Source: Leucosporidium creatinivorum | Taxonomy: Eukaryota; Basidiomycota; Microbotryomycetes; Leucosporidiales; Leucosporidiaceae | Assembly: GCA_001600635.1 (NCBI GenBank) | Contig: BCKL01000004.1 | Span: forward strand, 760,440-824,439 | Direction of reading: 5' to 3' | Length of the DNA: 64,000 bases | Part shown: positions 1 through 64,000 of the stretch, in pieces | Layout of the letters: each line of letters starts with the position of its first letter | How positions within the stretch are numbered: position 1 is the stretch's first letter | Position numbers and translations under genes: made by a program | Notes under the pieces: generated by a model | The model's database searches: none | The model's input: the letters and a program-made list of their open reading frames with translations, nothing else | What the model was told of the DNA's origin: nothing

Positions 1-528
1 CTTTGGCCTGAAAGCACCTCCCTCGACGTCCAAGTTCAACTTGACGACCTCTACATCATTGATCTGAGCGCAAACGCTGTACATGCCGTATGTAGGAGGG
101 CAGACGAGCACTCGATCCTTGCCGGGGATGCACGAGATGCGGAAGAGCAAGTCGATGGCCTCGTCTGATCCTACGCCGAGGAAGATGTTGTCGGGTGAGG
201 GTACGTTGCGGAAGGTGCAGATTTGCTGCTTGAGATCGAGGTGGAGTGGGGAGGGGTAGCGGTGAAGTGAGAGGTCGTCGAAGGCGCCTGTTGCCGCGAG
301 AGCATGGGAATCAGCGAGCTGTACCCGAGTAGAAGCAGCAGGAGATTCACCTTCATCTAAATTAGCTCCTGGCGATGGGAGCGAGTGACCGAGAGCGTTC
401 TCGTTGGCGTCCAAGAGGATGCCCTCATCGTAATCGTCTCGGGCGCAACGGTAAGGCTGCAGGGCCAAAATGTTCTTGCGAATCGCCTTGTCCAGCCTGA
501 ATTGAGCGGGTTTCGGTGTAACAGTCAT
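1..528 (-). CDS. HIS5: Histidinol-phosphate aminotransferase, N-terminal part (runs off the window)
   Basis: This PLP-dependent class I/II aminotransferase converts imidazole-acetol phosphate to histidinol phosphate in histidine biosynthesis, in the cytosol. The minus strand reads one uninterrupted frame of 176 residues from an ATG at 528 to the window edge. It begins MTVTPKPAQFRLDKAIRKN, followed by the family motif LLDANENALG, then the SPLHLDLKQQ segment, then GVGSDEAIDLLFR and PPTYGMYSVCAQINDVEV, which are hallmarks of fungal HisC/HIS5. The PLP lysine region lies beyond the left edge. No intron is needed in this part. It is divergent from CIA1, with only about 120 bp between the start codons, so the two probably share a promoter region. 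Identification is firm; only the N-terminal half is visible. Confidence 0.93.
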   Translation of the reverse strand, partial: MTVTPKPAQFRLDKAIRKNILALQPYRCARDDYDEGILLDANENALGHSLPSPGANLDEGESPAASTRVQLADSHALAATGAFDDLSLHRYPSPLHLDLKQQICTFRNVPSPDNIFLGVGSDEAIDLLFRISCIPGKDRVLVCPPTYGMYSVCAQINDVEVVKLNLDVEGGAFRPK

Positions 529-649
529 TTTGTCGAATTAGAAGCAGCGAGAAGTAGGAGGGAAAGAGGTGCAAGTTGACTCGTCGGCAGCTCTCCCTCC
601 GCGATTACGGGCGACTTTCTTGACTCTTCAAATCGACCTACAGAAGGGC

Positions 650-2248
650 ATGACTCGGATCCAAGAGATTGTTACGCTAACAGGGCACACAGATAGGGGT
701 GAGCTACAGCTCCCACTGCTAGGCTACAGAGCTCAGCAGCTAATCGCGCTCTCCTCGAACAGCCTGGCACGTCTCATGGTCCCCTGCAGCTCCCATCCTA
801 GCCTCGTGCTCCTCCGACAAATCTGTACGATTATACTCGTACACCCCACTCCCCTCTCCTCGCTTCCAGCTCCAATCGACGATTCCCACCTCGCATCAAC
901 GCACCGTTCGCTCCCTCTCCTTCTCTCCCACCGGCGCGACCCTCTCGACCGCTTCGTTCGATTCAACTGTAGGCATCTGGCAGCAAGCGGATGAGGCGGG
1001 CATTGATGATGGAGCGACTGGGACTGCAGCGGATGGAGAGTGGGAAGCAGTGGATCCGCTGGAAGGGCATGAGAGCGAGTGCAAGAGTGTAGAGTGGAGT
1101 GCGGATGGCAGGCTGTTGGCTTCGTGTAGTAGGGACAAGAGCGTATGGGTCTGGGAAGGTGAGTTCCAGCTTCGGTGTTGAGATTCGAGGCGCGTCGGCG
1201 AGAGGAAAGCTGACCTTCGCTCTCTGCACCTCGATAGCTGTCGGTCCAGCAGAGTTCGAATGTCTAGCAGTACTCATGGAGCACACTCAAGACGTCAAGT
1301 CGGTGACCTGGCACCCTTCCGAGGAGGTGGGTCGGTCGTCTCGGCTTCCCTCCAGCTCGGTTTCGCTGACCTCCATCTCCTTCCAACAGCTGCTCGCCTC
1401 AGCCTCCTACGACGACACCATAAAGCTCTTCTCCGCCGACCCCTACGACGACGAATGGGCCTGTCACACGACCCTAACCTCGCACACCGCGACCGTCTGG
1501 TCCATCTCCTTCTCCCCCTGCGGCAACTACCTCGCCTCCGCAGGCGACGACCTCGTCATCAAGATCTGGGGGCGCGATTCCCTCGTCACTCCTTCCTCGG
1601 AGGAATTGGGAGAATTGGGAGAAGCGAAGAGGGAGGAGGGAGGCAGGATGGGGCCTTGGAGTAGTGGGGGTGTGAGGATCGGAGACAAGGAGAGGTGGAA
1701 GTGGAGTTATAAGGGCGAGATTGAGGGGGCGCATGAGAGGACGATTTATGCGGTCGATTGGGGGAAAGGAGGGGTCAGCGCCGAGGAAGGGGGGCTAGGA
1801 AGGATCGTCTCGTGTGGTGGGGATGGCAAGATTAATGTCTTCCAGCTCGTGAGTCTTCTCCCATATTTGAGCTTCTTTCTATAGGAGCGCAGCTGACTCG
1901 CCCGTCGACCCACAGAGCAAGCCCTCCACCGCCGGCGAGATGCCCTCCCACTCCCTCCTCTCCACAATCGAATCAGCTCACGGCGTCTCGGACGTCAACC
2001 ACGTCTCCTGGTGCAAACTTTCGCCCGCCAAAGCTGCTGATACCCTGCGGCGATTGGAGGGAGGCGAGGGCGAGGATGAGGGAGAGAAGATGGACACTGA
2101 GGCCGAGACGGAGCAGCAGGAGGAGGACCCGCGGTGGAAGGGAGTGGAGAATATGTTCGCCAGTGCGGGAGATGATGGGGAGGTCAAGGTGTGGGTCGTT
2201 GGAGAGGAGGGCGTGGAGCCAACATCGACGGCCGAGACGAAGGAATAG
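650..2248 (+). CDS. CIA1: WD40 protein of the cytosolic iron-sulfur assembly complex (CIAO1/Cia1)
   Basis: CIA1 is the WD40 scaffold of the targeting complex that hands Fe-S clusters to cytosolic and nuclear apoproteins. Five exons can be joined in frame: 650-698, 763-1158, 1238-1326, 1390-1848 and 1916-2248, all GT-AG. The protein opens MTRIQEIVTLTGHTDRAWHV and has successive WD-type blades such as LASCSSDKSVRLY, LASCSRDKSVWVWE, LASASYDDTIKLF, LASAGDDLVIKIW and FASAGDDGEVKVW. HTATVWSISFSPCGNYLAS is typical of CIAO1. A low-complexity acidic insert (around 2080-2130) and a glycine/glutamate-rich loop (around 1600-1660) extend the usual blades. An in-frame upstream start-like codon at 569 is not needed; 650 aligns with the family N-terminus. 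Confidence 0.9.
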
Positions 2249-2365
2249 AACATCTCGCCTTCCGCTCGCTCTTCTTGGTTGAGACCTGCGAATATGCTAC
2301 AAGAGAGGCGAGTGACTTGTACAACAGTATCACGACTACCGCTTCCTCTTTCAACGACATCCCAC

Positions 2366-3896
2366 TCAAACAGCCACCCTCGTATCCTTCCCCTCGCCGA
2401 TGAACGTCGGCCTCCTCTCCAACGCCGAAGGGGTCGTCGGATCGTCCTCCTCCTCCCCATCCCCGGCTGCAGTACTAGGGTCCAAAAAAGTCTCTTGCGG
2501 TGGTAGTGGCACGGGATCCTCGTGTTCGACAGGACTCGCGGGGCGGGATTTGGCGGCTAGGAGCCACGGGTGGTGTAGCGCTTCGGCGGCGGTCATGCGC
2601 TTGTCGGGGTCCACTACGAGGAGCTTGCGGATGAAGTCTTTGGCTGTGGGTTTGAGGGCTAGGTCAGCGATGCGCTTCAGAGGGGTGGGAGAGGTGCAAG
2701 ACGAACCCTCCTCCGAGATGTTCTCCCAGGTGCGAGGAAAGTAGAGCTCCGTCGTCCTTGCTTCCTCGGCGATCTGGGTGGGGATCGTAGCGCGATAAGG
2801 GAACCTCCCTCCCATCATCGCAAACGTGATGACCCTGCGCCACGAGGCTGGTCAGCTCTCTAATCCCCTTCGCCGAACCTGGCATCCACTCACCCTAAGC
2901 TCCAGCAATCAGCAGGGATCCCATACCCATCGCTCGAGTACATCTCCGGTGCGCTGTAGCCTGCTGAGCCGGCGATGACATGCAGCTTCTGCTCTGGCTT
3001 GATCTCGACGGCGAGGCCAAAGTCCGAGACGACACAATCGTCGTGGCCCATGCCGTTCTGACCTGGTGGGTTGCGGTAGAGGATCTGTGGGTACAGAGAG
3101 GTCAGCTATGGATGGATATCGCGCAGAGCGAGACGACATACGTTCTCGGGCTTGAGATCTCGGTGCACGACGCCGCGAGAAGCGAGGTAGGCCACGGCAT
3201 CCTGGTTCGGTCGTCTCATTAGCTTGATTTCCCTGTTCGAGGATGTGGGAGACACTCACTGCCAACGCATAAGTCACCTCCCTCGCCTCCTCCTCTCCAA
3301 ACCTCCCCACATCAATCAAATGCTCGTACAGCTCTCCTCCCGCCGCGAGCTCAAAGACGAGGTAGAACTTGTCCCTCGATTCGAACCATTCCCGCAAATG
3401 AACGATATGAGGGTGAACCAGAGTGGCGAGCGAGTTCTGTCGGACTACTTGCGTGGGGATGTCGCTGATCTTGGCCTGCAGGGAGGGAGCAGAGTGAGCT
3501 TCGGGATCGGCCATGGTGGGAGAGCGGACGGACCTTGGGGATGATCTTGATGGCCACCTGTATCGTAGCAGCGGTTAGCTCTTCTGTCCCTGTCGCTCAT
3601 AGCTCCCCGCTGCTTCTTCAACTCACCTCATCTCCAGTCTCTAATGACGTTGCCTGCTTCACCTCGCCGAATCCACCTCTGTAGAGCAGCAGGAGGTCAG
3701 CTGAGGTATTCGAACCCTTCCTAGCCACAGGACCCACGCTCCCAGGTGTCGGCCGATGCGATATTGCCTCTTCCTCTTGCTGTTTGAAGCCGCGCAGAAA
3801 GGCGGGGAAGTCAGCAACTTGCCGCTGGGGGCTGCTGCAGTACAGGAGGATGAACACGTACTGTGAGGAAGGCTGGCCAGTGAAATAGTCGAGCAT
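2366..3896 (-). CDS. Ca2+/calmodulin-dependent-type Ser/Thr protein kinase
   Basis: CAMK-group kinase. The short N-terminus MLDYFTGQPSSQ leads directly into the kinase domain (YRIGRHLGAGGFGEVKQA). It shows the VAIKIIPK lysine, the catalytic loop HRDLKPENI, a DFG motif as SDFGLA, GSAGYSAPEMY in place of the usual GTPGYVAPE, and the C-lobe WSLGVITFAMMGGRFPY and KLLVVDPDKRMTAAEAL. The coding region is broken by about nine short introns with gctgac branch sites, including a conserved-frame intron between NISEE and AKDFIRKLL. The C-terminal tail after HHPWL is acidic/proline-rich and ends at 2366; I see no clear calmodulin-binding helix in it. Start at 3896 is the first ATG ahead of the kinase domain. 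The kinase call is firm; the exact CaMK subfamily is not. Confidence 0.85.
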
Positions 3897-4929
3897 CGTG
3901 TGCTCGGGCGTTGGGAGGCGAAGTCGATGAGATGAGGCGGGAGGGAGAGAGCGGTCGGCGGCAAGCTCCGAAGGGCAACTTCGCTGGTGGCTTTCACAGG
4001 CCGAAACTGTGTTCGGTTGAGGCTAAGTTGGTACTTTGTGATGAGAGGAAGGAGAAGAGTGAGTGAAGCGGAACACGGAAAGCTCGCTTGTTCGACTCTT
4101 GGCGATCCAAGTCCGCCTTCACCGAGCCTCCGAGTCAGGCCACCAAGCTGCTCGCTGTGGGCCAAGCTTTCGACTTGTTCTGGTGAAGGATTTGCCGAGC
4201 AGGAAGCAAGACCTGACTTTGGCAACATCCTCTACACCACGACCTGCGCCTCTCATCGCAGCAGGCCGGAATCATCTCTCTCGGCCCTCGCCAGCTCAGG
4301 TTTTTGCTGCCTGCACCAGCTTCGAGGGTTCTCAACAATCCCTATACGGATAGAAGATGTATTATGATGCTCTTGAGGTCATCGGGAAGTTTTCGAGAGT
4401 CGAGGCAGGCCACCAAGGCCGCCTGAGAGCGAGAGTGCCCTTCACCGAGCGCCGAACTCCATTCCTGCTCTTCCTGAGGCGTCTTGCTGCACTGTGAAGG
4501 CAGCAACAGCTTGAGCAAGATTCGAAGGACTACTTGAGCCGCTGCTCGGCTGGTATAAAACGGTACAACTATCTGCCCACTCTACCCCAAGGTCCCCTGC
4601 GAAACTTCATCGCCGAGCTTGCCCTGACGCTGCCTGTTGGATCTGTAGGGAGATTGATCGGGCTCGCGAGGGGCTTGAACCGAGCTTTGATTGCCAGCAC
4701 GAAGCACGGAGCCGAGTAGAAAGCGACTCGGCCGCTCGCTTCGAAGCGCTTCGTCTCTTGCTCTCCTCCCATCCTCTCGCTCGCCTCACTTCTCGACGCT
4801 ACCGCCTACGACCACCTTCGAGCGAGCTCGGGACACATTTTGCAACTTCAGAACGACTACGGCACTACAGCCCTATCCGGCCAGCCCTTGTCGCCCTCCT
4901 AACGGACTCGCCTCAGCTCAGCTCAGCTC
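3897..4929. other. Intergenic region with a TATA-like box
   Basis: About 1 kb without a supportable gene, between the kinase start and the MYND gene start. The only clear motif is a TATA-like string (tataaaa) at 4554-4560, about 370 bp upstream of the MYND-gene ATG on the plus strand. Open frames here lack recognisable protein features. Confidence 0.4.
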
Positions 4930-6067
4930 ATGGCGGAGCCAGCCTTCGAATCGCGGGTTGTCGATTGGTGCGCAACTTGCCGAAAGGATCTGGAGAAAAG
5001 TGCACAGCTGCTTTGTAGTCGCTGTAAGACGTGCTTCTAGTGAGTCGCGTTTCTTTGCCCGCGACTGAGGACGTGACCTCATCGTCTCGCTCTTCACAAA
5101 GCTGCTCCAAGGAGTGCCAGGTAGGTCTCGTCGAGTCCCTGGGAGCAGAATAGAAGGATGAACGCGTCCTTTCACCCGCAGGTGCAAGACTGGCCTCAGC
5201 ATAAGCGCGTTTGCCGGACTCTCCAAGCGCGAGCTCAGCATGTCGAGGAGCAAAGCCTCAAGCGACCCGAGACGACCTACATGCTTCGGGATTTGGACAC
5301 AGCAACTCCTCACTACCTGCACTACGTCACTTCAGTCGCCTTTCGCTCTGCTTTCCGCCTCGGTCGAACTCCCGACCGAACTGCCTCCCATTACCTCCGC
5401 GTCGACTTCCTCTACGACCCAGAGCCTGCCGACATTCCGAAGCGGTTCAAATTCCTGGAGGCTCGGTCGGTATCGTTCGTCGAGGCGCTCGCAAAAACGA
5501 CGGATCCTCGCGCTCGCTCCGAGCTGCAGCATGCGCTCGATACTGCACGGGCTCGAGATCAAGTGCCTCGTCCCGAGCATCAGAAGTCCTACGTTTTTGG
5601 CGCTCTGCAGCTCATGGCTCGCCATGTCCGGACTCATCAGTCCCGTGGCATCAGTGAGCGACCTCTCTCGATCCAGCCGACCGCCGACCGAGCGCCGAGA
5701 GCTGACCTTCTTTCGCCCATGCAGTGAGGTCTAACTTCTGCATCGACGCGAGCGACGAGGATCTCCCCTTCCACGAAGTTCCGACCAACGAGAACTGGGC
5801 TGCGACGCTCAAGCAAGCCCTCACGGGTCCGCCGCTGAGCAATCAGCAGCTTACGATCCTCGACTGGTCCGAAAGCTTCGGAGTCGAGAAGACCAACGTG
5901 ATTGTTCGCGGACTAGCTATTGAGCAGCAGAGGATGCTGGCGGCCAATCCTTCGATGGTGAGCAGCCAGAGATGAGCTTCGGACCCGAGCTTCTCGCTGA
6001 TGCCCTCTTTCAGCCGATTCCAACAGCCACGCCAAATACTTTCTACAGAGATCGAGTGCTGTACTGA
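4930..6067 (+). CDS. MYND zinc-finger protein, function unknown
   Basis: Five exons: 4930-5039, 5102-5120, 5182-5653, 5725-5957 and 6014-6067. The N-terminal residues 14-54 form a MYND finger: Cys14-x2-Cys17, Cys29-x2-Cys32, Cys38-x3-Cys42, His50-x3-Cys54, with the signature CSKECQVQDWPQHKRVC. MYND fingers bind zinc and usually mediate protein-protein contacts. Exon 2 is only 19 nt and supplies part of the finger; the first exon must be spliced inside codon 37, because reading through gives an immediate stop. The remaining roughly 250 residues (for example RFKFLEARSVSFVEAL and LTILDWSESFGVEKTN) match no domain I recognise, and no SET domain is visible. The last exon ends PNTFYRDRVLY. Frame continuity across all four introns supports the gene. 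Confidence 0.75.
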
Positions 6068-6893
6068 GGTGAGCCTTCCTCTCCTCGCCTGGTTGACTGT
6101 CGAGCTGACCTCTCTCGCGTCGACAGGTCGTCGGCTTCCTTCCCTCCAACTTGCCTCGCGCTATCTCACAATCCCCACTGAGCAAACCTAGCCATCACAC
6201 CCTTCTAGACCTTTCTTTCGCTTGCAGTCAGCTGTAGCCGGAAACGAGCTTGCCTCGTTGTAGACTTGGCCGAGCGAGAGACGACTTCGCGAGCGGCTCG
6301 AGAGCGGGGAGGAAGAGAGGTGCGCCGAGGCCAGTAGAGAGCAGAGCTACGAGGACTCGAGCAGAGACGCTCTGCTTGCACCCTCACTCGACGAGCGCGT
6401 ACAGGCAAGCAGCAGGGTTGTTCGACAGCGTTGCCGAACTTCTCGTTCGGCCTCAGGCTCCTGCCTCTCTCGCTCCTCGACCCATCAGCTCACCTTCAGG
6501 CATGTATATGATCTCCTCACAGCGTTTCGAAAAGCATGTCGTAGTGCTTTGCTGCGATACGCTGTGACTCGGCTGGTCTCTTCAGTGATGGTCATGAGTC
6601 TGCACATTGCATCGCCGAGCTCGAGTCTCGGGGCGTCTGGAGTGCTGCAGGACGTTCTGCTTCGGCTGGATCCTTAAGAGTCAAGGCGGATGCGTCACTC
6701 CGAGCCATGGAGTCGTGTTGGTGCCAAAGTGTCGCTGAGCTGTCGCGTAGAGCTCTCGCCGAGTCCAATCTCTCGCCGTCTTCTATGGCCGACTCCAGTA
6801 TGGGTTCAATGTCCATCGTTCCGTGGTCGCGCAACATATACAGTGAAAGTCTAAACAACCAGAGAACAGAAGAGATGAGAGATGAGATGCAGT
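6068..6893. other. Intergenic region, convergent gene ends
   Basis: About 830 bp between the MYND gene stop and the MCO1 stop codon. No RNA gene or coding segment could be supported; it probably holds the two 3' untranslated regions. Confidence 0.4.
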
Positions 6894-9800
6894 CTACGAG
6901 AGGGCCGTGTAGATGGGGACTGCGCCGAGCTCAAGTCGCTTGCGCATCATCAACCTCCTCGCTGGCTCGGTCGTGTTGATGTTCTCGCCGGGGATGATGT
7001 TGCCCGCGTCGCAGAGCTGTAGGTTGGAGGCAGACGAGTCAGCAGGGAGGCGAGGAGAAGAGCGAAAGAGGAAGAGGGCTCACCGCTTGGGCCTCTTGAG
7101 GGATGTCGGCGAAGCTGATGCGATGTGGTTGAATGACGAAGGCGCCAAAGAGGCCGACTGCTTGATGCCTGTTGTGAAAGCGGAGGTCAGCGAGGTGCAG
7201 ATAACGGCGGGAAGGGATAGCGAGACTCGCCATGCGATGTGGCTGCGAAAGGGGAAAGGGAGAAGGTCAGCATTGGGAGCGGAGAAGGCGCGGATGAGCG
7301 GGAGCAGAGCTCACCAATGGAAGGCGGCGACACCAGGAATGTCGGTGATGACTCGCACGACGACGTGAGTACCGGGAGAGACGTTGAGGGTGTCTCGGCG
7401 CAGCGGGTTGGTGGTGTTGAAAGTGAGCCCGGCAGCGGCACTGCGGTGAGTGAAGGAGGTCAGTACGCGCAGAGATGGAACGAGACTGAAGAAGACGTAC
7501 TCGAGAGTCAAGACTCCTTCGCCTCGGCCGACGATGAACATTTTGAGGAGGTGCAGATGGAAAGGGTGGTCGGCGCCAGCAATGTTGTTGATGATGATGT
7601 CGTGGACTTGCACCGTATCGGCGACAATGTTGGCGATGATGTTGGGGTCGAGCCTCTCGCCGCGAGCGAGTTGGAAGAGGAGCGGGCTGCAGAGCGAAGG
7701 ATCGCCGAGGTTAGCTCCGGCGAGGAGAGAGAGCGAGAAGGAAGCCTGAGACGGACTTGTAGGTGAAGGCGTCAAACGAAACGTTATTGAGAGTCCAGCG
7801 GAATCCAGCGTCGTTAGCTCGGAGGGAAGAGTTGAAGAAGCTGCGCTGGTCGACGTCGACCGGCGCGTCGATGGCGATGCGAGGGATGAGAAGGCCTGTG
7901 GGAGAAGAGGGAGGGAGGTCAGCTCGGTCACAGAGAGGGACGACAGAGAACTCACTGTCGTCAAGATCGATGCAAGGTCCAGTGACCTCGTCTCCCCAGT
8001 CAGTCGAGGTGGGCGTGTCGGTGCTCGGCGACTGTCCCTCGTCGCCGATGCGGATGATGGCGAGGGCTTGAGGGTCCAGCTCGTTCAGGGGAGCTCCGAA
8101 GCATTGGCTGTAGGGTACAAAGAGGGTCAGCGAAGCAAGAAGGCAGCAAACAACGAGCAACTCACGTGTTCATCTGAGCTCGCAGGAAGAACGAGTCGCC
8201 CGAGACGTCGTTGCTCGTGTTGAAGACGGCGCTGTAGCGTTGAGCGATGTTCTGCGGAGGAAGTTAGAGAGGTCAGTTGTGTTCTTGGACGAGACGAAGG
8301 GCAGAAACGACACCCACGACAAAGACTCGGTGCACGACGGCGGCGTTGGTGGGCGTGTCGTCGGCCTCTGCACGAGGAGGGGGTCGAGATCAGCTAGTGA
8401 AGAGGGACAGAAGGAGTAAAAACAGAGCGCACCGATGATCGAAAGCTCGTGCTCGTCGACGGAGACCTTGAAGAGAGCTGTGGAGCGAAGAGCGAGTTAG
8501 CGAGGATGCTCGGCCCTGAGTCGAGCAGCGAAGAAGACGTACCGTGAGTGCCCATGTTGATGAAGCGAAGTCGAACGCGCTGGTTAGGAGGGAACTCGAT
8601 CTCCAGCGGCGTTTGCTGAGTGCAAGTAGTGTTGGCGGGAGCAGCAGAGCAGTTATAAACGCCGTGACCGTTGATGAGGCCCGACTTGGGCGAAGGAGCG
8701 GCGACGGTCTGCAGTTCGGGAGTCAGCGAGGGGTTCACAGAGAAGCAGGGTAGCAGACGTACCCCATCGAAGCCTTCGGGCGAACGAAGACCGGCGACAA
8801 TCGTGTCGGCGAGGGTGTGGAATTGATCTCGGACCATGAGGACCTGCGGGAGATGGAGAAGGGTCAGTGATGGGCGTATGACTAGGCGAGAGAGGTAGAG
8901 CGGACCTGGTCGATGTCGTAGTCCTGGCCGCGCTTGAGGGGGTCGTTGACCGAGTGGATGATGAGAGGGCCCGTGATGCCGTCGGCGTAAGTCGCTCCTC
9001 GGTGAGCGCTGTAGGATCGAAGAAGGTCAGCGAGATGGTCAGAAATGCAAGATAGGGAGCAAGAAGAGCTCACTGCCACCCTGAAGAGAAAGAAGCGAGC
9101 GAAGGTCAGCCTCGGCGAAGGGCAGTAGACGAGTGCTCGGCGATGAAACTCACAGTAGCTGCCGTATTGGTCTTCGCGGTTGAGGGTGAAGCGGTAGGTA
9201 AAGTCCTTGCCCGAGGGGATGGGGCACTGAGTAGCTCCGTTGGGTCCGTCCGCCCAGACCGAGCCGTTTTGGGCGATTCCCTGTTGAAGGCGAGGGGGAG
9301 GGTCAGCGAGGAAGGGCCGAAAGACGAGCGACGATGCTACTCACATGCCAGTGGATGGCGGTGCCATTCATGAGGTTGTTTTTGACGTGGACATTGATCG
9401 TGTCGCCTGTTGAGTCGGGAGAGAGGGAGTCAGAACGGACGATCGAAGAAGCGAGACATCGCCGAGCAGCGCGGAAGCTCTACTCACCCTGGTTGGCTTC
9501 GATGAGGGGTCCCTCAATCTGACCGTTGACGACCCACATGGCTCGCTCGACTGTAGGCAGAAGCGCGGTAAGGTCAGCGTCGGTAGGAGCGGAGGGAAGA
9601 GAGCGGGAACAAGATCGACTCACAGCCATCAGGCGCGCCAATCATCTCATCGATGGTCCAGTAGAAGTGACGGTCTTGAGGAACGTCCGTGATGTCGAAG
9701 CACGGGTCGAGGCGAAGCTGCTCGGGTCGCGAGGTGGCAGTAGGCTTTGCGGAGGGGTAGCTTGGCGTGGGGTACGAGTGCCAGCCGGTAGCCGAGCTCG

Positions 9801-10820
9801 GGCTGTCGGGGGAGAAAGGAAGATGGTCAGCGCTGACGGTAAAGCTCGAAATGCAACGAGGACTTACTAGTACGTGCTGCAGGAGGTGGGCTTGCCGGTT
9901 CTGTGAGAGAAAGGGTCAGCAACGCTGCTCGGCGATCTCAAGTCGACGGGTAAGAACTCACGCGCAGCTGGTAGTCGTGGTGGTGTAAGAAGTCGAGCAG
10001 GAGGTAGTAGTCGGGTAGTAGGTGGTGGTAGGGCTGTTGGGTGAGAGCCGAAAAGCGGTCAGCGAGGGATGCTCCGAGAGAGATGAGCAGCCGGATTCAC
10101 TAAGGCTTGGTCGTGGTTCTGCGAAAGGGGAGACGAGTCAGCGTGATGCAGTACAGTAGAAAATGTAGCAACCGACTTGGTAGGCGAGTAGGTGTGCGAA
10201 GACTTGGTGGTGGTGCTGTGTGTGGCGTAGGAAGGGAGATCAGCTTCCGAGCTCGGCGCCGAGATGAGCGGGGGAGATGAGTACGAGATGAGATGGACGT
10301 ACGAGTGGTAGTAAGGGATGCAGTGCTTGTTGTCGTGACTCGGGAAGTAGCCACTCTTGCACTCTGCGAGTCGAGGAGGGGGAGGTCAGCTCGGCGGAGG
10401 AAAAGGAAGGAGCGAAAGAGACGAACCAAAGGAGCAGCCATTCTTGGCGCAGACCGGGTAGGCGTGAGATGGAAGCTTGTCGTAGCAGTCGCGGGGATGA
10501 CACTTCTTGACGACGCAGTACTTGTCCTTGAGCTCGTAGCCGTGGTCGCAGTCTGTCGGCGCCGAAGGGGAGGGAAGGGAAAACGGGAGAAGGGTCAGCT
10601 TCTCGCTCTCTGACAGGCTCGCATTGAGACGTGAGAAGAAGTACTCACCATAGGTGCACTCGTTCTCGATGCACTTGGGATACGAGTGAGGCGGACCGTT
10701 GGAGGGGCACTTGGACGGCTCGCAGACGGAGGGGCACTCGCCATGCGAAGGGTAAGGAGGGGGATGCGCGTTGACGGCGAGGGCGAGTAGGCCGATGGTA
10801 GCGAAAGCGAGTGATATCAT
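6894..10820 (-). CDS. Secreted laccase-like multicopper oxidase with N-terminal Cys-rich module (MCO1)
   Basis: Multicopper oxidases oxidise phenols, amines or metal ions and reduce O2 to water. The protein starts with a signal peptide (MISLAFATIGLLALAVNA). Two Cys-rich repeats of the type HxYPxCxxNxCxxxCxxGY follow, then a Ser/Thr/Tyr-rich linker with runs of TTT and YPTTT, then three cupredoxin domains. Copper motifs are L1 HWHG (IHWHGIAQNGSVWADG), L2 WWHAHRGATYADG, L3 HPFHLHLLKMF and L4 HCHIAWHQAVG. About 18 introns interrupt it, and I checked that phases join the Cys-rich module, linker and catalytic part in one frame. Two exons are only 7 nt (9074-9080) and 12 nt (7231-7242), and one intron has a GC donor. 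It ends ELGAVPIYTALS. A paralogue lies at 46973-50360. Substrate is unknown; no iron permease neighbour suggests a Fet3 role. Confidence 0.88.
7231..7242 (-). other. 12-nt micro-exon of MCO1 (copper motif L4), followed by a GC-AG intron
   Basis: The 12 nt ccacatcgcatg (minus strand) encode the centre of HCHIAWHQ in copper motif L4. The upstream intron is GT-AG. The downstream intron begins gcgagt, a GC donor, at 7225-7230 and ends aacag. The equivalent exon in MCO2 (ccacatcgcctg) is followed by an ordinary GT donor (gttcgt). Confidence 0.78.
9074..9080 (-). other. 7-nt micro-exon of MCO1 (copper motif L2)
   Basis: The heptamer ggtggca (minus strand) lies between an AG acceptor and a GT donor. 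With the neighbouring exons it completes Tyr-Trp-Trp-His-Ala-His-Arg of copper motif L2. Removing it would delete a copper ligand and shift the frame. The same heptamer sits at 49122-49128 in MCO2. Confidence 0.8.
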
Positions 10821-11789
10821 GCTGGAAGGAGCGTGTAGGTGATGAGCGAAGTGGCGAACGACGACGACGACGGCGGAGGTGCGAAAGCTGCGCCGAGCTG
10901 AGGGTGAGGAAGAGGGTATGTGAGGTCAGCTTGGGTGTAGTGCTATAGTGAGGTCCAAGGTGATGCTTACAGGTGGCGTCGACGAAGGAGGGACTTGGGC
11001 GGAGAGGGCGGAGCAGTGAGGTTTAGGAAGTCAAGAGGCGAACCAGCTCTCTCGCTCCTTCTCTTCTCCCTCATTCGCTGCGCATCCCTTCACCAGCTCA
11101 TCGAGCAGGAGATCCTCAGCTTTGGCTCAGCGCGGTTTCGGCCTGCTAGCGTTAGGAAGGCAGGAGGAGAGGGGAGAGGGGTGAGGCGGAGGTGGCCATG
11201 GCGGCAAGCGATCGACGGAATTACCGAGGGCGGAGGATGTACTCGACGCAATACTGTAGTGCTGCAGATTCGTCGGCGCAGGAGACCAGGAGTAGGAGCT
11301 GAGAGCTCGCAGCTCGAGCAGGCAGAAGCGAGTGGACCTCGGCGGAGGCGGGAGACGCGTCGAGATGCAGCATGAGGCCAGGGTGTGGTAGTGAGATGGC
11401 AGCTGGCTCGTGATGCACTGCTTAGGGTACGAGATGCTACGAGAGCGCCCGAAGGAGCCGTGATGTAGGCTATTCAAGCCTTTCGGCGTTCGAACGCCCG
11501 AGTGCATGCGCTCGGCGGTCAAAGCTCTCAGGTCAGAGCTGGCTGCTCGGGCTACCAAGCAGCAGCAGAGTAGCATCACTGGCCCAAGCGACAAGTGTGT
11601 AGTCGTACTGCGCCCGATGCGCCAGCTCGCGAAGAGTTTCGGCGAGATTGAGGTCTGCGAAGGCATCGCCGAGTCAGATAACAGAGCTGACAGGTCGAGA
11701 AGCACAGATGGGCGGAGACGAGAGATAAAGCCATGTATATCGGCAGGGAGGTACACTGCAGCCCATCCAGGCTCGGCTACATGGTCTCT
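10821..11789. other. Intergenic region upstream of MCO1
   Basis: Almost 1 kb without a supportable gene. It lies between the MCO1 start codon and the left arm of the F-box duplication, and presumably contains the MCO1 promoter. I see no clear TATA box and no RNA gene. Confidence 0.35.
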
Positions 11790-12683
11790 CGACTCGCTGC
11801 TTGCCCTCCGCCGCATCGCTCGCTTCTCTCGTCTCTTCGCCCTCGCCTCGAACCAGATTGCTGGAAGATCTACACGACCAGGAAAGCTACACGGTCACTC
11901 CTGTACAACTCAGCAGCCTACAACTTTGTCCGCTGCTCCTCGCGCTCAACTCGACTCTCCGCACTCGCCGCGCTCTCTCGCTCCCTTTCGGACTAGGATT
12001 GCTCGCTGCGTGATACTAGGAAGCTCAAGGTGAGCTCATGGTCCTGCTGGAGCCCTCGCGGCTGCTAGTAGGAATGATTTCGGAGACGCGTGAGCTGCCA
12101 AGGGAAGCAGCCTAGCCAGAGCTGGTGAGGGAGGAGGTCGATACAGAGAGGGAGAAGGGCGAGAGGACAATAGTCGACAGGCTTCGAGCTCTTGCTGACC
12201 TCGTGCTGTCTCCCTCATCGCACAGACGCGACCAGCTCGGACGCGCTTCCTCTTCGCTCGCTCGCCCGCTGCTGCTCAGGCGTACCGCTCGTTCGAGACT
12301 CGTAAGTCGACTGTGCTAGCAGCATCTCTCCCCTCCCGTTTCCGTCTCGGCGTCCACGGTGTCGGCTGAGCGGCAGGCGATGTGTCCTCCGACCTTCGCT
12401 CGCGATCTTTCGACTTTCGCTGATCTTGATCCTCACGCAGGCTGCGCTACAAGCTCCTACACAGGCTCACCTTCGCCATCCTCCTTCTCCTCCCCGCCTA
12501 CGACCGCTTCGTACACCTCTCACCACCTCTTCTCCCTCCGCCGAATCGCCGAGATGGCCCCTCCTCCCTCCCTCCCAGCCGAGATCATCGCCAACATCCT
12601 CCAATACTTCGTCTGCTGATCGACACGATCCCAACGCCGATCCTCCATGGGGCGACCTCTTGGCGTGCACTCGCGTCTCTAGA
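11790..12683 (+). repeat. Left arm of an inverted duplication (F-box upstream region plus truncated F-box start)
   Basis: This stretch resembles the reverse complement of about 14631-15570, running from the upstream segment (ccgcatcgctcg, cgaacc, gctacacggtca) through the F-box start codon. Similarity is clear but imperfect, with many substitutions and small indels. It stops abruptly near 12683. The duplication therefore covers the promoter/5' region and only the first roughly 43 codons of the F-box gene. Confidence 0.65.
12554..12683 (+). pseudogene. Truncated F-box gene copy
   Basis: The start MAPPPSLPAEIIANILQYF parallels MSPPPSLPAEIIARILDAL of the intact F-box gene at 13618-14772. The frame then meets a stop at 12617-12619. 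A shifted frame continues with similarity (PPWGDLLACTRVSR versus PPYKDLLACTLVSR) until about 12683, after which resemblance ends. It lacks all of the downstream repeat region, so it is a 5' fragment with a frameshift or stop and unlikely to make a functional protein. Confidence 0.7.
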
Positions 12684-12779
12684 GCGGCGGAAGTCAAGTG
12701 GGACAGGCGCGACTGCAGCTCACTACTCGACCAGACAGCGATGTTCGCCTGTTTGCAAAACCATCGCGCTTTGCCCAGC

Positions 12780-13180
12780 CTCGCATCTGACCTCCCGACC
12801 AAGTCCCTTGCCCCTTGCCTCGGCGTTGGCCGGTGGACGGCTGGCTCAAATCCGGCGAAGCAAAGGCAAGCAGAATAGGACTGTTAGCAGATTTCGAAAA
12901 CCAAAATCAAAGCCCGGTTGATCTAGTCGGTTATGATGCAGACCTAATACTTTCTCAAGCGTTTAGTCTGATGTCGGCGGTTCGATCCCGCCACTGGGCA
13001 CTCGATCTTTTTGCCTCCACTCGCCTCCCTGCTCAACTACGGGGCCGGGGAGGCTATACTTTGTGCTGTCGACACCTCCGCTACAGCCGAGCACACGCTG
13101 GAGCTTGGCGAGGGCATTGGAAGGGGGAGGAGCCGATGCTCGGCGTTCGTCTCGCCCGGCGGAGGACGGCTCTTAGCTTC
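12780..13180 (+). repeat. Dispersed tRNA-Ile cassette, copy A (flanks conserved with other copies)
   Basis: About 130 bp upstream (gacggctggctc, cggcgaa, caaagcccgg) and about 180 bp downstream (tgcctccactcgcctccc, gggccggggaggct, gatgctcggcgttcgtctc) of the tRNA are similar to the flanks of copies B and D. The repeated unit is therefore larger than the tRNA itself. Boundaries are estimated by eye. Confidence 0.6.
12912..13000 (+). tRNA. tRNA-Ile(AAT) with a 15-nt intron, copy A
   Basis: A full cloverleaf can be folded. The acceptor gcccggt pairs with actgggc (one G-U) and A is the discriminator. The D stem is atc/gat, the anticodon stem cagac/gtctg, and the T arm ggcgg-ttcgatc-ccgcc. The loop reads ct-AAT-a, then an intron at 12950-12964, then a, placing the intron after position 37 as in nuclear tRNA introns. 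Box B (ggttcgatccc) is perfect. A T5 run at 13008-13012 can serve as the Pol III terminator. Three identical copies occur elsewhere in the window. Confidence 0.88.
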
Positions 13181-13617
13181 AGCGGCCGCCTTCACTGAAA
13201 GACCTCCAACAGCGCGCTATTTTGCTGCTCCCCTTGTAGCTCCGCTCCCTGACGGCCTTTTGCGCGAAACGTTCGCCGAGTGTTCGAGCCTGGCCGCATT
13301 CCTTGCTGCCTAGAGCTGTAAGCCTTCGACGTCCTCCTCTGAAGCTAAGAGGACATCAATCACTGTACAAGCTTCTCCCGAGAGATCCGAGCGGTCGTGT
13401 TGAACGTTTGCCGAGCCGCTTTGCTTTCGCCGAACTCAAGGAAGCGCAGACAAGTCATCCCACTTCACTGTGCGCAGTCTGCTAGCAGGACGCTTTCCCC
13501 CGAGTCCACCATCTGAGAGCCTGCGAACGGGAACGGAAAAGGTCAGTGCCGAGCTCGGCAACCATTTTGACGAGCGAAGGGGTGCGCCGAGAAGGCGTCG
13601 GAGGGCTCACCTCAGCT
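13181..13617. other. Intergenic region
   Basis: About 440 bp between the tRNA cassette and the 3' end of the F-box gene. I see no gene or repeat in it. Confidence 0.35.
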
Positions 13618-14772
13618 TCAAAACCTCCCAGCCTCGTAACGCCTCCGTCTCCCATCCTTCTCATCAACGAGCCGTCGCATGATGTCCTTCTCCACCCCGC
13701 TCCAATCATCCTCGGCCCAAGAGATGAAGCATTCCTTCCGCTCCGGCTGCTGAACGAGCTGAAGGACGGGAGCAAAGGGGAGGTAGGCTATCTCGAGCTC
13801 CATGCGGCGAAGCGAGAGGGGGAGAATGAGGAGGCTGTGGTCGCCGAATGGCGCGGCCTTCGCTCGGTTGACGTCGATTTCGTCTGACTCCTCCAAGCAG
13901 GCGATGGCCAGGCGAAAGCGGATGAGGTGCTGAAGAGGGTGAAGACGGTCTACGAGTGCTTCGAGCACGTCGGGGTGGCTGATGGACACTCGAAACGATT
14001 GGAGGTTGATGAAGGAAGAGATCGGTTCGGATGCGGCGCCATCGGTAGCGTCGGAGAGGTCGAGTTCGAGCGACATGAGAGTGGCCGAGTGATGTGCGAG
14101 GAAAAGAGGAAGGGCCGTCCAGGCGTCGCGCCCCAGCTCGAGTGACGTGAGCGGCCAAGCGGGGGCGTCCAGCTGACTCCGAGCGTCCGACCAATTTCCT
14201 GTCAAGGCCAACCTCCGCAGGCTCAAGAGTTGACCCATGACTTCGAAGAGTCGCCTCACATCGCAGTCTCCTTCACCTCTGAGCACCAGGTACAGCACAT
14301 CTGGCCGAAGCGTAAGGACGAGGCCGAGTAGTCGGCGCAGGCTCGTACGCTCGAAGTGAACGAGCTGGATGCCCAAAGCACGTGGACAAGACCTCAGAAG
14401 GCTTCCTAAGCATCGTACCGCCATGCTATGCGCCAGGCGAGTGTCCTCTGACGGTGTTGGGCCCATGGCGGCAATCTTGATCGTCCGAGTGTGAGCTCCG
14501 AGTCGGCTCTGCTCCAGCAGCGTCGCCTCGAGATGGAGCGAGTCGGCTCTGGAGCGCGGAGGGCTGTCCGATGTCGTCTTACAGACCACATGTAGGTCGT
14601 CGTAAAGTCGCTGAGTGGCGAGAGAACCGAACGCCCTGGAGACGAGTGTGCATGCGAGGAGGTCTTTGTATGGGGGCTGAATGGCGGGAGCGAATGGGAA
14701 GTGTCCTACTTGACAAAGCGCGTCGAGAATGCGGGCGATGATCTCGGCTGGGAGGGAAGGGGGAGGGGACAT
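13618..14772 (-). CDS. F-box protein with leucine-rich C-terminal part
   Basis: A single-exon frame of 384 residues. MSPPPSLPAEIIARILDAL at the N-terminus is an F-box (binds Skp1 in SCF ubiquitin ligases). The remainder has irregular leucine-rich segments such as LSLRRLALTGNW and ATLMSLELDLSD, typical of fungal F-box/LRR-like proteins of unknown target. The start at 14772 is the ATG before the F-box; the open frame extends upstream to 15132, but that part is compositionally noncoding and corresponds to the duplicated upstream region. It ends RRRRYEAGRF. A truncated inverted copy lies at 12554-12683. Another F-box-like gene is at 37427-38944. Confidence 0.75.
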   Translation of the reverse strand: MSPPPSLPAEIIARILDALCQVGHFPFAPAIQPPYKDLLACTLVSRAFGSLATQRLYDDLHVVCKTTSDSPPRSRADSLHLEATLLEQSRLGAHTRTIKIAAMGPTPSEDTRLAHSMAVRCLGSLLRSCPRALGIQLVHFERTSLRRLLGLVLTLRPDVLYLVLRGEGDCDVRRLFEVMGQLLSLRRLALTGNWSDARSQLDAPAWPLTSLELGRDAWTALPLFLAHHSATLMSLELDLSDATDGAASEPISSFINLQSFRVSISHPDVLEALVDRLHPLQHLIRFRLAIACLEESDEIDVNRAKAAPFGDHSLLILPLSLRRMELEIAYLPFAPVLQLVQQPERKECFISWAEDDWSGVEKDIMRRLVDEKDGRRRRYEAGRF

Positions 14773-15570
14773 GCCGGCGGTTCGGCGGAGGGGAAGAGCG
14801 GCTACGAGAGGTGTACGAAGCGGTCCGGGGTGGGGAGGAGGCCGAGGGGGAAGGAGGATGAGGTAAGGTCGTGTAGTCTGTACTGTATGGAGGTTCAGGA
14901 TCAGCGAGAGTCGACAGGATGCGAGCGGAGGTCGCAGGAGACCTCTGTGCCTCTCGCTCATTCGACGCCGAGTACGCCGAGACAAGCGGAGGGGGGAAAA
15001 GGCTATTAGCACAGATGACTCACGAGCTTCGAGCGAGCGATATGCCTGAGCAGCAGCGAGCGAGCGACGAGAGCGAAGCGCGTCCCTTCTACCCGACCCT
15101 GCGTGGAGAGACAGAGAGTGCGAGGTCAGCAAGAGCTCTGAGCCTGTCGAATAGTGTCCACTCCTCCTCTTCCGTTTCTCTCTGCACCGGCCACTCCCTC
15201 ATCAGCTCTAGCTCAGCGCTGAACCCTCGCTCGACTCCCGCATCTCCAGTTCATAATGTCTAGCACGAGCGCCCCAGCATAGGCGGAAATGTACCTTGAG
15301 CTTCGTACTATCACGCGAAGAGCTACCGGGGCACGAGAAGCAGCGAAGGAGAGCGACGAGAAGAGCTTCGACTCGGGAGGGTCTGGGAGCAGCAGGCAGG
15401 GGCTGTCGCGATGTGGGGTGCAGCAGGCAGGGGCTGTCGCGATGTGGGGTGCAGAGGTGTGGCCGTGTAGCTGTCTTAGTCGTGTGTAGCTTCCAGCGGT
15501 TCGATTCGAGGGCGGAGGCGACGAGGCGAAAGGAACGAGCGATGCGGACGAGGGCAAGCAGCGAGCGCCC
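14631..15570 (-). repeat. Right arm of the F-box inverted duplication
   Basis: Reverse-complement similarity to 11790-12683. It includes the first 40-odd codons of the intact F-box gene and roughly 800 bp of its upstream DNA. Substitutions and indels throughout show that it is not a recent assembly duplicate. Confidence 0.65.
15391..15452. repeat. 31-bp direct tandem repeat, two copies
   Basis: The unit beginning agcaggcaggggctgtcg occurs at 15391-15421 and again, identical, at 15422-15452, in the region upstream of the F-box gene. The other arm of the inverted duplication lacks this tandem copy. Confidence 0.85.
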
Positions 15571-15757
15571 CTCCGCTGATCCATGGAGCTCGAGAGGCGA
15601 GCCCAAGCTACCCTGCTCGCTGCTTACGTTCTTCAATTAGAAGTTTGTACTCACTGCTGGATCCCTCGCAGTCGACCACCTTGTCTCGTTCCGCAAGCAC
15701 CGAGACTCCCGCCGAGCGACGAAGCCTCATTCTTCGCCTGCGTCCCATAGCGCGATG

Positions 15758-15799
15758 AGCGACACAGCACAGTACAAAAGCGACACAGCACAGTACAAA
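15758..15799. repeat. 21-bp direct tandem repeat, two copies
   Basis: The unit agcgacacagcacagtac plus aaa occurs back to back at 15758-15778 and 15779-15799, just downstream of the PUP3 stop codon, probably in its 3' untranslated region. Confidence 0.85.
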
Positions 15800-15819
15800 A
15801 CGCCTTGCAATTCGAACGT

Positions 15820-17111
15820 CTAATCCATGCGAGCCTTCAACCAGCGCTTAGTGACCTTGTCCTGCGAAAATGGTGAAGCGCCGAGCAGCGAAAGGTCAGC
15901 CTCCGAACCTCGACAACGACCCCGCGGGAGACCGAAACGCACCTTCTCAATCACCCAAACGACGGCACCCCATCCCGAGTAGGCATCACGGTCCACGGCG
16001 TTCAGCAGGGTCTGGGAGATGGTCTCGAACAGGTCCTCGGCTTCAAGGTCGGGCTCCCACAGCGACTCGGCCATTCCGAACAGCTTCTCCGAGGCGGTAC
16101 CAGAGACGACGAAGTCCTGCGAGGGATGTCAGGTGGTTAGCAGGAGAGTCGGGACGCAGGGACATGCGCGCAACCGACCTTGGCGAAGTTGAGGCAGCCG
16201 ATCAAGTCCATGGCGGCGATGAAGGGCTCATCCTTGACGTTGATACCTATGAGGTTCGTAAGGGTGAGCTCGGAGTACTGCAGAAGATGAAAGCAGCTGC
16301 ACTCACCAGCAATGACCGGCTCGATGAAGTAAGGGCCGAACCTGCGGGCGGAGGAGATGCAGGGTCAGTAGGGGCTCGGTTCGACCTACGGACAATCACT
16401 GCTCAACCCCCTCCTCTCTACGCCGCCCCGGTCCACCACAGCTACGAGAGCTTCAGACGCTCCACCCAGCGCGTCCCCCTCATCCCAACCCCACCCGCTC
16501 TTCAATGGCTCCCCACGCCGCCCAAAGGACTATACAGCAGCAAGACTCACCTTCGCTCGTACAGCGTACTGCTAACGAGGTGAGCGAACGTCTCTGGCTC
16601 AATGGTGCGCTCCTCCTTCATCGCGTAGAGGTTCACCCTCTGCCTCAGCTTGTCGCGCACGGTGATGGTGTCGGAAGCGAGTCCTGGTAGTCCAAAGTAG
16701 GTGCGCTCTGTTGCTGCGAAGACCTGGAAGCGATCAAGTACAGCGGCGGGTGAGGGGGACTCGTCAGCGGTCCAGCTCGAGCTTGAGGGACAGCAGGACG
16801 AGCGCACCTTTTCAAAGTTGCAGGCGATGGTGAGAGCTTGGTTTCCGAGGCGAAGGTCGCAGGCGATGGCGACGCAGCCCTTGCCGACCATAGCGACACA
16901 GCTGCCCTGCTCGCGAGTAACGCCAGAGAGTCCGGTCAGCGTCGTCATTCCCTTCGTCCTGCAGCTCACGGCTACACTGCAGAGCTGCAGGTAGATACCA
17001 TCAGCTCATAACGAGCGACACTTACTCCGTTGAGCTCCATGATCGACTGAAGACGGCGAGCAAAGGGTCAGCTTAGCTGTTTCGAGAGGTGAGAGAGCTG
17101 TAGCTTACCAT
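15820..17111 (-). CDS. PUP3: 20S proteasome subunit beta type-3
   Basis: This non-catalytic beta-3 subunit belongs to the 20S proteasome core. The spliced protein reads [19 protein letters not shown], then [25 protein letters not shown]-like [97 protein letters not shown] and [10 protein letters not shown]. It is collinear with yeast Pup3 over its entire length. The first coding exon consists of the ATG alone (17109-17111), directly followed by gtaagc; the next exon supplies SIMELNG. Several GT-AG introns follow. The missing N-terminal catalytic threonine is normal for beta-3. Identification is very firm. Confidence 0.93.
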
Positions 17112-17603
17112 GGTGGGCAAAAGGTAGACGGGGTGAGGTTCAGAGGTGTGAAAGAGTAGCTGGATCCGAGTTGTAGTGCTGTACGAGTCAAACGTCGAAG
17201 TGAAGCGCGAGCGAAGTGAGGAGGGAGGCAGGGAGACGCGCGGCCTTAGAGAGCGAGGTCGAGCAAGTTGCGAAACGGGCTCGAGGTGCGGGTGAGCTAC
17301 AGAGAAGGGTTTATCGACCATTTTCGCTCCATCTAGAGCGCTACGACAGTCTTACAGCTCATACGAAGCCTCAGCTCCGAGCTCACGCGCTTCGCAGTGC
17401 GCCGAAGGACAGCCGAAGCTCAGTCGCTTGTCTTGCTCCCTACTGCTACACATAATCGGTTCGAGCGACTCTGAAGAGTCGGCGTCCGGCGACGAGGCTC
17501 GACTCGGAATCACGGCTCTTCGGAAATGTCTGCCTTCTGGGCTTTCTCGGCGATGACCTACTTGAAGTGAACGGCCGAGCTAGCTACAAATTGACGCTGC
17601 CCC
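17112..17603. other. Intergenic region
   Basis: About 490 bp between the PUP3 start and the U2SURP stop. It should contain the PUP3 promoter. A ggttcgag string near 17458 resembles a box B but no cloverleaf can be folded around it. Confidence 0.35.
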
Positions 17604-20600
17604 CTAGAAAATATCATCATCACTCTGCGCCAGATCCATGGCCTCATCATCCTCAATCACCACCGTCTCGGTCTTACTCTTCTCCTCCACGACGAACGGC
17701 GCTCCATCCACGTCCTCCAACAGCATCTCCCCGTCGAGATCCACAGCCTCGCCATCAACGTCCGCCTCCTCACCATCAACATCCTCCACCGGTGCACCAT
17801 CGACGTCCTCTACCGGCGCACCGTCAACGTCCTCCTCGGCCTCGTCTGGCAGCTCGGCGTCCAGAGCCGAGGGCTGGAAAGTCGTCTTGAAGCCGCCGAT
17901 CTTGAAGCCTCGTTTGGCTGGTGGTGCTTCCGGTGTTGTTACTGTTGCTGGTGCTTCTAATACAGTCTCGGCTGGAGCGAAGGATGGGGCGAAGGCGGGG
18001 GCGAAGGCAGGAGCCGAGGCGTCGAGGGTGGAGGAAGGAAGGGAAGCCATCTCGGTATCGAGGGAGTCGTCGAGCTCGGTGGCGGTGGAGACGACTCCAG
18101 AGAGGCGTTGCCGGAAGTCCTCGATGACCGATGGCTCGAAGAGGATCCAGTCCCTCTCCCAGACGTCGACGATCTGCGCAAGTGAAGGATGGTCAGCTCG
18201 TAAAAGGCCGAGGAGCGAGAGTTAAAGCGCTCACATCGACGACCTGATTCCTAAACTGCTCAGCCTTCATCCTACCAGGGAAGGAGAGGTACACGTCTCC
18301 GAGATGATCAAACACCTCGGGCAGGCGGTTCTCAAAGATGGAGCGGTATACCCAAGCGTTGGGCAGCGAAGCGGACGAATTGTGCAGGATGTCTGAGACG
18401 AGGTGGAGACGAGCAATCTTGCGAGGTACGGGAGTGCCGTCGAGGGTGAGGGAGGCGACAAGGAGGTCGACGATCTGCGAAATGAGGAGGTTTAGCGAGG
18501 AGCGCAGAGAGGTGAGAAGACGACGTACAAATGAAGCAGCATCCGCATGCTCCAGTGCGAAGGCCATGCTTCGCCCTATCCTCTCCCTTGTCGAAGTGAG
18601 GCTTCGCAGCATCGACTCGAAGCGTTTCTGAGCGAACTTGCCGAGTCGTCCTTTCGGGGTGCGCTCCCGCTCCGAGTCCTCCGCCGAGTCGGACGAGTAG
18701 ATGTCGGCGTTGCCCTATGTAGTGAGGAAGAGCGAGGTCAGCGAGGTGTCGGCGGTAAGCGGACGGCGGTGAGCGGACGAGCACTGGACGGACCTCGTCG
18801 ATAAAGCTGACGGTCGAAGGCGGGCGATACCTCGAGTCGAGCAGCATCTTGAAGTAGTGGTAGGACGGGAGCTGTGGAGTCCGAGGATCAGCATCGCCCT
18901 CGACAGCACGACCGAGTCTCATCAACTCACCTCCTCATCGTACAGGAAGGAAAACTTGGGGTTCTCCCGCTCCTTCTCTCGGATCATATCCTCGAACCCA
19001 CTTCCATGCTCCCTCACCCTCGCGCTAACGCTCCTCAAAAACTTGTCGTCCACCCCGGGTTCCAGCGTAGGCCACTGCCGCCGCGGTGGGGAGCGCGAGC
19101 GCGAACGAGATGGCGAGGCCGAGGAGTAGCGACGAGAGCGGTCGCGAGAGGAGGAACGACCGTGGTGTGGTCGGCGTTCTCGCTCGCGGTCGGAGCGAGA
19201 GGACGCGCCTTCGATTTCTGTGGAAGCGAGGAAGAGTTAGCACCTGATCGCAGAGGGTGCCGTGCTGAACTCACCGTAGATCGGTCTCGCTGGCAATGGC
19301 ACTGCCTTGCCCCATCCCGTACGCAGAACGCTCCCTCCCCACTCCGCTCCATCTAGCTCCTTCGCCGCTTTCTCAGCATCTGGCCTGCGAAGGAACGCGA
19401 CGAAGCCGCCGAGGAGACGACGACCTCCGACAGGGACCGAGTCGGCGCGAGGCCACATGATCTGTGAAGAAACGAGGAGACTCAGCGAAGGAGGAAGGAT
19501 GTCGAGAAGACGCCGAACATACCTTGACGCTCCCTACTGGTCCGTACTGTGCGAAAAACATGCCGAGCGACGGCTCGGTGACGTGCTGAGGCAGTCCCGC
19601 GACGTGAATGTTGGTGGTGAGAGGATCTCCGGCGTCGTATGAGCCGGTTAGAACGGGGGCATGCTCTCGAGCTGTGGGCAAGAGTGGAAATGGGTAAGCG
19701 AGAGCTCGGCGCAGGAGGGGAGAGGGCAAGACCGACCTGCGAGCGCCGTGACGGAAGATCCGACTGCAAGGAAGAAACGTCAGCGCGTGGAGAGTTCCGA
19801 AGAGACTACACGACAGCTCACCTCGACCAGCTTGGAGCTTGAGACGATCCTCGCGGACCTTCTGATCTCTGTTGTGTTCGGCGGCGGCGGAGGAGGAGGA
19901 TCACGAGGGGTAGTGGGAAAGCAGCGAATGATGTAGCGAGAAGGGCAAGAGTTCAGTACGTCTGCTTCTCAAGTCGCCAGGCGGAAGGGAAGTAGGAGGG
20001 ACCTCTTGAGCTCTTCGAGGAAGTTGTCCATGTCGCGCTTCTTGCGGCCGAAGGGGACCTTGGCGGCGACCTCCGGCTGTATAGAAGTAGGGGGTAAGCT
20101 GGCAGCTCTCAGAGGACGTCATAACGAGCCACCGAACGCACCTCATCGTCGTCGAGCAAGGCGGCAGGTGCCGGCCTCATCGCTTTGGGTCCTGTAGGGA
20201 TAGCCGGCTGCTGAGGAGACGGATGTAGCATCGTCTCCTTCTCCCTCAAGGGGTTGTAGCCCTCCCCTCCCCCAGCCCTCACAAACCCCTTCCCCATCGT
20301 CCTCACGCTCCTCCCCGCCGCCGCTGGCCCACTTCCTTCCTCCTCTTCTGCACCAAAGCTCTTGACGAAATCCTCATACGCCTTGGCAGCCAACGCCTCC
20401 TCCTCGACCGCTTTAAGCCGCTCGCGCTCCTTCTCCAACTCGCGCTTGCTCTTGCGTTGGTTGCTCGCGCCTTGCTCGAAGGCTGCTACTTTGGCGGCGG
20501 CTACCGCCTGGGCGGACTGGAGTGCAGAGATATGGTCGTCGTTGGCGAGGAGATGCCGAGGATCCCGCGTGTCGGGCGTGGGCTCGTTGTGTCGTGACAT
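17604..20600 (-). CDS. U2 snRNP-associated SURP-motif protein (SR140/U2SURP family)
   Basis: A nuclear U2 snRNP splicing factor. Domains in order: an N-terminal coiled region (RKSKRELEKERERLKAVEEE) and GKGFVRAGGGEGYNPL; an RRM with RNP-like LTTNIHVAGLPQHVTEPSL and GGFVAFLRRPDAEKAAKEL; an Arg/Ser-rich stretch; a SURP module (VREHGSGFEDMIREKEREN, FSFLYDEE, YHYFKMLLDSRY); and a CID domain (LTSTRERIGRSMAFALEHAD, IARLHLVSDILHNSS, YRSIFENRLPEVFDHLG). This RRM-SURP-CID order is diagnostic of SR140. The tail after AKRGFKIGGFKTTF is acidic and contains DVDGAPVE-type repeats, ending LAQSDDDIF. About nine introns. The start at 20600 precedes SRHNEPTPDTRDPRHLLAND, a plausible family N-terminus. Confidence 0.9.
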
Positions 20601-20755
20601 GGCTTCGAAGCGAGGTGAGCGGAGGAGGGAGAGCCATGAGAGAGTCGATTCGCACTTGAGGTCTCGAGACTTTGTAGCTTGACAAGCTCTATGCTATAGC
20701 AGTAACAATGGCACACATACAGCAAGCAGAAGTCCAATGGTCTCCTTCAAAGCAA

Positions 20756-23700
20756 TCACCAAGCCCAAGTCCCTGCGAAACGAAAGCCGAACCGAAATGC
20801 GGAGGTCAGTGCTGCTCTTCCTCCCTCCCTGCTCGACCAGGACCCCGTCAGAAGAATCAAAACTCACCAGGTTCCGCGGCCGTCCACTCCTGACTATCCT
20901 GCGTATTCATCAACGGCCACGCAGGGTTTCCTACTCCCGGCGCTCCTCCCATGCCATGCATCCCCGGTCCACCATACCCAGCATGCATCCCCGTCGGGTC
21001 CATCTTAAACATGTCCCACATCTGATCCTGATGAGGCGGTAGCAGAGGCTGATTGGGGAGGACAGCAGCGGCGGGAGAGGAGGAGTGAGGGGCGTGAGGG
21101 AAGTAGGGGTTTGCTGCGAGGGCGTGTGGGTGCGAGTGGAAGATGGAGGGCATGACGAGAGGGCCTTGGTGGAGTGGTGGAGGGAGGCCGAGCTTGGGGG
21201 AGGAGGCGTCGAGGAGGGAGCGGATGCGAGTCGAGTGGAGCGCCGAAAGGGTTCGGCTTTGAAGGAAGGAGAGGTCAGCGAGGGGTAGACGAGGGAGAGG
21301 AGGCGATGAAGACGTACGTAGTTGGTCGCAAGCTTCCCATACGAGAGAGCAGATCCGCCGCCTTCCTACACAACCCTCGCAGCTCCTTGTCCTGCTCGGT
21401 CGGCGGGGCGCTCGTCGCGCTCGCGATCTGCTCGATGGCACGGGTGAGCTCGTCTCCCCTCTCCGAATTGGACTCGAGACTCACCCTCAGCACCAGAGTA
21501 GCAGCATAAGCGATGTTGACGACGAGCGCATTATTCGCGTAAGCCAGCGAGGCGTCGGGCCAGTTTGCGGCGATCCTGAGCGTCTCAGCAGCCGAGCTCT
21601 TGCACTCCTCCAAGATCGGTCGAAGAGGTCCCTTGAAGCGAAGCGAGATGGAGAGGAGAATGGTGCAGTTGTGCTGTTTGACGAGTTGGACGTAGCCGTC
21701 TGCGAGTCGGGGCGACAACGTCAGCTCCTGACGCTACGAATGACAGGCAAGGGAGAGACAGGAGAGAGAAAACTCACTAGATCCACCCCACTGCTTCATC
21801 CAATCCTCCATATCATGACTCCAACTCGCATTGAACGCCTCCCTCAATCCCTCTCCCCCTCCTCCGCCCTGCGCCGCTGCCTCCTCCTTCAACCCCGCTG
21901 AAAGCGCCAGCGCTTTCGCGTACACTCGGTTCAAATCCTCCATCGCGCAGAGGTCGTAGTTGGGCGAACCGCGCTTGACGGGAGGGACGTGGGAGCGGAA
22001 CCCGCCGACGAGGTTGAGGCCTTGTACGGCGCCGAGTCGGCCGGTCGAGACGCAGAGGCTGTAAATGAGTGAAGTAGAGTTAGTGCTCGTCCTCACGTAA
22101 GCTCGCACTGTCCGCTCGTCGTCTCCAGCCTCCTGCCGCCCACCGAGCAGCCGAGCTCGGCGCTCCGACTCAGCTCCTCCTCCTGCTCCTCCTCCTTTCG
22201 TCGCCCAAACCTAAATGGAGGGGGAGCTTGAACTCACGCAATCTCCGCAACACTCAACAACGTCCAACTCCTCGCTCGATCGACCGCCAACTCCCTAAAC
22301 ATGGCCTCCGAGTCCCCCGGCAACTGAGTGACGGAGCGATAGAATTGATAGGTCGAGGCGGTGAGGGTTTTGTCCAGACGGATTTCGGTGGCGATGCGCC
22401 TGGTTGGTGGCGAGTGGGAGGGAGGGAGGGAGTGAGGGGGAGGGAGGTGAGCGGGGATCAGGGAGGGAGCGAAGAAAGAGACGTACAGAGCCTGTCCCAG
22501 CCATCCCCACCTGCGATCATCTCCCCAGTTGTTCTCAATCGGCGCCCAATGTCTGCAGGCCCTCGACCTCGGTCAGCTTCCCTCTCCCCTTCCTCCTGCT
22601 CTCCCTCGAGATAAGATAAGTGAGCAAACTCACACCAACAAACAATACGCCTGCACAATCTCGACCGTCTTATGTCCCTCGCTAAACACCCTATCACTCA
22701 AGAACAGCGCATGGGAATGCAGCGGGGCGATGAGATGGTGAGAGAGGGGACAGAAAGAGGCGGCTGTGTACGCGAGAGCGGTTGTGAGGAAGGGGGAGGT
22801 ATCACGCAGGAAACGGGGCGTGTGGATTAAGGGGGACAGGTGCCAGATGAAGGGGTGGAGGGAGGTGAAGTAGCTGTTTAAGAGGGGGGAGGGGGTTCGG
22901 CGAAGGGGAGTTGGGAGAGAGAAAGGAAGAGCACGGCGTCAAGAGGGTCAGCGATCATCTCTCAGCGAGAAAAGGTGAGAGAGGAGCAAGCGAGGCGCAC
23001 AGGTTGACCAAGCGCGTCAAGTTCTGTTCGGTGAGCAATCCCAACGCTACAGGATCGAGCATCGGTTCCCTATCCGTTCGAGCTTGATAGAGACCTGTTG
23101 CCGCGCATGGGATAGTTTCCAGTCAGCTTCTACCTTCGAGTACACCATCAACCAGCCTCCCCTTCCTCGACCCCAGCCGAAGAGAAGGAGCGCCAGACGC
23201 GAGCCCGAAGGATGAAAGCGAGCAATAGACCCACCAGTCGAGAAGTATTGATCCGCGGGGGTCGAGTCGTGCTTTGCGGATGGGAGGAGGGAGAGCGTGT
23301 TGCCCGACTCTTCTTCGGTCGATTCGCTGATCTTGAGGGAGGAGATGTGCGCCTGTTGGAGGATGACGGTCGGGAGGGGAATAGGGCAGGGAGGAGAGGT
23401 GCGAGTAAAGAAGATGAGGATGAGGTGAGGAATGCGACGAAGCGCGGAAGCGAAGTCAGCGCCCACTCTCCATCGCCGAACCACCTTCCGCTCGCTCCTC
23501 CTCCCTCTCCCTCAGCAGCAGCACCCAGAGACTCACCAGAATCGCCAATGGACTCTCAATCACGCTCTCCAACCCTCTCGCATCCCCCTCTCCCTCTCCC
23601 TCCTCCTGCTGGTGCCCCCCTTTCGGCGTCCCTCGATTCGCCGGCGGGGAGAGGCTGGACCTCGAAAGCCGAGGGGAAGTGGAGCCTTGTCTTGCTGCTA

Positions 23701-24610
23701 GAGGGTGGCCGGAGGAGGAGGCTTGGAGGGAAGAGAGTTGAGCGAGGGCTTGGTCCACGTCTCGGTGGATCGATTCGAGGAGGATCATGTTGCTGTTTGA
23801 TAGGTTGGAGGGAGGTGAAAGGAGAGGTGTGGAGGAGGGTAAGGTATGGAGGTCAGTCGGGTGTGCTGAGGTGTAGCGATAGGCGAGAGAGGGAAACGAA
23901 CGGGGTCATGGCCCTCTTTCGGCCTCGTTTGGCGAATACTGCAAAACAAAAATGGTCAGCTGGAGCGTTAGGTCTGTGAGAGCGAGGGCACCATACCTGG
24001 GTACTCGCACTTTGCTCCCGAGGCCATACACCTCGTACAGATGGGTCCTGAGTTCGGCGCCGGGGCATTAGCTCTTTATCGGACGTTCTAGCGGCGGCGA
24101 AGAGCAGGGCTTACCTTGACTACACTTGGCCTTTGCTTCCCTACATCCCGTGCAACTTCCAACTGTTTCAGACCGGTCCCACTTGATCAGCTCTCTTCCC
24201 CAAGTGCGTTTTCCGCCGCTCGTCGTCGACTCACTCTTCGGAGGTGGCATCCCTTGCCTACTCGGCCTGGAATCGATATTCCCATTGCCCATGAGCTGTT
24301 GCAATCCCATCCTTGCTCTATCCAGCAGAACATCGGTAGTAGTTGGGGGAGGGGTGAAGTGGTGAGGGAGATGGGGCGAGGCTGAAGGTGTCGCAGAGGT
24401 GGATGCTACGGCTGAAGTGGGGTAAGAGGGAGGGGAAGGATACTTGATCTGTACTCCTTCAGGGATAGAAGGAGGAGCAGCTGACGAGAGAGGCTGAGGC
24501 AGGTAGGGCGATGAGAGGTAAGGATGCTGAGGCTGAGGCTGCTGCTGCTGTTGAGGTGCATGTTGCTGTTGCTGCTGCTGTAGGTGTGTCTCCATCTTGA
24601 CCTCGTCCAT
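20756..24610 (-). CDS. Zn2Cys6 fungal transcription factor
   Basis: A sequence-specific regulator of unknown target genes. The N-terminus MDEVKMETHLQ is followed by a polyglutamine-rich stretch (Q runs with H and P). The binuclear zinc cluster spans an intron: CTGCREAKAKCSQGPICTRC then MASGAKCEYP (C-x2-C-x6-C-x5-C-x2-C-x6-C), followed by basic KRGRKRAMTP. The middle has the fungal-specific regulator region (MHR), with LVNLYFTSLHPFIWHLSPLI, ALAYTAASFCPLS, GWLGQALRIATEIRLDK and ARSWTLLSVAEIALCVSTGR; this is Leu3/War1-like in general shape. The C-terminus is Pro/His/Met-rich and, after the last intron, ends EWTAAEPGTWAW. About a dozen introns. The chosen ATG (24610) is the first with good context; an in-frame upstream ATG at 24667 is possible. 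Confidence 0.85.
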
Positions 24611-25326
24611 GTCCTGTAGCTTGAACACGAGACGACAAGCAGGAAGCGACGAGAACGACCAAGTCAAAGCCCAACCCTCGCCTCAGCTCGAAAGGGCCCC
24701 GTGATCAGCAACAAAGTCCCCTAAACTCCCCTGTGCGCGGGGAGGATGTTGGCTATCCGTAAGGCGTCAGAGAGGAGGTCACTATGTCTTCTAAGATGCT
24801 CTGCTCGACGAGAGGACTCGAAAAGCGAAAGCTCGGCGAAGGGGTCTGTGCGCTGCCTGCCCGAGCGAGCAGGAGGAAGGTGCTTGACAGGATTTGGGCT
24901 GCTCGCTGGCACCGGCAGAGATCTCATAGAGCGATACAGCTGCAGTGCTCTTTCCCTCTCAACCTACAACTTGACCAGCGGGTCTACAGAATCATCGCCG
25001 AGCTCATCGCCTTTCCTCCCACGCGCCTGCCTCACACTGCTCTGGCGCCGAGCGAGGACGTACAGCTGTATACAGCAGTCGGTTCTATGTATACATACAG
25101 CAGTCGGTTCTATGTATACAGCAGCCAGCTGTATACAGCAGTCGGTTCTATGTATACAGCAGCCGGTTCTATTCTTTACGTGTGTCCATATATAGATCCC
25201 AGTCTATCGCGCCTCTTCTCCTCATTGCCTCAAGCTCGGCGCTCACAGCTTGCTCTCCCTGCCCCTCACCCTCCCCTTCTTCAGCTCCTCCTCCACCGCC
25301 TTCTCCGCCCATCTCATCAGCTCATT
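24611..25326. other. Intergenic region with a tandem repeat
   Basis: About 715 bp upstream of the Zn2Cys6 gene. No coding segment could be supported. A short tandem repeat array is annotated separately at 25064-25172. Confidence 0.4.
25064..25172. repeat. Short tandem array of a ~21-bp tatacagcagtcggttctatg-like unit
   Basis: Four to five imperfect copies built from tatacagcag, tcggttctatg and gccggttctat occur in about 110 bp. The array is AT-richer than its surroundings and contains several palindromic gtatac strings. Confidence 0.8.
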
Positions 25327-26244
25327 CTATTCCTCCTCCTCGTTCTCCTCCGCAGTCACCCGGTCATCCTTTGCGTCTCCCTCTCGCCCGCCCCAAGGGC
25401 GCGTCTCCATCGCCGAACCTCCCTTCGAGCCGCCGACCTCGCCGATAGCCTTGAACAGTGGTCCCAGCGTCGAGTTCAGCTCCAGTCCTTCCGGCAAGGT
25501 GTGAGGCGGAGGAGGTACGATGGAGATATAGCTCAAGCCTGACAGTTCCTCGGCCGAGCTCCACGCCAGCGCCGAAGCGGGCTCCCTGCCTATGTTGATT
25601 ACCCTGCCGGCTTCTCCATTCAAGCCCTCAATCAGAAGAGGTATTAGACCCTTGGCAAGAGCGGCGCTCAAGCAGAGACTGCTGGTTGCGCCGTCGGCAG
25701 GCTGCTCGGTCGAGGGGGAAGGGTGACTGATCCTGTTAGTGGGCGAGCGGGTGTATAAAGAGCGTGACGGTCAGCTCTGACACGGACCGAGACATAACTG
25801 GAGAAGCTCACAGGATGTTCAAGGTCCCGAACCTGGCCTTGTAGCTCTGCAGGAAGCATTGCACTCCTTCGGCCGAACTCAGGTCGGCTTGCATGACGAC
25901 GAGCTCGCCCTCACTGCCCCTGTACAGCAAGATATGTTCAGGACTAGACTATCTGGGGCCCAGATAAGTAGAAGGCTCACCTCGCTCCCTCCATCCGCTC
26001 AACGAAGCTCAAAGCCCTCTCGGCGCCGAGCACAGGCAGGACAACTGTTGCTCCTCGCTGGAGGCAGTGTAGCACTACCAGGCGAGTGAGAGTGGAGCTC
26101 AGAGGCCAGCAGAGGAGGATGGTCTGCTTGGAGGCAAGGGGAGATGACGAGCGAGATTTAGCTTCGGCCGGGGCTGCGAAGGGGGAGAGGAGGGCCGACC
26201 TTGTTCTGTAGGTAAGCGGGAGCATCAGAGGCTGAAGTCGACAT
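25327..26244 (-). CDS. SDR-like protein lacking canonical catalytic motifs
   Basis: Four exons join in frame from the ATG at 26244: MSTSASDAPAYLQNK, TILLCWPLSSTLTRLVVLHC, then VVLPVLGAERALSFVERMEG, then GELVVMQADLSSAEGVQCFL, then ARFGTLNILISHPSPST, and a last exon with GRVINIGREPASALAW. The order (beta-alpha-beta, VMQADLSS, FGTLNILI, GRVINIG) follows a short-chain dehydrogenase/reductase fold. However, the TGxxxGxG cofactor loop is replaced by WPLSSTLTR and no YxxxK catalytic pair is visible. The tail is charged and ends AEENEEEE. It may be a non-enzymatic SDR relative. It is divergent from ATG27 across only about 120 bp. Confidence 0.65.
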
Positions 26245-26364
26245 GCTGTACAGATCTTCAGCAGCGAGTGAGAAGTAAAAGCGAAAGAGGGCTGCCCCTC
26301 CCTCCCCTTCAAGAGCTCGCGAAGCGCGCCGCTAAGCTTGCCTTCCGCCCTTCCACCCCGCTCG

Positions 26365-27565
26365 ATGATGCCTCTGCTTCCTTTGGCGCTCGTCTCTTTA
26401 CTGGCAGCAGCACAGTCTACTGCAGCAGCAGCATGGGACTGCAAATCTCCACTACAACTCGGCAAACAGCAGTTTGATCTCAGCTCAGTCAGTCCACAGC
26501 CCCGTGCTCGAGCTCGCGAGACAAGAACTGACGAGCCGATTGTACTACAGCTAGCAGGGGAGCATCATTTCGAGGTATCAACTCCCACTCCACCGACAAT
26601 CACCAAAGTAGGCCCTCTCCCTCCTCTGCTCTCCTACAAGCAGCGCTGACGCCTCTCCGCTCTGTAGACCTCCTACCGCCTCTCCCTCTGCTCCCCTCTC
26701 CCCAGCATCCCCTCCGTCCCAACTTCGGACCAATGTCCCCCCGACACCAACTTCTGCATGACGACCATCTCGACACGCGAAGGGCTGGAGGATCGGATCC
26801 TCAGCGTCGTTCCCGTCGTCTCCAAGCTGGGGGAATCGAGCGCGCCGGCATTGGAGTGGGTGGAGAAAGAGGGGGACAACTGGTGGTTCAGTGTTGGTGG
26901 AGGGAGGTATAATACTGTGGATCAGAGGGCTAGGATTGAGATGGTCTGCGAGAAGGGGGCTAAGGAGGTGAGTCTCTGCTGCTCTCTACCTAACATTGCG
27001 ACGACAAGCTAACAGTTGTGATGTACAGACCGTCCCAACATTTACCTCCTACGATCCTCTCGACGGTCTACTCTCGCTGAAATGGACCACCGCCGCCGCT
27101 TGCTCGACCTCGGAGGGCGCTCCTTCTACACCACCACCGAAAGACGACGATAAGGACAAGAACAAGGATGGAGAAGGCGAGGGGGAGAAGAACCCCCGCG
27201 CAGAAGGCGGCATGGGCTTCTTCGGCTGGTTCTTTACTCTGTCCGTCTTCTCTCCCTCTGTCTCCCTCTCTCCTTCGGCGCTCGCTGACCCCTCCTGTAT
27301 CGTGGTGGTGGAACAGCATCATCCTCTTCCTCCTCGCCTACCTCATCCTCGGCTCCTGGCACAACTACACCCAGTACGGCGCGACGGGACTGGATGCGAT
27401 CCCTCACCGGGATTTGTGGAGGGACCTGCCTTATGTCGTGATGGATCTGTTTAAGGGTGAGCTTTATGCTCTAGGTCTCGGTTTCTCGGAGATCGAATGC
27501 TAATGCTGTTATCTCGGCGAATAGGACGAGGCGGATCGAGGAGCGGCTATTCGGCGTTGGGCTGA
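26365..27565 (+). CDS. ATG27: Autophagy-related protein 27
   Basis: A type I membrane protein that cycles between Golgi, endosome and vacuole and supports Atg9 traffic. Exons: 26365-26607, 26668-26967, 27029-27240, 27317-27456 and 27525-27565. It begins MMPLLPLALVSLLAAAQST (signal peptide) followed by WDCKSPLQLGKQQFDLSSV. The luminal part has paired cysteines (CSPLPSIP, CPPDTNFC, MVCEKGA). A charged DDDKDKNKDGEGEGEKN spacer precedes FFGWFFTLIILFLLAYLILG (membrane segment). The family-typical NYTQYGATGLDAIPH and FWRD-like LWRDLPYVVMDLF come next, and after the last intron the sorting tail GRGGSRSGYSALG, matching the Atg27 YSAV-type motif. The tail is recovered only by splicing. Strong call. 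Confidence 0.9.
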
Positions 27566-27794
27566 GGAAGTAGGATGAGGGACGAGGCGGAGTGGTTTGA
27601 TTGATATAGAGTGATCTCAAACGACGCACGCGGGTGGAGCAGAGACGTTTCGGATGGACCGGTCCTCAACTCGGCTCTGTTCGCTCGGCACTCGTCTCGC
27701 TCCTCCTTTCGCTTCCTTTCACTACGCTCGCTCGCTCGCTCCAAAGCTCAGGGTTCGTATATACTATGCTGCTATGCTTGCATGCCGAGCTCGC

Positions 27795-30768
27795 CTACTG
27801 CAGCCCATTCATCTTGACGTCCGGTCCTCCCGCACTCGCTCCTCCTGCGCCGCCGGTCTTCTGCTCCTCCGCTTCGGACTGTCGATGCCGAGCGAGGACG
27901 ATGGAGCGCATGAGGAGGGAGTAGGCGCTATTTTCGTGTATCAATCACGGTTGATGTCAAGAGGGAGGGAACGAAGAAAGGGAGGAAGCGAAGGGTCAGC
28001 TTCTCATCAATCTCGCCCTCCGGCCTGGCAACCCGACTCAAGGACCAAAGAGCAGCCTCTCACTCACCTCAGAAACCTCCCCACGCTCCCTTCCACCTCC
28101 TCACTACTCAGCATGATGACTCCCGTCTTCGGATCGACGGCCATGCTCGGCGTAGGTTGGAGGAGGACGCCGCCGCCGGAGAGGAGGAGGGAGAGCGAGG
28201 TGGGGCGGAGGCGGAAGGTTAGGGAGGTCTGTTGTATTTTAGGATTGAGGGGTGGGAGGGGGAAAGAGGGGAGGAGACGAGGGAGAGGAAAGGAGGAGGT
28301 CAGCGACCGACCCGGCTCGCGTCGCTCAAGCAGTCAAGGACGCGAGAGAAAGCAACTCACCTTCACGCTCTCACCCCTGACCATACACCTAAGCGCCACA
28401 TTCTCCCAAGTGGCCTTCTCCAACCCCTTCGCCGCCTTGCCCACTCCCATAGTCTCAGCCAGAGCAGCGAGCAAGTCTGTCGAATGGAGGAGGAGGTAGG
28501 GCCTTTGACTCTGACTCTGGGGGTCATTTGGTAGTTGATCGGAGGTGGTGGTGGTGGAGGAGGAGGAGGAGGAGGGCGGGCAAGGGGAAGGGGAGACGGT
28601 GAGGAAGGGGATTCGGCGCGAGTGCAGTTGGCGCTCGAGGTGGTGGAAGGCGATGCGGTGGCTGTGGTGGGTGGAGGTGGGAGTAGTGAGGAGGTAGTGT
28701 GAGGGGGTAGAAGTAGACGAGAGGAGGAGAGGAGAAGCGGGAAGTTAGAGTTCGGCTCGGCCGGTGAAGGGAGGTCGAGAGGAGAAGACGAGAAGGAAGG
28801 GGGACAGGAAGAAGTACGAGAAATGCGAACTCACAAGCAGTACGAGTGCAACTCGCGCAAGTCCTCGATGGAGACGTCGAAGCTGCACAGCAAAGCCGAG
28901 GTCAGCTCTCGCTCGACTCGGAACTCGCCCCTCCCTTCCCCCCACCCTCTCGCACTCGCTGCTCCTCCTCCTCGCAGGACGCGCAAAAACTCACCCATAG
29001 ATCTGCCCCCTCCCTTCCCTCTCTCCCTCCCGCTTCCCCACCTCCCACCCCATCCCCTCCTCGCTCCCCTTCTTCCCACTCCCAACCACCCCCCGTTCCA
29101 ACCACCCGACCTCGGTAATGCCCACCCAACTCTGCACCAAATCGCTCCCCTCCCTCGTGCCCATTAGCGCGAACCTAAAGCCCATCTCGGTCATGACGAG
29201 GACGAGGTAATGCTGCTCGTCCGCTCCTCCTGCTCCTGCTGCTTTCCCTTCTGCCCCGGCCAAGGCGAGATGGATGAACAAACAGCTCCTCGTATCCGCC
29301 CCGAACCGCGCCAGATCCACCCCCCTCAACGCCAGCCTCCTACTCGTCCTCTCCGCCAACCCCAACACGCCGACCCGACTCTCCACCTCATCCAAAATCG
29401 TACTCGCTCGAACCCTCACCAGCGTCTCTCCCGCCGCTTGCAACATTGCTCCCCACCCTCCTCCTCCTCCAGGACTTGAGGAGGCAGCGTTGATTTTCTC
29501 GCCCGCTGATCGGAGACGGGACTCGCGCGAGGGGGAGATCTCGGTGGGTGATTTGAGGGAGAGACGGCCTGAGAGGGGGGAGAGGGAGAGTGTGATGGAG
29601 TGGGAGGAGAAGAGGGGGAGGTGGATCGAGGGGACGGGGACGGGGACGGGGACGGGGACGGAGCTTTCTGCCTCCTCCGCCGAGGAGGAGGAGGAGGTGG
29701 GAGGGAGGAGCTCGAGGGAGGGGAAGGTGGAGAGTAGGTGGGTGAAAAGCGAGTGGGTGAGAGAGGTGGCGTGGGATGTTGTTAGTCGGAGGAGGAGGGA
29801 TTCGAGCGAGAGGTCCGAGTCCTGTTCAACCGCCGAGGGAGCGGCGAGTCAGCATCCCGAGCCTCAGCCCACAGGGACAGAGCGAGAGAGAGAGAGAGAG
29901 ATGCTCAAACGCAACGCACCAACACCAACCCCCCACTCCTCTCCATTTCCTCTCTCCCCTCCTCCACCCCCTCAGCTTTCCACTCAATCCCTAACCGCTC
30001 CACCACTTCCTCCTCCGCATCTCCCTCCTCCGCCTTACCACCCTCCAAAATCCTTTGCAACACTTGCTCCCTCGATACCGACGAGATAGAGGTCGAGAGG
30101 GAGAAGATGAGAGTGGCTGGAGCTGGTGGAGCGGGGGGCGGTGGAGGTGGTTGCGATGCGCCGAGAGGGGCGTTGCGTGCTGGGGCAGGGGCGTCGGGTT
30201 TTGGCGGACTGCGGGTGCAATAGGGAGGGATCGTCAACGGCGGCGGCGAGGCGGAACGAGGGAAGAAGGCGAAGGAGCGGCCTCGAACTCACCACCAATA
30301 CCCCACCCTCAACTCTGTCCTCTCCTTATTCATCTCAATCTTGAGACTGGCGCTCCAGGACGTATTGGCCAACTGCAGCGCTTGTTGATAAAGCGATTCG
30401 AGTTGGTAGGAAAGGGCGAGACGTTCTGTTCGTTCGTGATCCTCGACAGGTTAGCGAGGGGCTAGCAGATGGGCAGAAGGAATATATAAGGACGAACGCA
30501 AAAAGTTGTAACCCCGTATTAATGGAACATCTCGCGCCTGCTTCCTCGGCGCCGCGCCCTCGCTCTCGGCTGCTGCTGGGGGTGGCGGTGGTTTCCGTCG
30601 TGCGAGTTCTCGGTTGCAGAGATCGATGATATGCTCCTTCATTGGTCCAGTGGGGGTCGGGGACCATACTGCTCGAGTAGGCGAGTAGGCGAGGGGGGGG
30701 GGGGGGGGAGAAGAGCTCGGCGAGAGAGGGCGATTCGGCGGAGGGAGGAGCTTCGGCGGAGGGCATGT

Positions 30769-30818
<50 letters not shown>

Positions 30819-32209
30819 AGGTCAGCTCGGCTCAGTCGAAGGAGGCAGGAAGGCAGGAAGAGGAAAGGAGGAGGAAGGGACTCACCTCCCCTAGCGTCCA
30901 TCACTCGGAACAAAAACTTCAAACTCAGCAAGTACCACTCTGCTGCCTGCTCTTGCTTTGGTGCTGTTGGGTCTGCGCCGCCCTCGGCCTCGGCCTCAGC
31001 GTCGGGAGAAGGAGGAGAAGGGGGGTCGTCCATCCCTCCTCCATAAGTAAAGGCCGCTTCCCACATCCCCGGTACTCGGAAATGAACCTTCCCGTCCGCT
31101 GTATCACCATACATCCTCGTCAGCTTCTCTCCCTCGCCTCACCTCCGACAGCGCAAAGCAGAACAAGCAGCGACAAAGACTCACCAATCCACCACCCCCT
31201 CACACCCCTCGGTAGGACCTCCTTGCCACTCCCCAACCTCCACCTCAATACCTCCTCCACCTCCCCCAGCGTCTTCAATACATCCTCATCGCTCAACCTC
31301 TCGGGCTGTTGGAACCCCTCCCTGATGACTGAGGGGAGGGCGCTGTAGTTGCCTGTGCGGAGGACTGTGAGGGATGTGGGGAGGTCCGAATTACGTACGC
31401 TGTGTGGGGGGGGGGGGGGGGTTTAGTGGGAGGGATGGGGATGGCGAAAGCAGGGGGGGACGGACCGAGCTTGCGAGAGGTCCGATTTGACCGAGGTGAG
31501 CGAGGTGATGGACGTGTCGAATTCGTCGTTTTGGCGGCCGAGGAAACCGATGATGTTCTGTAGTAACGCAACGCGTGCGGAGTGTAGGGGTGATAGGAGT
31601 AGGCGGGAAGAGCGCGAAGTAGGAAGTCAGGCAAGGCAAGGCAAGGTCAGCTCGCTCTGGTGGCCCGAAAAGCTAGTCGAGTCGGTCGACCTCCGAGCCG
31701 AGCAAACACTCACCATACACTTTCCTACATTCTCTGCCTCTGAGCTCCACCTAACGAGGACCAAGAGCTTGAGGATCTGTCGCCTCGTCTGGAGGACATA
31801 ATCGACTATCGCGCGTTTGCGAGCCTGGTCCGGTGCAGAAGGGAGGCTGTAGGGGCGGGGCGTGTAGCCAGTCTTATGGTCAGGGAAGCTGTAGGACAAG
31901 CCAAGAGAGAGAAGGGAAAGCCTACGTCTCTGACAAGTTGGCCAAGTCGTGGTGAGCTTGAGAGATGATGCGGTCGAGAATGTGAGAGAGGGGGATTAGA
32001 TCATTGAGCACTGTGGGCAGCTCTTGGGAGTAGTCTGCTACAGCTTCGGCTTGTGCTGGTGCTGCTGGTGCTGCAGGTTCTGCTGGAGGAGGGTTCGGCT
32101 GTGGGAGGTGGAGGGAAGGGTCGTAATGGTGATGCTGATGACCGTTTGAATGCGGCTGAGATGGTACAGCTCTAGCTCCAGCTCCAGCTGTAGAAGAGTA
32201 CAAATCCAT
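27795..32209 (-). CDS. MED14: Mediator complex subunit 14 (Rgr1)
   Basis: The Mediator backbone subunit joining head, middle and tail. The N-terminus has a Gln/His/Pro-rich leader and then the MED14 signature ELPTVLNDLIPLSHILDRII, ARKRAIVDYVLQTRRQILKL, RWSSEAENVGKCMNIIGFLG, DLPTSLTVLRTGNYSALPS and GMWEAAFTYGG. Further on come GPMKEHIIDLCNRELARR, APLIR-like DVPLIRGYNFL, MNKERTELR, and a C-terminal LTFRLRPTSLSLLLSGGGVL ending PDVKMNGLQ in a last exon at 27795. Some 15 short introns; three contain long poly-C runs at their 3' ends. A (GGGACG)n repeat around 29633-29662 codes a VPVPVP stretch. The start at 32209 is the first ATG and faces ATG6 across a 155-bp shared promoter. Confidence 0.88.
30770..30817. 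repeat. 48-nt homopolymer (poly-G on +; poly-C in the sense of MED14)
   Basis: An uninterrupted run of 48 G, inside a MED14 intron between the gctgac branch-like site and the acceptor near 30670. A second run of 16 G lies at 30693-30708 in the same intron. Length may be unreliable in any sequencing assembly. Confidence 0.9.
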
Positions 32210-32364
32210 CCTCCCTCTGACTCCCTCTGAAGCGAGTCGACTAGAGCGAACGGAATAGGGCCGAGTCTAAGACGGCTAAGCTAAGCGCTAAGCTCTCTCT
32301 CTGTCTCTCCCGCTTCAACGTTGTCTCGTCTCTCATCTCATCTACCGCCCTCTAGCCCCCACAC

Positions 32365-34942
32365 ATGTCACACGGTGGGACGTGTCAGAAATGCCGTCAA
32401 CCATTACTATTCGAGACTAGTACTACGCCAATTGCCGACTCAGTAGGAGCCTTAGCCCGCTCCTCTTACGACTTGCTCTCCGCTTCAGAACGCAGGCCTC
32501 TCCCTTTACCATCACAATCACCTACAGCTACAGCTACAGCTACAGCAGGTCGATTACCCGCTGCTCGTAGGGCTCTCTATCAAACAGCAGCTACTACTCA
32601 ACCTCGTTCAGCCAACAACAACCCCAACAACGCACATCCTCCTCCTCCTACTCGACTACACGTCCCTTCCCCTTACCCCTACCCGTATCCTGCTACACCA
32701 TTAGGACCAACAGAATCCTTTGTCGTACTGGATCATCATGTAGCTCAATCACTCGCCGCTCTCCCTCCCCCTCCCCCACCTCACTCTCACTCTCACTCTC
32801 ACTCTCGCTCTTACCCCTCCGCCGCTTCCTCCTCCTCCTCCCTCAGCCCTGCACCAGCCAATCCCTCCTCCTCAGCATCATCCGACCAGCAAGCAACACC
32901 AGCCGCGCCCTCGCCCCTCACACCCCACCTAACCCAACTCTCGCACCTCTCGACCTACCTCTCCTCGCGCTCTTCCATCGATCACCCGCTGTGTACCGAA
33001 TGCATGGATTTCTTGTTGGGGATGATGGGCAAAGAGTTGGACGAGGGCAAGAAGGAGAGAGAGAGGTTGGCCGCGTGGGAGAGGGAGGTACTCAAGAGGA
33101 GGGAGGGAGGCGCCGAGGGTGGGGGGGACAAGGTCACTAGGGAGGGACTGCAGAGGGAGATCGCCAAGGTGTGTGTGTGTGTTATTCGTAGACTTCTCCC
33201 CCTTCTTACTCCACCATCTCGCCCACCCGCCCTCGTCTCGCCCTCCCTCCCTTCTCGGCCCAGCTCGGTGCTAACCCCCCCAACTCTCCTCCTCCTCCCA
33301 CCACACCAAACCAGTACCGCAAAGCCGAACGCCTAGCCATCACCGACCTCAAAGCCGTCGAATCGGAACGCTTAGCCCTAGACGCCGAGATCGCGGCGTT
33401 GGACCTCGAGGAGAAGGAGTTGGCAGCGGAGGAGGAGGGGTGAGTTGTGTCGAGGGGTCTTGCTTCTCTCTCTCTGCTTCTCCTACATGGGGGTCAAAAG
33501 CTGACCCGGATGATAACCACCACGAAACAGATTCTGGCGCGAGTACTCGTCCTATATCCTCCAAGCTGCTCAACTGCGCGATCAGACCAACGCCCTGCAG
33601 ACGCGCTACGAGCACGACGTGCGCGAGTTGGACAAGCTGCAGAAGACCAATGTGTACAGTGCGTTGGGCCATATTTTCTTCTCTCTCTTTCTCTTCTCGC
33701 TTCCTCCACGGTGTCTCTCGAGGCGAGAAGGCCCGGCCGGGAGGAGAAGAACATCTACGCACGCCAAGCTAACCCGACTCGGCCCTGCGTTGCGTTGGGA
33801 ACAGACGACGCCTTCTGCATCGGCCAAGAAGCGGGCTTCGGGACGATCAACGGCCTGCGACTTGGTCGACTTCCCAACATCCCTGTACGCCCTCCTTTCT
33901 CCCTTTCCCCTCTCCCCCCCGCCCTCCCCTCCTCCCACTCACTCACTCGCTTCCCTCGCCCCACACAGGTCCCCTGGCCCGAAATCAACGCCGCCTGGGG
34001 TCATACCCTCCTTCTCCTGCATACCATCGCGAGGAAGTTTGGGTTCAGCCAGAATGGGACGTTTGAGGGATGGAGGCTTTGGCCCGTGGGGAGTTTTAGT
34101 TGGATTGAGAGGATTCCGGCTGGAGGGGCAGGAGAAGGGGGGAGGGAGGGCAAGGGGAAGGGGGAGAGGTTGGAGCTGTGAGTTTTTTTCTTGCTTGGAG
34201 GCTGCTCTGATTGTGAGGAGGAGCAGGAGCTGACTCCTTGCCCCCGCCCTTTCTTCCTCTCCTCGCCCGCTCGCCTCCCCTTTCACTCTATCGCCGCCTC
34301 GCTCCACTCACACCACACTCTCGCACCCTTGCCCCCCTCCCTCCCTCCTTTCCTCCTCGACGCTCGCAGCTACGGCACCGACCAATTCGCGCTCAACTCG
34401 TTCCTCCAGAACCGTCGTTTCGACCAAGCGATGGTAGCCTTCTTGGACTGTTTGCGGCAGTTGATCGAGTGGGTTATGGAGCGCGATGGAGGAGGAGGGG
34501 CGGGAGGGGGAGGGGCAGGGGGAGGGGTGAGGGTCCCGCATTTGTGAGTTTTCGGGCTCGGCTCTTCGAGGCGAGGGAGAGAGGACCGAGGATGAGAGAG
34601 GCTGATGAGGTGGTGCGTTGGTGGGTTTGTTCAACAGGGTCAGCAAGGATAAGATTGGGGATGTGTCTATCAAGCTGCAGTTTGGGTCCGAGGAGACGTG
34701 GACGAGGGCTTTGAGGCATGTGAGTTCTTTTCGGGCTCGGCTCGGCCCGGCTCGGCTCTCTCTCGAGCCCCCGCTCCCCCTTCCCTCCAACCTCTCCATC
34801 GCTTCGTCACGCTTCACCGACGACTCTCCCGCCCGCCTCGCCAGCAGCGAAAGACAGGGCTATCGAGCTGACCCCCCCCCCCCCCCCTCGGCGACAGGTC
34901 CTCCTCGACCTCAAGATTCTGCTGGGGAGGGCGTCGCTCTGA
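32365..34942 (+). CDS. ATG6: Beclin-1 family autophagy protein Atg6/Vps30
   Basis: A subunit of Vps34 PI3-kinase complexes I and II in autophagy and vacuolar sorting. [17 protein letters not shown] at the N-terminus is the Atg6 CxxC motif. A long low-complexity region ([24 protein letters not shown]) follows, then [20 protein letters not shown], a coiled coil ([51 protein letters not shown]), and the BARA domain: [96 protein letters not shown] and the end [13 protein letters not shown]. About six introns; the last has a 16-C tract (34872-34887) before its acceptor. Very firm call. Confidence 0.92.
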
Positions 34943-35958
34943 TGGTACAGCGCCAGCGCGGGAAGAGAAGAAGAGGAGCGAGGAGCGAGGAGGAGGATAA
35001 AAAGCTAGCTGTCTGTTCCAATGTTGTCACTACAGTACTTTGCTTTCTTGGGGCTTGTTCCACAGCGCGCCCCCGCGAGAGAGTGGTTCGGCGAAGGCGG
35101 CGCCGAGCCAGCCCCCCTGCGACGCTTGGAAGATAGATGGGCGATGCAGGCATGTAGTGTGGCTAGCGAACGTCGTCTGTGCGGAGGATTGACCCTTGAG
35201 CCAGCTCAATTCAGCCTCCTACCGCTCGTTCTCGGCCTCACCAGGCTTGCCCTCCGCCTCATTGCTCGCAATTCTCATCGCCTCATCTACGCCCTCGCCA
35301 GTCGCCGAAGATTGCCAGAGACTACTGCAAAGCCTTCTGTACAGCTCGCCCAACCTCGTAACGAGCTACATCTCGCGCTGTAGGAGCTGGAACCCCCGCG
35401 CTCGTTTGTGGGGAGCTGGGAACCGACTGAAGTGGGTAGTAGCTAGCAGGTGAGCGTTTACTTGTACTGAAGACCTCCACTGCCGAGCGGAGGAGGTGCA
35501 CGATGTAAGAGAGGCTCGAAGGAGGGAGCGGAATGAGAGCTGAAGGGGACGCTCGAGGGAAGGGGAGGTCGCTGGTGCAGCGCAGGAACACTGGGTTGCT
35601 TCCAAGGGCTAGATCCCATCACTGGACTTACACTCAAGCATGCGTGAGGGCAGAGTAAGCTGCTGACCCCGTTGTTTCGACTCGCAGACAAGCTCAGCTC
35701 GCCATTCGCAAGGTTCAGCGTACAAGGTGAGCCTTTTCACTCCGCGCACCTTCTCCGCAACACCAGCGACATCCCCTCCTACTCTGCCGGTCACAAACGA
35801 GCCCTGCAGCGACCGACGCCGGCCCGGGCGACTCGGCGCTTTCGAATTTCGAGCTCGTTGGATGAGAGCTGACTTTCGCCCTACTCGCCCCCGGGAGTAG
35901 GAGAGTACAGCGGTTATCAAGTTCGATCCTTATCGACCTACTTCGAGCGAGTGTGCCT
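34943..35958. other. Intergenic region
   Basis: About 1 kb between the ATG6 stop and the next start codon. Several open frames exist on both strands (around 35196-35453 and 35322-35591), but none shows domain features or convincing splice continuity. Part is probably the 5' leader of the gene at 35959. Confidence 0.35.
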
Positions 35959-37069
35959 ATGACGGCCAACACCTCGCCGACCTTGAAGCTTCTATCTCGC
36001 CCTCGAAGCTCTGCGCCGGCGGTCTCATTGCATAGCAGTGCTGGAGGCTTGCCTGACGTTCAAAACGAGCCTGTTACCTATCTCGAAACCCCAACGAACC
36101 CAGCAGTCCCTCACGACTCCTCACCACTCGCCAATTCCTTCCTTCGACCTCCGCCGAGCCTCAGCAACGAAGGAACAGTCACAGTCCGGTTCACGTTTGA
36201 CCCTGTGGCCACGCCCTCAGCTATCAGAGACTTCTCAGGAGGCCCGTTCCACGAGCTCATCGCCGGTGTGCCAGCCGAAGCCGTCTATCCCCTCACCTTT
36301 CGCTCGCCGGCGACTCAGCAGCTCCTCGTTGACTGCTCGGAGGTCAGCTCGCTCCTTGGAGAGCATCCTATCCCTTCCGACTGGTGTATCAGTCAATCGG
36401 ACGACCTCATTGCGCGCTTTCGCCGTCTGACGGAGGCGGTCAGCAGCGAGAGTGTGTCCTCGTTCATGGACCGAGCTTTCCGGCAATTCCTAGTCGTCTC
36501 TCGCATGGGCGACGGGGTCCTCGAACGGTCCGAAGAGATACAAGAGCACCTGCTCGGACTCTATCGATGGGAGCATAATCGGTCGGATGATCCGACCGAC
36601 GACATTGAAGGTTGGGCCGAAGCGGTGACTTTGTTGAGACTGATGTGGTGTCGAGGCAGTGTGATGGGTGCGTACTCTTTGTTCTTCCATCTTCGACCTA
36701 GCTCTTCACTGAATTTGACCTACCCACAGAGCAATGGAACCCTGCGGCCGAGAGGTTGTTGGCCGAGCTGGACGGCCAAACTCCGAAGGGTGAATGCCGC
36801 TTCTCCATGTCGCGCCGGCAACGCTGACCATATTCGCTATAGGCCCATACCCTTTCTCCCCTCCTGAACACCCACGTCCCCCATCTCACTCGCCGCCCGA
36901 CCCACCGTCGCCTTCTCGCCTCTCCACTCCGCCGGACAGCTCTCGCGGCGGCGACGAGCCTACGGGTCGCAGTCACGATGGATCCAACGCCGGTACTAAG
37001 CTTCCGCCGTCGAGGTATGGGCGATTCGTTGCAAGTCTGAGACGCTCGTTGGGACTCGAGAATGAGTGA
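35959..37069 (+). CDS. Unrecognised protein, three exons
   Basis: I do not recognise a family. Exons 35959-36667, 36730-36789 and 36843-37069 join in frame with GT-AG introns and typical branch sites. The N-terminus is Ser/Pro-rich. A globular-looking middle (FTFDPVATPSAIRDFSGGPF, ELIAGVPAEAVYPLTFRSPA, PSDWCISQSDDLIARFRRL, MDRAFRQFLVVSRMGDGVLE, WEHNRSDDPTDDIEGWAEAV, EQWNPAAERLLAELDGQTP) is followed by a Pro/Ser-rich tail ending SLRRSLGLENE. No signal peptide or membrane segment. The ATG at 35959 is the first in the frame. Coding bias and consistent splice phases support a real gene, possibly lineage-specific. Confidence 0.6.
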
Positions 37070-37426
37070 GACGAGGGAGCGCCGAGCGGGGAGCTGAGAT
37101 AGTCGGGCAGAGCTGGGAGGAGAGTCTGGATCGGTAGAGTATGTCTATAACGGTGTACTTATTGTTGTTGTGTCTCATTGTTCGCGCTTGGGGGCTGCGA
37201 GAGCGGTCGTCGAGAGGGTTCGGCGAAAGCGCTTTCCGATCGCCGAGCTCGTCGTGAAGAACCAGCAGGAGAGGTAGTAGAGAGGCGAAAGCAGAGCTCC
37301 ATACGTACTACACGCACTGACAGCTCATCCACCGACCTGTACAGGACCGGGCAGCAGAGGGCGAGAAGGCTTGCGAGCCAGCTTCTCGGCGGACTCGTCC
37401 GAGCGACAATGAGGTGTTACAACAGG
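37070..37426. other. Intergenic region, convergent gene ends
   Basis: About 360 bp between two converging genes. I see nothing beyond probable 3' untranslated sequence. Confidence 0.35.
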
Positions 37427-38944
37427 CTACACATCCCTCCACGACCTCGATATATCTATCCACTCCTTCGCCGTCAACCTTTCCACCCTCGTTTTCACTC
37501 CCCTCTCCTCACACCTCAGCCTGACCATCTCTTCTCCCGCCTCGCTCCACCCTCCCGCGACATCCTTCCTCTCCCTGTCCGGTAAGAGATACTCCAGCCT
37601 CCCCAGCCGACCACACGCCTCAAGCGCAGCCAGCAGATGCTCCGGCAGTAGCGGCATGAGGGAGCAGTCGAGGCTTGTGAGGCTCGGCGGGAAGAAGGCG
37701 AACGCGGAAGTGAGGGCGGCCGCGGGGAGGAAGATGGAGTCGAGGGATACGGTTGGTGGGAGGGGGGTGTAGCCGATCAGAGTGAGGTGGGTGAGATAGG
37801 GAGCTTGCAGCGTGGAGAGAAGGTGCGAGAGTGCGGAAATGTACTCGGCGGGCTTGTGGGTGAGGAAGGGGGTTAAGAGGGTGAGCGAGGTGAGAGAGTT
37901 GAGGGGCGATAGTGATGGTGCAGTTGTGGGCCGGGCTATATGGAAGATATGGAGGGTGAGATGGCGGAGAGTGCGCGTCGAGGGGTAGGCGAAGAAGGAG
38001 AGGGCGAGAGCCATGTCTTGCAGCACGGGATTGATGGTGAGGTGGGTGAGGCTGAGCCGCGCCGGTGGAGACGAGCCGTATATGAGGGGACGAAGAGAGG
38101 TGAGGGGTAGTTGGTGTACGAAGGTGAGCTCCTCCAGCTCGGCCGTTCGGCTGGCGAAGAAGCGTCGGAGCCCGTCAAGGCAGTCGGCGCAGGGCTCAGC
38201 CTCCCCGACACGACTACAGTAGTCGCCATTGAAGTTGAGCACCCTTGGTTGGGCGTCCGCGTCCACCAGCGCACGAAGGAGCGCTGGGCTCTGTCCGTTG
38301 ATGCTGCCCTTCAGAGCGATTCGTTTGACCGAGCGGCAGGCGTGCAGCACGCTCGTGAGCAGTCGGGCGGCGGGGTCAACCGATAAGTCGTGGCCGGAGT
38401 TGTTCACTCTGATGTCAACACTCCTGACGGCCTGAGCGAGGTGTGGACTGGCGATAAGGGTTCGTCCAAGGTCGGCGAAGGAGGTCGACCATCGCTGATA
38501 CCGCTCCTCGATGGCATCATCAGCCTCTGCGCTCATCTCGTGCCATCGTTCAGCGTAGTGTTCGTTTTCCTTGATGTTGAAGACGAGATCTCGATACAGG
38601 AGAGCCCGGCTGAAGGGGAGGAAGGTACGCGAGATCAGGCAGAGAAAGGCGATTCCACGAGTGTAAGTCCATTGCTGGAATAGGCCGCCCGTCTCCGTTG
38701 CCCGCAGGTGCTCAAAGATGATCTCGAGTAGCTCGGGAGGTAGTGACGAGAGGTAGTCGACGGGCGCGGAGGGAGGCGAAGTAGGGTTCGGCGGAGTTGT
38801 AGCTGCAGGAGCGAGAACGGCGGGGAGTGACCAGTTGGCGCTGCAGTGAGATATAAGTGAGCTCTTGCTCTTGTACAGCGAGCCCCACGCGACTCACGCT
38901 GCCTCCTTCCAGCGCGAAAGACGGCTCCGACCGGCCTCAAGCAT
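37427..38944 (-). CDS. F-box/leucine-rich-type protein
   Basis: Two exons. Exon 1 encodes MLEAGRSRLSRWKEAA from the ATG at 38944; after an intron of about 57 bp the second exon continues with APVDYLSSLPPELLEIIFEH, an F-box, then AFLCLISRTFLPFSRALLYR, the usual post-F-box LVSRxFxxxAxxLLY-like segment. The C-terminal two thirds have LRR-like strands (LRHLTLHIFHI, LTSLTLLTPFL, YLTHLTLIGYTPLP, LTSLDCSLMPLLPEHLL), ending IDISRSWRDV. It is probably a substrate receptor of an SCF ubiquitin ligase; the substrate is unknown. It is not closely similar to the F-box gene at 13618-14772. It is divergent from the DUF2439 gene across 211 bp. Confidence 0.75.
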
Positions 38945-39155
38945 CGCCGTGTGTCGTTGCTAAAGAGGGGGAAGGGGTGAGCGCGCTGGGGAAGACGACC
39001 GGAGCTTAGGTGTACCTACAGGTGAGCTACCAAAGCTCTACGCAGAGCTGAGCAAAAGCGAGCGACACGCACGAGGTCAAGCTGTCAGCTCGCTCTTCCT
39101 TTCCTCCGCATCGCTTGCTTTCTCGCAACTCGGCGGAAGCTGCAGCACGACAGCG

Positions 39156-40250
39156 ATGGCGAGCTCGGAGAGCTCAGCTGTAAAGAAGTACGACTGCCTC
39201 TTTACCAGCCAAATCCATAAGAAGCGTAAGTCGCGTCTCTCCTCCAAGCTCTCCCAGCTCTCGCTCACGCCGTCGCTCTCTCCAAATAACAGAGAAGACC
39301 TGGAAAGATGGCCATATCCGTCACCACCACTACAACAGCAAGACCTACCTACTCGCAGAGGACGGCGCCGTGCTCGCTGAGACGTTCTATCGACCCCCGG
39401 CCGGTGGCTCCAAGCAGCGCTTCTCGGACGACTTTGTGCTAGATGGGGAGGTCGAGTTTGAGACGGGCTACCGCGTCGAGGTCGGAGATCTGGTGTGGAA
39501 GGGCAGCACGGTCAGCAGCAGCTCTCTACAGCGCGTCGCGTCTCTGGGGAAGCTGACTTGGCTTCTACCGCCCTGCAGAACATGTCCGAGATCACCAAAG
39601 CTACCAAGGAAGCACGTTCGAAGGCTTCAGAGGGTGCTCGAGCGTGGGCTGCCTCGGAGGACGCCACTGGCAGCTTCAACTCGCCTGGACCGAGCTCGAC
39701 TTCCTCACGCTACGCCTCTCCTTATGCCAGCAGTAGCAGAAAGGGTGGCAAGCAGGAGAAGCCACAACTAGCTCCCATCTCGGCCAACCCCTCCGTCTAC
39801 CGAGGCTTCGGAGTTCCTCCGCCACGCTCCTACCTCGGCGGCAAGCAGCCCACCTCGGCGAAGGGAAGAAGCAAGACCGCCTCCTCTTCTTCTGCCTCGT
39901 CCTCCCGCGCGTACGCCACTTCCCCTTCCACTTCCTCCACCACCTCCTCCAAGCCCTGTGCCCGCCCCTCCCCTCTCGACCGCATTTCGGCGCTCGGAGG
40001 CGGCTCCCCCTCTTCCTCCCTCGTCTCCCCTCGACCGCGCCCTAGTCCTCAAGCCACTCCCATGGTCGGCACGCCTAGCAAAGCGACCGCCTCTCCTTTC
40101 AAGGCTCCTCGAAGAGTGGGCACGCCCACGCCAAAGGGAGGCAGCTCTGCGGCGAGGGCGGGAGGAGGGCCTTCGAGCGCGTTGGCGAAGAGGTCGCTTT
40201 CGCTGGACTGGAGGGAGTTTGGCGAAGAGGCTAGGGACGGTGGGAAGTGA
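39156..40250 (+). CDS. DUF2439 (ZGRF1/Mte1/Dbl2-type N-terminal domain) protein
   Basis: Exons 39156-39225, 39293-39510 and 39579-40250 join in frame. The N-terminal 80 residues match the DUF2439 domain: SAVKKYDCLFTSQIHKKQKT, then WKDGHIRYHHYNSKTYLLAE, DGAVLAETFY, FETGYRVEVGDLV. In yeasts this domain is found in Mte1 and Dbl2, which bind DNA structures and regulate Mph1/Fml1 helicases during recombination, and in animal ZGRF1. The rest is Ser/Pro-rich with no helicase, so the gene resembles Mte1/Dbl2 rather than full-length ZGRF1. C-terminal motifs such as TPSKATASPFKAPRRVGTP suggest phosphorylation sites. The second intron has an unusual donor, gtcagc. A DNA-repair role is inferred from the domain only. 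Confidence 0.75.
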
Positions 40251-40391
40251 GGTGAGATGAGGATGCAGTTCCTTTTTCGTTATGCTTGTTGTGCAACACT
40301 CGTTCCTGCTTTTCGTCGCTCGCTCGCTCACTCGTCGCCGCCCGAGAGTCCGTCCAAAGACCAACTAATTACATCATACTAATGCTGCTAC

Positions 40392-43188
40392 TCATATCGG
40401 TGGAATGGCTACCGTGTTCATCGTTTCTGCCGAGGTGATGGACGAGTAAAGGGTCGAAAGAACGACAAAGTGCAGGCCGAAAGCGTAGACGACGAAGAGG
40501 TTCCTCATGTACCGGTTGCCGAGGACGATGGTGGAGAGGGTGAGAAGGACCTTCTCGACCGGGTTGAGCATATGGATCGCTCGGCCTCGTTCCTGCACGA
40601 GAAGGAGAGGATCAGCTCTCGTTCGACTCGACTCGGCTCGGCGAAAGGACTCACCCGACCTCGGAACGCCTCGAAGGGGTTCATCGACTCGTCGTACTTG
40701 GTCTGGTACTTGCCGAGCTCCTCGTCGACCCTTACAGTCGTCTGGAATGCTCCACCCCTCTGCGGACCGCCCGAAGCGGCGTCGTCGCGGTAGCTTTGGA
40801 GGTAGCGGACCTTCTCGTAGAGCTTGAGACTGTCGGCCTGAAGCGACTTGATCTCGGAGCGGAGACCAGAAATGGTCTCGAATTGCTTGCGAAGTTCCTG
40901 TGGTCGAGAAGAGCGTCAGCGGTCGGTCGAGGGGGAAGAGAAGCACGGCGACTCGCCTCCTCGAGCTCGGCGTTGCGCTGGCGGAAGCGATCTCGCTGGC
41001 TGGTAATGATGGGGAGGATGGACGTCTCGGCCGAGCTGGTGAAAGTCGCAGGTGTTGGTCCGTTCGGCTCCTGCAGAAAGATCAAAATCAGCTATACTCT
41101 TCGTGGGTTCCGCCGAGCAGCTCACCTTTTTGCCAAGATTGAGGCCGGCCAGGGGGTCCTCACGTGCAGAGGGAGTGACTGCGCCGCTCCCCGCTCCTCC
41201 AGACTGGTTGATGCGAAGGAGGTCGTTCTCGAGTCGGTCGTTAAGGGTCCGCTGCTCGTCAAAGCGCGAGTGCAGAGCCTCGAGGTCGGCTGTGATGGTG
41301 CGGTGTGTGGCGAAGAGCTCCTCGTGAGCAACTCGAAGGCTGGTGAGCTCGTCCTGAAGCTTGCGGTTCTTGCCCATGAGGAGGTTCTCGAGCGGCTTGC
41401 CTCGGTGCGCGTTGGCCTTGTCGGCGTTGGGGTCGGGCATGCGCACCAGCTCGGAGGCGTCGTCCTCTGCCACCTCGTCGAGGTCCATGCCGGCGAACTC
41501 GACGTACTGCAAGCGCGACAGGTCAGCTTCGACTTCCACGAACGCCGAACAAGTTACCCACCTTCATGATCTCCAACTCGCGCTTGACCTCGTCATAATC
41601 GGCAAACTGCTTCACGCGCTCCTTGAGCTCCTCAACTTCCTTGGTCTTGGCAGCCTTTTCCTTGGTGAGCTCGTCGACCTTGCGTCCGACCTCCTTCCTC
41701 TCCTTTTCCGCCAGGTCCTTCTGCTCGTCGAGCGAGCGAATAAGCCGACTGGCCTCTGTCTGAAGGTCCGAGATCTGCGACTCGAGTACCGTGACACTAT
41801 GAAAAGACTTGACGGTCGGCGGAGACTCGGCAAGGCGCTAGGGAAGGTCCGAACATACCGACCAGCACTCTCACTGCCACTCCTGACTGCTTCAATCTCG
41901 GCGCGAAGCTTCTCGTTCCTCCTCTCGACCTCGGTGACTCGGCTGTTGGCTCGCTCGAGATCCTCGGTGATGAGGTCAGCTTCGGCGAGACGTGCGATCG
42001 TTTCTTGGTCTGCGGGCGACCGGAAAGGGTCAGCAAGAGCAGTGAGAGTAGCGAGGAGCTGCTGAGCGCACCTTGACGCTGGCTGTGGTCGAACAGCTTG
42101 GCTTGACTGGAATCGGCGGTCGTTCGGAGCTCGCGCAGCTGAGAGCGAGCGACGGTGACCTGCCGATGAAGATCCTTCTCCCTGTGAGTGACATGTAGAG
42201 TTAACGAGCCAATTCGCCTTTGATCTTCTGTACACTGTACGCACCTCTCCTCGTAGTTCCGTAGTCGCTCGTCGTAGGTAGCATGCAGCTCGGCCTCCTT
42301 GGCCGAGACGTTCTCCTTGACGATGTCGTCCATCTGAGGGAAGGAAGCGGGTCAGCTCGGGGTCTGAAGAGTGAATGTACGAGTATGCTACCTTGCTCTC
42401 CAACTTGTCCACCTTGTCCGCTAGCCTCTTGCGCTCCTTCTCGACGCTTTGCGACTCGGCGAGCTGCTGCTTGAGCTGCGCGACCTCCTCCTTCTGCCTC
42501 GCCAGCTCGGACTCGAGCACTCGGGCTTCTGATGCGCGTGCAGTTTGGTCCTGTTGTATGCGAGGGTCAGCAAGGAAGCAGAACGGAACAGCGAAGCTCG
42601 ACGCACGACGGCAGCATCCAGAAGAGGGAACGGGTCGGGAGCTTCGGCGAGGAGCTTGTACACGCTGAGGAACGAGTTCTCGGCGCTCTTTGACCGCTTA
42701 GTGAGGGCGTCGATCTCTCCTTGGTAGGCTGCAGGCGCGAAGAGCGACGGAGCATCAGCGGTCGTCGCGGCAACGGCTCCTACGAGCTCGCAAGAGCTTA
42801 CCCTTGAGCAGAGTCTTGAACGCTGGTCCTTTCTCTTCCTCTGAGACCTTCTTGAACTCTGTACGAGGGCAGCAAGAAGCGGGAACCGTCAGCTCACCCG
42901 CCTCGCCAGCCAGACACGTCCTGTCGACCGCGTTTCTCTCCCCTTCTTGCTGTAGTGAACCGACACTCACCCCTAGTCTGCTCTGCGAGCTTCTTCCTGC
43001 CGACCATGTTCTCCTTCTGGTTCTCTACAATCTCGATCCCTTGCTTGTCGAGCGTCTTTTGGAGCTCATGAAGGTTGATGTCTGCAGGGAGACAGCGCGG
43101 GTGAGTCGGATCCCATAGCAGCTGTACGAGACTACTACGTACCTCCCCAGACCTTGAGAGCCGCTGAGAAGTTGGTCGCTTCGGTCAT
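40392..43188 (-). CDS. Golgi coiled-coil membrane protein CASP (Coy1)
   Basis: A tail-anchored Golgin acting in intra-Golgi vesicle tethering. It starts [20 protein letters not shown] and has near-continuous coiled coil ([80 protein letters not shown]). The diagnostic CASP C-terminal region follows: [33 protein letters not shown], then [20 protein letters not shown] and the transmembrane [20 protein letters not shown], ending NTVAIPPI. About 13 small introns, roughly 650-700 residues after splicing. The start at 43188 gives the conserved N-terminus. Very similar in architecture to yeast Coy1 and animal CUX1-CASP. Confidence 0.9.
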
Positions 43189-43589
43189 GATGAACGAGCC
43201 CCCACAGCGAGCCTCGAGTCGGCGCGGGTTGCTAGAGAGCTCTAAAGCAGATGAGGAGGGGCAGCTGGCCGCGTCTGTAGAGCTGTAGTCGAGTTGAGCG
43301 TTCAGTCGGAAGGCGGAAAGCGATTGGAAGCGAGTTGTAGGTGAGGGCAACCTTGGATTCGACTTCGAGCCTCCTCGACGCGCGAGCCATTTCGCAGCTC
43401 TGCTTTCCGCCGTTCACTCGTTCTTTTCGCTCGTCTCGCATTCTGTACCTCGTTATGGCGGCTTGGATGCTTCCTTCTCCGCCGCATCTGATGCTGTTCA
43501 AGGGGTGACTCCGAGGACCAGCCAAGTCGTCGTCCTTGAGCGAGTTCGTCGCTTGACTTCCGCCTCGTCGCTGGTTTCTGTTCGACATA
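43189..43589. other. Divergent promoter region
   Basis: About 400 bp between the divergent CASP and DUF2235 starts. No additional gene is seen; both promoters should lie here. Confidence 0.4.
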
Positions 43590-45335
43590 ATGAGACGCTT
43601 GATTGCGCTCGCGGATGGTACATGGCAGGTGAGTCTTGCTTCGAGCTTCAACGAGCTGCAGGGGCCAAATCCCCCTCCAGGAGCGTGCCGAATGATGCTC
43701 GGACTCCCACGAACGCCGAAAGCTGACCTCGACCATCTTACAGGACGCCGACTACCAACCTGACCCCGACATGCTCACCAACGTCAGCCGATTCAGCCGA
43801 GCTCTCCTCGTCCGAGATTCGAGAACTTCGCCGCCAACCGAGCAGATCAAGCTGTACACCGCTGGAATTGGGACAGGGCAGGAGAGTCTGCTGGGAGCGG
43901 TACAGGGCGCTCTGGGAACAGTGAGCTTCGGGGGCTGCTCGTCGATGGAACGATGGAACTCACCTCGGCGTTCGCAGGGCTTGCTCGATAAGGTCAGAGA
44001 GATTTATGACTTCATCTGCCTCAACTACGATCAGGAAGAGGGTACAGAGGTGCGTTCCTAGGCTCTCCCAGATTCTGCGTGGGTCGCTGACCCCGCTTCG
44101 CCGCCCCTCCTCATCGCCGACCTCCTTCCCTGCCCATCACGCCCGACGTCTCCTTCACCTTCTCGATCCTCCTCGCACGCATTTCACCACCTCAGATCAC
44201 TCTCGTCGGCTTCTCGCGCGGAGCCTACTGCGTTCGCCTCGTCGCCACGCTCATCAACCTAATCGGCGTGCTCGCGCCGAGCAAGCTACATCGCTTTCCG
44301 GCTCTGTTCGAAGCTCTCTGCTACCGGGGCTCGGATCCTCTAGCCAAGGAGAAGCTTCGACGACTGCTCAGGGAGAACGAGCCGGACAGGCAGGAGTATT
44401 TGGAAGCGCTCGACGGCCGGTTTCCGGTCAAGGCGGTTCTGGTGTTCGATACGGTGCGTAGCGTCTGTCTGTCTTGCCTCTTCACGCTACTGATGCTCGT
44501 CAATATGCTCGACAGGTCCCGACTCGCTCGAAGGACGACCACGACCCCCCTGGGCCCGACCTTCCCATTCGCTTCGACGCTTTCGGCATCCCCTCCGAGG
44601 AGCTCGGTCCTCATATCGAGGTAGCGCTTCAAGCTCTCGCTCTGGACGAAGGTCGGAAGCACTACATCCCTCTTCTTTGGCGACGAGATCCGAGTCGCCC
44701 CATCGAAGGGCAGTTCTTGCTGCAGACATTCTTCTCGGGCTGTCACACCGGTAAGCTTCGACCGGCAGTCACTTTGACGTTGAGTACTGAGCTCTTTCGT
44801 CTCTCGATAGACGTCGCAGGTCTCGCTTTCGACATGGAATACCTCTCTAGTATCTCTGCGCATCCTACAGCTCCCTGGGGGCAGATGGAACCCCATCAGT
44901 GAGTCGCTCGATTCCTTCCGCTCCTCGGCTCCGAGATGAGGCTGACTCTGGTAACCTCGCAGCGGCTTTTCCATCACCAAGAGCCATATCCGCCAACTCC
45001 CTCTACATGTTGACCCCTCCACCAACATGTACATCCACGACTCTGTCCGCGCCCAGCCCTCTCACCACCTAAATCCCGAATCCCTCAAACGCGTCCACAT
45101 CCACTCCCTCTTCCTCCCGCTCCGGAAGCTCGAGCGTGCGGTCGAGGATCACTGGCACTACGACCCTGTGGATCGACCGGATACTACGCCGAAGAGGCCT
45201 CGGTCGAGGAGCGGGAGTATGAGCTTGCTCGGCGGGCTTGAGAGGAGGTGGCAGGCGTTGAAGGACTTTGAGGGGACTGAGGCGACCAAATTCGCGGGTG
45301 CGGGTGATGCGTTCAAGCAGGCGAGGGCGAGATAG
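43590..45335 (+). CDS. DUF2235 alpha/beta-hydrolase (Tle1-like phospholipase fold)
   Basis: A predicted alpha/beta hydrolase of the DUF2235 family, widespread in fungi and related to bacterial Tle1 phospholipases; substrate unknown. Exon 1 encodes MRRLIALADGTWQ (family strand with DGTW), joined across an intron to DADYQPDPDMLTNVSRFSRA. Then come IKLYTAGIGTGQE, VREIYDFICLNYDQEEGTE, and the nucleophile elbow ITLVGFSRGAYCVRLVATLI (GxSxG-type, Ser in GFSRG), then VLVFDTV, FFSGCHTDVAGLA (cf. FxGxHxDVGG with the catalytic Asp/His context), WGQMEPH and a C-terminal Arg/Ser tail ending DAFKQARAR. Seven introns or so, all GT-AG. No signal peptide. The start at 43590 gives the conserved strand. Confidence 0.82.
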
Positions 45336-45778
45336 CTTAGAGTCTAGCGTGTAGGATGGCCGTTGTGTCGAGAATCCAGGGTTGTCTCTCGTGCTGAGCG
45401 GTGAAGCTGAGCGTAGCAGAGAGAGAAGCAAATCGTGAGAGCACTATCAAAATGTCGCTCGCATACAGGCGCCGTGGAGTGCTGTTTGCGAGTTGCAGAG
45501 CAGTGCAGCAGCGCCGAGTTAGGCCCCTTCAAAGCCCGTGGGAGTGTTTCCTGCTCGTGCGTTGTACAGCGCCGGCGAGAATGTTGTATAAGGAGTTTTT
45601 TGTATATCCTCAAGAGCCCTCAACCGTACTCGACGCACCTTGGATGCGACCCATTGTAGCTGACGTACAGTCGAGCATCGGCTCATCCCCCTTCCTCGTG
45701 CCCTCGTCAAGCTCCAGAGTCCGCTCGTTGGAGCAGAGGTGTCGACAACAAAAAGTATAGCCTCCCCGGCCCTGTAGG
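45336..45778. other. Intergenic region; 3' flank of the tRNA-Ile cassette copy B
   Basis: No gene seen. From about 45660 onwards the sequence is similar in reverse complement to the downstream flanks of the tRNA-Ile copies at 12912 and 52508, but not identical, unlike the segment that follows. Confidence 0.45.
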
Positions 45779-45814
45779 TGAGCAGGGAGGCGAGTTGAGG
45801 CAAAAAGAATCGAG

Positions 45815-45903
45815 TGCCCAGTGGCGGGATCGAACCGCCGACATCAGACTAAACGCTTGAGAAAGTATTAGGTCTGCATCATAACCGACTAGATCAACCG
45901 GGC
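45815..45903 (-). tRNA. tRNA-Ile(AAT) with 15-nt intron, copy B
   Basis: Identical to copy A over all 89 nt, on the minus strand, with the same 15-nt intron. A Pol III terminator is visible as aaaaa at 45802-45806. It may not be a separate gene: it sits in the 555-bp inverted repeat beside the assembly gap. Confidence 0.8.
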
Positions 45904-46199
45904 TTTAACTTTGATTCACAAATCCCGCTGATAGAGTTCTCTTGTTTGCCGTATTTTCGCCGAGTTCGAGCCAGCCGTCGAGCAGCCAGCGCCGAGGAAA
46001 GGGATAGGGCTTGGTCTGGAGGTCAGACACGGGCAGCGAGGAGCATAGTGGGGGATGCTGCAACTTCACTCGTGCTCGGTGCACAGTCCTCATCAACAAC
46101 ATGCGAACAGGATCAACGTTTTGCGCGCGCTCAGTCAGCAGCGCCGCTCCTTGCCCTCATTCGCTCACCTCGTCTCGTCTTCTCGCCTTACCACACCAA

Positions 46200-46333
46200 A
46201 TGACTGAACAGAAGCGCGTGTTCTTACTCGGCACGGGCTACATCGGAGGCTCAATCCTGCAGGGTCTCTTGAAGGAGGGATATGCCGTCACCGCGCTCTC
46301 TCGCTCGCCAGACAAGGCCAAGGAGCTGGAGAA
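46200..46333 (+). pseudogene. Truncated copy of the epimerase/reductase start (ends at the gap)
   Basis: The 134 nt from the ATG at 46200 encode MTEQKRVFLLGTGYIGGSIL and about 24 further residues identical to the gene at 50982-52211, then run into Ns. There is no evidence for a second functional gene; an assembly artefact is the likeliest explanation. Confidence 0.7.
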
Positions 46334-46349
46334 NNNNNNNNNNNNNNNN
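46334..46349. other. Assembly gap (16 N)
   Basis: Sixteen N. The base after the gap is the very first base of a tRNA-Ile (minus strand), and the stretch before it belongs to the 555-bp inverted repeat. Confidence 0.98.
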
Positions 46350-46438
46350 TGCCCAGTGGCGGGATCGAACCGCCGACATCAGACTAAACGCTTGAGAAAG
46401 TATTAGGTCTGCATCATAACCGACTAGATCAACCGGGC
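46350..46438 (-). tRNA. tRNA-Ile(AAT) with 15-nt intron, copy C
   Basis: Identical to copy A over 89 nt. No 3' flank or terminator is visible because the gap begins exactly at its 3' end. Its 5' end overlaps a target-site duplication made by the SINE-like insertion next to it, and the tRNA remains complete. Confidence 0.82.
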
Positions 46439-46447
46439 TTTGATCTT
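46428..46447. repeat. Target-site duplication, tRNA side
   Basis: Core atcaaccgggctttgat followed by ctt, identical to 46605-46624. It includes the first 11 nt of the tRNA (minus strand), so the insertion regenerated the tRNA 5' end. Confidence 0.75.
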
Positions 46448-46604
46448 TTTTTTTTTCTAGATTGTGAATTGGCAACATCACTAGAGCAAATCTACCGATA
46501 ACTCCAACTAGACGAATTGGCTCATAAGCCGACTACACCGGTAAGGGTGACGAATTGGATCCGGCCGACAGGCGTGTTGCTTGCCCAACTGGTTGATCTT
46601 AATT
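46448..46604 (-). mobile_element. SINE-like retroposon inserted in the 5' end of tRNA-Ile
   Basis: About 157 bp that interrupt the otherwise conserved upstream flank of the tRNA. Read on the minus strand, the insert ends in a run of A (T11 at 46446-46456 on the plus strand) and is bounded by direct repeats of about 20 bp (46428-46447 and 46605-46624, core atcaaccgggctttgat). A 3' poly(A) tail plus target-site duplication is the hallmark of L1-type retrotransposition. The element has no coding capacity. A weak box A-like string (aaccagttgggcaag) lies near its 5' end but I cannot define a good box B. Other tRNA-Ile copies lack it. Confidence 0.7.
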
Positions 46605-46624
46605 ATCAACCGGGCTTTGATCTT
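46605..46624. repeat. Target-site duplication, distal side
   Basis: Second copy of the direct repeat. It continues into the conserved upstream flank of the tRNA cassette (gattatcaaaa, then tgctgacaata on the plus strand). Confidence 0.75.
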
Positions 46625-46972
46625 GATTATCAAAAACTGCTGACAATAGGATTCTGCTTTGCGCTTTTTCGCCGAATTCGAGCCAGCCGTCGAGCGGCCA
46701 GCGCCGAAGCGAGCGGGGGAACGGACTTGGCCTGGAGGCCGGATGCGAGCTAAGAAGAGAAGCAATCACTTCCAGAGTGCTTTGGACAGGCTGTGGGCGC
46801 TACACATATCAATCAACTTCGCTGTCCTCTCGCCGGGATTCGCTGAGCCGCTTGAGCTCTCGCCGTCTGCAGGTAAGATCAATGTCCTTGGTTGGCGTTC
46901 CGGCTACTGCTAATGCACATGGCATCATGGGATGTGTCTGTGGGAGCTGTAGGTGCATACAGAGCTCAAGTT

Positions 46973-49900
46973 CTATGCTGGAGCCGGAAAATGAGGAGAG
47001 CCGAGGTCGAGGCGTTTCCTCATCATGAGCCGTGCAGGCTCCGTAGTGTTGTGGCTGTTGTCGGGGGCGAAGCTACTGGCGGCGCAGAGCTGTGGAGCAA
47101 CAGTTCTTGTCAGCTCAGTAGCGCCGACCTGTGCAGCGAGGCTCACGGCTTGAGCTTGCGGAGGAATCGCTGCCATGGTGATGAGATGCGGCTGAATGAC
47201 AAGCGCGCCAAACAGCCCAGCAGCTTGATGCCTGGAGGGAGGTAGAGAAGGTCAGTAGGCTTCCTAGGCGCAGAGTAGAGCAAGCAAAACGAACCAGGCG
47301 ATGTGGCTGCGAGGTGGGTCGGGCGTAGGTAAGCTCTCGATGTTCAATTGCACAGAGAAAGGTATAAGGACTCACCAATGGAAAGCAGCGATACCAGGAA
47401 TGTCTGTGATGACTCGCACAACGACCCAAGTCCCGGGCGAGACGTTGAGCGTGTCTCGGCGCAGCGGGTTGGTGGTGTTGAAAGTGAGCGCGGCGGCGGC
47501 ACTGCGGCGAGTGAATGAGGTCAGCCCACGCAGAGATGGGCCGAGACTGAAGAAGACGTACTCGAGAGTCAAGATGCCCTCGCCTCGCCCGACGATGAAC
47601 ATCTTGAGCAGGTGCAGGTGGAAAGGGTGCTCGGCGCCGGCAATATTGTTGATGATGATGTCGTGGACTTGCACCTTATCGGCGACGATGTTGGCGATAA
47701 TTTTGGGGTCAAGCCTTTGGCCTCGTGCAATCTGAAAGAGGAGAGGACTGCGAAGCGAAAGGAGCGCCGAGGTCAGCGCCGGCGAAGAGTGAGGTCGAGA
47801 AGGAGCATGGCGACTGACTTGTAGGTGAAGGCGTCGAAAGAGACGTTGTTCATTGTCCACCGGAAAGAACCATTGCTGACAGCCATGATGCTGGTGTTGA
47901 ATGTGCTGCGCTGGTCGACGTTGACGGGGGCGTCGATGGCGATGCGAGGGACGAGAACGCCTGCATTGCGACGGTCAGCCTTATTTGGCCCACGCATCAG
48001 AGTAAACGTACTGTCATCAAGATCCACGCATGCGCCGACGATGTCGTTGTCGCCGGAGTCCTTTGTCAGCGGAGTCTCGGTGCTCGGCGACTGTCCCTCG
48101 TCGACGATGCGGATGATGGCGAGAGCCTGCGGGTCCAGCTCGTTGAGGGGAGCTCCGATACATCCACTACGCAAGGCAAGGAGGTCAGCAAGATCCGGAG
48201 GGAGCAGATAACGAGCCACTTGCGTGTTCATTTGCGATCGTAGATAGTACGAGTCGCCGTGTCTGCCAGTGTTGAAAACGGCGCTGTAGCGCTGAGCAGT
48301 GTTCTGCGAGGGGGTGAAAGGACCGATGTCAGACATGTCGAGGCTGGTGAAGGAGGTTGGCACGCACCAGCGGGACTCGGTGAACTTCAGCGGCATGGGT
48401 GGGCGTATCGTCGGCCTCTGCGTCGGTCGGCTGAGGGTCAGCTCGGGTGGACGTGCAGTGCGAGAGGAGACGACGCTACCGACGACAGATAGCTCGTGCC
48501 CGTCGACCGAGATCTTGAAGGATGCTAGAGCGCGGACCGAGTCAGCGAAGGTGCTCGGCGCCGACCGCAGCTCGAAAGGGAGGGCTCACCATGAGTGCCC
48601 ATGTTGATCATCCGCAGGCGTACGCGCTGGTAAGATGAGAACTCGAGCTCGAGTGGAGCCTTCTGAGTGCACTTGGAGCCAGCAGGCGCGGCCGAGCAGT
48701 TGTAGACGCCGTGACCGTTGATGAGGCCCGACTTGGGAGATGGAGCGGCAACCGACTATCGACGGAGGGTCAGCAAGCGCACCTGTCCTTCCACCAAATC
48801 AAAGGCTCACTCCTTCCCATCCCTCAGCCGAGCGCAAGCCAGCGACGATATCGTCGCTCATCGAATGGTAGTGATCTCGCACCATGAGAATCTGTAGAGC
48901 GGCGGAGGCATCAGCTACTGTAGCTGCTTGCCGTCGATTGTTTCCAATCTCACCTGGTCGATATCATAGTCCTCACCGCGCTTGAGAGGATCGTTGACCG
49001 AGTGGATGATGAGAGGGCCCGTGATGCCGTCGGCGTAAGTCGCTCCTCGGTGAGCGCTGAAGAGTCGAAGGAGGTCAGCCAGATGGTCAGAGATACAAGA
49101 TAGAGAGCGAGAGGCGCTCACTGCCACCCTGAGGAGAGGGAGGCGAGCGAGAGTCAGCCTCGGCGAAAGCGATCGGCCGAGTGCTCGGCGAGAGGGCTCA
49201 CAGTAGCTGCCGTATTGGTCCTCGCGGTCAAGCCTAAAAATGTAGGTGAAGTTACCGCCGGCAGGAATGGGACACTGAGTCACTCCGTTCGGTCCGTCTG
49301 CCCACAGCGTGCCGTTCTGCGCCATTCCCTGCGAGCAAGGAGGCGCTGTGAGCGGCGAGCGAAGAGTAAGAGGAGGGACGGCGGCTTACATGCCAGTGAA
49401 TGGCCGTGCCCTTCGAAAGGCTGTTCTTGACGTGGACGTTGATCGTGTCGCCTGCGAAGTCGCAAGAAAGGGAGTCAGATCAACGAGCAACGGCACAAGA
49501 CATGGCCGAGCAGCGCGAAAACTCGACTTACCCTGGTTGGCTTCGATGAGGGGTCCCTCAATCTGACCGTTGACGACCCACATGGTTCGCTCGACTGTGG
49601 GCAGGAGCAAGGAATGTCAGCGTCGGCACGAGCGGAGGGAAGGAGCGTCCGCCGAGAGCGAGGGAAGTCACGAGGAGGAGCCACTCACATCCATCGGGCG
49701 CGCCAATCATCTCATCGATGGTCCAGTAGAAGTGGCGGTCTTGAGGAACGTCCGTAATGTTGAAGTTGGGATCAAGTCGAAGATCCTGAGGTCTCGACGT
49801 GGCGGTGGGAGCTGCTGCCGGGGTGGTGCCGCTCGGCGAGGACGACATCGAGCTCGGCGACGAAGCCCCTGAGACTGAGGATGCGGCGTGCTTGACGGAG

Positions 49901-50360
49901 GACGAGGTTACATTAGCCCTAAAACTCGGACTGTAGGTGTGTACAGGCAAGGTTAGCCTTAGTTGAGACAGAAAGAACGCCGAGATGCCGATGACCACGT
50001 ACGATGGGCGAGACGTCGACATGCGAGAAGTAGCTAGTATGCAGGAGCTTTTGTCCTCGCTCAGTGTATAATCAGAGGTGCAGTCTGTGTCGAGCTGCCG
50101 CCGAGAGTCAGCTTCGTGTCCTCCGATACGCCGAGCGAGACGAGAAGGAGCGGGAGACTGGGTGGGACGACAGCATGGAGCTCCCCAAAGCTACATTCAC
50201 CATTTCTGCAGACTGCACGAGACTGAGCCGGCCCAGAAGGGCAGCGGAGAATGTCGCACGACGACTCGCTCGACCTCGCCAACTCGAGCAGAGTGGATGG
50301 ACGCGCCCGAGCTACGCTTGCGAGGAGGCCGAGGGCGACGAAAGCAACATAAGCTCTCAT
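46973..50360 (-). CDS. Secreted laccase-like multicopper oxidase (MCO2), paralogue of MCO1
   Basis: Signal peptide MRAYVAFVALGLLASVARA from the ATG at 50360, then a single shortened Cys-rich unit (SCDILRCPSGPAQSRAVCRN, then DCTSDYTLSEDKSSC), a Ser/Ala/Thr/Pro-rich linker, and the catalytic part. Copper motifs: AIHWHGMAQNGTLWADG, WWHAHRGATYADG, HPFHLHLLKMF and HCHIAWHQAAG. The same 7-nt (49122-49128) and 12-nt micro-exons as in MCO1 are present; here the intron after the latter uses GT. About 16 introns. It ends LMMRKRLDLGSPHFPAPA. At the first intron the expected donor reads gggagc instead of gtgagt, so either a downstream gtcgtc donor is used or the 5' exon is impaired; an alternative start is the ATG at 50022. 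Substrate unknown. Confidence 0.85.
49122..49128 (-). other. 7-nt micro-exon of MCO2 (copper motif L2)
   Basis: The heptamer ggtggca lies between AG and GT, matching the MCO1 micro-exon at 9074-9080 in sequence, phase and position. It is needed to complete the WWHAH copper-ligand motif. Confidence 0.8.
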
Positions 50361-50981
50361 TTGAAGCGAACGTGGGGTGAAGGAGTGACAGTGGCGACCT
50401 TGAGGCGCGGAGGGAGCGAAAGAAGGCGGCTCGGCTGGGCGGAGGTGCGAACGAGCCGAGTCAGCTCTGAGGTCTGGTCCACTACAGCATACCACTCACC
50501 AGGCTTGTGGATGCACTGAGCCTCTTGAAGAGCGACGACTGCAACACGAAAGAGACGAAGAAGGAAGAAGGGCAAGCTTAAGGCCGTCTGCGCTCCCTTT
50601 CCCTCCGAAGCCCTTCGAACGCCGTCCCATCCTCGTACGTACTGACGACCGTCGAACGACCTTCAAGGTGCAGGGACATCCAGCAGATAACGAGCAGACG
50701 GACCATGCCCCTCGAGAGAGGCATCGAGAGACGAACCGACGAACGCTAAACGCCCGTCCACGACGCACAGTACGGCTCTCCCGTCGTTTCCAGCACTGGG
50801 GGCAGAAGTCGATGGATGAGGAGCCCTTGGGAATCTTCCACCCGGAAGCTGGGAGCGACGGAACCTCGAGGAGGGTAGCCCCGGCGGAGGCGAGGTCGGC
50901 GGCGTCGTTCGCCGAAGTGGGCGAAGGTCGAAGTTCGGTGGCCTGAGGAGCTTTAGTACGGAAGAGGGCTTCAGTACAGTA
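50361..50981. other. Intergenic region upstream of MCO2
   Basis: About 620 bp between the epimerase stop and the MCO2 start. A plausible GT-AG intron with a gctgac branch site (about 50420-50510, minus strand) may belong to the MCO2 5' leader. No other gene seen. Confidence 0.35.
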
Positions 50982-52211
50982 CTACTCCTCCTTCAACACT
51001 GCCTCCAGCTCGTTCTCGATAGCCTCCAAGAAGGACTGCTTCGTCGCGCCCTCCGGTTTCCATCCCAACTCGGCCAGCCTTTCCGCCTTGCAACGAGTGT
51101 TGTTGCCAAGCGACATGTTCTCCGCCGGGTGCGAGACAGACTTGGGCTCTTTCTTGACTAATCCACGAGCGGAGAGAAGCTTGTGAAGGTGCAGGCCGAT
51201 GGACTTCCATGTCTGCGCTCCCGTCTCGGCGAACCAATAGACGTTTCCAGCGGGCTGCGAGTCGGCCGATAGGAGCGAGGCGAGGAGAGTGAGGTAGGCA
51301 GGGACGAGATTCTTGATCTGTAGACGGCGAGAGCGTCAGTGTGGGCGCGCAAGAGGAAAGCCGAAGGCAGAGCGAGCGCCTTACGTGGATGCTGTTGAAG
51401 ATGTAGCTCTCCGGGCCGTACAGAGTGACTTGCTGGGCATGAATGGACTGCCTCAACCACTCGGGGATGTCAATCGAAAGCTTGTTGAGCGGTCTGAGGA
51501 GCGGAAAGGTCAGCGCCGAGCACTCATTTAGCGGACAGGTCGGCCTCTACTCACCCGTTTCCGATGCCGTAGATCACAGGAGGGAGAATGATGGCTACCT
51601 TGGCTTTTCCGACCTTCCCTGCCTCGACAGCCCGCTTGATAGCGAGGTCGACATCACGATGCCATGCCGAATCTGGCAGCTCGTCGATGAGCTCAGGGTT
51701 CTTGTCGCTGTAGACGATCTCGGGCGAAGGTGCAGCAGCAAGTTCGCCAGCTGAGGAAAGAGGTGAGTCAGTCTGTTGGTCTCTCGCAGCTTAGGCGAAG
51801 AGCGAAAGGACGCACTGCCCGAGGTGTGGATGTAGACAGCAGGCGAGGCCGATTCGGGGCGTTGCGAGAGTCCCTTGAGGATCGATTGTACCGAGGGTAA
51901 GTCGTCTGCTGTAGCGGCGTGGATGATGATCTACAGAACGAGCGCGAAGCGTCAGCGGCGCTCAGCTCATCTTCCCTCTGCAGGCGACAATAGCGACTCA
52001 CGTCGTGTTCGAGCACAGCCTTGACAATCACGTCCTCACTATCCAAGCTACCGATGACCGTCTGCACTCCAGGCAACTTCTCCAGCTCCTTGGCCTTGTC
52101 TGGCGAGCGAGAGAGCGCGGTGACGGCATATCCCTCCTTCAAGAGACCCTGCAGGATTGAGCCTCCGATGTAGCCCGTGCCGAGTAAGAACACGCGCTTC
52201 TGTTCAGTCAT
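50982..52211 (-). CDS. NAD(P)-dependent epimerase/dehydratase-type reductase
   Basis: Extended SDR/NmrA-like protein. The N-terminus MTEQKRVFLLGTGYIGGSIL has the dinucleotide-binding GxGxxGG-type loop. Then come TALSRSPDKAKELEKLPGVQ, TVIGSLDSEDVIVKAVLEHD, IIIHAATADDLPSVQSIL, PAVYIHTSG, AWHRDVDLAIKRAVEAGKVG, KVAIILPPVIYGIGNGPLNK, WLRQSIHAQQVTLYGPES and AGNVYWFAETGAQTWKSIG. A lysine-rich end (ENELEAVLKEE) closes the protein at 50982. These segments resemble fungal nucleoside-diphosphate-sugar epimerase-like oxidoreductases; the Ser-Tyr-Lys triad is not clear, so the reaction is unknown. Four to five introns. The tRNA-Ile at 52508 lies about 300 bp upstream on the opposite strand. Confidence 0.8.
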
Positions 52212-52632
52212 TTGGTGTGGTAAGGCGAGAAGACGAGACGAGGTGAGCGAATGAGGGCAAGGAGCGGCGCTGCTGACTGAGCGCGCGCAAAACGTTGATC
52301 CTGTTCGCATGTTGTTGATGAGGACTGTGCACCGAGCACGAGTGAAGTTGCAGCATCCCCCACTATGCTCCTCGCTGCCCGTGTCTGACCTCCAGACCAA
52401 GCCCTATCCCTTTCCTCGGCGCTGGCTGCTCGACGGCTGGCTCGAACTCGGCGAAAATACGGCAAACAAGAGAACTCTATCAGCGGGATTTGTGAATCAA
52501 AGTTAAAGCCCGGTTGATCTAGTCGGTTATGATGCAGACCTAATACTTTCTCAAGCGTTTAGTCTGATGTCGGCGGTTCGATCCCGCCACTGGGCACTCG
52601 ATTCTTTTTGCCTCAACTCGCCTCCCTGCTCA
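52078..52632. repeat. Partner arm of the 555-bp inverted repeat
   Basis: Reverse complement of 45779-46333. Here it sits within an intact gene and an intact tRNA with both flanks, so this is the likelier genuine location. Confidence 0.8.
52508..52596 (+). tRNA. tRNA-Ile(AAT) with 15-nt intron, copy D
   Basis: Identical to copy A over 89 nt, with upstream flank (gacggctggctc, cggcgaa, gttaaagcccgg), downstream flank and a T5 terminator at 52605-52609. It is the best-supported of the copies on this side of the window. Confidence 0.88.
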
Positions 52633-53395
52633 TCTACGGGGCCGGGGAGGCTTTACTTTTTGCTCTGAGCACCTCTGCTACACTCGAGTAGACGCTGGGG
52701 CTTGACGAGGGCACGAGGAAGGGGGAGGAGCCGATGCTCGGCGTTCGTCTCGCCGGACTGTGCGTCCTTTGCTACGTTCTGCGGTCTCCATCAGCCAGAG
52801 AGTGTTGCGAGTTAGTCGCTCTGCAGTGCGGGCGGCTACAGGCGACGTGCCACTTGCTCTCCGTGTCCCCCTGAAACCCTCGCCGAGTCTCGAGTCTCGA
52901 GTGCCTCGGCATCTCGCTGTTTGCGCAGACTACACATCAGCGTCCTGTACATCCGAGCTGTACTGCCCTTCTCGAGCTCCTCGCACTTCGCGCGCGTTTG
53001 GGAACCTCCGGCGCGCGAGACCGAGGCTTTGAAGCTGAAGGGTGGCAGCAGACGGAGGTCAAATACGAGAGCTACATCATCGGGTGGTATGTCAGAGGAA
53101 GACACACAGAAACAGCTTACTGCTCGCCCTTCTACCTACATGTAGGCCGATGCACTCGAGCGCAGCAGCCGAGACTCCAGGGCTCGGCGCCGAGAGAAGG
53201 GGGGCTGTGCACGAGCGATTCTCCTACAGCTCGTCGGTTTACACTTCGACGACTCCACGAGAGAGCTACAGAGAGTACTCCTCGTCTCTCCTTATAATTC
53301 GGCGCACCATCGTCACCGACTGCGCACTATTCGAATCCCAATTCCCGACTTCGAGGCAAGAAGGTCATCGCGGCTGTCCCTCTTCCAGGTCCAAG
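52633..53395. other. Intergenic region
   Basis: About 760 bp. The first roughly 120 bp are the downstream tRNA flank; the rest is presumably the promoter and 5' leader of the oxysterol-binding protein gene. No other gene seen. Confidence 0.4.
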
Positions 53396-56300
53396 ATGCC
53401 GACGCCGTTCAGCTTTCCGTCGCGTTCGAATACGCCCGGACCAGTAACAACAGTAACAGATAGGACAGAGATGACGTCTACTCCGGTACAGCGTCGTCCC
53501 TCGGCGCAGAAGCGGATGAGCGTCGCTCTCCAGGAAGGGGTCGCCGCCAACACGGAATCGCTCACAGCTCTCGGGGTCAAGGGTGAGTCGTGGAGGGCTC
53601 CAGTCGGGGTGCAGGGCGCTAAACTATACTCGTTACAGCTGGACCAGAGGAGTCATTACGCCAGTATCGCTTGCTGGAAGCCATCAGAGCTGGTGAGACG
53701 CCTTGCGAGTTCCCGCTGAGCTGGTCAGGGCTGACCTTTGCTTCTTGCTGCAGGCGACTCTGCTGCCATCCTACCGCTTCTCAACTCTGCACCTGATGCT
53801 TCCACCAAGCGTCAGGGCGTCTCGGAGACTGGCTCTCTCGTCGCAGACAGCGGCACGAGCACTCCCCTTCATATCGCCGTCCGATGTGGCAAGCGTACGT
53901 CTTTGCCAGTCGAGGGCGCTCGGATACCCAGCTAACCACGATGCTACAGATCCGACTGTCGAGCTCGTACTCAAGCAGCAGCCCGGATCCGTCAACGCTC
54001 AAGATGCGCGAGGCCAAACGCCGCTCCACTTGGCCGCCTCGCTCAACCGAGTTGACGTGGTGGCGCTATTCCTTCTCGAGGAGCAGGTGGACGATATGAT
54101 CAAGGATGCCTCTGGCAAGACGGCGCTCGACGTTGCTGGAGGACCAGATACGGCCACGCTCATCTCGGGTGAGTTTCCACATTAGCAACCCTCGGTATTC
54201 GCGTTGATCGCTAATTCTGGTTCTCCAAAACAGTCTCGCGGTCGCACTACAACGAGTCCTATCTCGCCCTCCTCGCCGCCTACATTGCCTCGCCCGCCTC
54301 GGAGGGCACCACCTCTCGCCATTCCCACAACTCGTCCACCGCCTCGCTCGCGACGTCCCCCAAACTTGCGCAGAACCCTCTCCCCACCATCTCCGACTCG
54401 GGCGCCATGCCTCCACCTCCAGTTCCTACCTCTCCTCACGTCTCGGCCGCCTCGGGTCACGTTTCGAACGTCGCCGCCGAGAAGCTCTACCACTTTATCG
54501 CCAGGCCTCGTTCGCGCTGCATCGACTTCGCCGCTAGGGATAATGCCACGGGAACAACGATCCTGCACGAAGCAGCCAAGCGCAAGGATCTGGCGGTCAT
54601 CAAGCTCGCCGTCTCCAAGGGCGCCGATATTCTCGGGCGAGACAAGCGAGGCAAGCTGCCCATCGATTCGGCCAAGGATGAGCGCATCAAGTCGGTGCTG
54701 AGGCAAGGTGAGTCATGCATCACTGTTGCAGTCGAGACGAAGGCTGATCTGACTACCCTACAGCTGCCTCGAGCGAAGGACGAGCTCTTCGCGCTGCCGC
54801 CTCGGACCCAAGCTCCGGCGCTGCTCCTCTTCTCGGCCAGCCTCCCGCTATGCGTGGCTACCTCTCCAAGTGGACCAACATGGCTCGTGGCTACCGCACT
54901 CGCTGGTTCGTCCTCGACAATGGTGAGCCAAACTTGTCTCCTTACCGTTGGCCGAGCCTGAAACTGACCCCCCTCCACCGCAGGCGTCCTGTCCTACTAC
55001 CGCACCCAAGAGGACGAAGGCAAAGCTTCTCGTGGATCCATCAACATGAGCGTCGCCAACGTCGTCGCCCCCGGCGTGGACAAGCTCAAGTTCGAGGTCA
55101 ATAATAAACTCGGCAAGAGCTTCCCCTCCTTCTGGCTCAAAGGCAACCGTGAGCTTTCTCTTTCTTCTCGACCCCCAAAACAAGCACTGACTCATGTCTT
55201 ATCGCAGATCCCGTCGAGGTCATGCGCTGGGTCGAGCTCCTTCGCCAGAACGCCGACTACGCTCGGGAGGGTACAGCCGTCACTCGCACCGCTTCCAACG
55301 CCTCCACCTACGCCACCTCCATCCCCTCTGCCGCCGAGGACCGCCTACGCCGTCTCTCCGACCTGCCCAAGATGCACGCCGCCGCCAGCGGCTCCTCCCC
55401 CGCCGAGTCCTTTGGCGACCGCGACGGCTCAGTCATTGGCGACGACGAGACCTACAACGGCGATTTCGACGACGTTGTACCTCGCTCCGAAGACTTTGAT
55501 CTCCTCGCTCAGGGAACCAAGACCCAGCTGGAGCTCACCCAGCAGCTCCTCAGCTCGCTCGTCGTGCGCGAGGATGCTGCCCCAACCACAGGCAGCCGAC
55601 CTTCCAGCATCCACTCGGTCGGCAGTCGGCAAGCGGACGTCAAGGAGGCTCTCAAGGGATCGCTCTCGTCGCTCGAGGGCATGCTCGACGAGTACATCGA
55701 CGTCGTCGCTCAGCGCGAGCGCTACTTCGTCCGCAAGTACGAGCGCGAGATCGACGCCAAGCGCATGTGGGAGGACAACATGAAGGAGGTCGCCGCTCAG
55801 CATGCGGCCATGGAGGTCGAGTTGCAGAAGGCGTCGAGGGACAACACGAGGAGGAAGCGCGCTCTCCAGGAAGTCAGGGCCAACCTCTCCTCTGCGCCCG
55901 AGATGGACTCTGCCGCCGTCGCCGCCGTGGACGATGGAATTGCCCAGCTCGCCGAGGATGGCTCGTCCACCATTCCTCCCGCCGCCTCCAGGCGTACTAG
56001 CGCTGCGAGCGTCCGCATCGCCGCCCTCAGCGCCGACGGCACTCGCAGCCGAGCCATGTCAGGCTCGATGTCGCCTACTCGCACAGGACGACTTCGCTCG
56101 GGCACCATGCATACCCTCAATCCTCGGGAGCTGGAGCAGGTCGTCGACTCGGCCCTCGCAAACGAGACGGGAGACGCTTCGGACGATTCGGACGACGACG
56201 ACGAGTTCTTCGAGGCCATCGAGGCGGGTCAGATCCCCATAACGGAGGACGAGGCGCCGGCCAAGAGAGTACCGCAGATCGACTCGTTCGCCGAATCCCT

Positions 56301-57936
56301 CGACCTCGCGCCTTACAAGGGTTACGAGCATCTCCGCACCGCTCTTCCCCTCGGCGACGATACCAGGCCGCCTGTCTCGCTTTGGGCCATTCTCAAGGGC
56401 TCCATCGGCAAGGACCTCACCAAGATCTCGTTCCCCGTCTTCTTCAACGAGCCCTGCTCGATGCTGCAGCGCATGGCCGAGGACATCGAATTCTCTGAGT
56501 GTCGTGAGTTCTCATTCAGTCCCTCTCTCCCCGTCAGCGCGCTGATTCCTTCTCTCGCAGTCGATGGCGCTGCATCCGACCCCGACTCGACCAAGCGCAT
56601 TGCCTACATCGCCGCCTTTGCCGCATCCAACTACTCGTCGACCATCGGCCGCATCGCTAAGCCCTTCAACCCCATGCTGGTGCGTAGCCTCACCTCGACA
56701 GCTGGAGATCTAACGCTGACCTTCTCATGCTACAGGGAGAGACCTTCGAGTACGTCAGCCTGGACAAGAAGTATCGCTACGTTTCGGAGCAAGTCTGCCA
56801 CCACCCTCCAATCTCGGCCTGCATTGCCCAGTCACCTGCCTGGGAGTACTTTGGCGAGGGTGAGTCACGATTGCATCTCTGTCGACGAGCGAGCGCTGAC
56901 CTCAGGCACCTACAGTCGACGCAAAGAGCAAGTTCCTCGGCAAGAGCTTCGAGATTCGGCCGACGGGTATCGCGCACGTCAACGTCCGCATCCCCAAGGA
57001 GTGGGCTCCCGACCTTCCTGCCGCCGGCGACCGATGGCCCGACATGGTCACCGAGCACTACAGCTGGACCAAGGTCACCACCTCCGTCTCCAACTTCCTC
57101 TTCGGCAACCCCATCATCGATCACTATGGCGACATGATCGTCACCAACCACCGCACCGGCGACACCTGCACTCTCACCTTCAAGCCTCGAGGATGGCGCG
57201 GCGGCAACGCTTGCGAGATAAAGGGCAAGGTCGTCGACAAGGCGGGCAAGGAGCACTGGGACATTGCCGGGAAATGGAGCTCGCAGCTCGTTGCTCGTCG
57301 AGTCGGCGCAGGCCACGGAGATCTCGCACCCGACGCCTCGGTCCCAACGACCAAGAACGGAGACGTCGCGCCCGAGTACATTCGCCTCTGGAAGAACTCC
57401 GAGAAGCCGCCCGGCATGCCCTTCAACCTGTAGGCTTTCTCGTTCTCGCTTTCTACCCGACGGCTTGCTGACCCTCCTGCATACCAATAGCACGCCCTTC
57501 GCCGTCACTCTCAACGACACGAACCCCGACCTCAAGTCCTGGCTTCCTCCCACCGACTGCCGCCTACGTCCCGACCAGCACGCTTTCGAGACGGGCGCCT
57601 TCGAGCACGCCAACAACCTCAAGACTGAATTGGAAGAGCACCAGCGCGCTACCCGTCGGCAGCGCGAGAAGGGCGAGCTGCCACCGCACAAGGCCAGGTG
57701 GTTCAGCCGGGGCAAGGACGCCGACACGGGAGAGAGCTTCTGGCAGCCGGCCAAGACGGAGGCGGGCTTGCTCGAGTACTGGGAGGAGAGGAATAGGGTG
57801 GGAGAGCTCAAGGCGAAGGGCGAGAAGGTCGAGTGGAACGGTGTTGATCCAATTTGTGAGTCGTTTCTCACTCGTCCTGGTTCGCCGAGCATCTCGCTAA
57901 CTCGCCTCCTTCCCTACAGTCGGCGACTTCCAGTAA
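53396..57936 (+). CDS. Oxysterol-binding protein with ankyrin repeats, PH and ORD domains (Osh1/Osh2 type)
   Basis: A lipid-exchange protein at membrane contact sites. Order: Ser/Thr/Pro-rich N-terminus MPTPFSFPSRSNTPGPV; ankyrin repeats (STPLHIAVRCGK, GQTPLHLAASLNRVDVVALF, GTTILHEAAKRKDLAVIKLA); PH domain (AMRGYLSKWTNMARGYRTRW, FVLDNGVLSYYRTQEDEGKA, HPVEVMRWVELLRQ); a Ser-rich spacer with coiled coil and an acidic DDSDDDDEFFEAIEAGQ FFAT-like motif; and the ORD (KISFPVFFNEPCSMLQRMAE, FNPMLGETFEYV, signature EQVCHHPPISA, WTKVTTSVSNFLFGNPIIDH). It ends WNGVDPIFGDFQ. About nine introns, roughly 1,300 residues. The PxxN/HH lipid- and PI4P-binding residues are present. The start at 53396 is the first ATG in frame. 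Strong call. Confidence 0.92.
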
Positions 57937-58286
57937 TGAGCGCCTCCCGTTGTACCACTATTGACTGGTCAATCGACTAGACCGACGTTAGACCTTTTAT
58001 CTCGCGCTCGTCGAGAGGTCGAGAGGTTGCGAAGGTCTCACGGCGCCTGCCGTCGCTCTTCTCCCCTCTCTCACTCGCTCACTCACTCACTCGCTCGCGC
58101 TGGCTCGGGAGATCGTACAAGTCCGAGTACAGTCTGCCATCAATTTGCATGATACCAAGATTAGCCGCCGTAAGGGGCTGCAAGAAGGGGTATGGAACGA
58201 GAAGCGAACTAGATGCGCACTAACATAACGATGAGAGCAGTGAGCGAGCCGAGCTATGTACAGCTAACACCCCTGCATAAATCTCC
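57937..58286. other. Intergenic region, convergent gene ends
   Basis: About 350 bp between the OSBP gene stop and the RIC8 stop. Contains a short tcac repeat (about 58070-58095). Nothing else seen. Confidence 0.4.
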
Positions 58287-61035
58287 CTACTCTTGCCGAG
58301 ACGCCGCCTCGGCCTTGGCCTTATCCGCCATGGCCTTCTTCCTCGCTCTGAAGATGGCCATCTCCTGCTCGACCTCCTTCTCCAATCTCTCCTCGTCCTC
58401 CTCCCACTTCTTCCTCTCTGCCTCCCTCTCCTCTGTCGTCTCCTCAAACCTCCCCTCTGCCGCTCCTTTCTGCACCGGGTTCTCGGCGGTCATGACTCCC
58501 GTCCTCTGCATCCGATCAAATAGGACGTAGAGCTTCTCGGCCTCGCGCTCCTTCTCCTCCTCGGTCATCTCCACCTCGTCGGGGTCGGGAGGAAGTTCGA
58601 ACGCTCCTGTGATGGGATTGACGGCGCGAGACCCTGCTGGTCCTCCTCCGAATGGCGAGGTGAAGGTCGGTGCCGACTCCTCGGCGATGGTGCTGGTAGA
58701 GCTCGTCGGCCGCTGCGGGGCGACTGATCCCTTCTTCTTCTTACTGTCGGCGGAGTTGGCGTTGCCGATGGGAGGAGGAGGGATGAGCTCTCCTCGGTTC
58801 TGCAGGAAGCCGGAAGCGTTGCCGTAACCGATTTGGGTGGAGAGGGTCGCGGGGTCGCGGTCGCAGAGGTTGTAGAGGAACTCTCCGACGCCGTACGCCG
58901 TGTTGGGGAGGAGGATGGACGAGAGGAGGCGAACGAGGTGACCGATGAGGTCGGGACGGCGCTCGAGGGGGATGGACCGGTCGCTGGTGATAGGAAGGAG
59001 TTAGAAAATATGATCTGACCCGAGAGCGCAGTCACTCACATGTCGTCAGGAAGGAGAATCTCTCTGAGCAAAGCGGCCGGCTCGGCGAGAAGCGAGATCT
59101 TCCTCAACAGCAGCATGACCGGACCGAGGATCTCTTCCGCCCTCGTACTCTCGCCCGAGCCTTTCGGAACGAGCTCATCGGGATGAGCTGGGGTCGCCGA
59201 GGCGCCGGCGGCAACCTTCTTCTTCATCGCGGCTGACAGGCCAGCAGGAGCGACGTCGACGGGGAACCAAGCGTCGCAGGTCTTGCTGAGGACCTCCATC
59301 AACCTCGCGACAACGGGAGGTAGTTGGGGAGCGTTCCGCCTGGTAGCGTAGCACTTCGTGTCGATGATGCGCTCGCTGCCGTCGATGGGTTGAAGCCACG
59401 AGTAGTCGAAGCCGTTGAGCTCCTCGAGCTCGACTGGGTAGTTGAGGAGGGTATTGAGTGCGCCGCGAAGGAGGGGAGATGGGTCTTTGGGGTCGTCGCC
59501 GAGGGGAAGGAGGCAGGAGAGGGTGAGGTAGGGCCGGAAGAGTGGGAGGAAGGGCGTGACGTTGGCGAGGGTAAGAGTGCCGCTGTTGGTGCCCTCTGCT
59601 GCGTTGATGATGGCTGGAGAGCGCTTGGGAAGAGAGGTGGTGGAAGGAAGATTGGGCGAAGTGACGGGAGTAGAGTTGCGAGAGGAGGAAGGGGAGCCGG
59701 TGATGGCGTCGACGATCTTGCGAGCGTAGAAGCGAGGCGACTTGGAGCGGTGACGTTCGAGAGGGATGGGAGGAGGGCTGGGATCGGATGTGGGGTCGAA
59801 GTTGGAGCTGATAGGGATGGGGGCGCTGGATCCGTTCTCGCCGGGGAGCGAAGGCGAGTCGAGCGTCTCGCCCGAGCCCTTGCTCAGACTGCTCCAGAAG
59901 CGCTTCTTCTTCGTCGGATCGGTGGTACTCTTTGGCGAAGTGCTGAGCTCCTCCTCGTGAGGGGCAACCTTCTCGCCGTCGTCAGACTCGTCCTCGGTGG
60001 CCGACCTGTCGACGCTGTCGGGCGATGCGAAGTCGGGAGTGAGTGCCGTTTCCGTGGCAGGGGTAGGAGGTGGCTGTCGTCCATATTGGAGCATGAGGTT
60101 GTAGGCGAGCTTCAGGTGCTCGCGAAGGGTGTCGGCGGGAGAGGGAACCGATCCGCTCGTGAGGCTGTTGACCATTGTCGGATCTCGGAGGGTGTGGATG
60201 TATCGCAGGGTGTACTGGGTAGAGTGGATCGTCAGCTCTCCGTGGGGAACGAAAAGAATCAGCGGGCTACTCACGAGTCTCATTGCCTTAACGATCTCCT
60301 CGCCCTCCGCGAGCACCGAGATCAGCTCCCCAGGCTTACTTGTCAGCAAGAAGAGCAGCCGTCCCGCCAGAAATCCAGCTCCCGAATATCCCATCAACCG
60401 AACCATTCCATTGAGCGCCAAATGCCCAGGCTCCTCCGCCAGAATCTCGGGGAACAGGTCCCGAGCGGAAGGGTGGAGGGTAAGGATGTTACAGAGGCAT
60501 CGGAGGGCTTCTGATTCGTAGGATAGTAGCGGGTCCTCCTCGAGCGCCTCGATGCCCTCCTCCTCGTCGTCGTCGTCGTCGTTCTCTGCTCCTGCAGCGC
60601 GCGAGAACGTTGTTGTGGGAGAAGGAGCGAGAGTCGCAGCTCTACTGAGACCTCCCAGGCTGAGCAGGACCTTGAGCGCGCTCTCTCGTCCCAACTCTTC
60701 TGATCCAGCCGGCGAACGGCCGAGGAACTTTAAGAGCGAAGCGAGGGGCGCGAGAGCTGGGTCGGCGGGGGTGGTGAGGAAGCTGTTGGAGAGCGAGGAG
60801 AGGAGCGCCGAGAGGAGGCGGCGACGTGTCTCTGGTACTGTTTCTGCACCTGCTTGGAGACCTGCTCGAGTACAGCGAGAACCGGTCAGCGAGCTGTTCG
60901 TTTCAGAGCGTCTTAGCGCCACGGGACAATGAGCTGTAGCGTACTCTGCAGCAGCTTTTGTAGCACAGGCAGTACCGACGCCTGCGCCTGCTCTTGAGCC
61001 GAGAGACCGAGGTAGGCGGCCCACGGATCGGCCAT
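58287..61035 (-). CDS. Synembryn/RIC8, G-alpha chaperone and exchange factor
   Basis: RIC8 folds and activates heterotrimeric G-protein alpha subunits. It starts MADPWAAYLGLSAQEQAQAS, with armadillo-like helices (RRRLLSALLSSLSNSFLTTP, ALRCLCNILTLHPSARDLFP, LTSKPGELISVLAEGEEIVK). A Ser/Pro-rich insert of about 150 residues (around 59600-60000) follows, then the conserved FRPYLTLSCLLPLGDDP, PLLRGALNTLLNYPVEL, ARLMEVLSKTCDAWFPVDV, LLLRKISLLAEPAALLREIL and GHLVRLLSSILLPNTAYGVG. The C-terminal Ric8 motif DPDEVEMTEEEKEREAEKLY precedes VLFDRMQRTGV and a charged coiled coil ending AEAASRQE. Three introns found (after exon 1, near 60240 and near 59000). Firm call. Confidence 0.88.
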
Positions 61036-61753
61036 GGCTTCAAACGAAGGAGGAGCTGGCGACAGGACGGACGTTGAGCGAAGCTGATGGGAAGGGGTGT
61101 ACTGTCGTACAGCTGCTGAAGGGCTGCCTGCTACACTATTGACGGGTCGAAGTCGAAGCGAGAGTGAGTGGTCGGAGGTCAAAGGGAAGGCCAACTTCGT
61201 CGAAGCGGCGTTCGCTCTTCGCAGGAGGCCTGAGCGCTCGGAGAGTCTCAGGCAGGGGAGCAAAGCGCCCGTGGCTGCACTGACGTCGACTTTGTCCTCC
61301 CTTTGATCTCCTACATCTATCTCGTTTCCTCCTCTCGAACTCTGCACCTCTGCACCTCTCCAAGCCACCAGCCTGCCAGCAAGCCTCGCGCCCGTCATCG
61401 CCGAACTTCAAAGGCTCCAACTCCGGGAAAGCGATCTCAAGCGCGTGGCCACTGCCTCAGCCGGGGCAGGCTCTTCATCTACTCTAATCGAGTCGCTGTA
61501 GCAGTGCCATCATCCCCAGGTCAGCTTCGACGCCTCGGGCATCCGGCTGCGAGGGGCGTTCGGCTCAGGCTGGCGAGCAGATGCGTTGAGCTGCCAGGCG
61601 ATAGATTGGCTCGATGCGCGTTTGAGCGTGTCACAGAGACCAGCTGTGATTGCGATGCGCATATCAATCTGTACGGAAGCGACCGAGCAACTCGCGTCCC
61701 CCTTCGAAAGCCTCCCGCTCCCGCACCGGCGCTTCGGCTTGAGGTTCAGAGGA
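61036..61753. other. Region between RIC8 and NOX genes; one unexplained short open frame
   Basis: About 720 bp. On the plus strand, 61303-61500 has an open frame with protein-like text (SLAPVIAELQRLQLRESD, LKRVATASAGAGSSSTLIES) ending at a stop near 61500, but no ATG in frame. It could be the last exon of a small gene whose first exon lies nearer RIC8. I could not establish splice junctions, so no CDS is called. Confidence 0.3.
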
Positions 61754-64000
61754 TTACTGCAAGTGAGAAGACGGCCGACATGCCGTTAGCTCGCTGATGT
61801 ATGGGATGGGGTCGAGGAGAAGCCGAGAAGCTCACGAAATGCTCCTTCGCGAAGGAGAACCTGACCTGCGCCGAGCTGGCAGCCTTGGTCTTCTCCTTGA
61901 GGGACTTGGCGAGCTCGTTGGGGCCGCAGTAGTAGACTGCAGCAAACAAGAGCAGTCTCAGCCTCTCACTTCCTAACTAGAGGAGCGAGAGCACCTCAAC
62001 GCACCTCCGACCTTGGTGTTCAGGGCGCTCTCCCTGCCAGGCAAGTAGTGACCGAGCTCGATCTGGTTCCTAATCGTGTTGAAGATGGTGGTGAAGTCGG
62101 GACGTCCGTAATGAGTCCTCGAGCGGAGGTTGGTAAGCGGGTCGAACTCGTTGCCGGCGTCTGCTCGTAGGGAGGACGAGAGGGGGTCAGCGCCGAGCGG
62201 GCGCGAGTGACATGCAAGCAAGCTACGACTGACCGTTGATGGCGATGTTGGTGATCATGTCTTGGTCCATCTTCTGAGTGAGATACATGTTGATGCAGAG
62301 AAAGTCGGGGTCGGTTTGAGCCTGCGAGGGAGAGATCAAGTGCGCCGAAGTCAGCCTATCGCTCGCCAGAGCCTTCTTCGAGTAGTGACTTGCCTCCTCG
62401 AGCTTCTTGAGCAACTTCTGGAACCACTCGAAAGAGCCGGTATCGCGGTTGCACCAGACAAAGTGAACGCGACGAAGGGCGCCGAGTTGACGCTTCTGCT
62501 GCATGTACCTGTGGACGAGGAGAGCTCGCGTCAGCTTCGGCTCGGGGATAGTTCCAGCCTCAGCCCTCACCAGATGTTCTTGAGGATGGAAGCAAAGGGC
62601 GTGACTCCGATGCCCGTGCCGATGAGGATGGCGACTGATGCTCGGCGCTCGTCAGCTGTCGTTCTCTCTTCTTCCCTCGACGCAAGAGCTCACCCTCGCT
62701 CTTGAAGACATCTTCAGCCGGCGCTCCGAAAGGTCCATCCACCTTGATACGAGGCAACTTCCCCGCCGCGAGCAAAGCACCTCCGACATCGATGAACTCG
62801 GCGTCGCCGTACTCGTTACCTCCCTTCTCCATCGAGTCGCGACGGCCAGCCGTCTTGGTGATCTCGGCAGCGAGGAAAAGAGTACATCCGAGGCGGTCAC
62901 CTAGGGCTCTGTGCGATCGCAAGCAGACAGAGCCGGTCAGTCGCGATTTCCAGCGCGCCAAAGGACGCCGAGCAAGCTCACTGAGTCCAATCGCCGACCT
63001 GACGGATGTGCACCGAGACATAGGGGTCGTCGGGAGCCGAAGAGATGGTGAAAGGGTGCCACTGGTAGGCGCTGACCTCGGGGACGTTGAGGTAGAGCCA
63101 CTGGCCGGCCTTGTAGCGGAAGGAGGGCTTGGTGAAGCGAAGCTCCATCGCTCCCGAGGGGTGCATGAGGACGCCGACCAGGGAAGTAGCGCGGCGAGCG
63201 CGGACCTGGATAGATATCGGAGGTCGGCGAGCTGAGCAGACGAGTGACCGAGCGCCGACGACCCACCTCGCGAACGACTCGCTCGATAAAGTAGGCGATG
63301 CCTCCCCAGATGGTCCAGTGCCACGACTCGTAGCCCAAGCAGGTAACCGGGGTGTCGGGAAGGGCTCCGCGAACGAAGCAGCCGGCTGTGGGGCGAGGAG
63401 GTGAGCCAGCGAGCCTGAACATCGAACGCCGAGCCGCCTCACTGGCGTGCGTGTAGAGACCGAGGAGGAAGAAGAAGGTCTGCAGGATAAGCTGAGATCA
63501 GCCTCCAATTGTTCAAACCTCTAGCGAGACGACTTACCAAGTGGTGAGTGTACCAAAATGCCTCGAAGCATTGAGTTCGGATCTTGACGTGCGCGGTGGT
63601 GTAGATGAAGAACATGAGGAGGAGCATGATGTGTCCAGTGAGCGCTCCAGGTTGAGTGTACATGATCGCCCAAGCCGTCTCTTTGCGAACCTGCGAGCGC
63701 TCGACGTTAATCATGTTGACGTCTAGCGATCGGCTTCGCCTTTGGAGGAGGCACGAGGGAATTGGCGCAGGAGTTCAATCGCACTCAGTGAGCTTTACTC
63801 TCCTACATCCTCTCTCCCCCCGCGCCGCGAGANTTCCGAGTCCGGCGGGTTTTTCCCTTTCTTCTCCCATCGCCGAGCCCGTCTCGCATCCGGCTTCCGA
63901 GCTAAGACAGCGCCATTGCCTTTGCAGCCTGTACCTCATCAAGTCGATCACATCAGTCAGCCTCTCGGCCATGATCGCCACCTTCCCTCTCAGACAAGTT
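61754..64000 (-). CDS. NADPH oxidase (NoxA type), partial at the right edge and apparently incomplete
   Basis: A superoxide-generating flavocytochrome linked in fungi to development and polarity. Segments in order: GNGAVLA (tentative), VNMINVERSQVRKETAWAI, TQPGALTGHIMLLLMFFIYT, AHVKIRTQCFEAFWYTHH, TFFFLLGLYTHATGCFVRG, SWHWTIWGGIAYFIERVVRE, the FAD site HPFTISSAPDDPYVSVHI, DGPFGAPAED, the NADPH-binding GTGIGVTPFASILKNIWY, VHFVWCNRDTGSFEWFQ, GRPDFTTIFNTI, VYYCGPNELAKSLKEKT, and VRFSFAKEHF followed, after a final intron (61757-61835), by a TAA-only exon at 61754-61756. No EF-hands are visible. A single N at 63832 lies where the first heme-helix pair should be encoded, and about 55 expected residues are absent. 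Confidence 0.87.

Follow-up and report, generated by a model that had tools for sequence, protein, structure and literature searches.

Poly(A)-ended retroposons just upstream of tRNA genes in the basidiomycete Leucosporidium creatinivorum: a probable L1-like LINE and its short partner

In the genome of Leucosporidium creatinivorum, a short poly(A)-ended element and the 3' ends of two LINE families face tRNA genes, most often at a distance of 7 nt. The reading that we prefer, with a probability of roughly 0.86, is that target-primed reverse transcription by an L1-like LINE takes place where Pol III genes start, and that the LINE machinery also brings a short partner to these sites. The insert from which the analysis set out lies in a window of 64,000 nucleotides (the whole stretch of DNA that was analysed), and its relatives were sought in the whole assembly, which comprises 63 contigs with 27.7 Mb.

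The window insert is bounded by a perfect 20-bp direct repeat, ATCAACCGGGCTTTGATCTT, for which the expectation in 100 shuffled sequences was 0.00 even when 3 mismatches were allowed. On the minus strand the order is the repeat, reading AAGATCAAAGCCCGGTTGAT, then 157 bp with a terminal run of A, the 20-base repeat once more, and a tRNA-Ile(AAT) gene. The A11 corresponds to a run of T on the forward strand, of which two T are common to the repeat and the run. The tRNA gene is 89 nt long and has a 15-nt intron, as found by ARAGORN with introns allowed; no tRNA emerged from the window with ARAGORN at its defaults or with Rfam at gathering thresholds, probably because of the introns and the bacterial settings of the default call. 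An exact match identifies the same tRNA sequence at three other places in the window, and all three lack the insert. One of them, at 12912, has a related upstream flank in which the target is present once, with 1 mismatch in 20, and thus represents an empty site within the window. The earlier note on this DNA had described a repeat of about 20 bp around 157 bp ending in A11, the lack of the insert in other tRNA-Ile copies, and a duplicated target that includes the first 11 nt of a tRNA left whole; each of these can be read directly from the window. A refinement concerns position: because the duplicated target takes in the first 11 nt of the gene, the intact tRNA is the downstream copy, and the insertion lies upstream of it rather than inside it. 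Coordinates are given in Table 1.

Table 1. Features of the insertion and of the tRNA-Ile genes in the window
Feature	Position	Strand	Source
Left (5') copy of the 20-bp target-site duplication	46605..46624	-	
Short retroposon, 5'-truncated, 157 bp with most of the poly(A) included	46448..46604	-	
12-nt inverted-repeat motif GGCTTATGAGCC	46519..46530	-	
A11 tail; the A at 46446-46447 are common to tail and target duplication	46446..46456	-	
Right (3') copy of the 20-bp target-site duplication; holds the first 11 nt of the intact tRNA	46428..46447	-	
tRNA-Ile(AAT), intact, 15-nt intron, 7 nt downstream of the A-run	46350..46438	-	ARAGORN
16 N, from an assembly gap or a withheld stretch, directly abutting the 3' end of the tRNA-Ile	46334..46349	.	
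tRNA-Ile paralogue without insertion, related upstream flank	12912..13000	+	
tRNA-Ile paralogue without insertion	45815..45903	-	
tRNA-Ile paralogue without insertion; 220-nt upstream flank identical to that of the 45903 copy	52508..52596	+	

Two further observations concern the window itself. The tRNA-Ile copies at 45903 and 52508 form an inverted pair, and the identity of their flanks suggests a recent duplication or gene conversion. The window also encodes a protein whose relatives have oxysterol-binding-protein domains; among the best 120 of 150 hits, those with names come from Ceratobasidium, Hermanssonia, and Microbotryum, at 33-37%.

Is the window insert a member of a family? It has at least 8 matches in the assembly, and the longest short copy, used as query, has at least 13. 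Among the 13 matches listed are six copies of the short element, two tails only (C24 and C11b), and five 3' ends of longer elements (C5, C11, C3, C12, and C10). The six short copies comprise the window copy (C4a), C4b, C32, C13, C27, and C10. C4b, 30 kb away, is 99% identical to C4a and has the same flanks and tRNA, so that the two are probably one insertion that was duplicated later; the remaining four are 90-93% identical to the window copy. The start points differ among copies, a variable 5' truncation of the kind found in LINE insertion products. Two copies, C27 beside a tRNA-Leu and C10 beside a tRNA-Ala, begin at exactly the same base, next to short duplications, and this base is taken as the probable true 5' end, which would give a full-length element of about 259 nt plus poly(A). 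Such an element is repeated and too short for a reverse transcriptase (RT) gene. The longest short copy has no Rfam match up to an E value of 5 and no tRNA-, 5S-, or 7SL-like head. The designation SINE-like in the earlier note is therefore upheld by size, repetition, and a tail shared with a LINE, and not by a recognised Pol III head; used of this element, SINE has a functional sense that is not proven. The genome-wide search which that note had proposed as a check has thus yielded copies at different tRNAs with different flanks and short duplications, together with LINE 3' ends that have the same tail.

The shared tail links the short element to LINEs of the same genome. Bases ~62-270 of the short element align to the LINE 3' UTR with 68-70% identity over about 200 nt, and the likeness is greatest in the final stretch before the poly(A). 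Six 3' ends of a first LINE family share this region, the sixth (C32) having come from a search with the tail pattern. A second family, whose RT is 51% identical to that of the first over 312 residues, adds five 3' ends. Pieces of the first family match RVT_1 (L021, E 4.9e-15) and zf-RVT (L020, E 4.6e-06, 27.7 bits against a cut-off of 27.5), and the RT of the second family matches RVT_1 with an E value of 2.4e-19. RNase H had no match in the LINE pieces scanned, which matched RVT_1 and zf-RVT. The tRNA-targeting elements show no LTRs; they end in poly(A) and are 5'-truncated. Among the LINE copies read none is intact; each shows truncation, an interruption, a broken reading frame, or runs of N that cut it.

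A database search with the RT piece gave 14 proteins among 7995 scored candidates, ten of them with organism names. Nine of the ten come from Microbotryum, Sporobolomyces, or Microbotryomycetes sp., both genera being Microbotryomycetes. Relatives of the LINE carry RVT_1 together with Exo_endo_phos or zf-RVT, and in two relatives, P0004 and P0006, the endonuclease domain PF03372 is above the cut-off alongside RVT_1. It is probable that the LINE of L. creatinivorum also encodes an APE endonuclease; its own match to PF03372, in L023, falls below the cut-off (E 0.065), and the assignment leans on the relatives. The best match of P0004 among solved structures, by PDB sequence match, is the LINE-1 ORF2 protein (E 1e-18), ahead of R2. 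P0004, with both endonuclease and RT domains, is also the tenth named relative, and it belongs to a metagenome bin labelled Pseudomonas amygdali; the bin is probably a mislabelled fungal contig or a case of fungal contamination. In collections of bacterial/archaeal and of viral contigs, no relative was confirmed.

Several other features of these loci were recorded. At C32 the LINE appears to hold a nested Ty3/gypsy-like element with a chromodomain (L062 about 5632 to L063 6583, ~160.1-167.1 kb), which has an open frame of 1671 amino acids with protease, RT, RNase H, integrase, and Chromo domains, and terminal repeats of at least 98 bp. Two paralogous tRNA-Lys loci on C11, L015 and L019, lie about 19 kb apart and have their flank in common. 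The LINE sequence is about 1.27 kb long at one of them, and the other has only a ~54-nt tail; this difference may have arisen by two separate insertions at the site or by a deletion within one. The assembly also has other LINE-like RTs: the search that gave them had 16 RVT_1 matches, and further RT-encoding places include G000 C26:156531, C26:161794, C26:192176, and C5:116423.

The 3' regions have a second feature in common. The 12-nt motif of the short element (Table 1) is found in the 3' UTRs of both LINE families, either exactly or as GGCTYATGAGTC. Genome-wide, the motif GGCTYATGAGYC has 28 strand-wise matches, compared with 20 for a reversed control; 17 of the matches are in counted elements and 11 elsewhere, the latter consistent with background. 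Folded 3' ends were no more stable than shuffled sequences. Since the motif is near chance level elsewhere and the folds are no stabler than shuffles, the suggestion of a hairpin bound by the RT is not supported.

The strongest regularity is the position of the 3' ends. All 19 counted ends (those of six short copies, two tails, six first-family LINEs, and five second-family LINEs) face a tRNA gene, and tRNAs for eight amino acids are represented; the idea of safe-haven targeting, which the earlier note had raised from one case, is strengthened by the whole set. At 15 of 15 ends analysed with ARAGORN, the poly(A) is immediately followed by a tRNA on the same strand, and the genes are those for Ile, Gly (three anticodons), Asp, Leu, Ala, Lys, Val, and Pro. 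The gaps between A-run and mature tRNA at these ends are 7, 7, 52, 12, 7, 7, 6, 7, 18, 7, 8, 9, 10, 16, and 8 nt, the last being an end of the second LINE family. Searching with the 3' UTR of that family added ends at C7 (tRNA-Pro, gap 8), C8 (tRNA-Val, gap 5), and C12b (tRNA-Gly, gap 8); these gaps were counted by eye, and C8 was read for its A-run and tRNA only, the element there being a search match. The nineteenth end, C12c, adjoins its tRNA by coordinates alone. Thus, 17 of the 18 junctions read lie 5-18 nt upstream of the tRNA, with 7 nt the commonest distance; the exception, at 52 nt, is the short copy C32. The poly(A) is A7-A13 at 15 of 15 ends, as found by a script that sought runs of 6 or more A, and the tail of C12b is only AGAAAAA.

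The duplications are less regular. In copies other than that of the window they are about 3-7 bp when read by eye, with ambiguity at the A residues (for example AAAACCA, AACTT, AAAAC, and CGC), and an automatic search outside the window copy gave matches of at most 7 nt or none. At C13 and at the C11 LINE the target duplications could not be resolved. The duplication of about 20 bp reported in the earlier note therefore holds for the window copy and is an exception in the family.

How readily could such an arrangement come about by chance? A random insertion within 60 nt upstream of a tRNA gene and in the right orientation is expected at about 5e-4 per insertion, given 485 putative tRNA genes (an unscored first-look count; 63 were scored). 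Merging C4a with C4b, C11 with C11b, and the three second-family ends on C12 leaves at least 15 independent insertions. The tail pattern provided a control: with up to 3 mismatches it has 30 matches, and all 13 that belong to family copies have poly(A) and, in the next 300 nt, a tRNA, while all 17 background matches lack both. The latter, namely a 2-mismatch match at C35 and 16 of seventeen 3-mismatch ones, were rejected as family members. Also excluded from the counts were C8:789108, which covers query bases 1-146 only and has no 3' end, and three further rows of the second-LINE 3' UTR search, which match only the tRNA part of the query.

Paralogous tRNA-Ala loci offer a direct comparison of occupied and empty sites: L081 is empty, L082 has a LINE, and L083 has the short element at almost the same base. 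The empty site has a near-tandem 7-mer (CAACTTG CAACTTC, L081 884-897) at the insertion point, which could be the scar of an aborted insertion. At another tRNA-Ala locus, L080 on C22, a run of A9 follows TTGGCCAATTTGTGACCCC and ends 10 nt upstream of the tRNA; it has only a weak 25-nt match to a LINE tail and was left out of the counts. From its sequence, it looks like the decayed insertion of another, perhaps related, element.

How might these insertions arise? Orientation, poly(A), 5' truncation, and duplications are the established marks of target-primed reverse transcription by LINEs, and from this combination we infer the same process here. The window insert would derive, with loss of 5' sequence, from a short, non-autonomous retroposon (~259 nt plus poly(A)) that ends in poly(A) and is mobilised in trans, through the common 3' region, by the L1-like LINE of the same fungus. 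The LINE machinery would be guided to tRNA genes, which Pol III transcribes, and in their 5' flank its endonuclease would nick the cDNA-priming strand about 7 nt upstream of the mature tRNA. The 3' junction would then lie near the expected start of tRNA transcription, the Pol III leader being put at about 10 nt in the sources consulted (PMC5911963, PMC5014426). The poly(A) end of the LINE or short-element RNA would be reverse-transcribed at the nick, and a cut in the second strand a few bases off would produce the short duplication. In the window copy the nick in the primer strand would have been made in the usual place and the second cut 20 bp away, inside the tRNA, so that 11 nt of the tRNA were duplicated and the gene remained whole. 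A tight spacing recurs at tRNAs of unlike sequence; its simplest guide may be recruitment of the LINE machinery by the Pol III initiation complex, through TFIIIB or a similar factor, for which TRE5 and Ty3 offer precedents.

Other origins for the pattern deserve comparison with that mechanism. The one with most weight, though we still consider it unlikely, is that the short copies are 5'-truncated 3' UTR fragments of some other LINE subfamily, of which the assembly lacks the long copies. The alignment of bases ~62-270 to the LINE 3' UTR at 68-70%, the differing truncation points, and the N runs that cut LINE copies are all in keeping with such an origin. It accords less well with the identical first base of the copies at tRNA-Leu (C27) and tRNA-Ala (C10), next to short duplications. 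Moreover, the first ~60 nt of the short element have no significant match in five LINE-bearing loci, where the short copy at C32 is itself the sole strong match, and a search in which the longest copy was extended by 22 nt of flank gave no relative of greater length.

Insertion could instead have been random, with survival only upstream of tRNA genes because insertions at other sites were selected against or lost. This has the general argument of a compact genome behind it, and nothing measured in its favour except that the search counts are lower bounds. It sits badly with the uniform orientation and with the tight spacing (most often 7 nt, and 5-18 nt in 17 of 18), and neither any of the 19 counted ends nor any of the 13 family matches to the tail pattern lies away from a tRNA. 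Selection alone is no sufficient explanation of spacing at the level of single bases, and we regard this origin as highly improbable. Even less credence attaches to the idea that the mobile unit includes the tRNA gene, or that the repeats stem from duplication of a tRNA cassette, with no targeted insertion at all. There are repeated tRNA-Ile genes nearby, C4a and C4b look like one insertion copied along with its tRNA, and the second-family copies on C12 look like duplicates with one tRNA type. Against this, the same elements are found upstream of tRNAs for eight amino acids, the flanks outside the element differ, and paralogous empty sites consist of tRNA and flank without the element. Cassette duplication is ruled out as a general explanation by the different tRNAs and the empty sites; the earlier note had named a single-copy sequence with repeats of this origin as the outcome that would speak against its view, and a family at different tRNAs was found.

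A separate question is raised by the tails of the short element. In L001-L007 (window 46457-46490), near-identity over about 225 nt gives way to strong differences in the last ~32 nt before the poly(A), and the variable part lies 20-50 nt from the tRNA. The six short copies have 19 variable columns in an alignment of 260, and 14 of these are among the final 45 (Fisher P 2e-8); the last columns of the alignment touch the A-run of the C4 copies. Counted against the majority sequence by distance to the tRNA, substitutions occur at 15 of 158 sites at 20-60 nt, at 8 of 958 sites further away, and at 0 of 3 nearer; one of the two C4 duplicates is omitted from this count, and the majority letters are arbitrary where columns tie. 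The copy that lies 52 nt from its tRNA, C32, has three substitutions, none of them within 80 nt. For one pair of LINE copies, aligned over 943 columns, the final 71 account for 3 of the 12 mismatches. Pairs of tRNA loci that have no element give mixed support to transcription-linked mutation: the differences within 60 nt are 9 of 17 for L072/L073 (over 240 nt), 16 of 34 for L071/L073 (over 118 nt), 2 of 7 for L066/L068 (over 160 nt), and 0 of 5 for L075/L076 (over 430 nt).

Mutation linked to tRNA transcription, which reportedly occurs near tRNA genes in other organisms, is the favoured but not proven source of the tail differences. An error-prone start of reverse transcription may be the source instead. 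Selection on a hairpin in the tail is not favoured: one arm and the loop vary, the other arm is constant, and some copies have a weak hairpin or none. States shared by some tails, for example between C4 and C32, argue for some pre-existing variety among templates. It is at 20-50 nt upstream of the tRNA that most of the differences among copies are found, and if transcription-linked mutation is the true source, they would be a trace of tRNA transcription.

How new is this arrangement? In the parts of a 2018 review consulted, the tRNA-targeting non-LTR elements are those of dictyostelids only (TRE5, TRE3, NLTR-A, and NLTR-B), and the tRNA-associated elements of fungi are LTR elements only (PMC5911963). 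Another source states in general terms that some non-LTR lineages target tRNA genes (PMC8869645), and the specific cases in the literature found, which includes PMC10886601 and PMC6875170 as far as consulted, are all dictyostelid. A search of openly licensed literature, consulted in part, found no report of tRNA-gene targeting by a non-LTR element or SINE of a fungus. As far as seen, the strategy is thus a known one in a new host kingdom, with the addition of a second LINE family and a short partner. A broader proposal, for which we consider the chances evenly divided, is that a Microbotryomycete clade of L1-like LINEs with at least two families evolved tRNA targeting at the Pol III start independently of dictyostelids, that a short parasite consisting almost entirely of LINE 3' UTR uses this machinery to reach the sites as well, and that the tails record mutation caused by tRNA transcription, as near-identical copies before many tRNAs would allow.

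The system is of interest on two counts. A fungal case, with spacing near the Pol III start and a co-targeting partner, is a natural test of how L1-like elements find safe sites, and as a compact system from the yeast group it lends itself to the question of whether an L1-like endonuclease is guided by Pol III factors. Near-identical copies at different tRNAs are also a mutation reporter for the question of whether tRNA transcription mutates its own 5' flank.

The known systems each share some of these features. Dada elements likewise target tRNA genes; they are DNA transposons that insert inside the genes, and not retroposons (PMC8869645, in the part consulted). AfuSINE2 and AfuSINE3 of Aspergillus fumigatus resemble the present short element in being short, low-copy, and fungal; AfuSINE2 has duplications of 4-14 bp, and one AfuSINE member resembles LINE-like sequence. 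However, they have the tRNA or 5S heads that are absent here, and the sections consulted describe pericentromeric, subtelomeric, and gene-rich sites and mention no tRNA targeting (PMC5063351). Ylli of Yarrowia lipolytica and Zorro of Candida albicans are fungal L1-like elements with poly(A), as is the present LINE. Ylli has an apurinic-type endonuclease, an RT, and many 5'-truncated copies, and in contrast to the present LINEs it is not described as targeting tRNA genes in the text consulted (PMC5014426); Zorro1 and Zorro2 are given as subtelomeric (PMC7175516), whereas the sites here are tRNA flanks.

The closest parallels in target choice come from other types of element or other hosts. Ty3 of Saccharomyces cerevisiae inserts 1-4 bp upstream of the site at which Pol III starts transcription (PMC5911963), and the present elements likewise lie near the expected start; it is an LTR retrotransposon with an integrase, whereas the present elements are poly(A)-ended, 5'-truncated, and without LTRs. 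TRE5 of Dictyostelium discoideum is, like the fungal LINE, an L1-type non-LTR element found upstream of tRNA genes, and its ORF1 protein is reported to interact with TFIIIB; its insertions lie 40-54 bp upstream, compared with mostly about 7 nt for the fungal elements (PMC5911963). NLTR-A of Dictyostelium purpureum is a tRNA-targeting non-LTR element of an amoeba, with an RNase H domain after the RT, whereas the fungal pieces scanned matched RVT_1 and zf-RVT and no RNase H; the portion of the source consulted mentions no short partner such as that of the fungal LINE (PMC5006619). At 2-6 bp, its spacing is the closest known to the 5-18 nt of the fungal elements.
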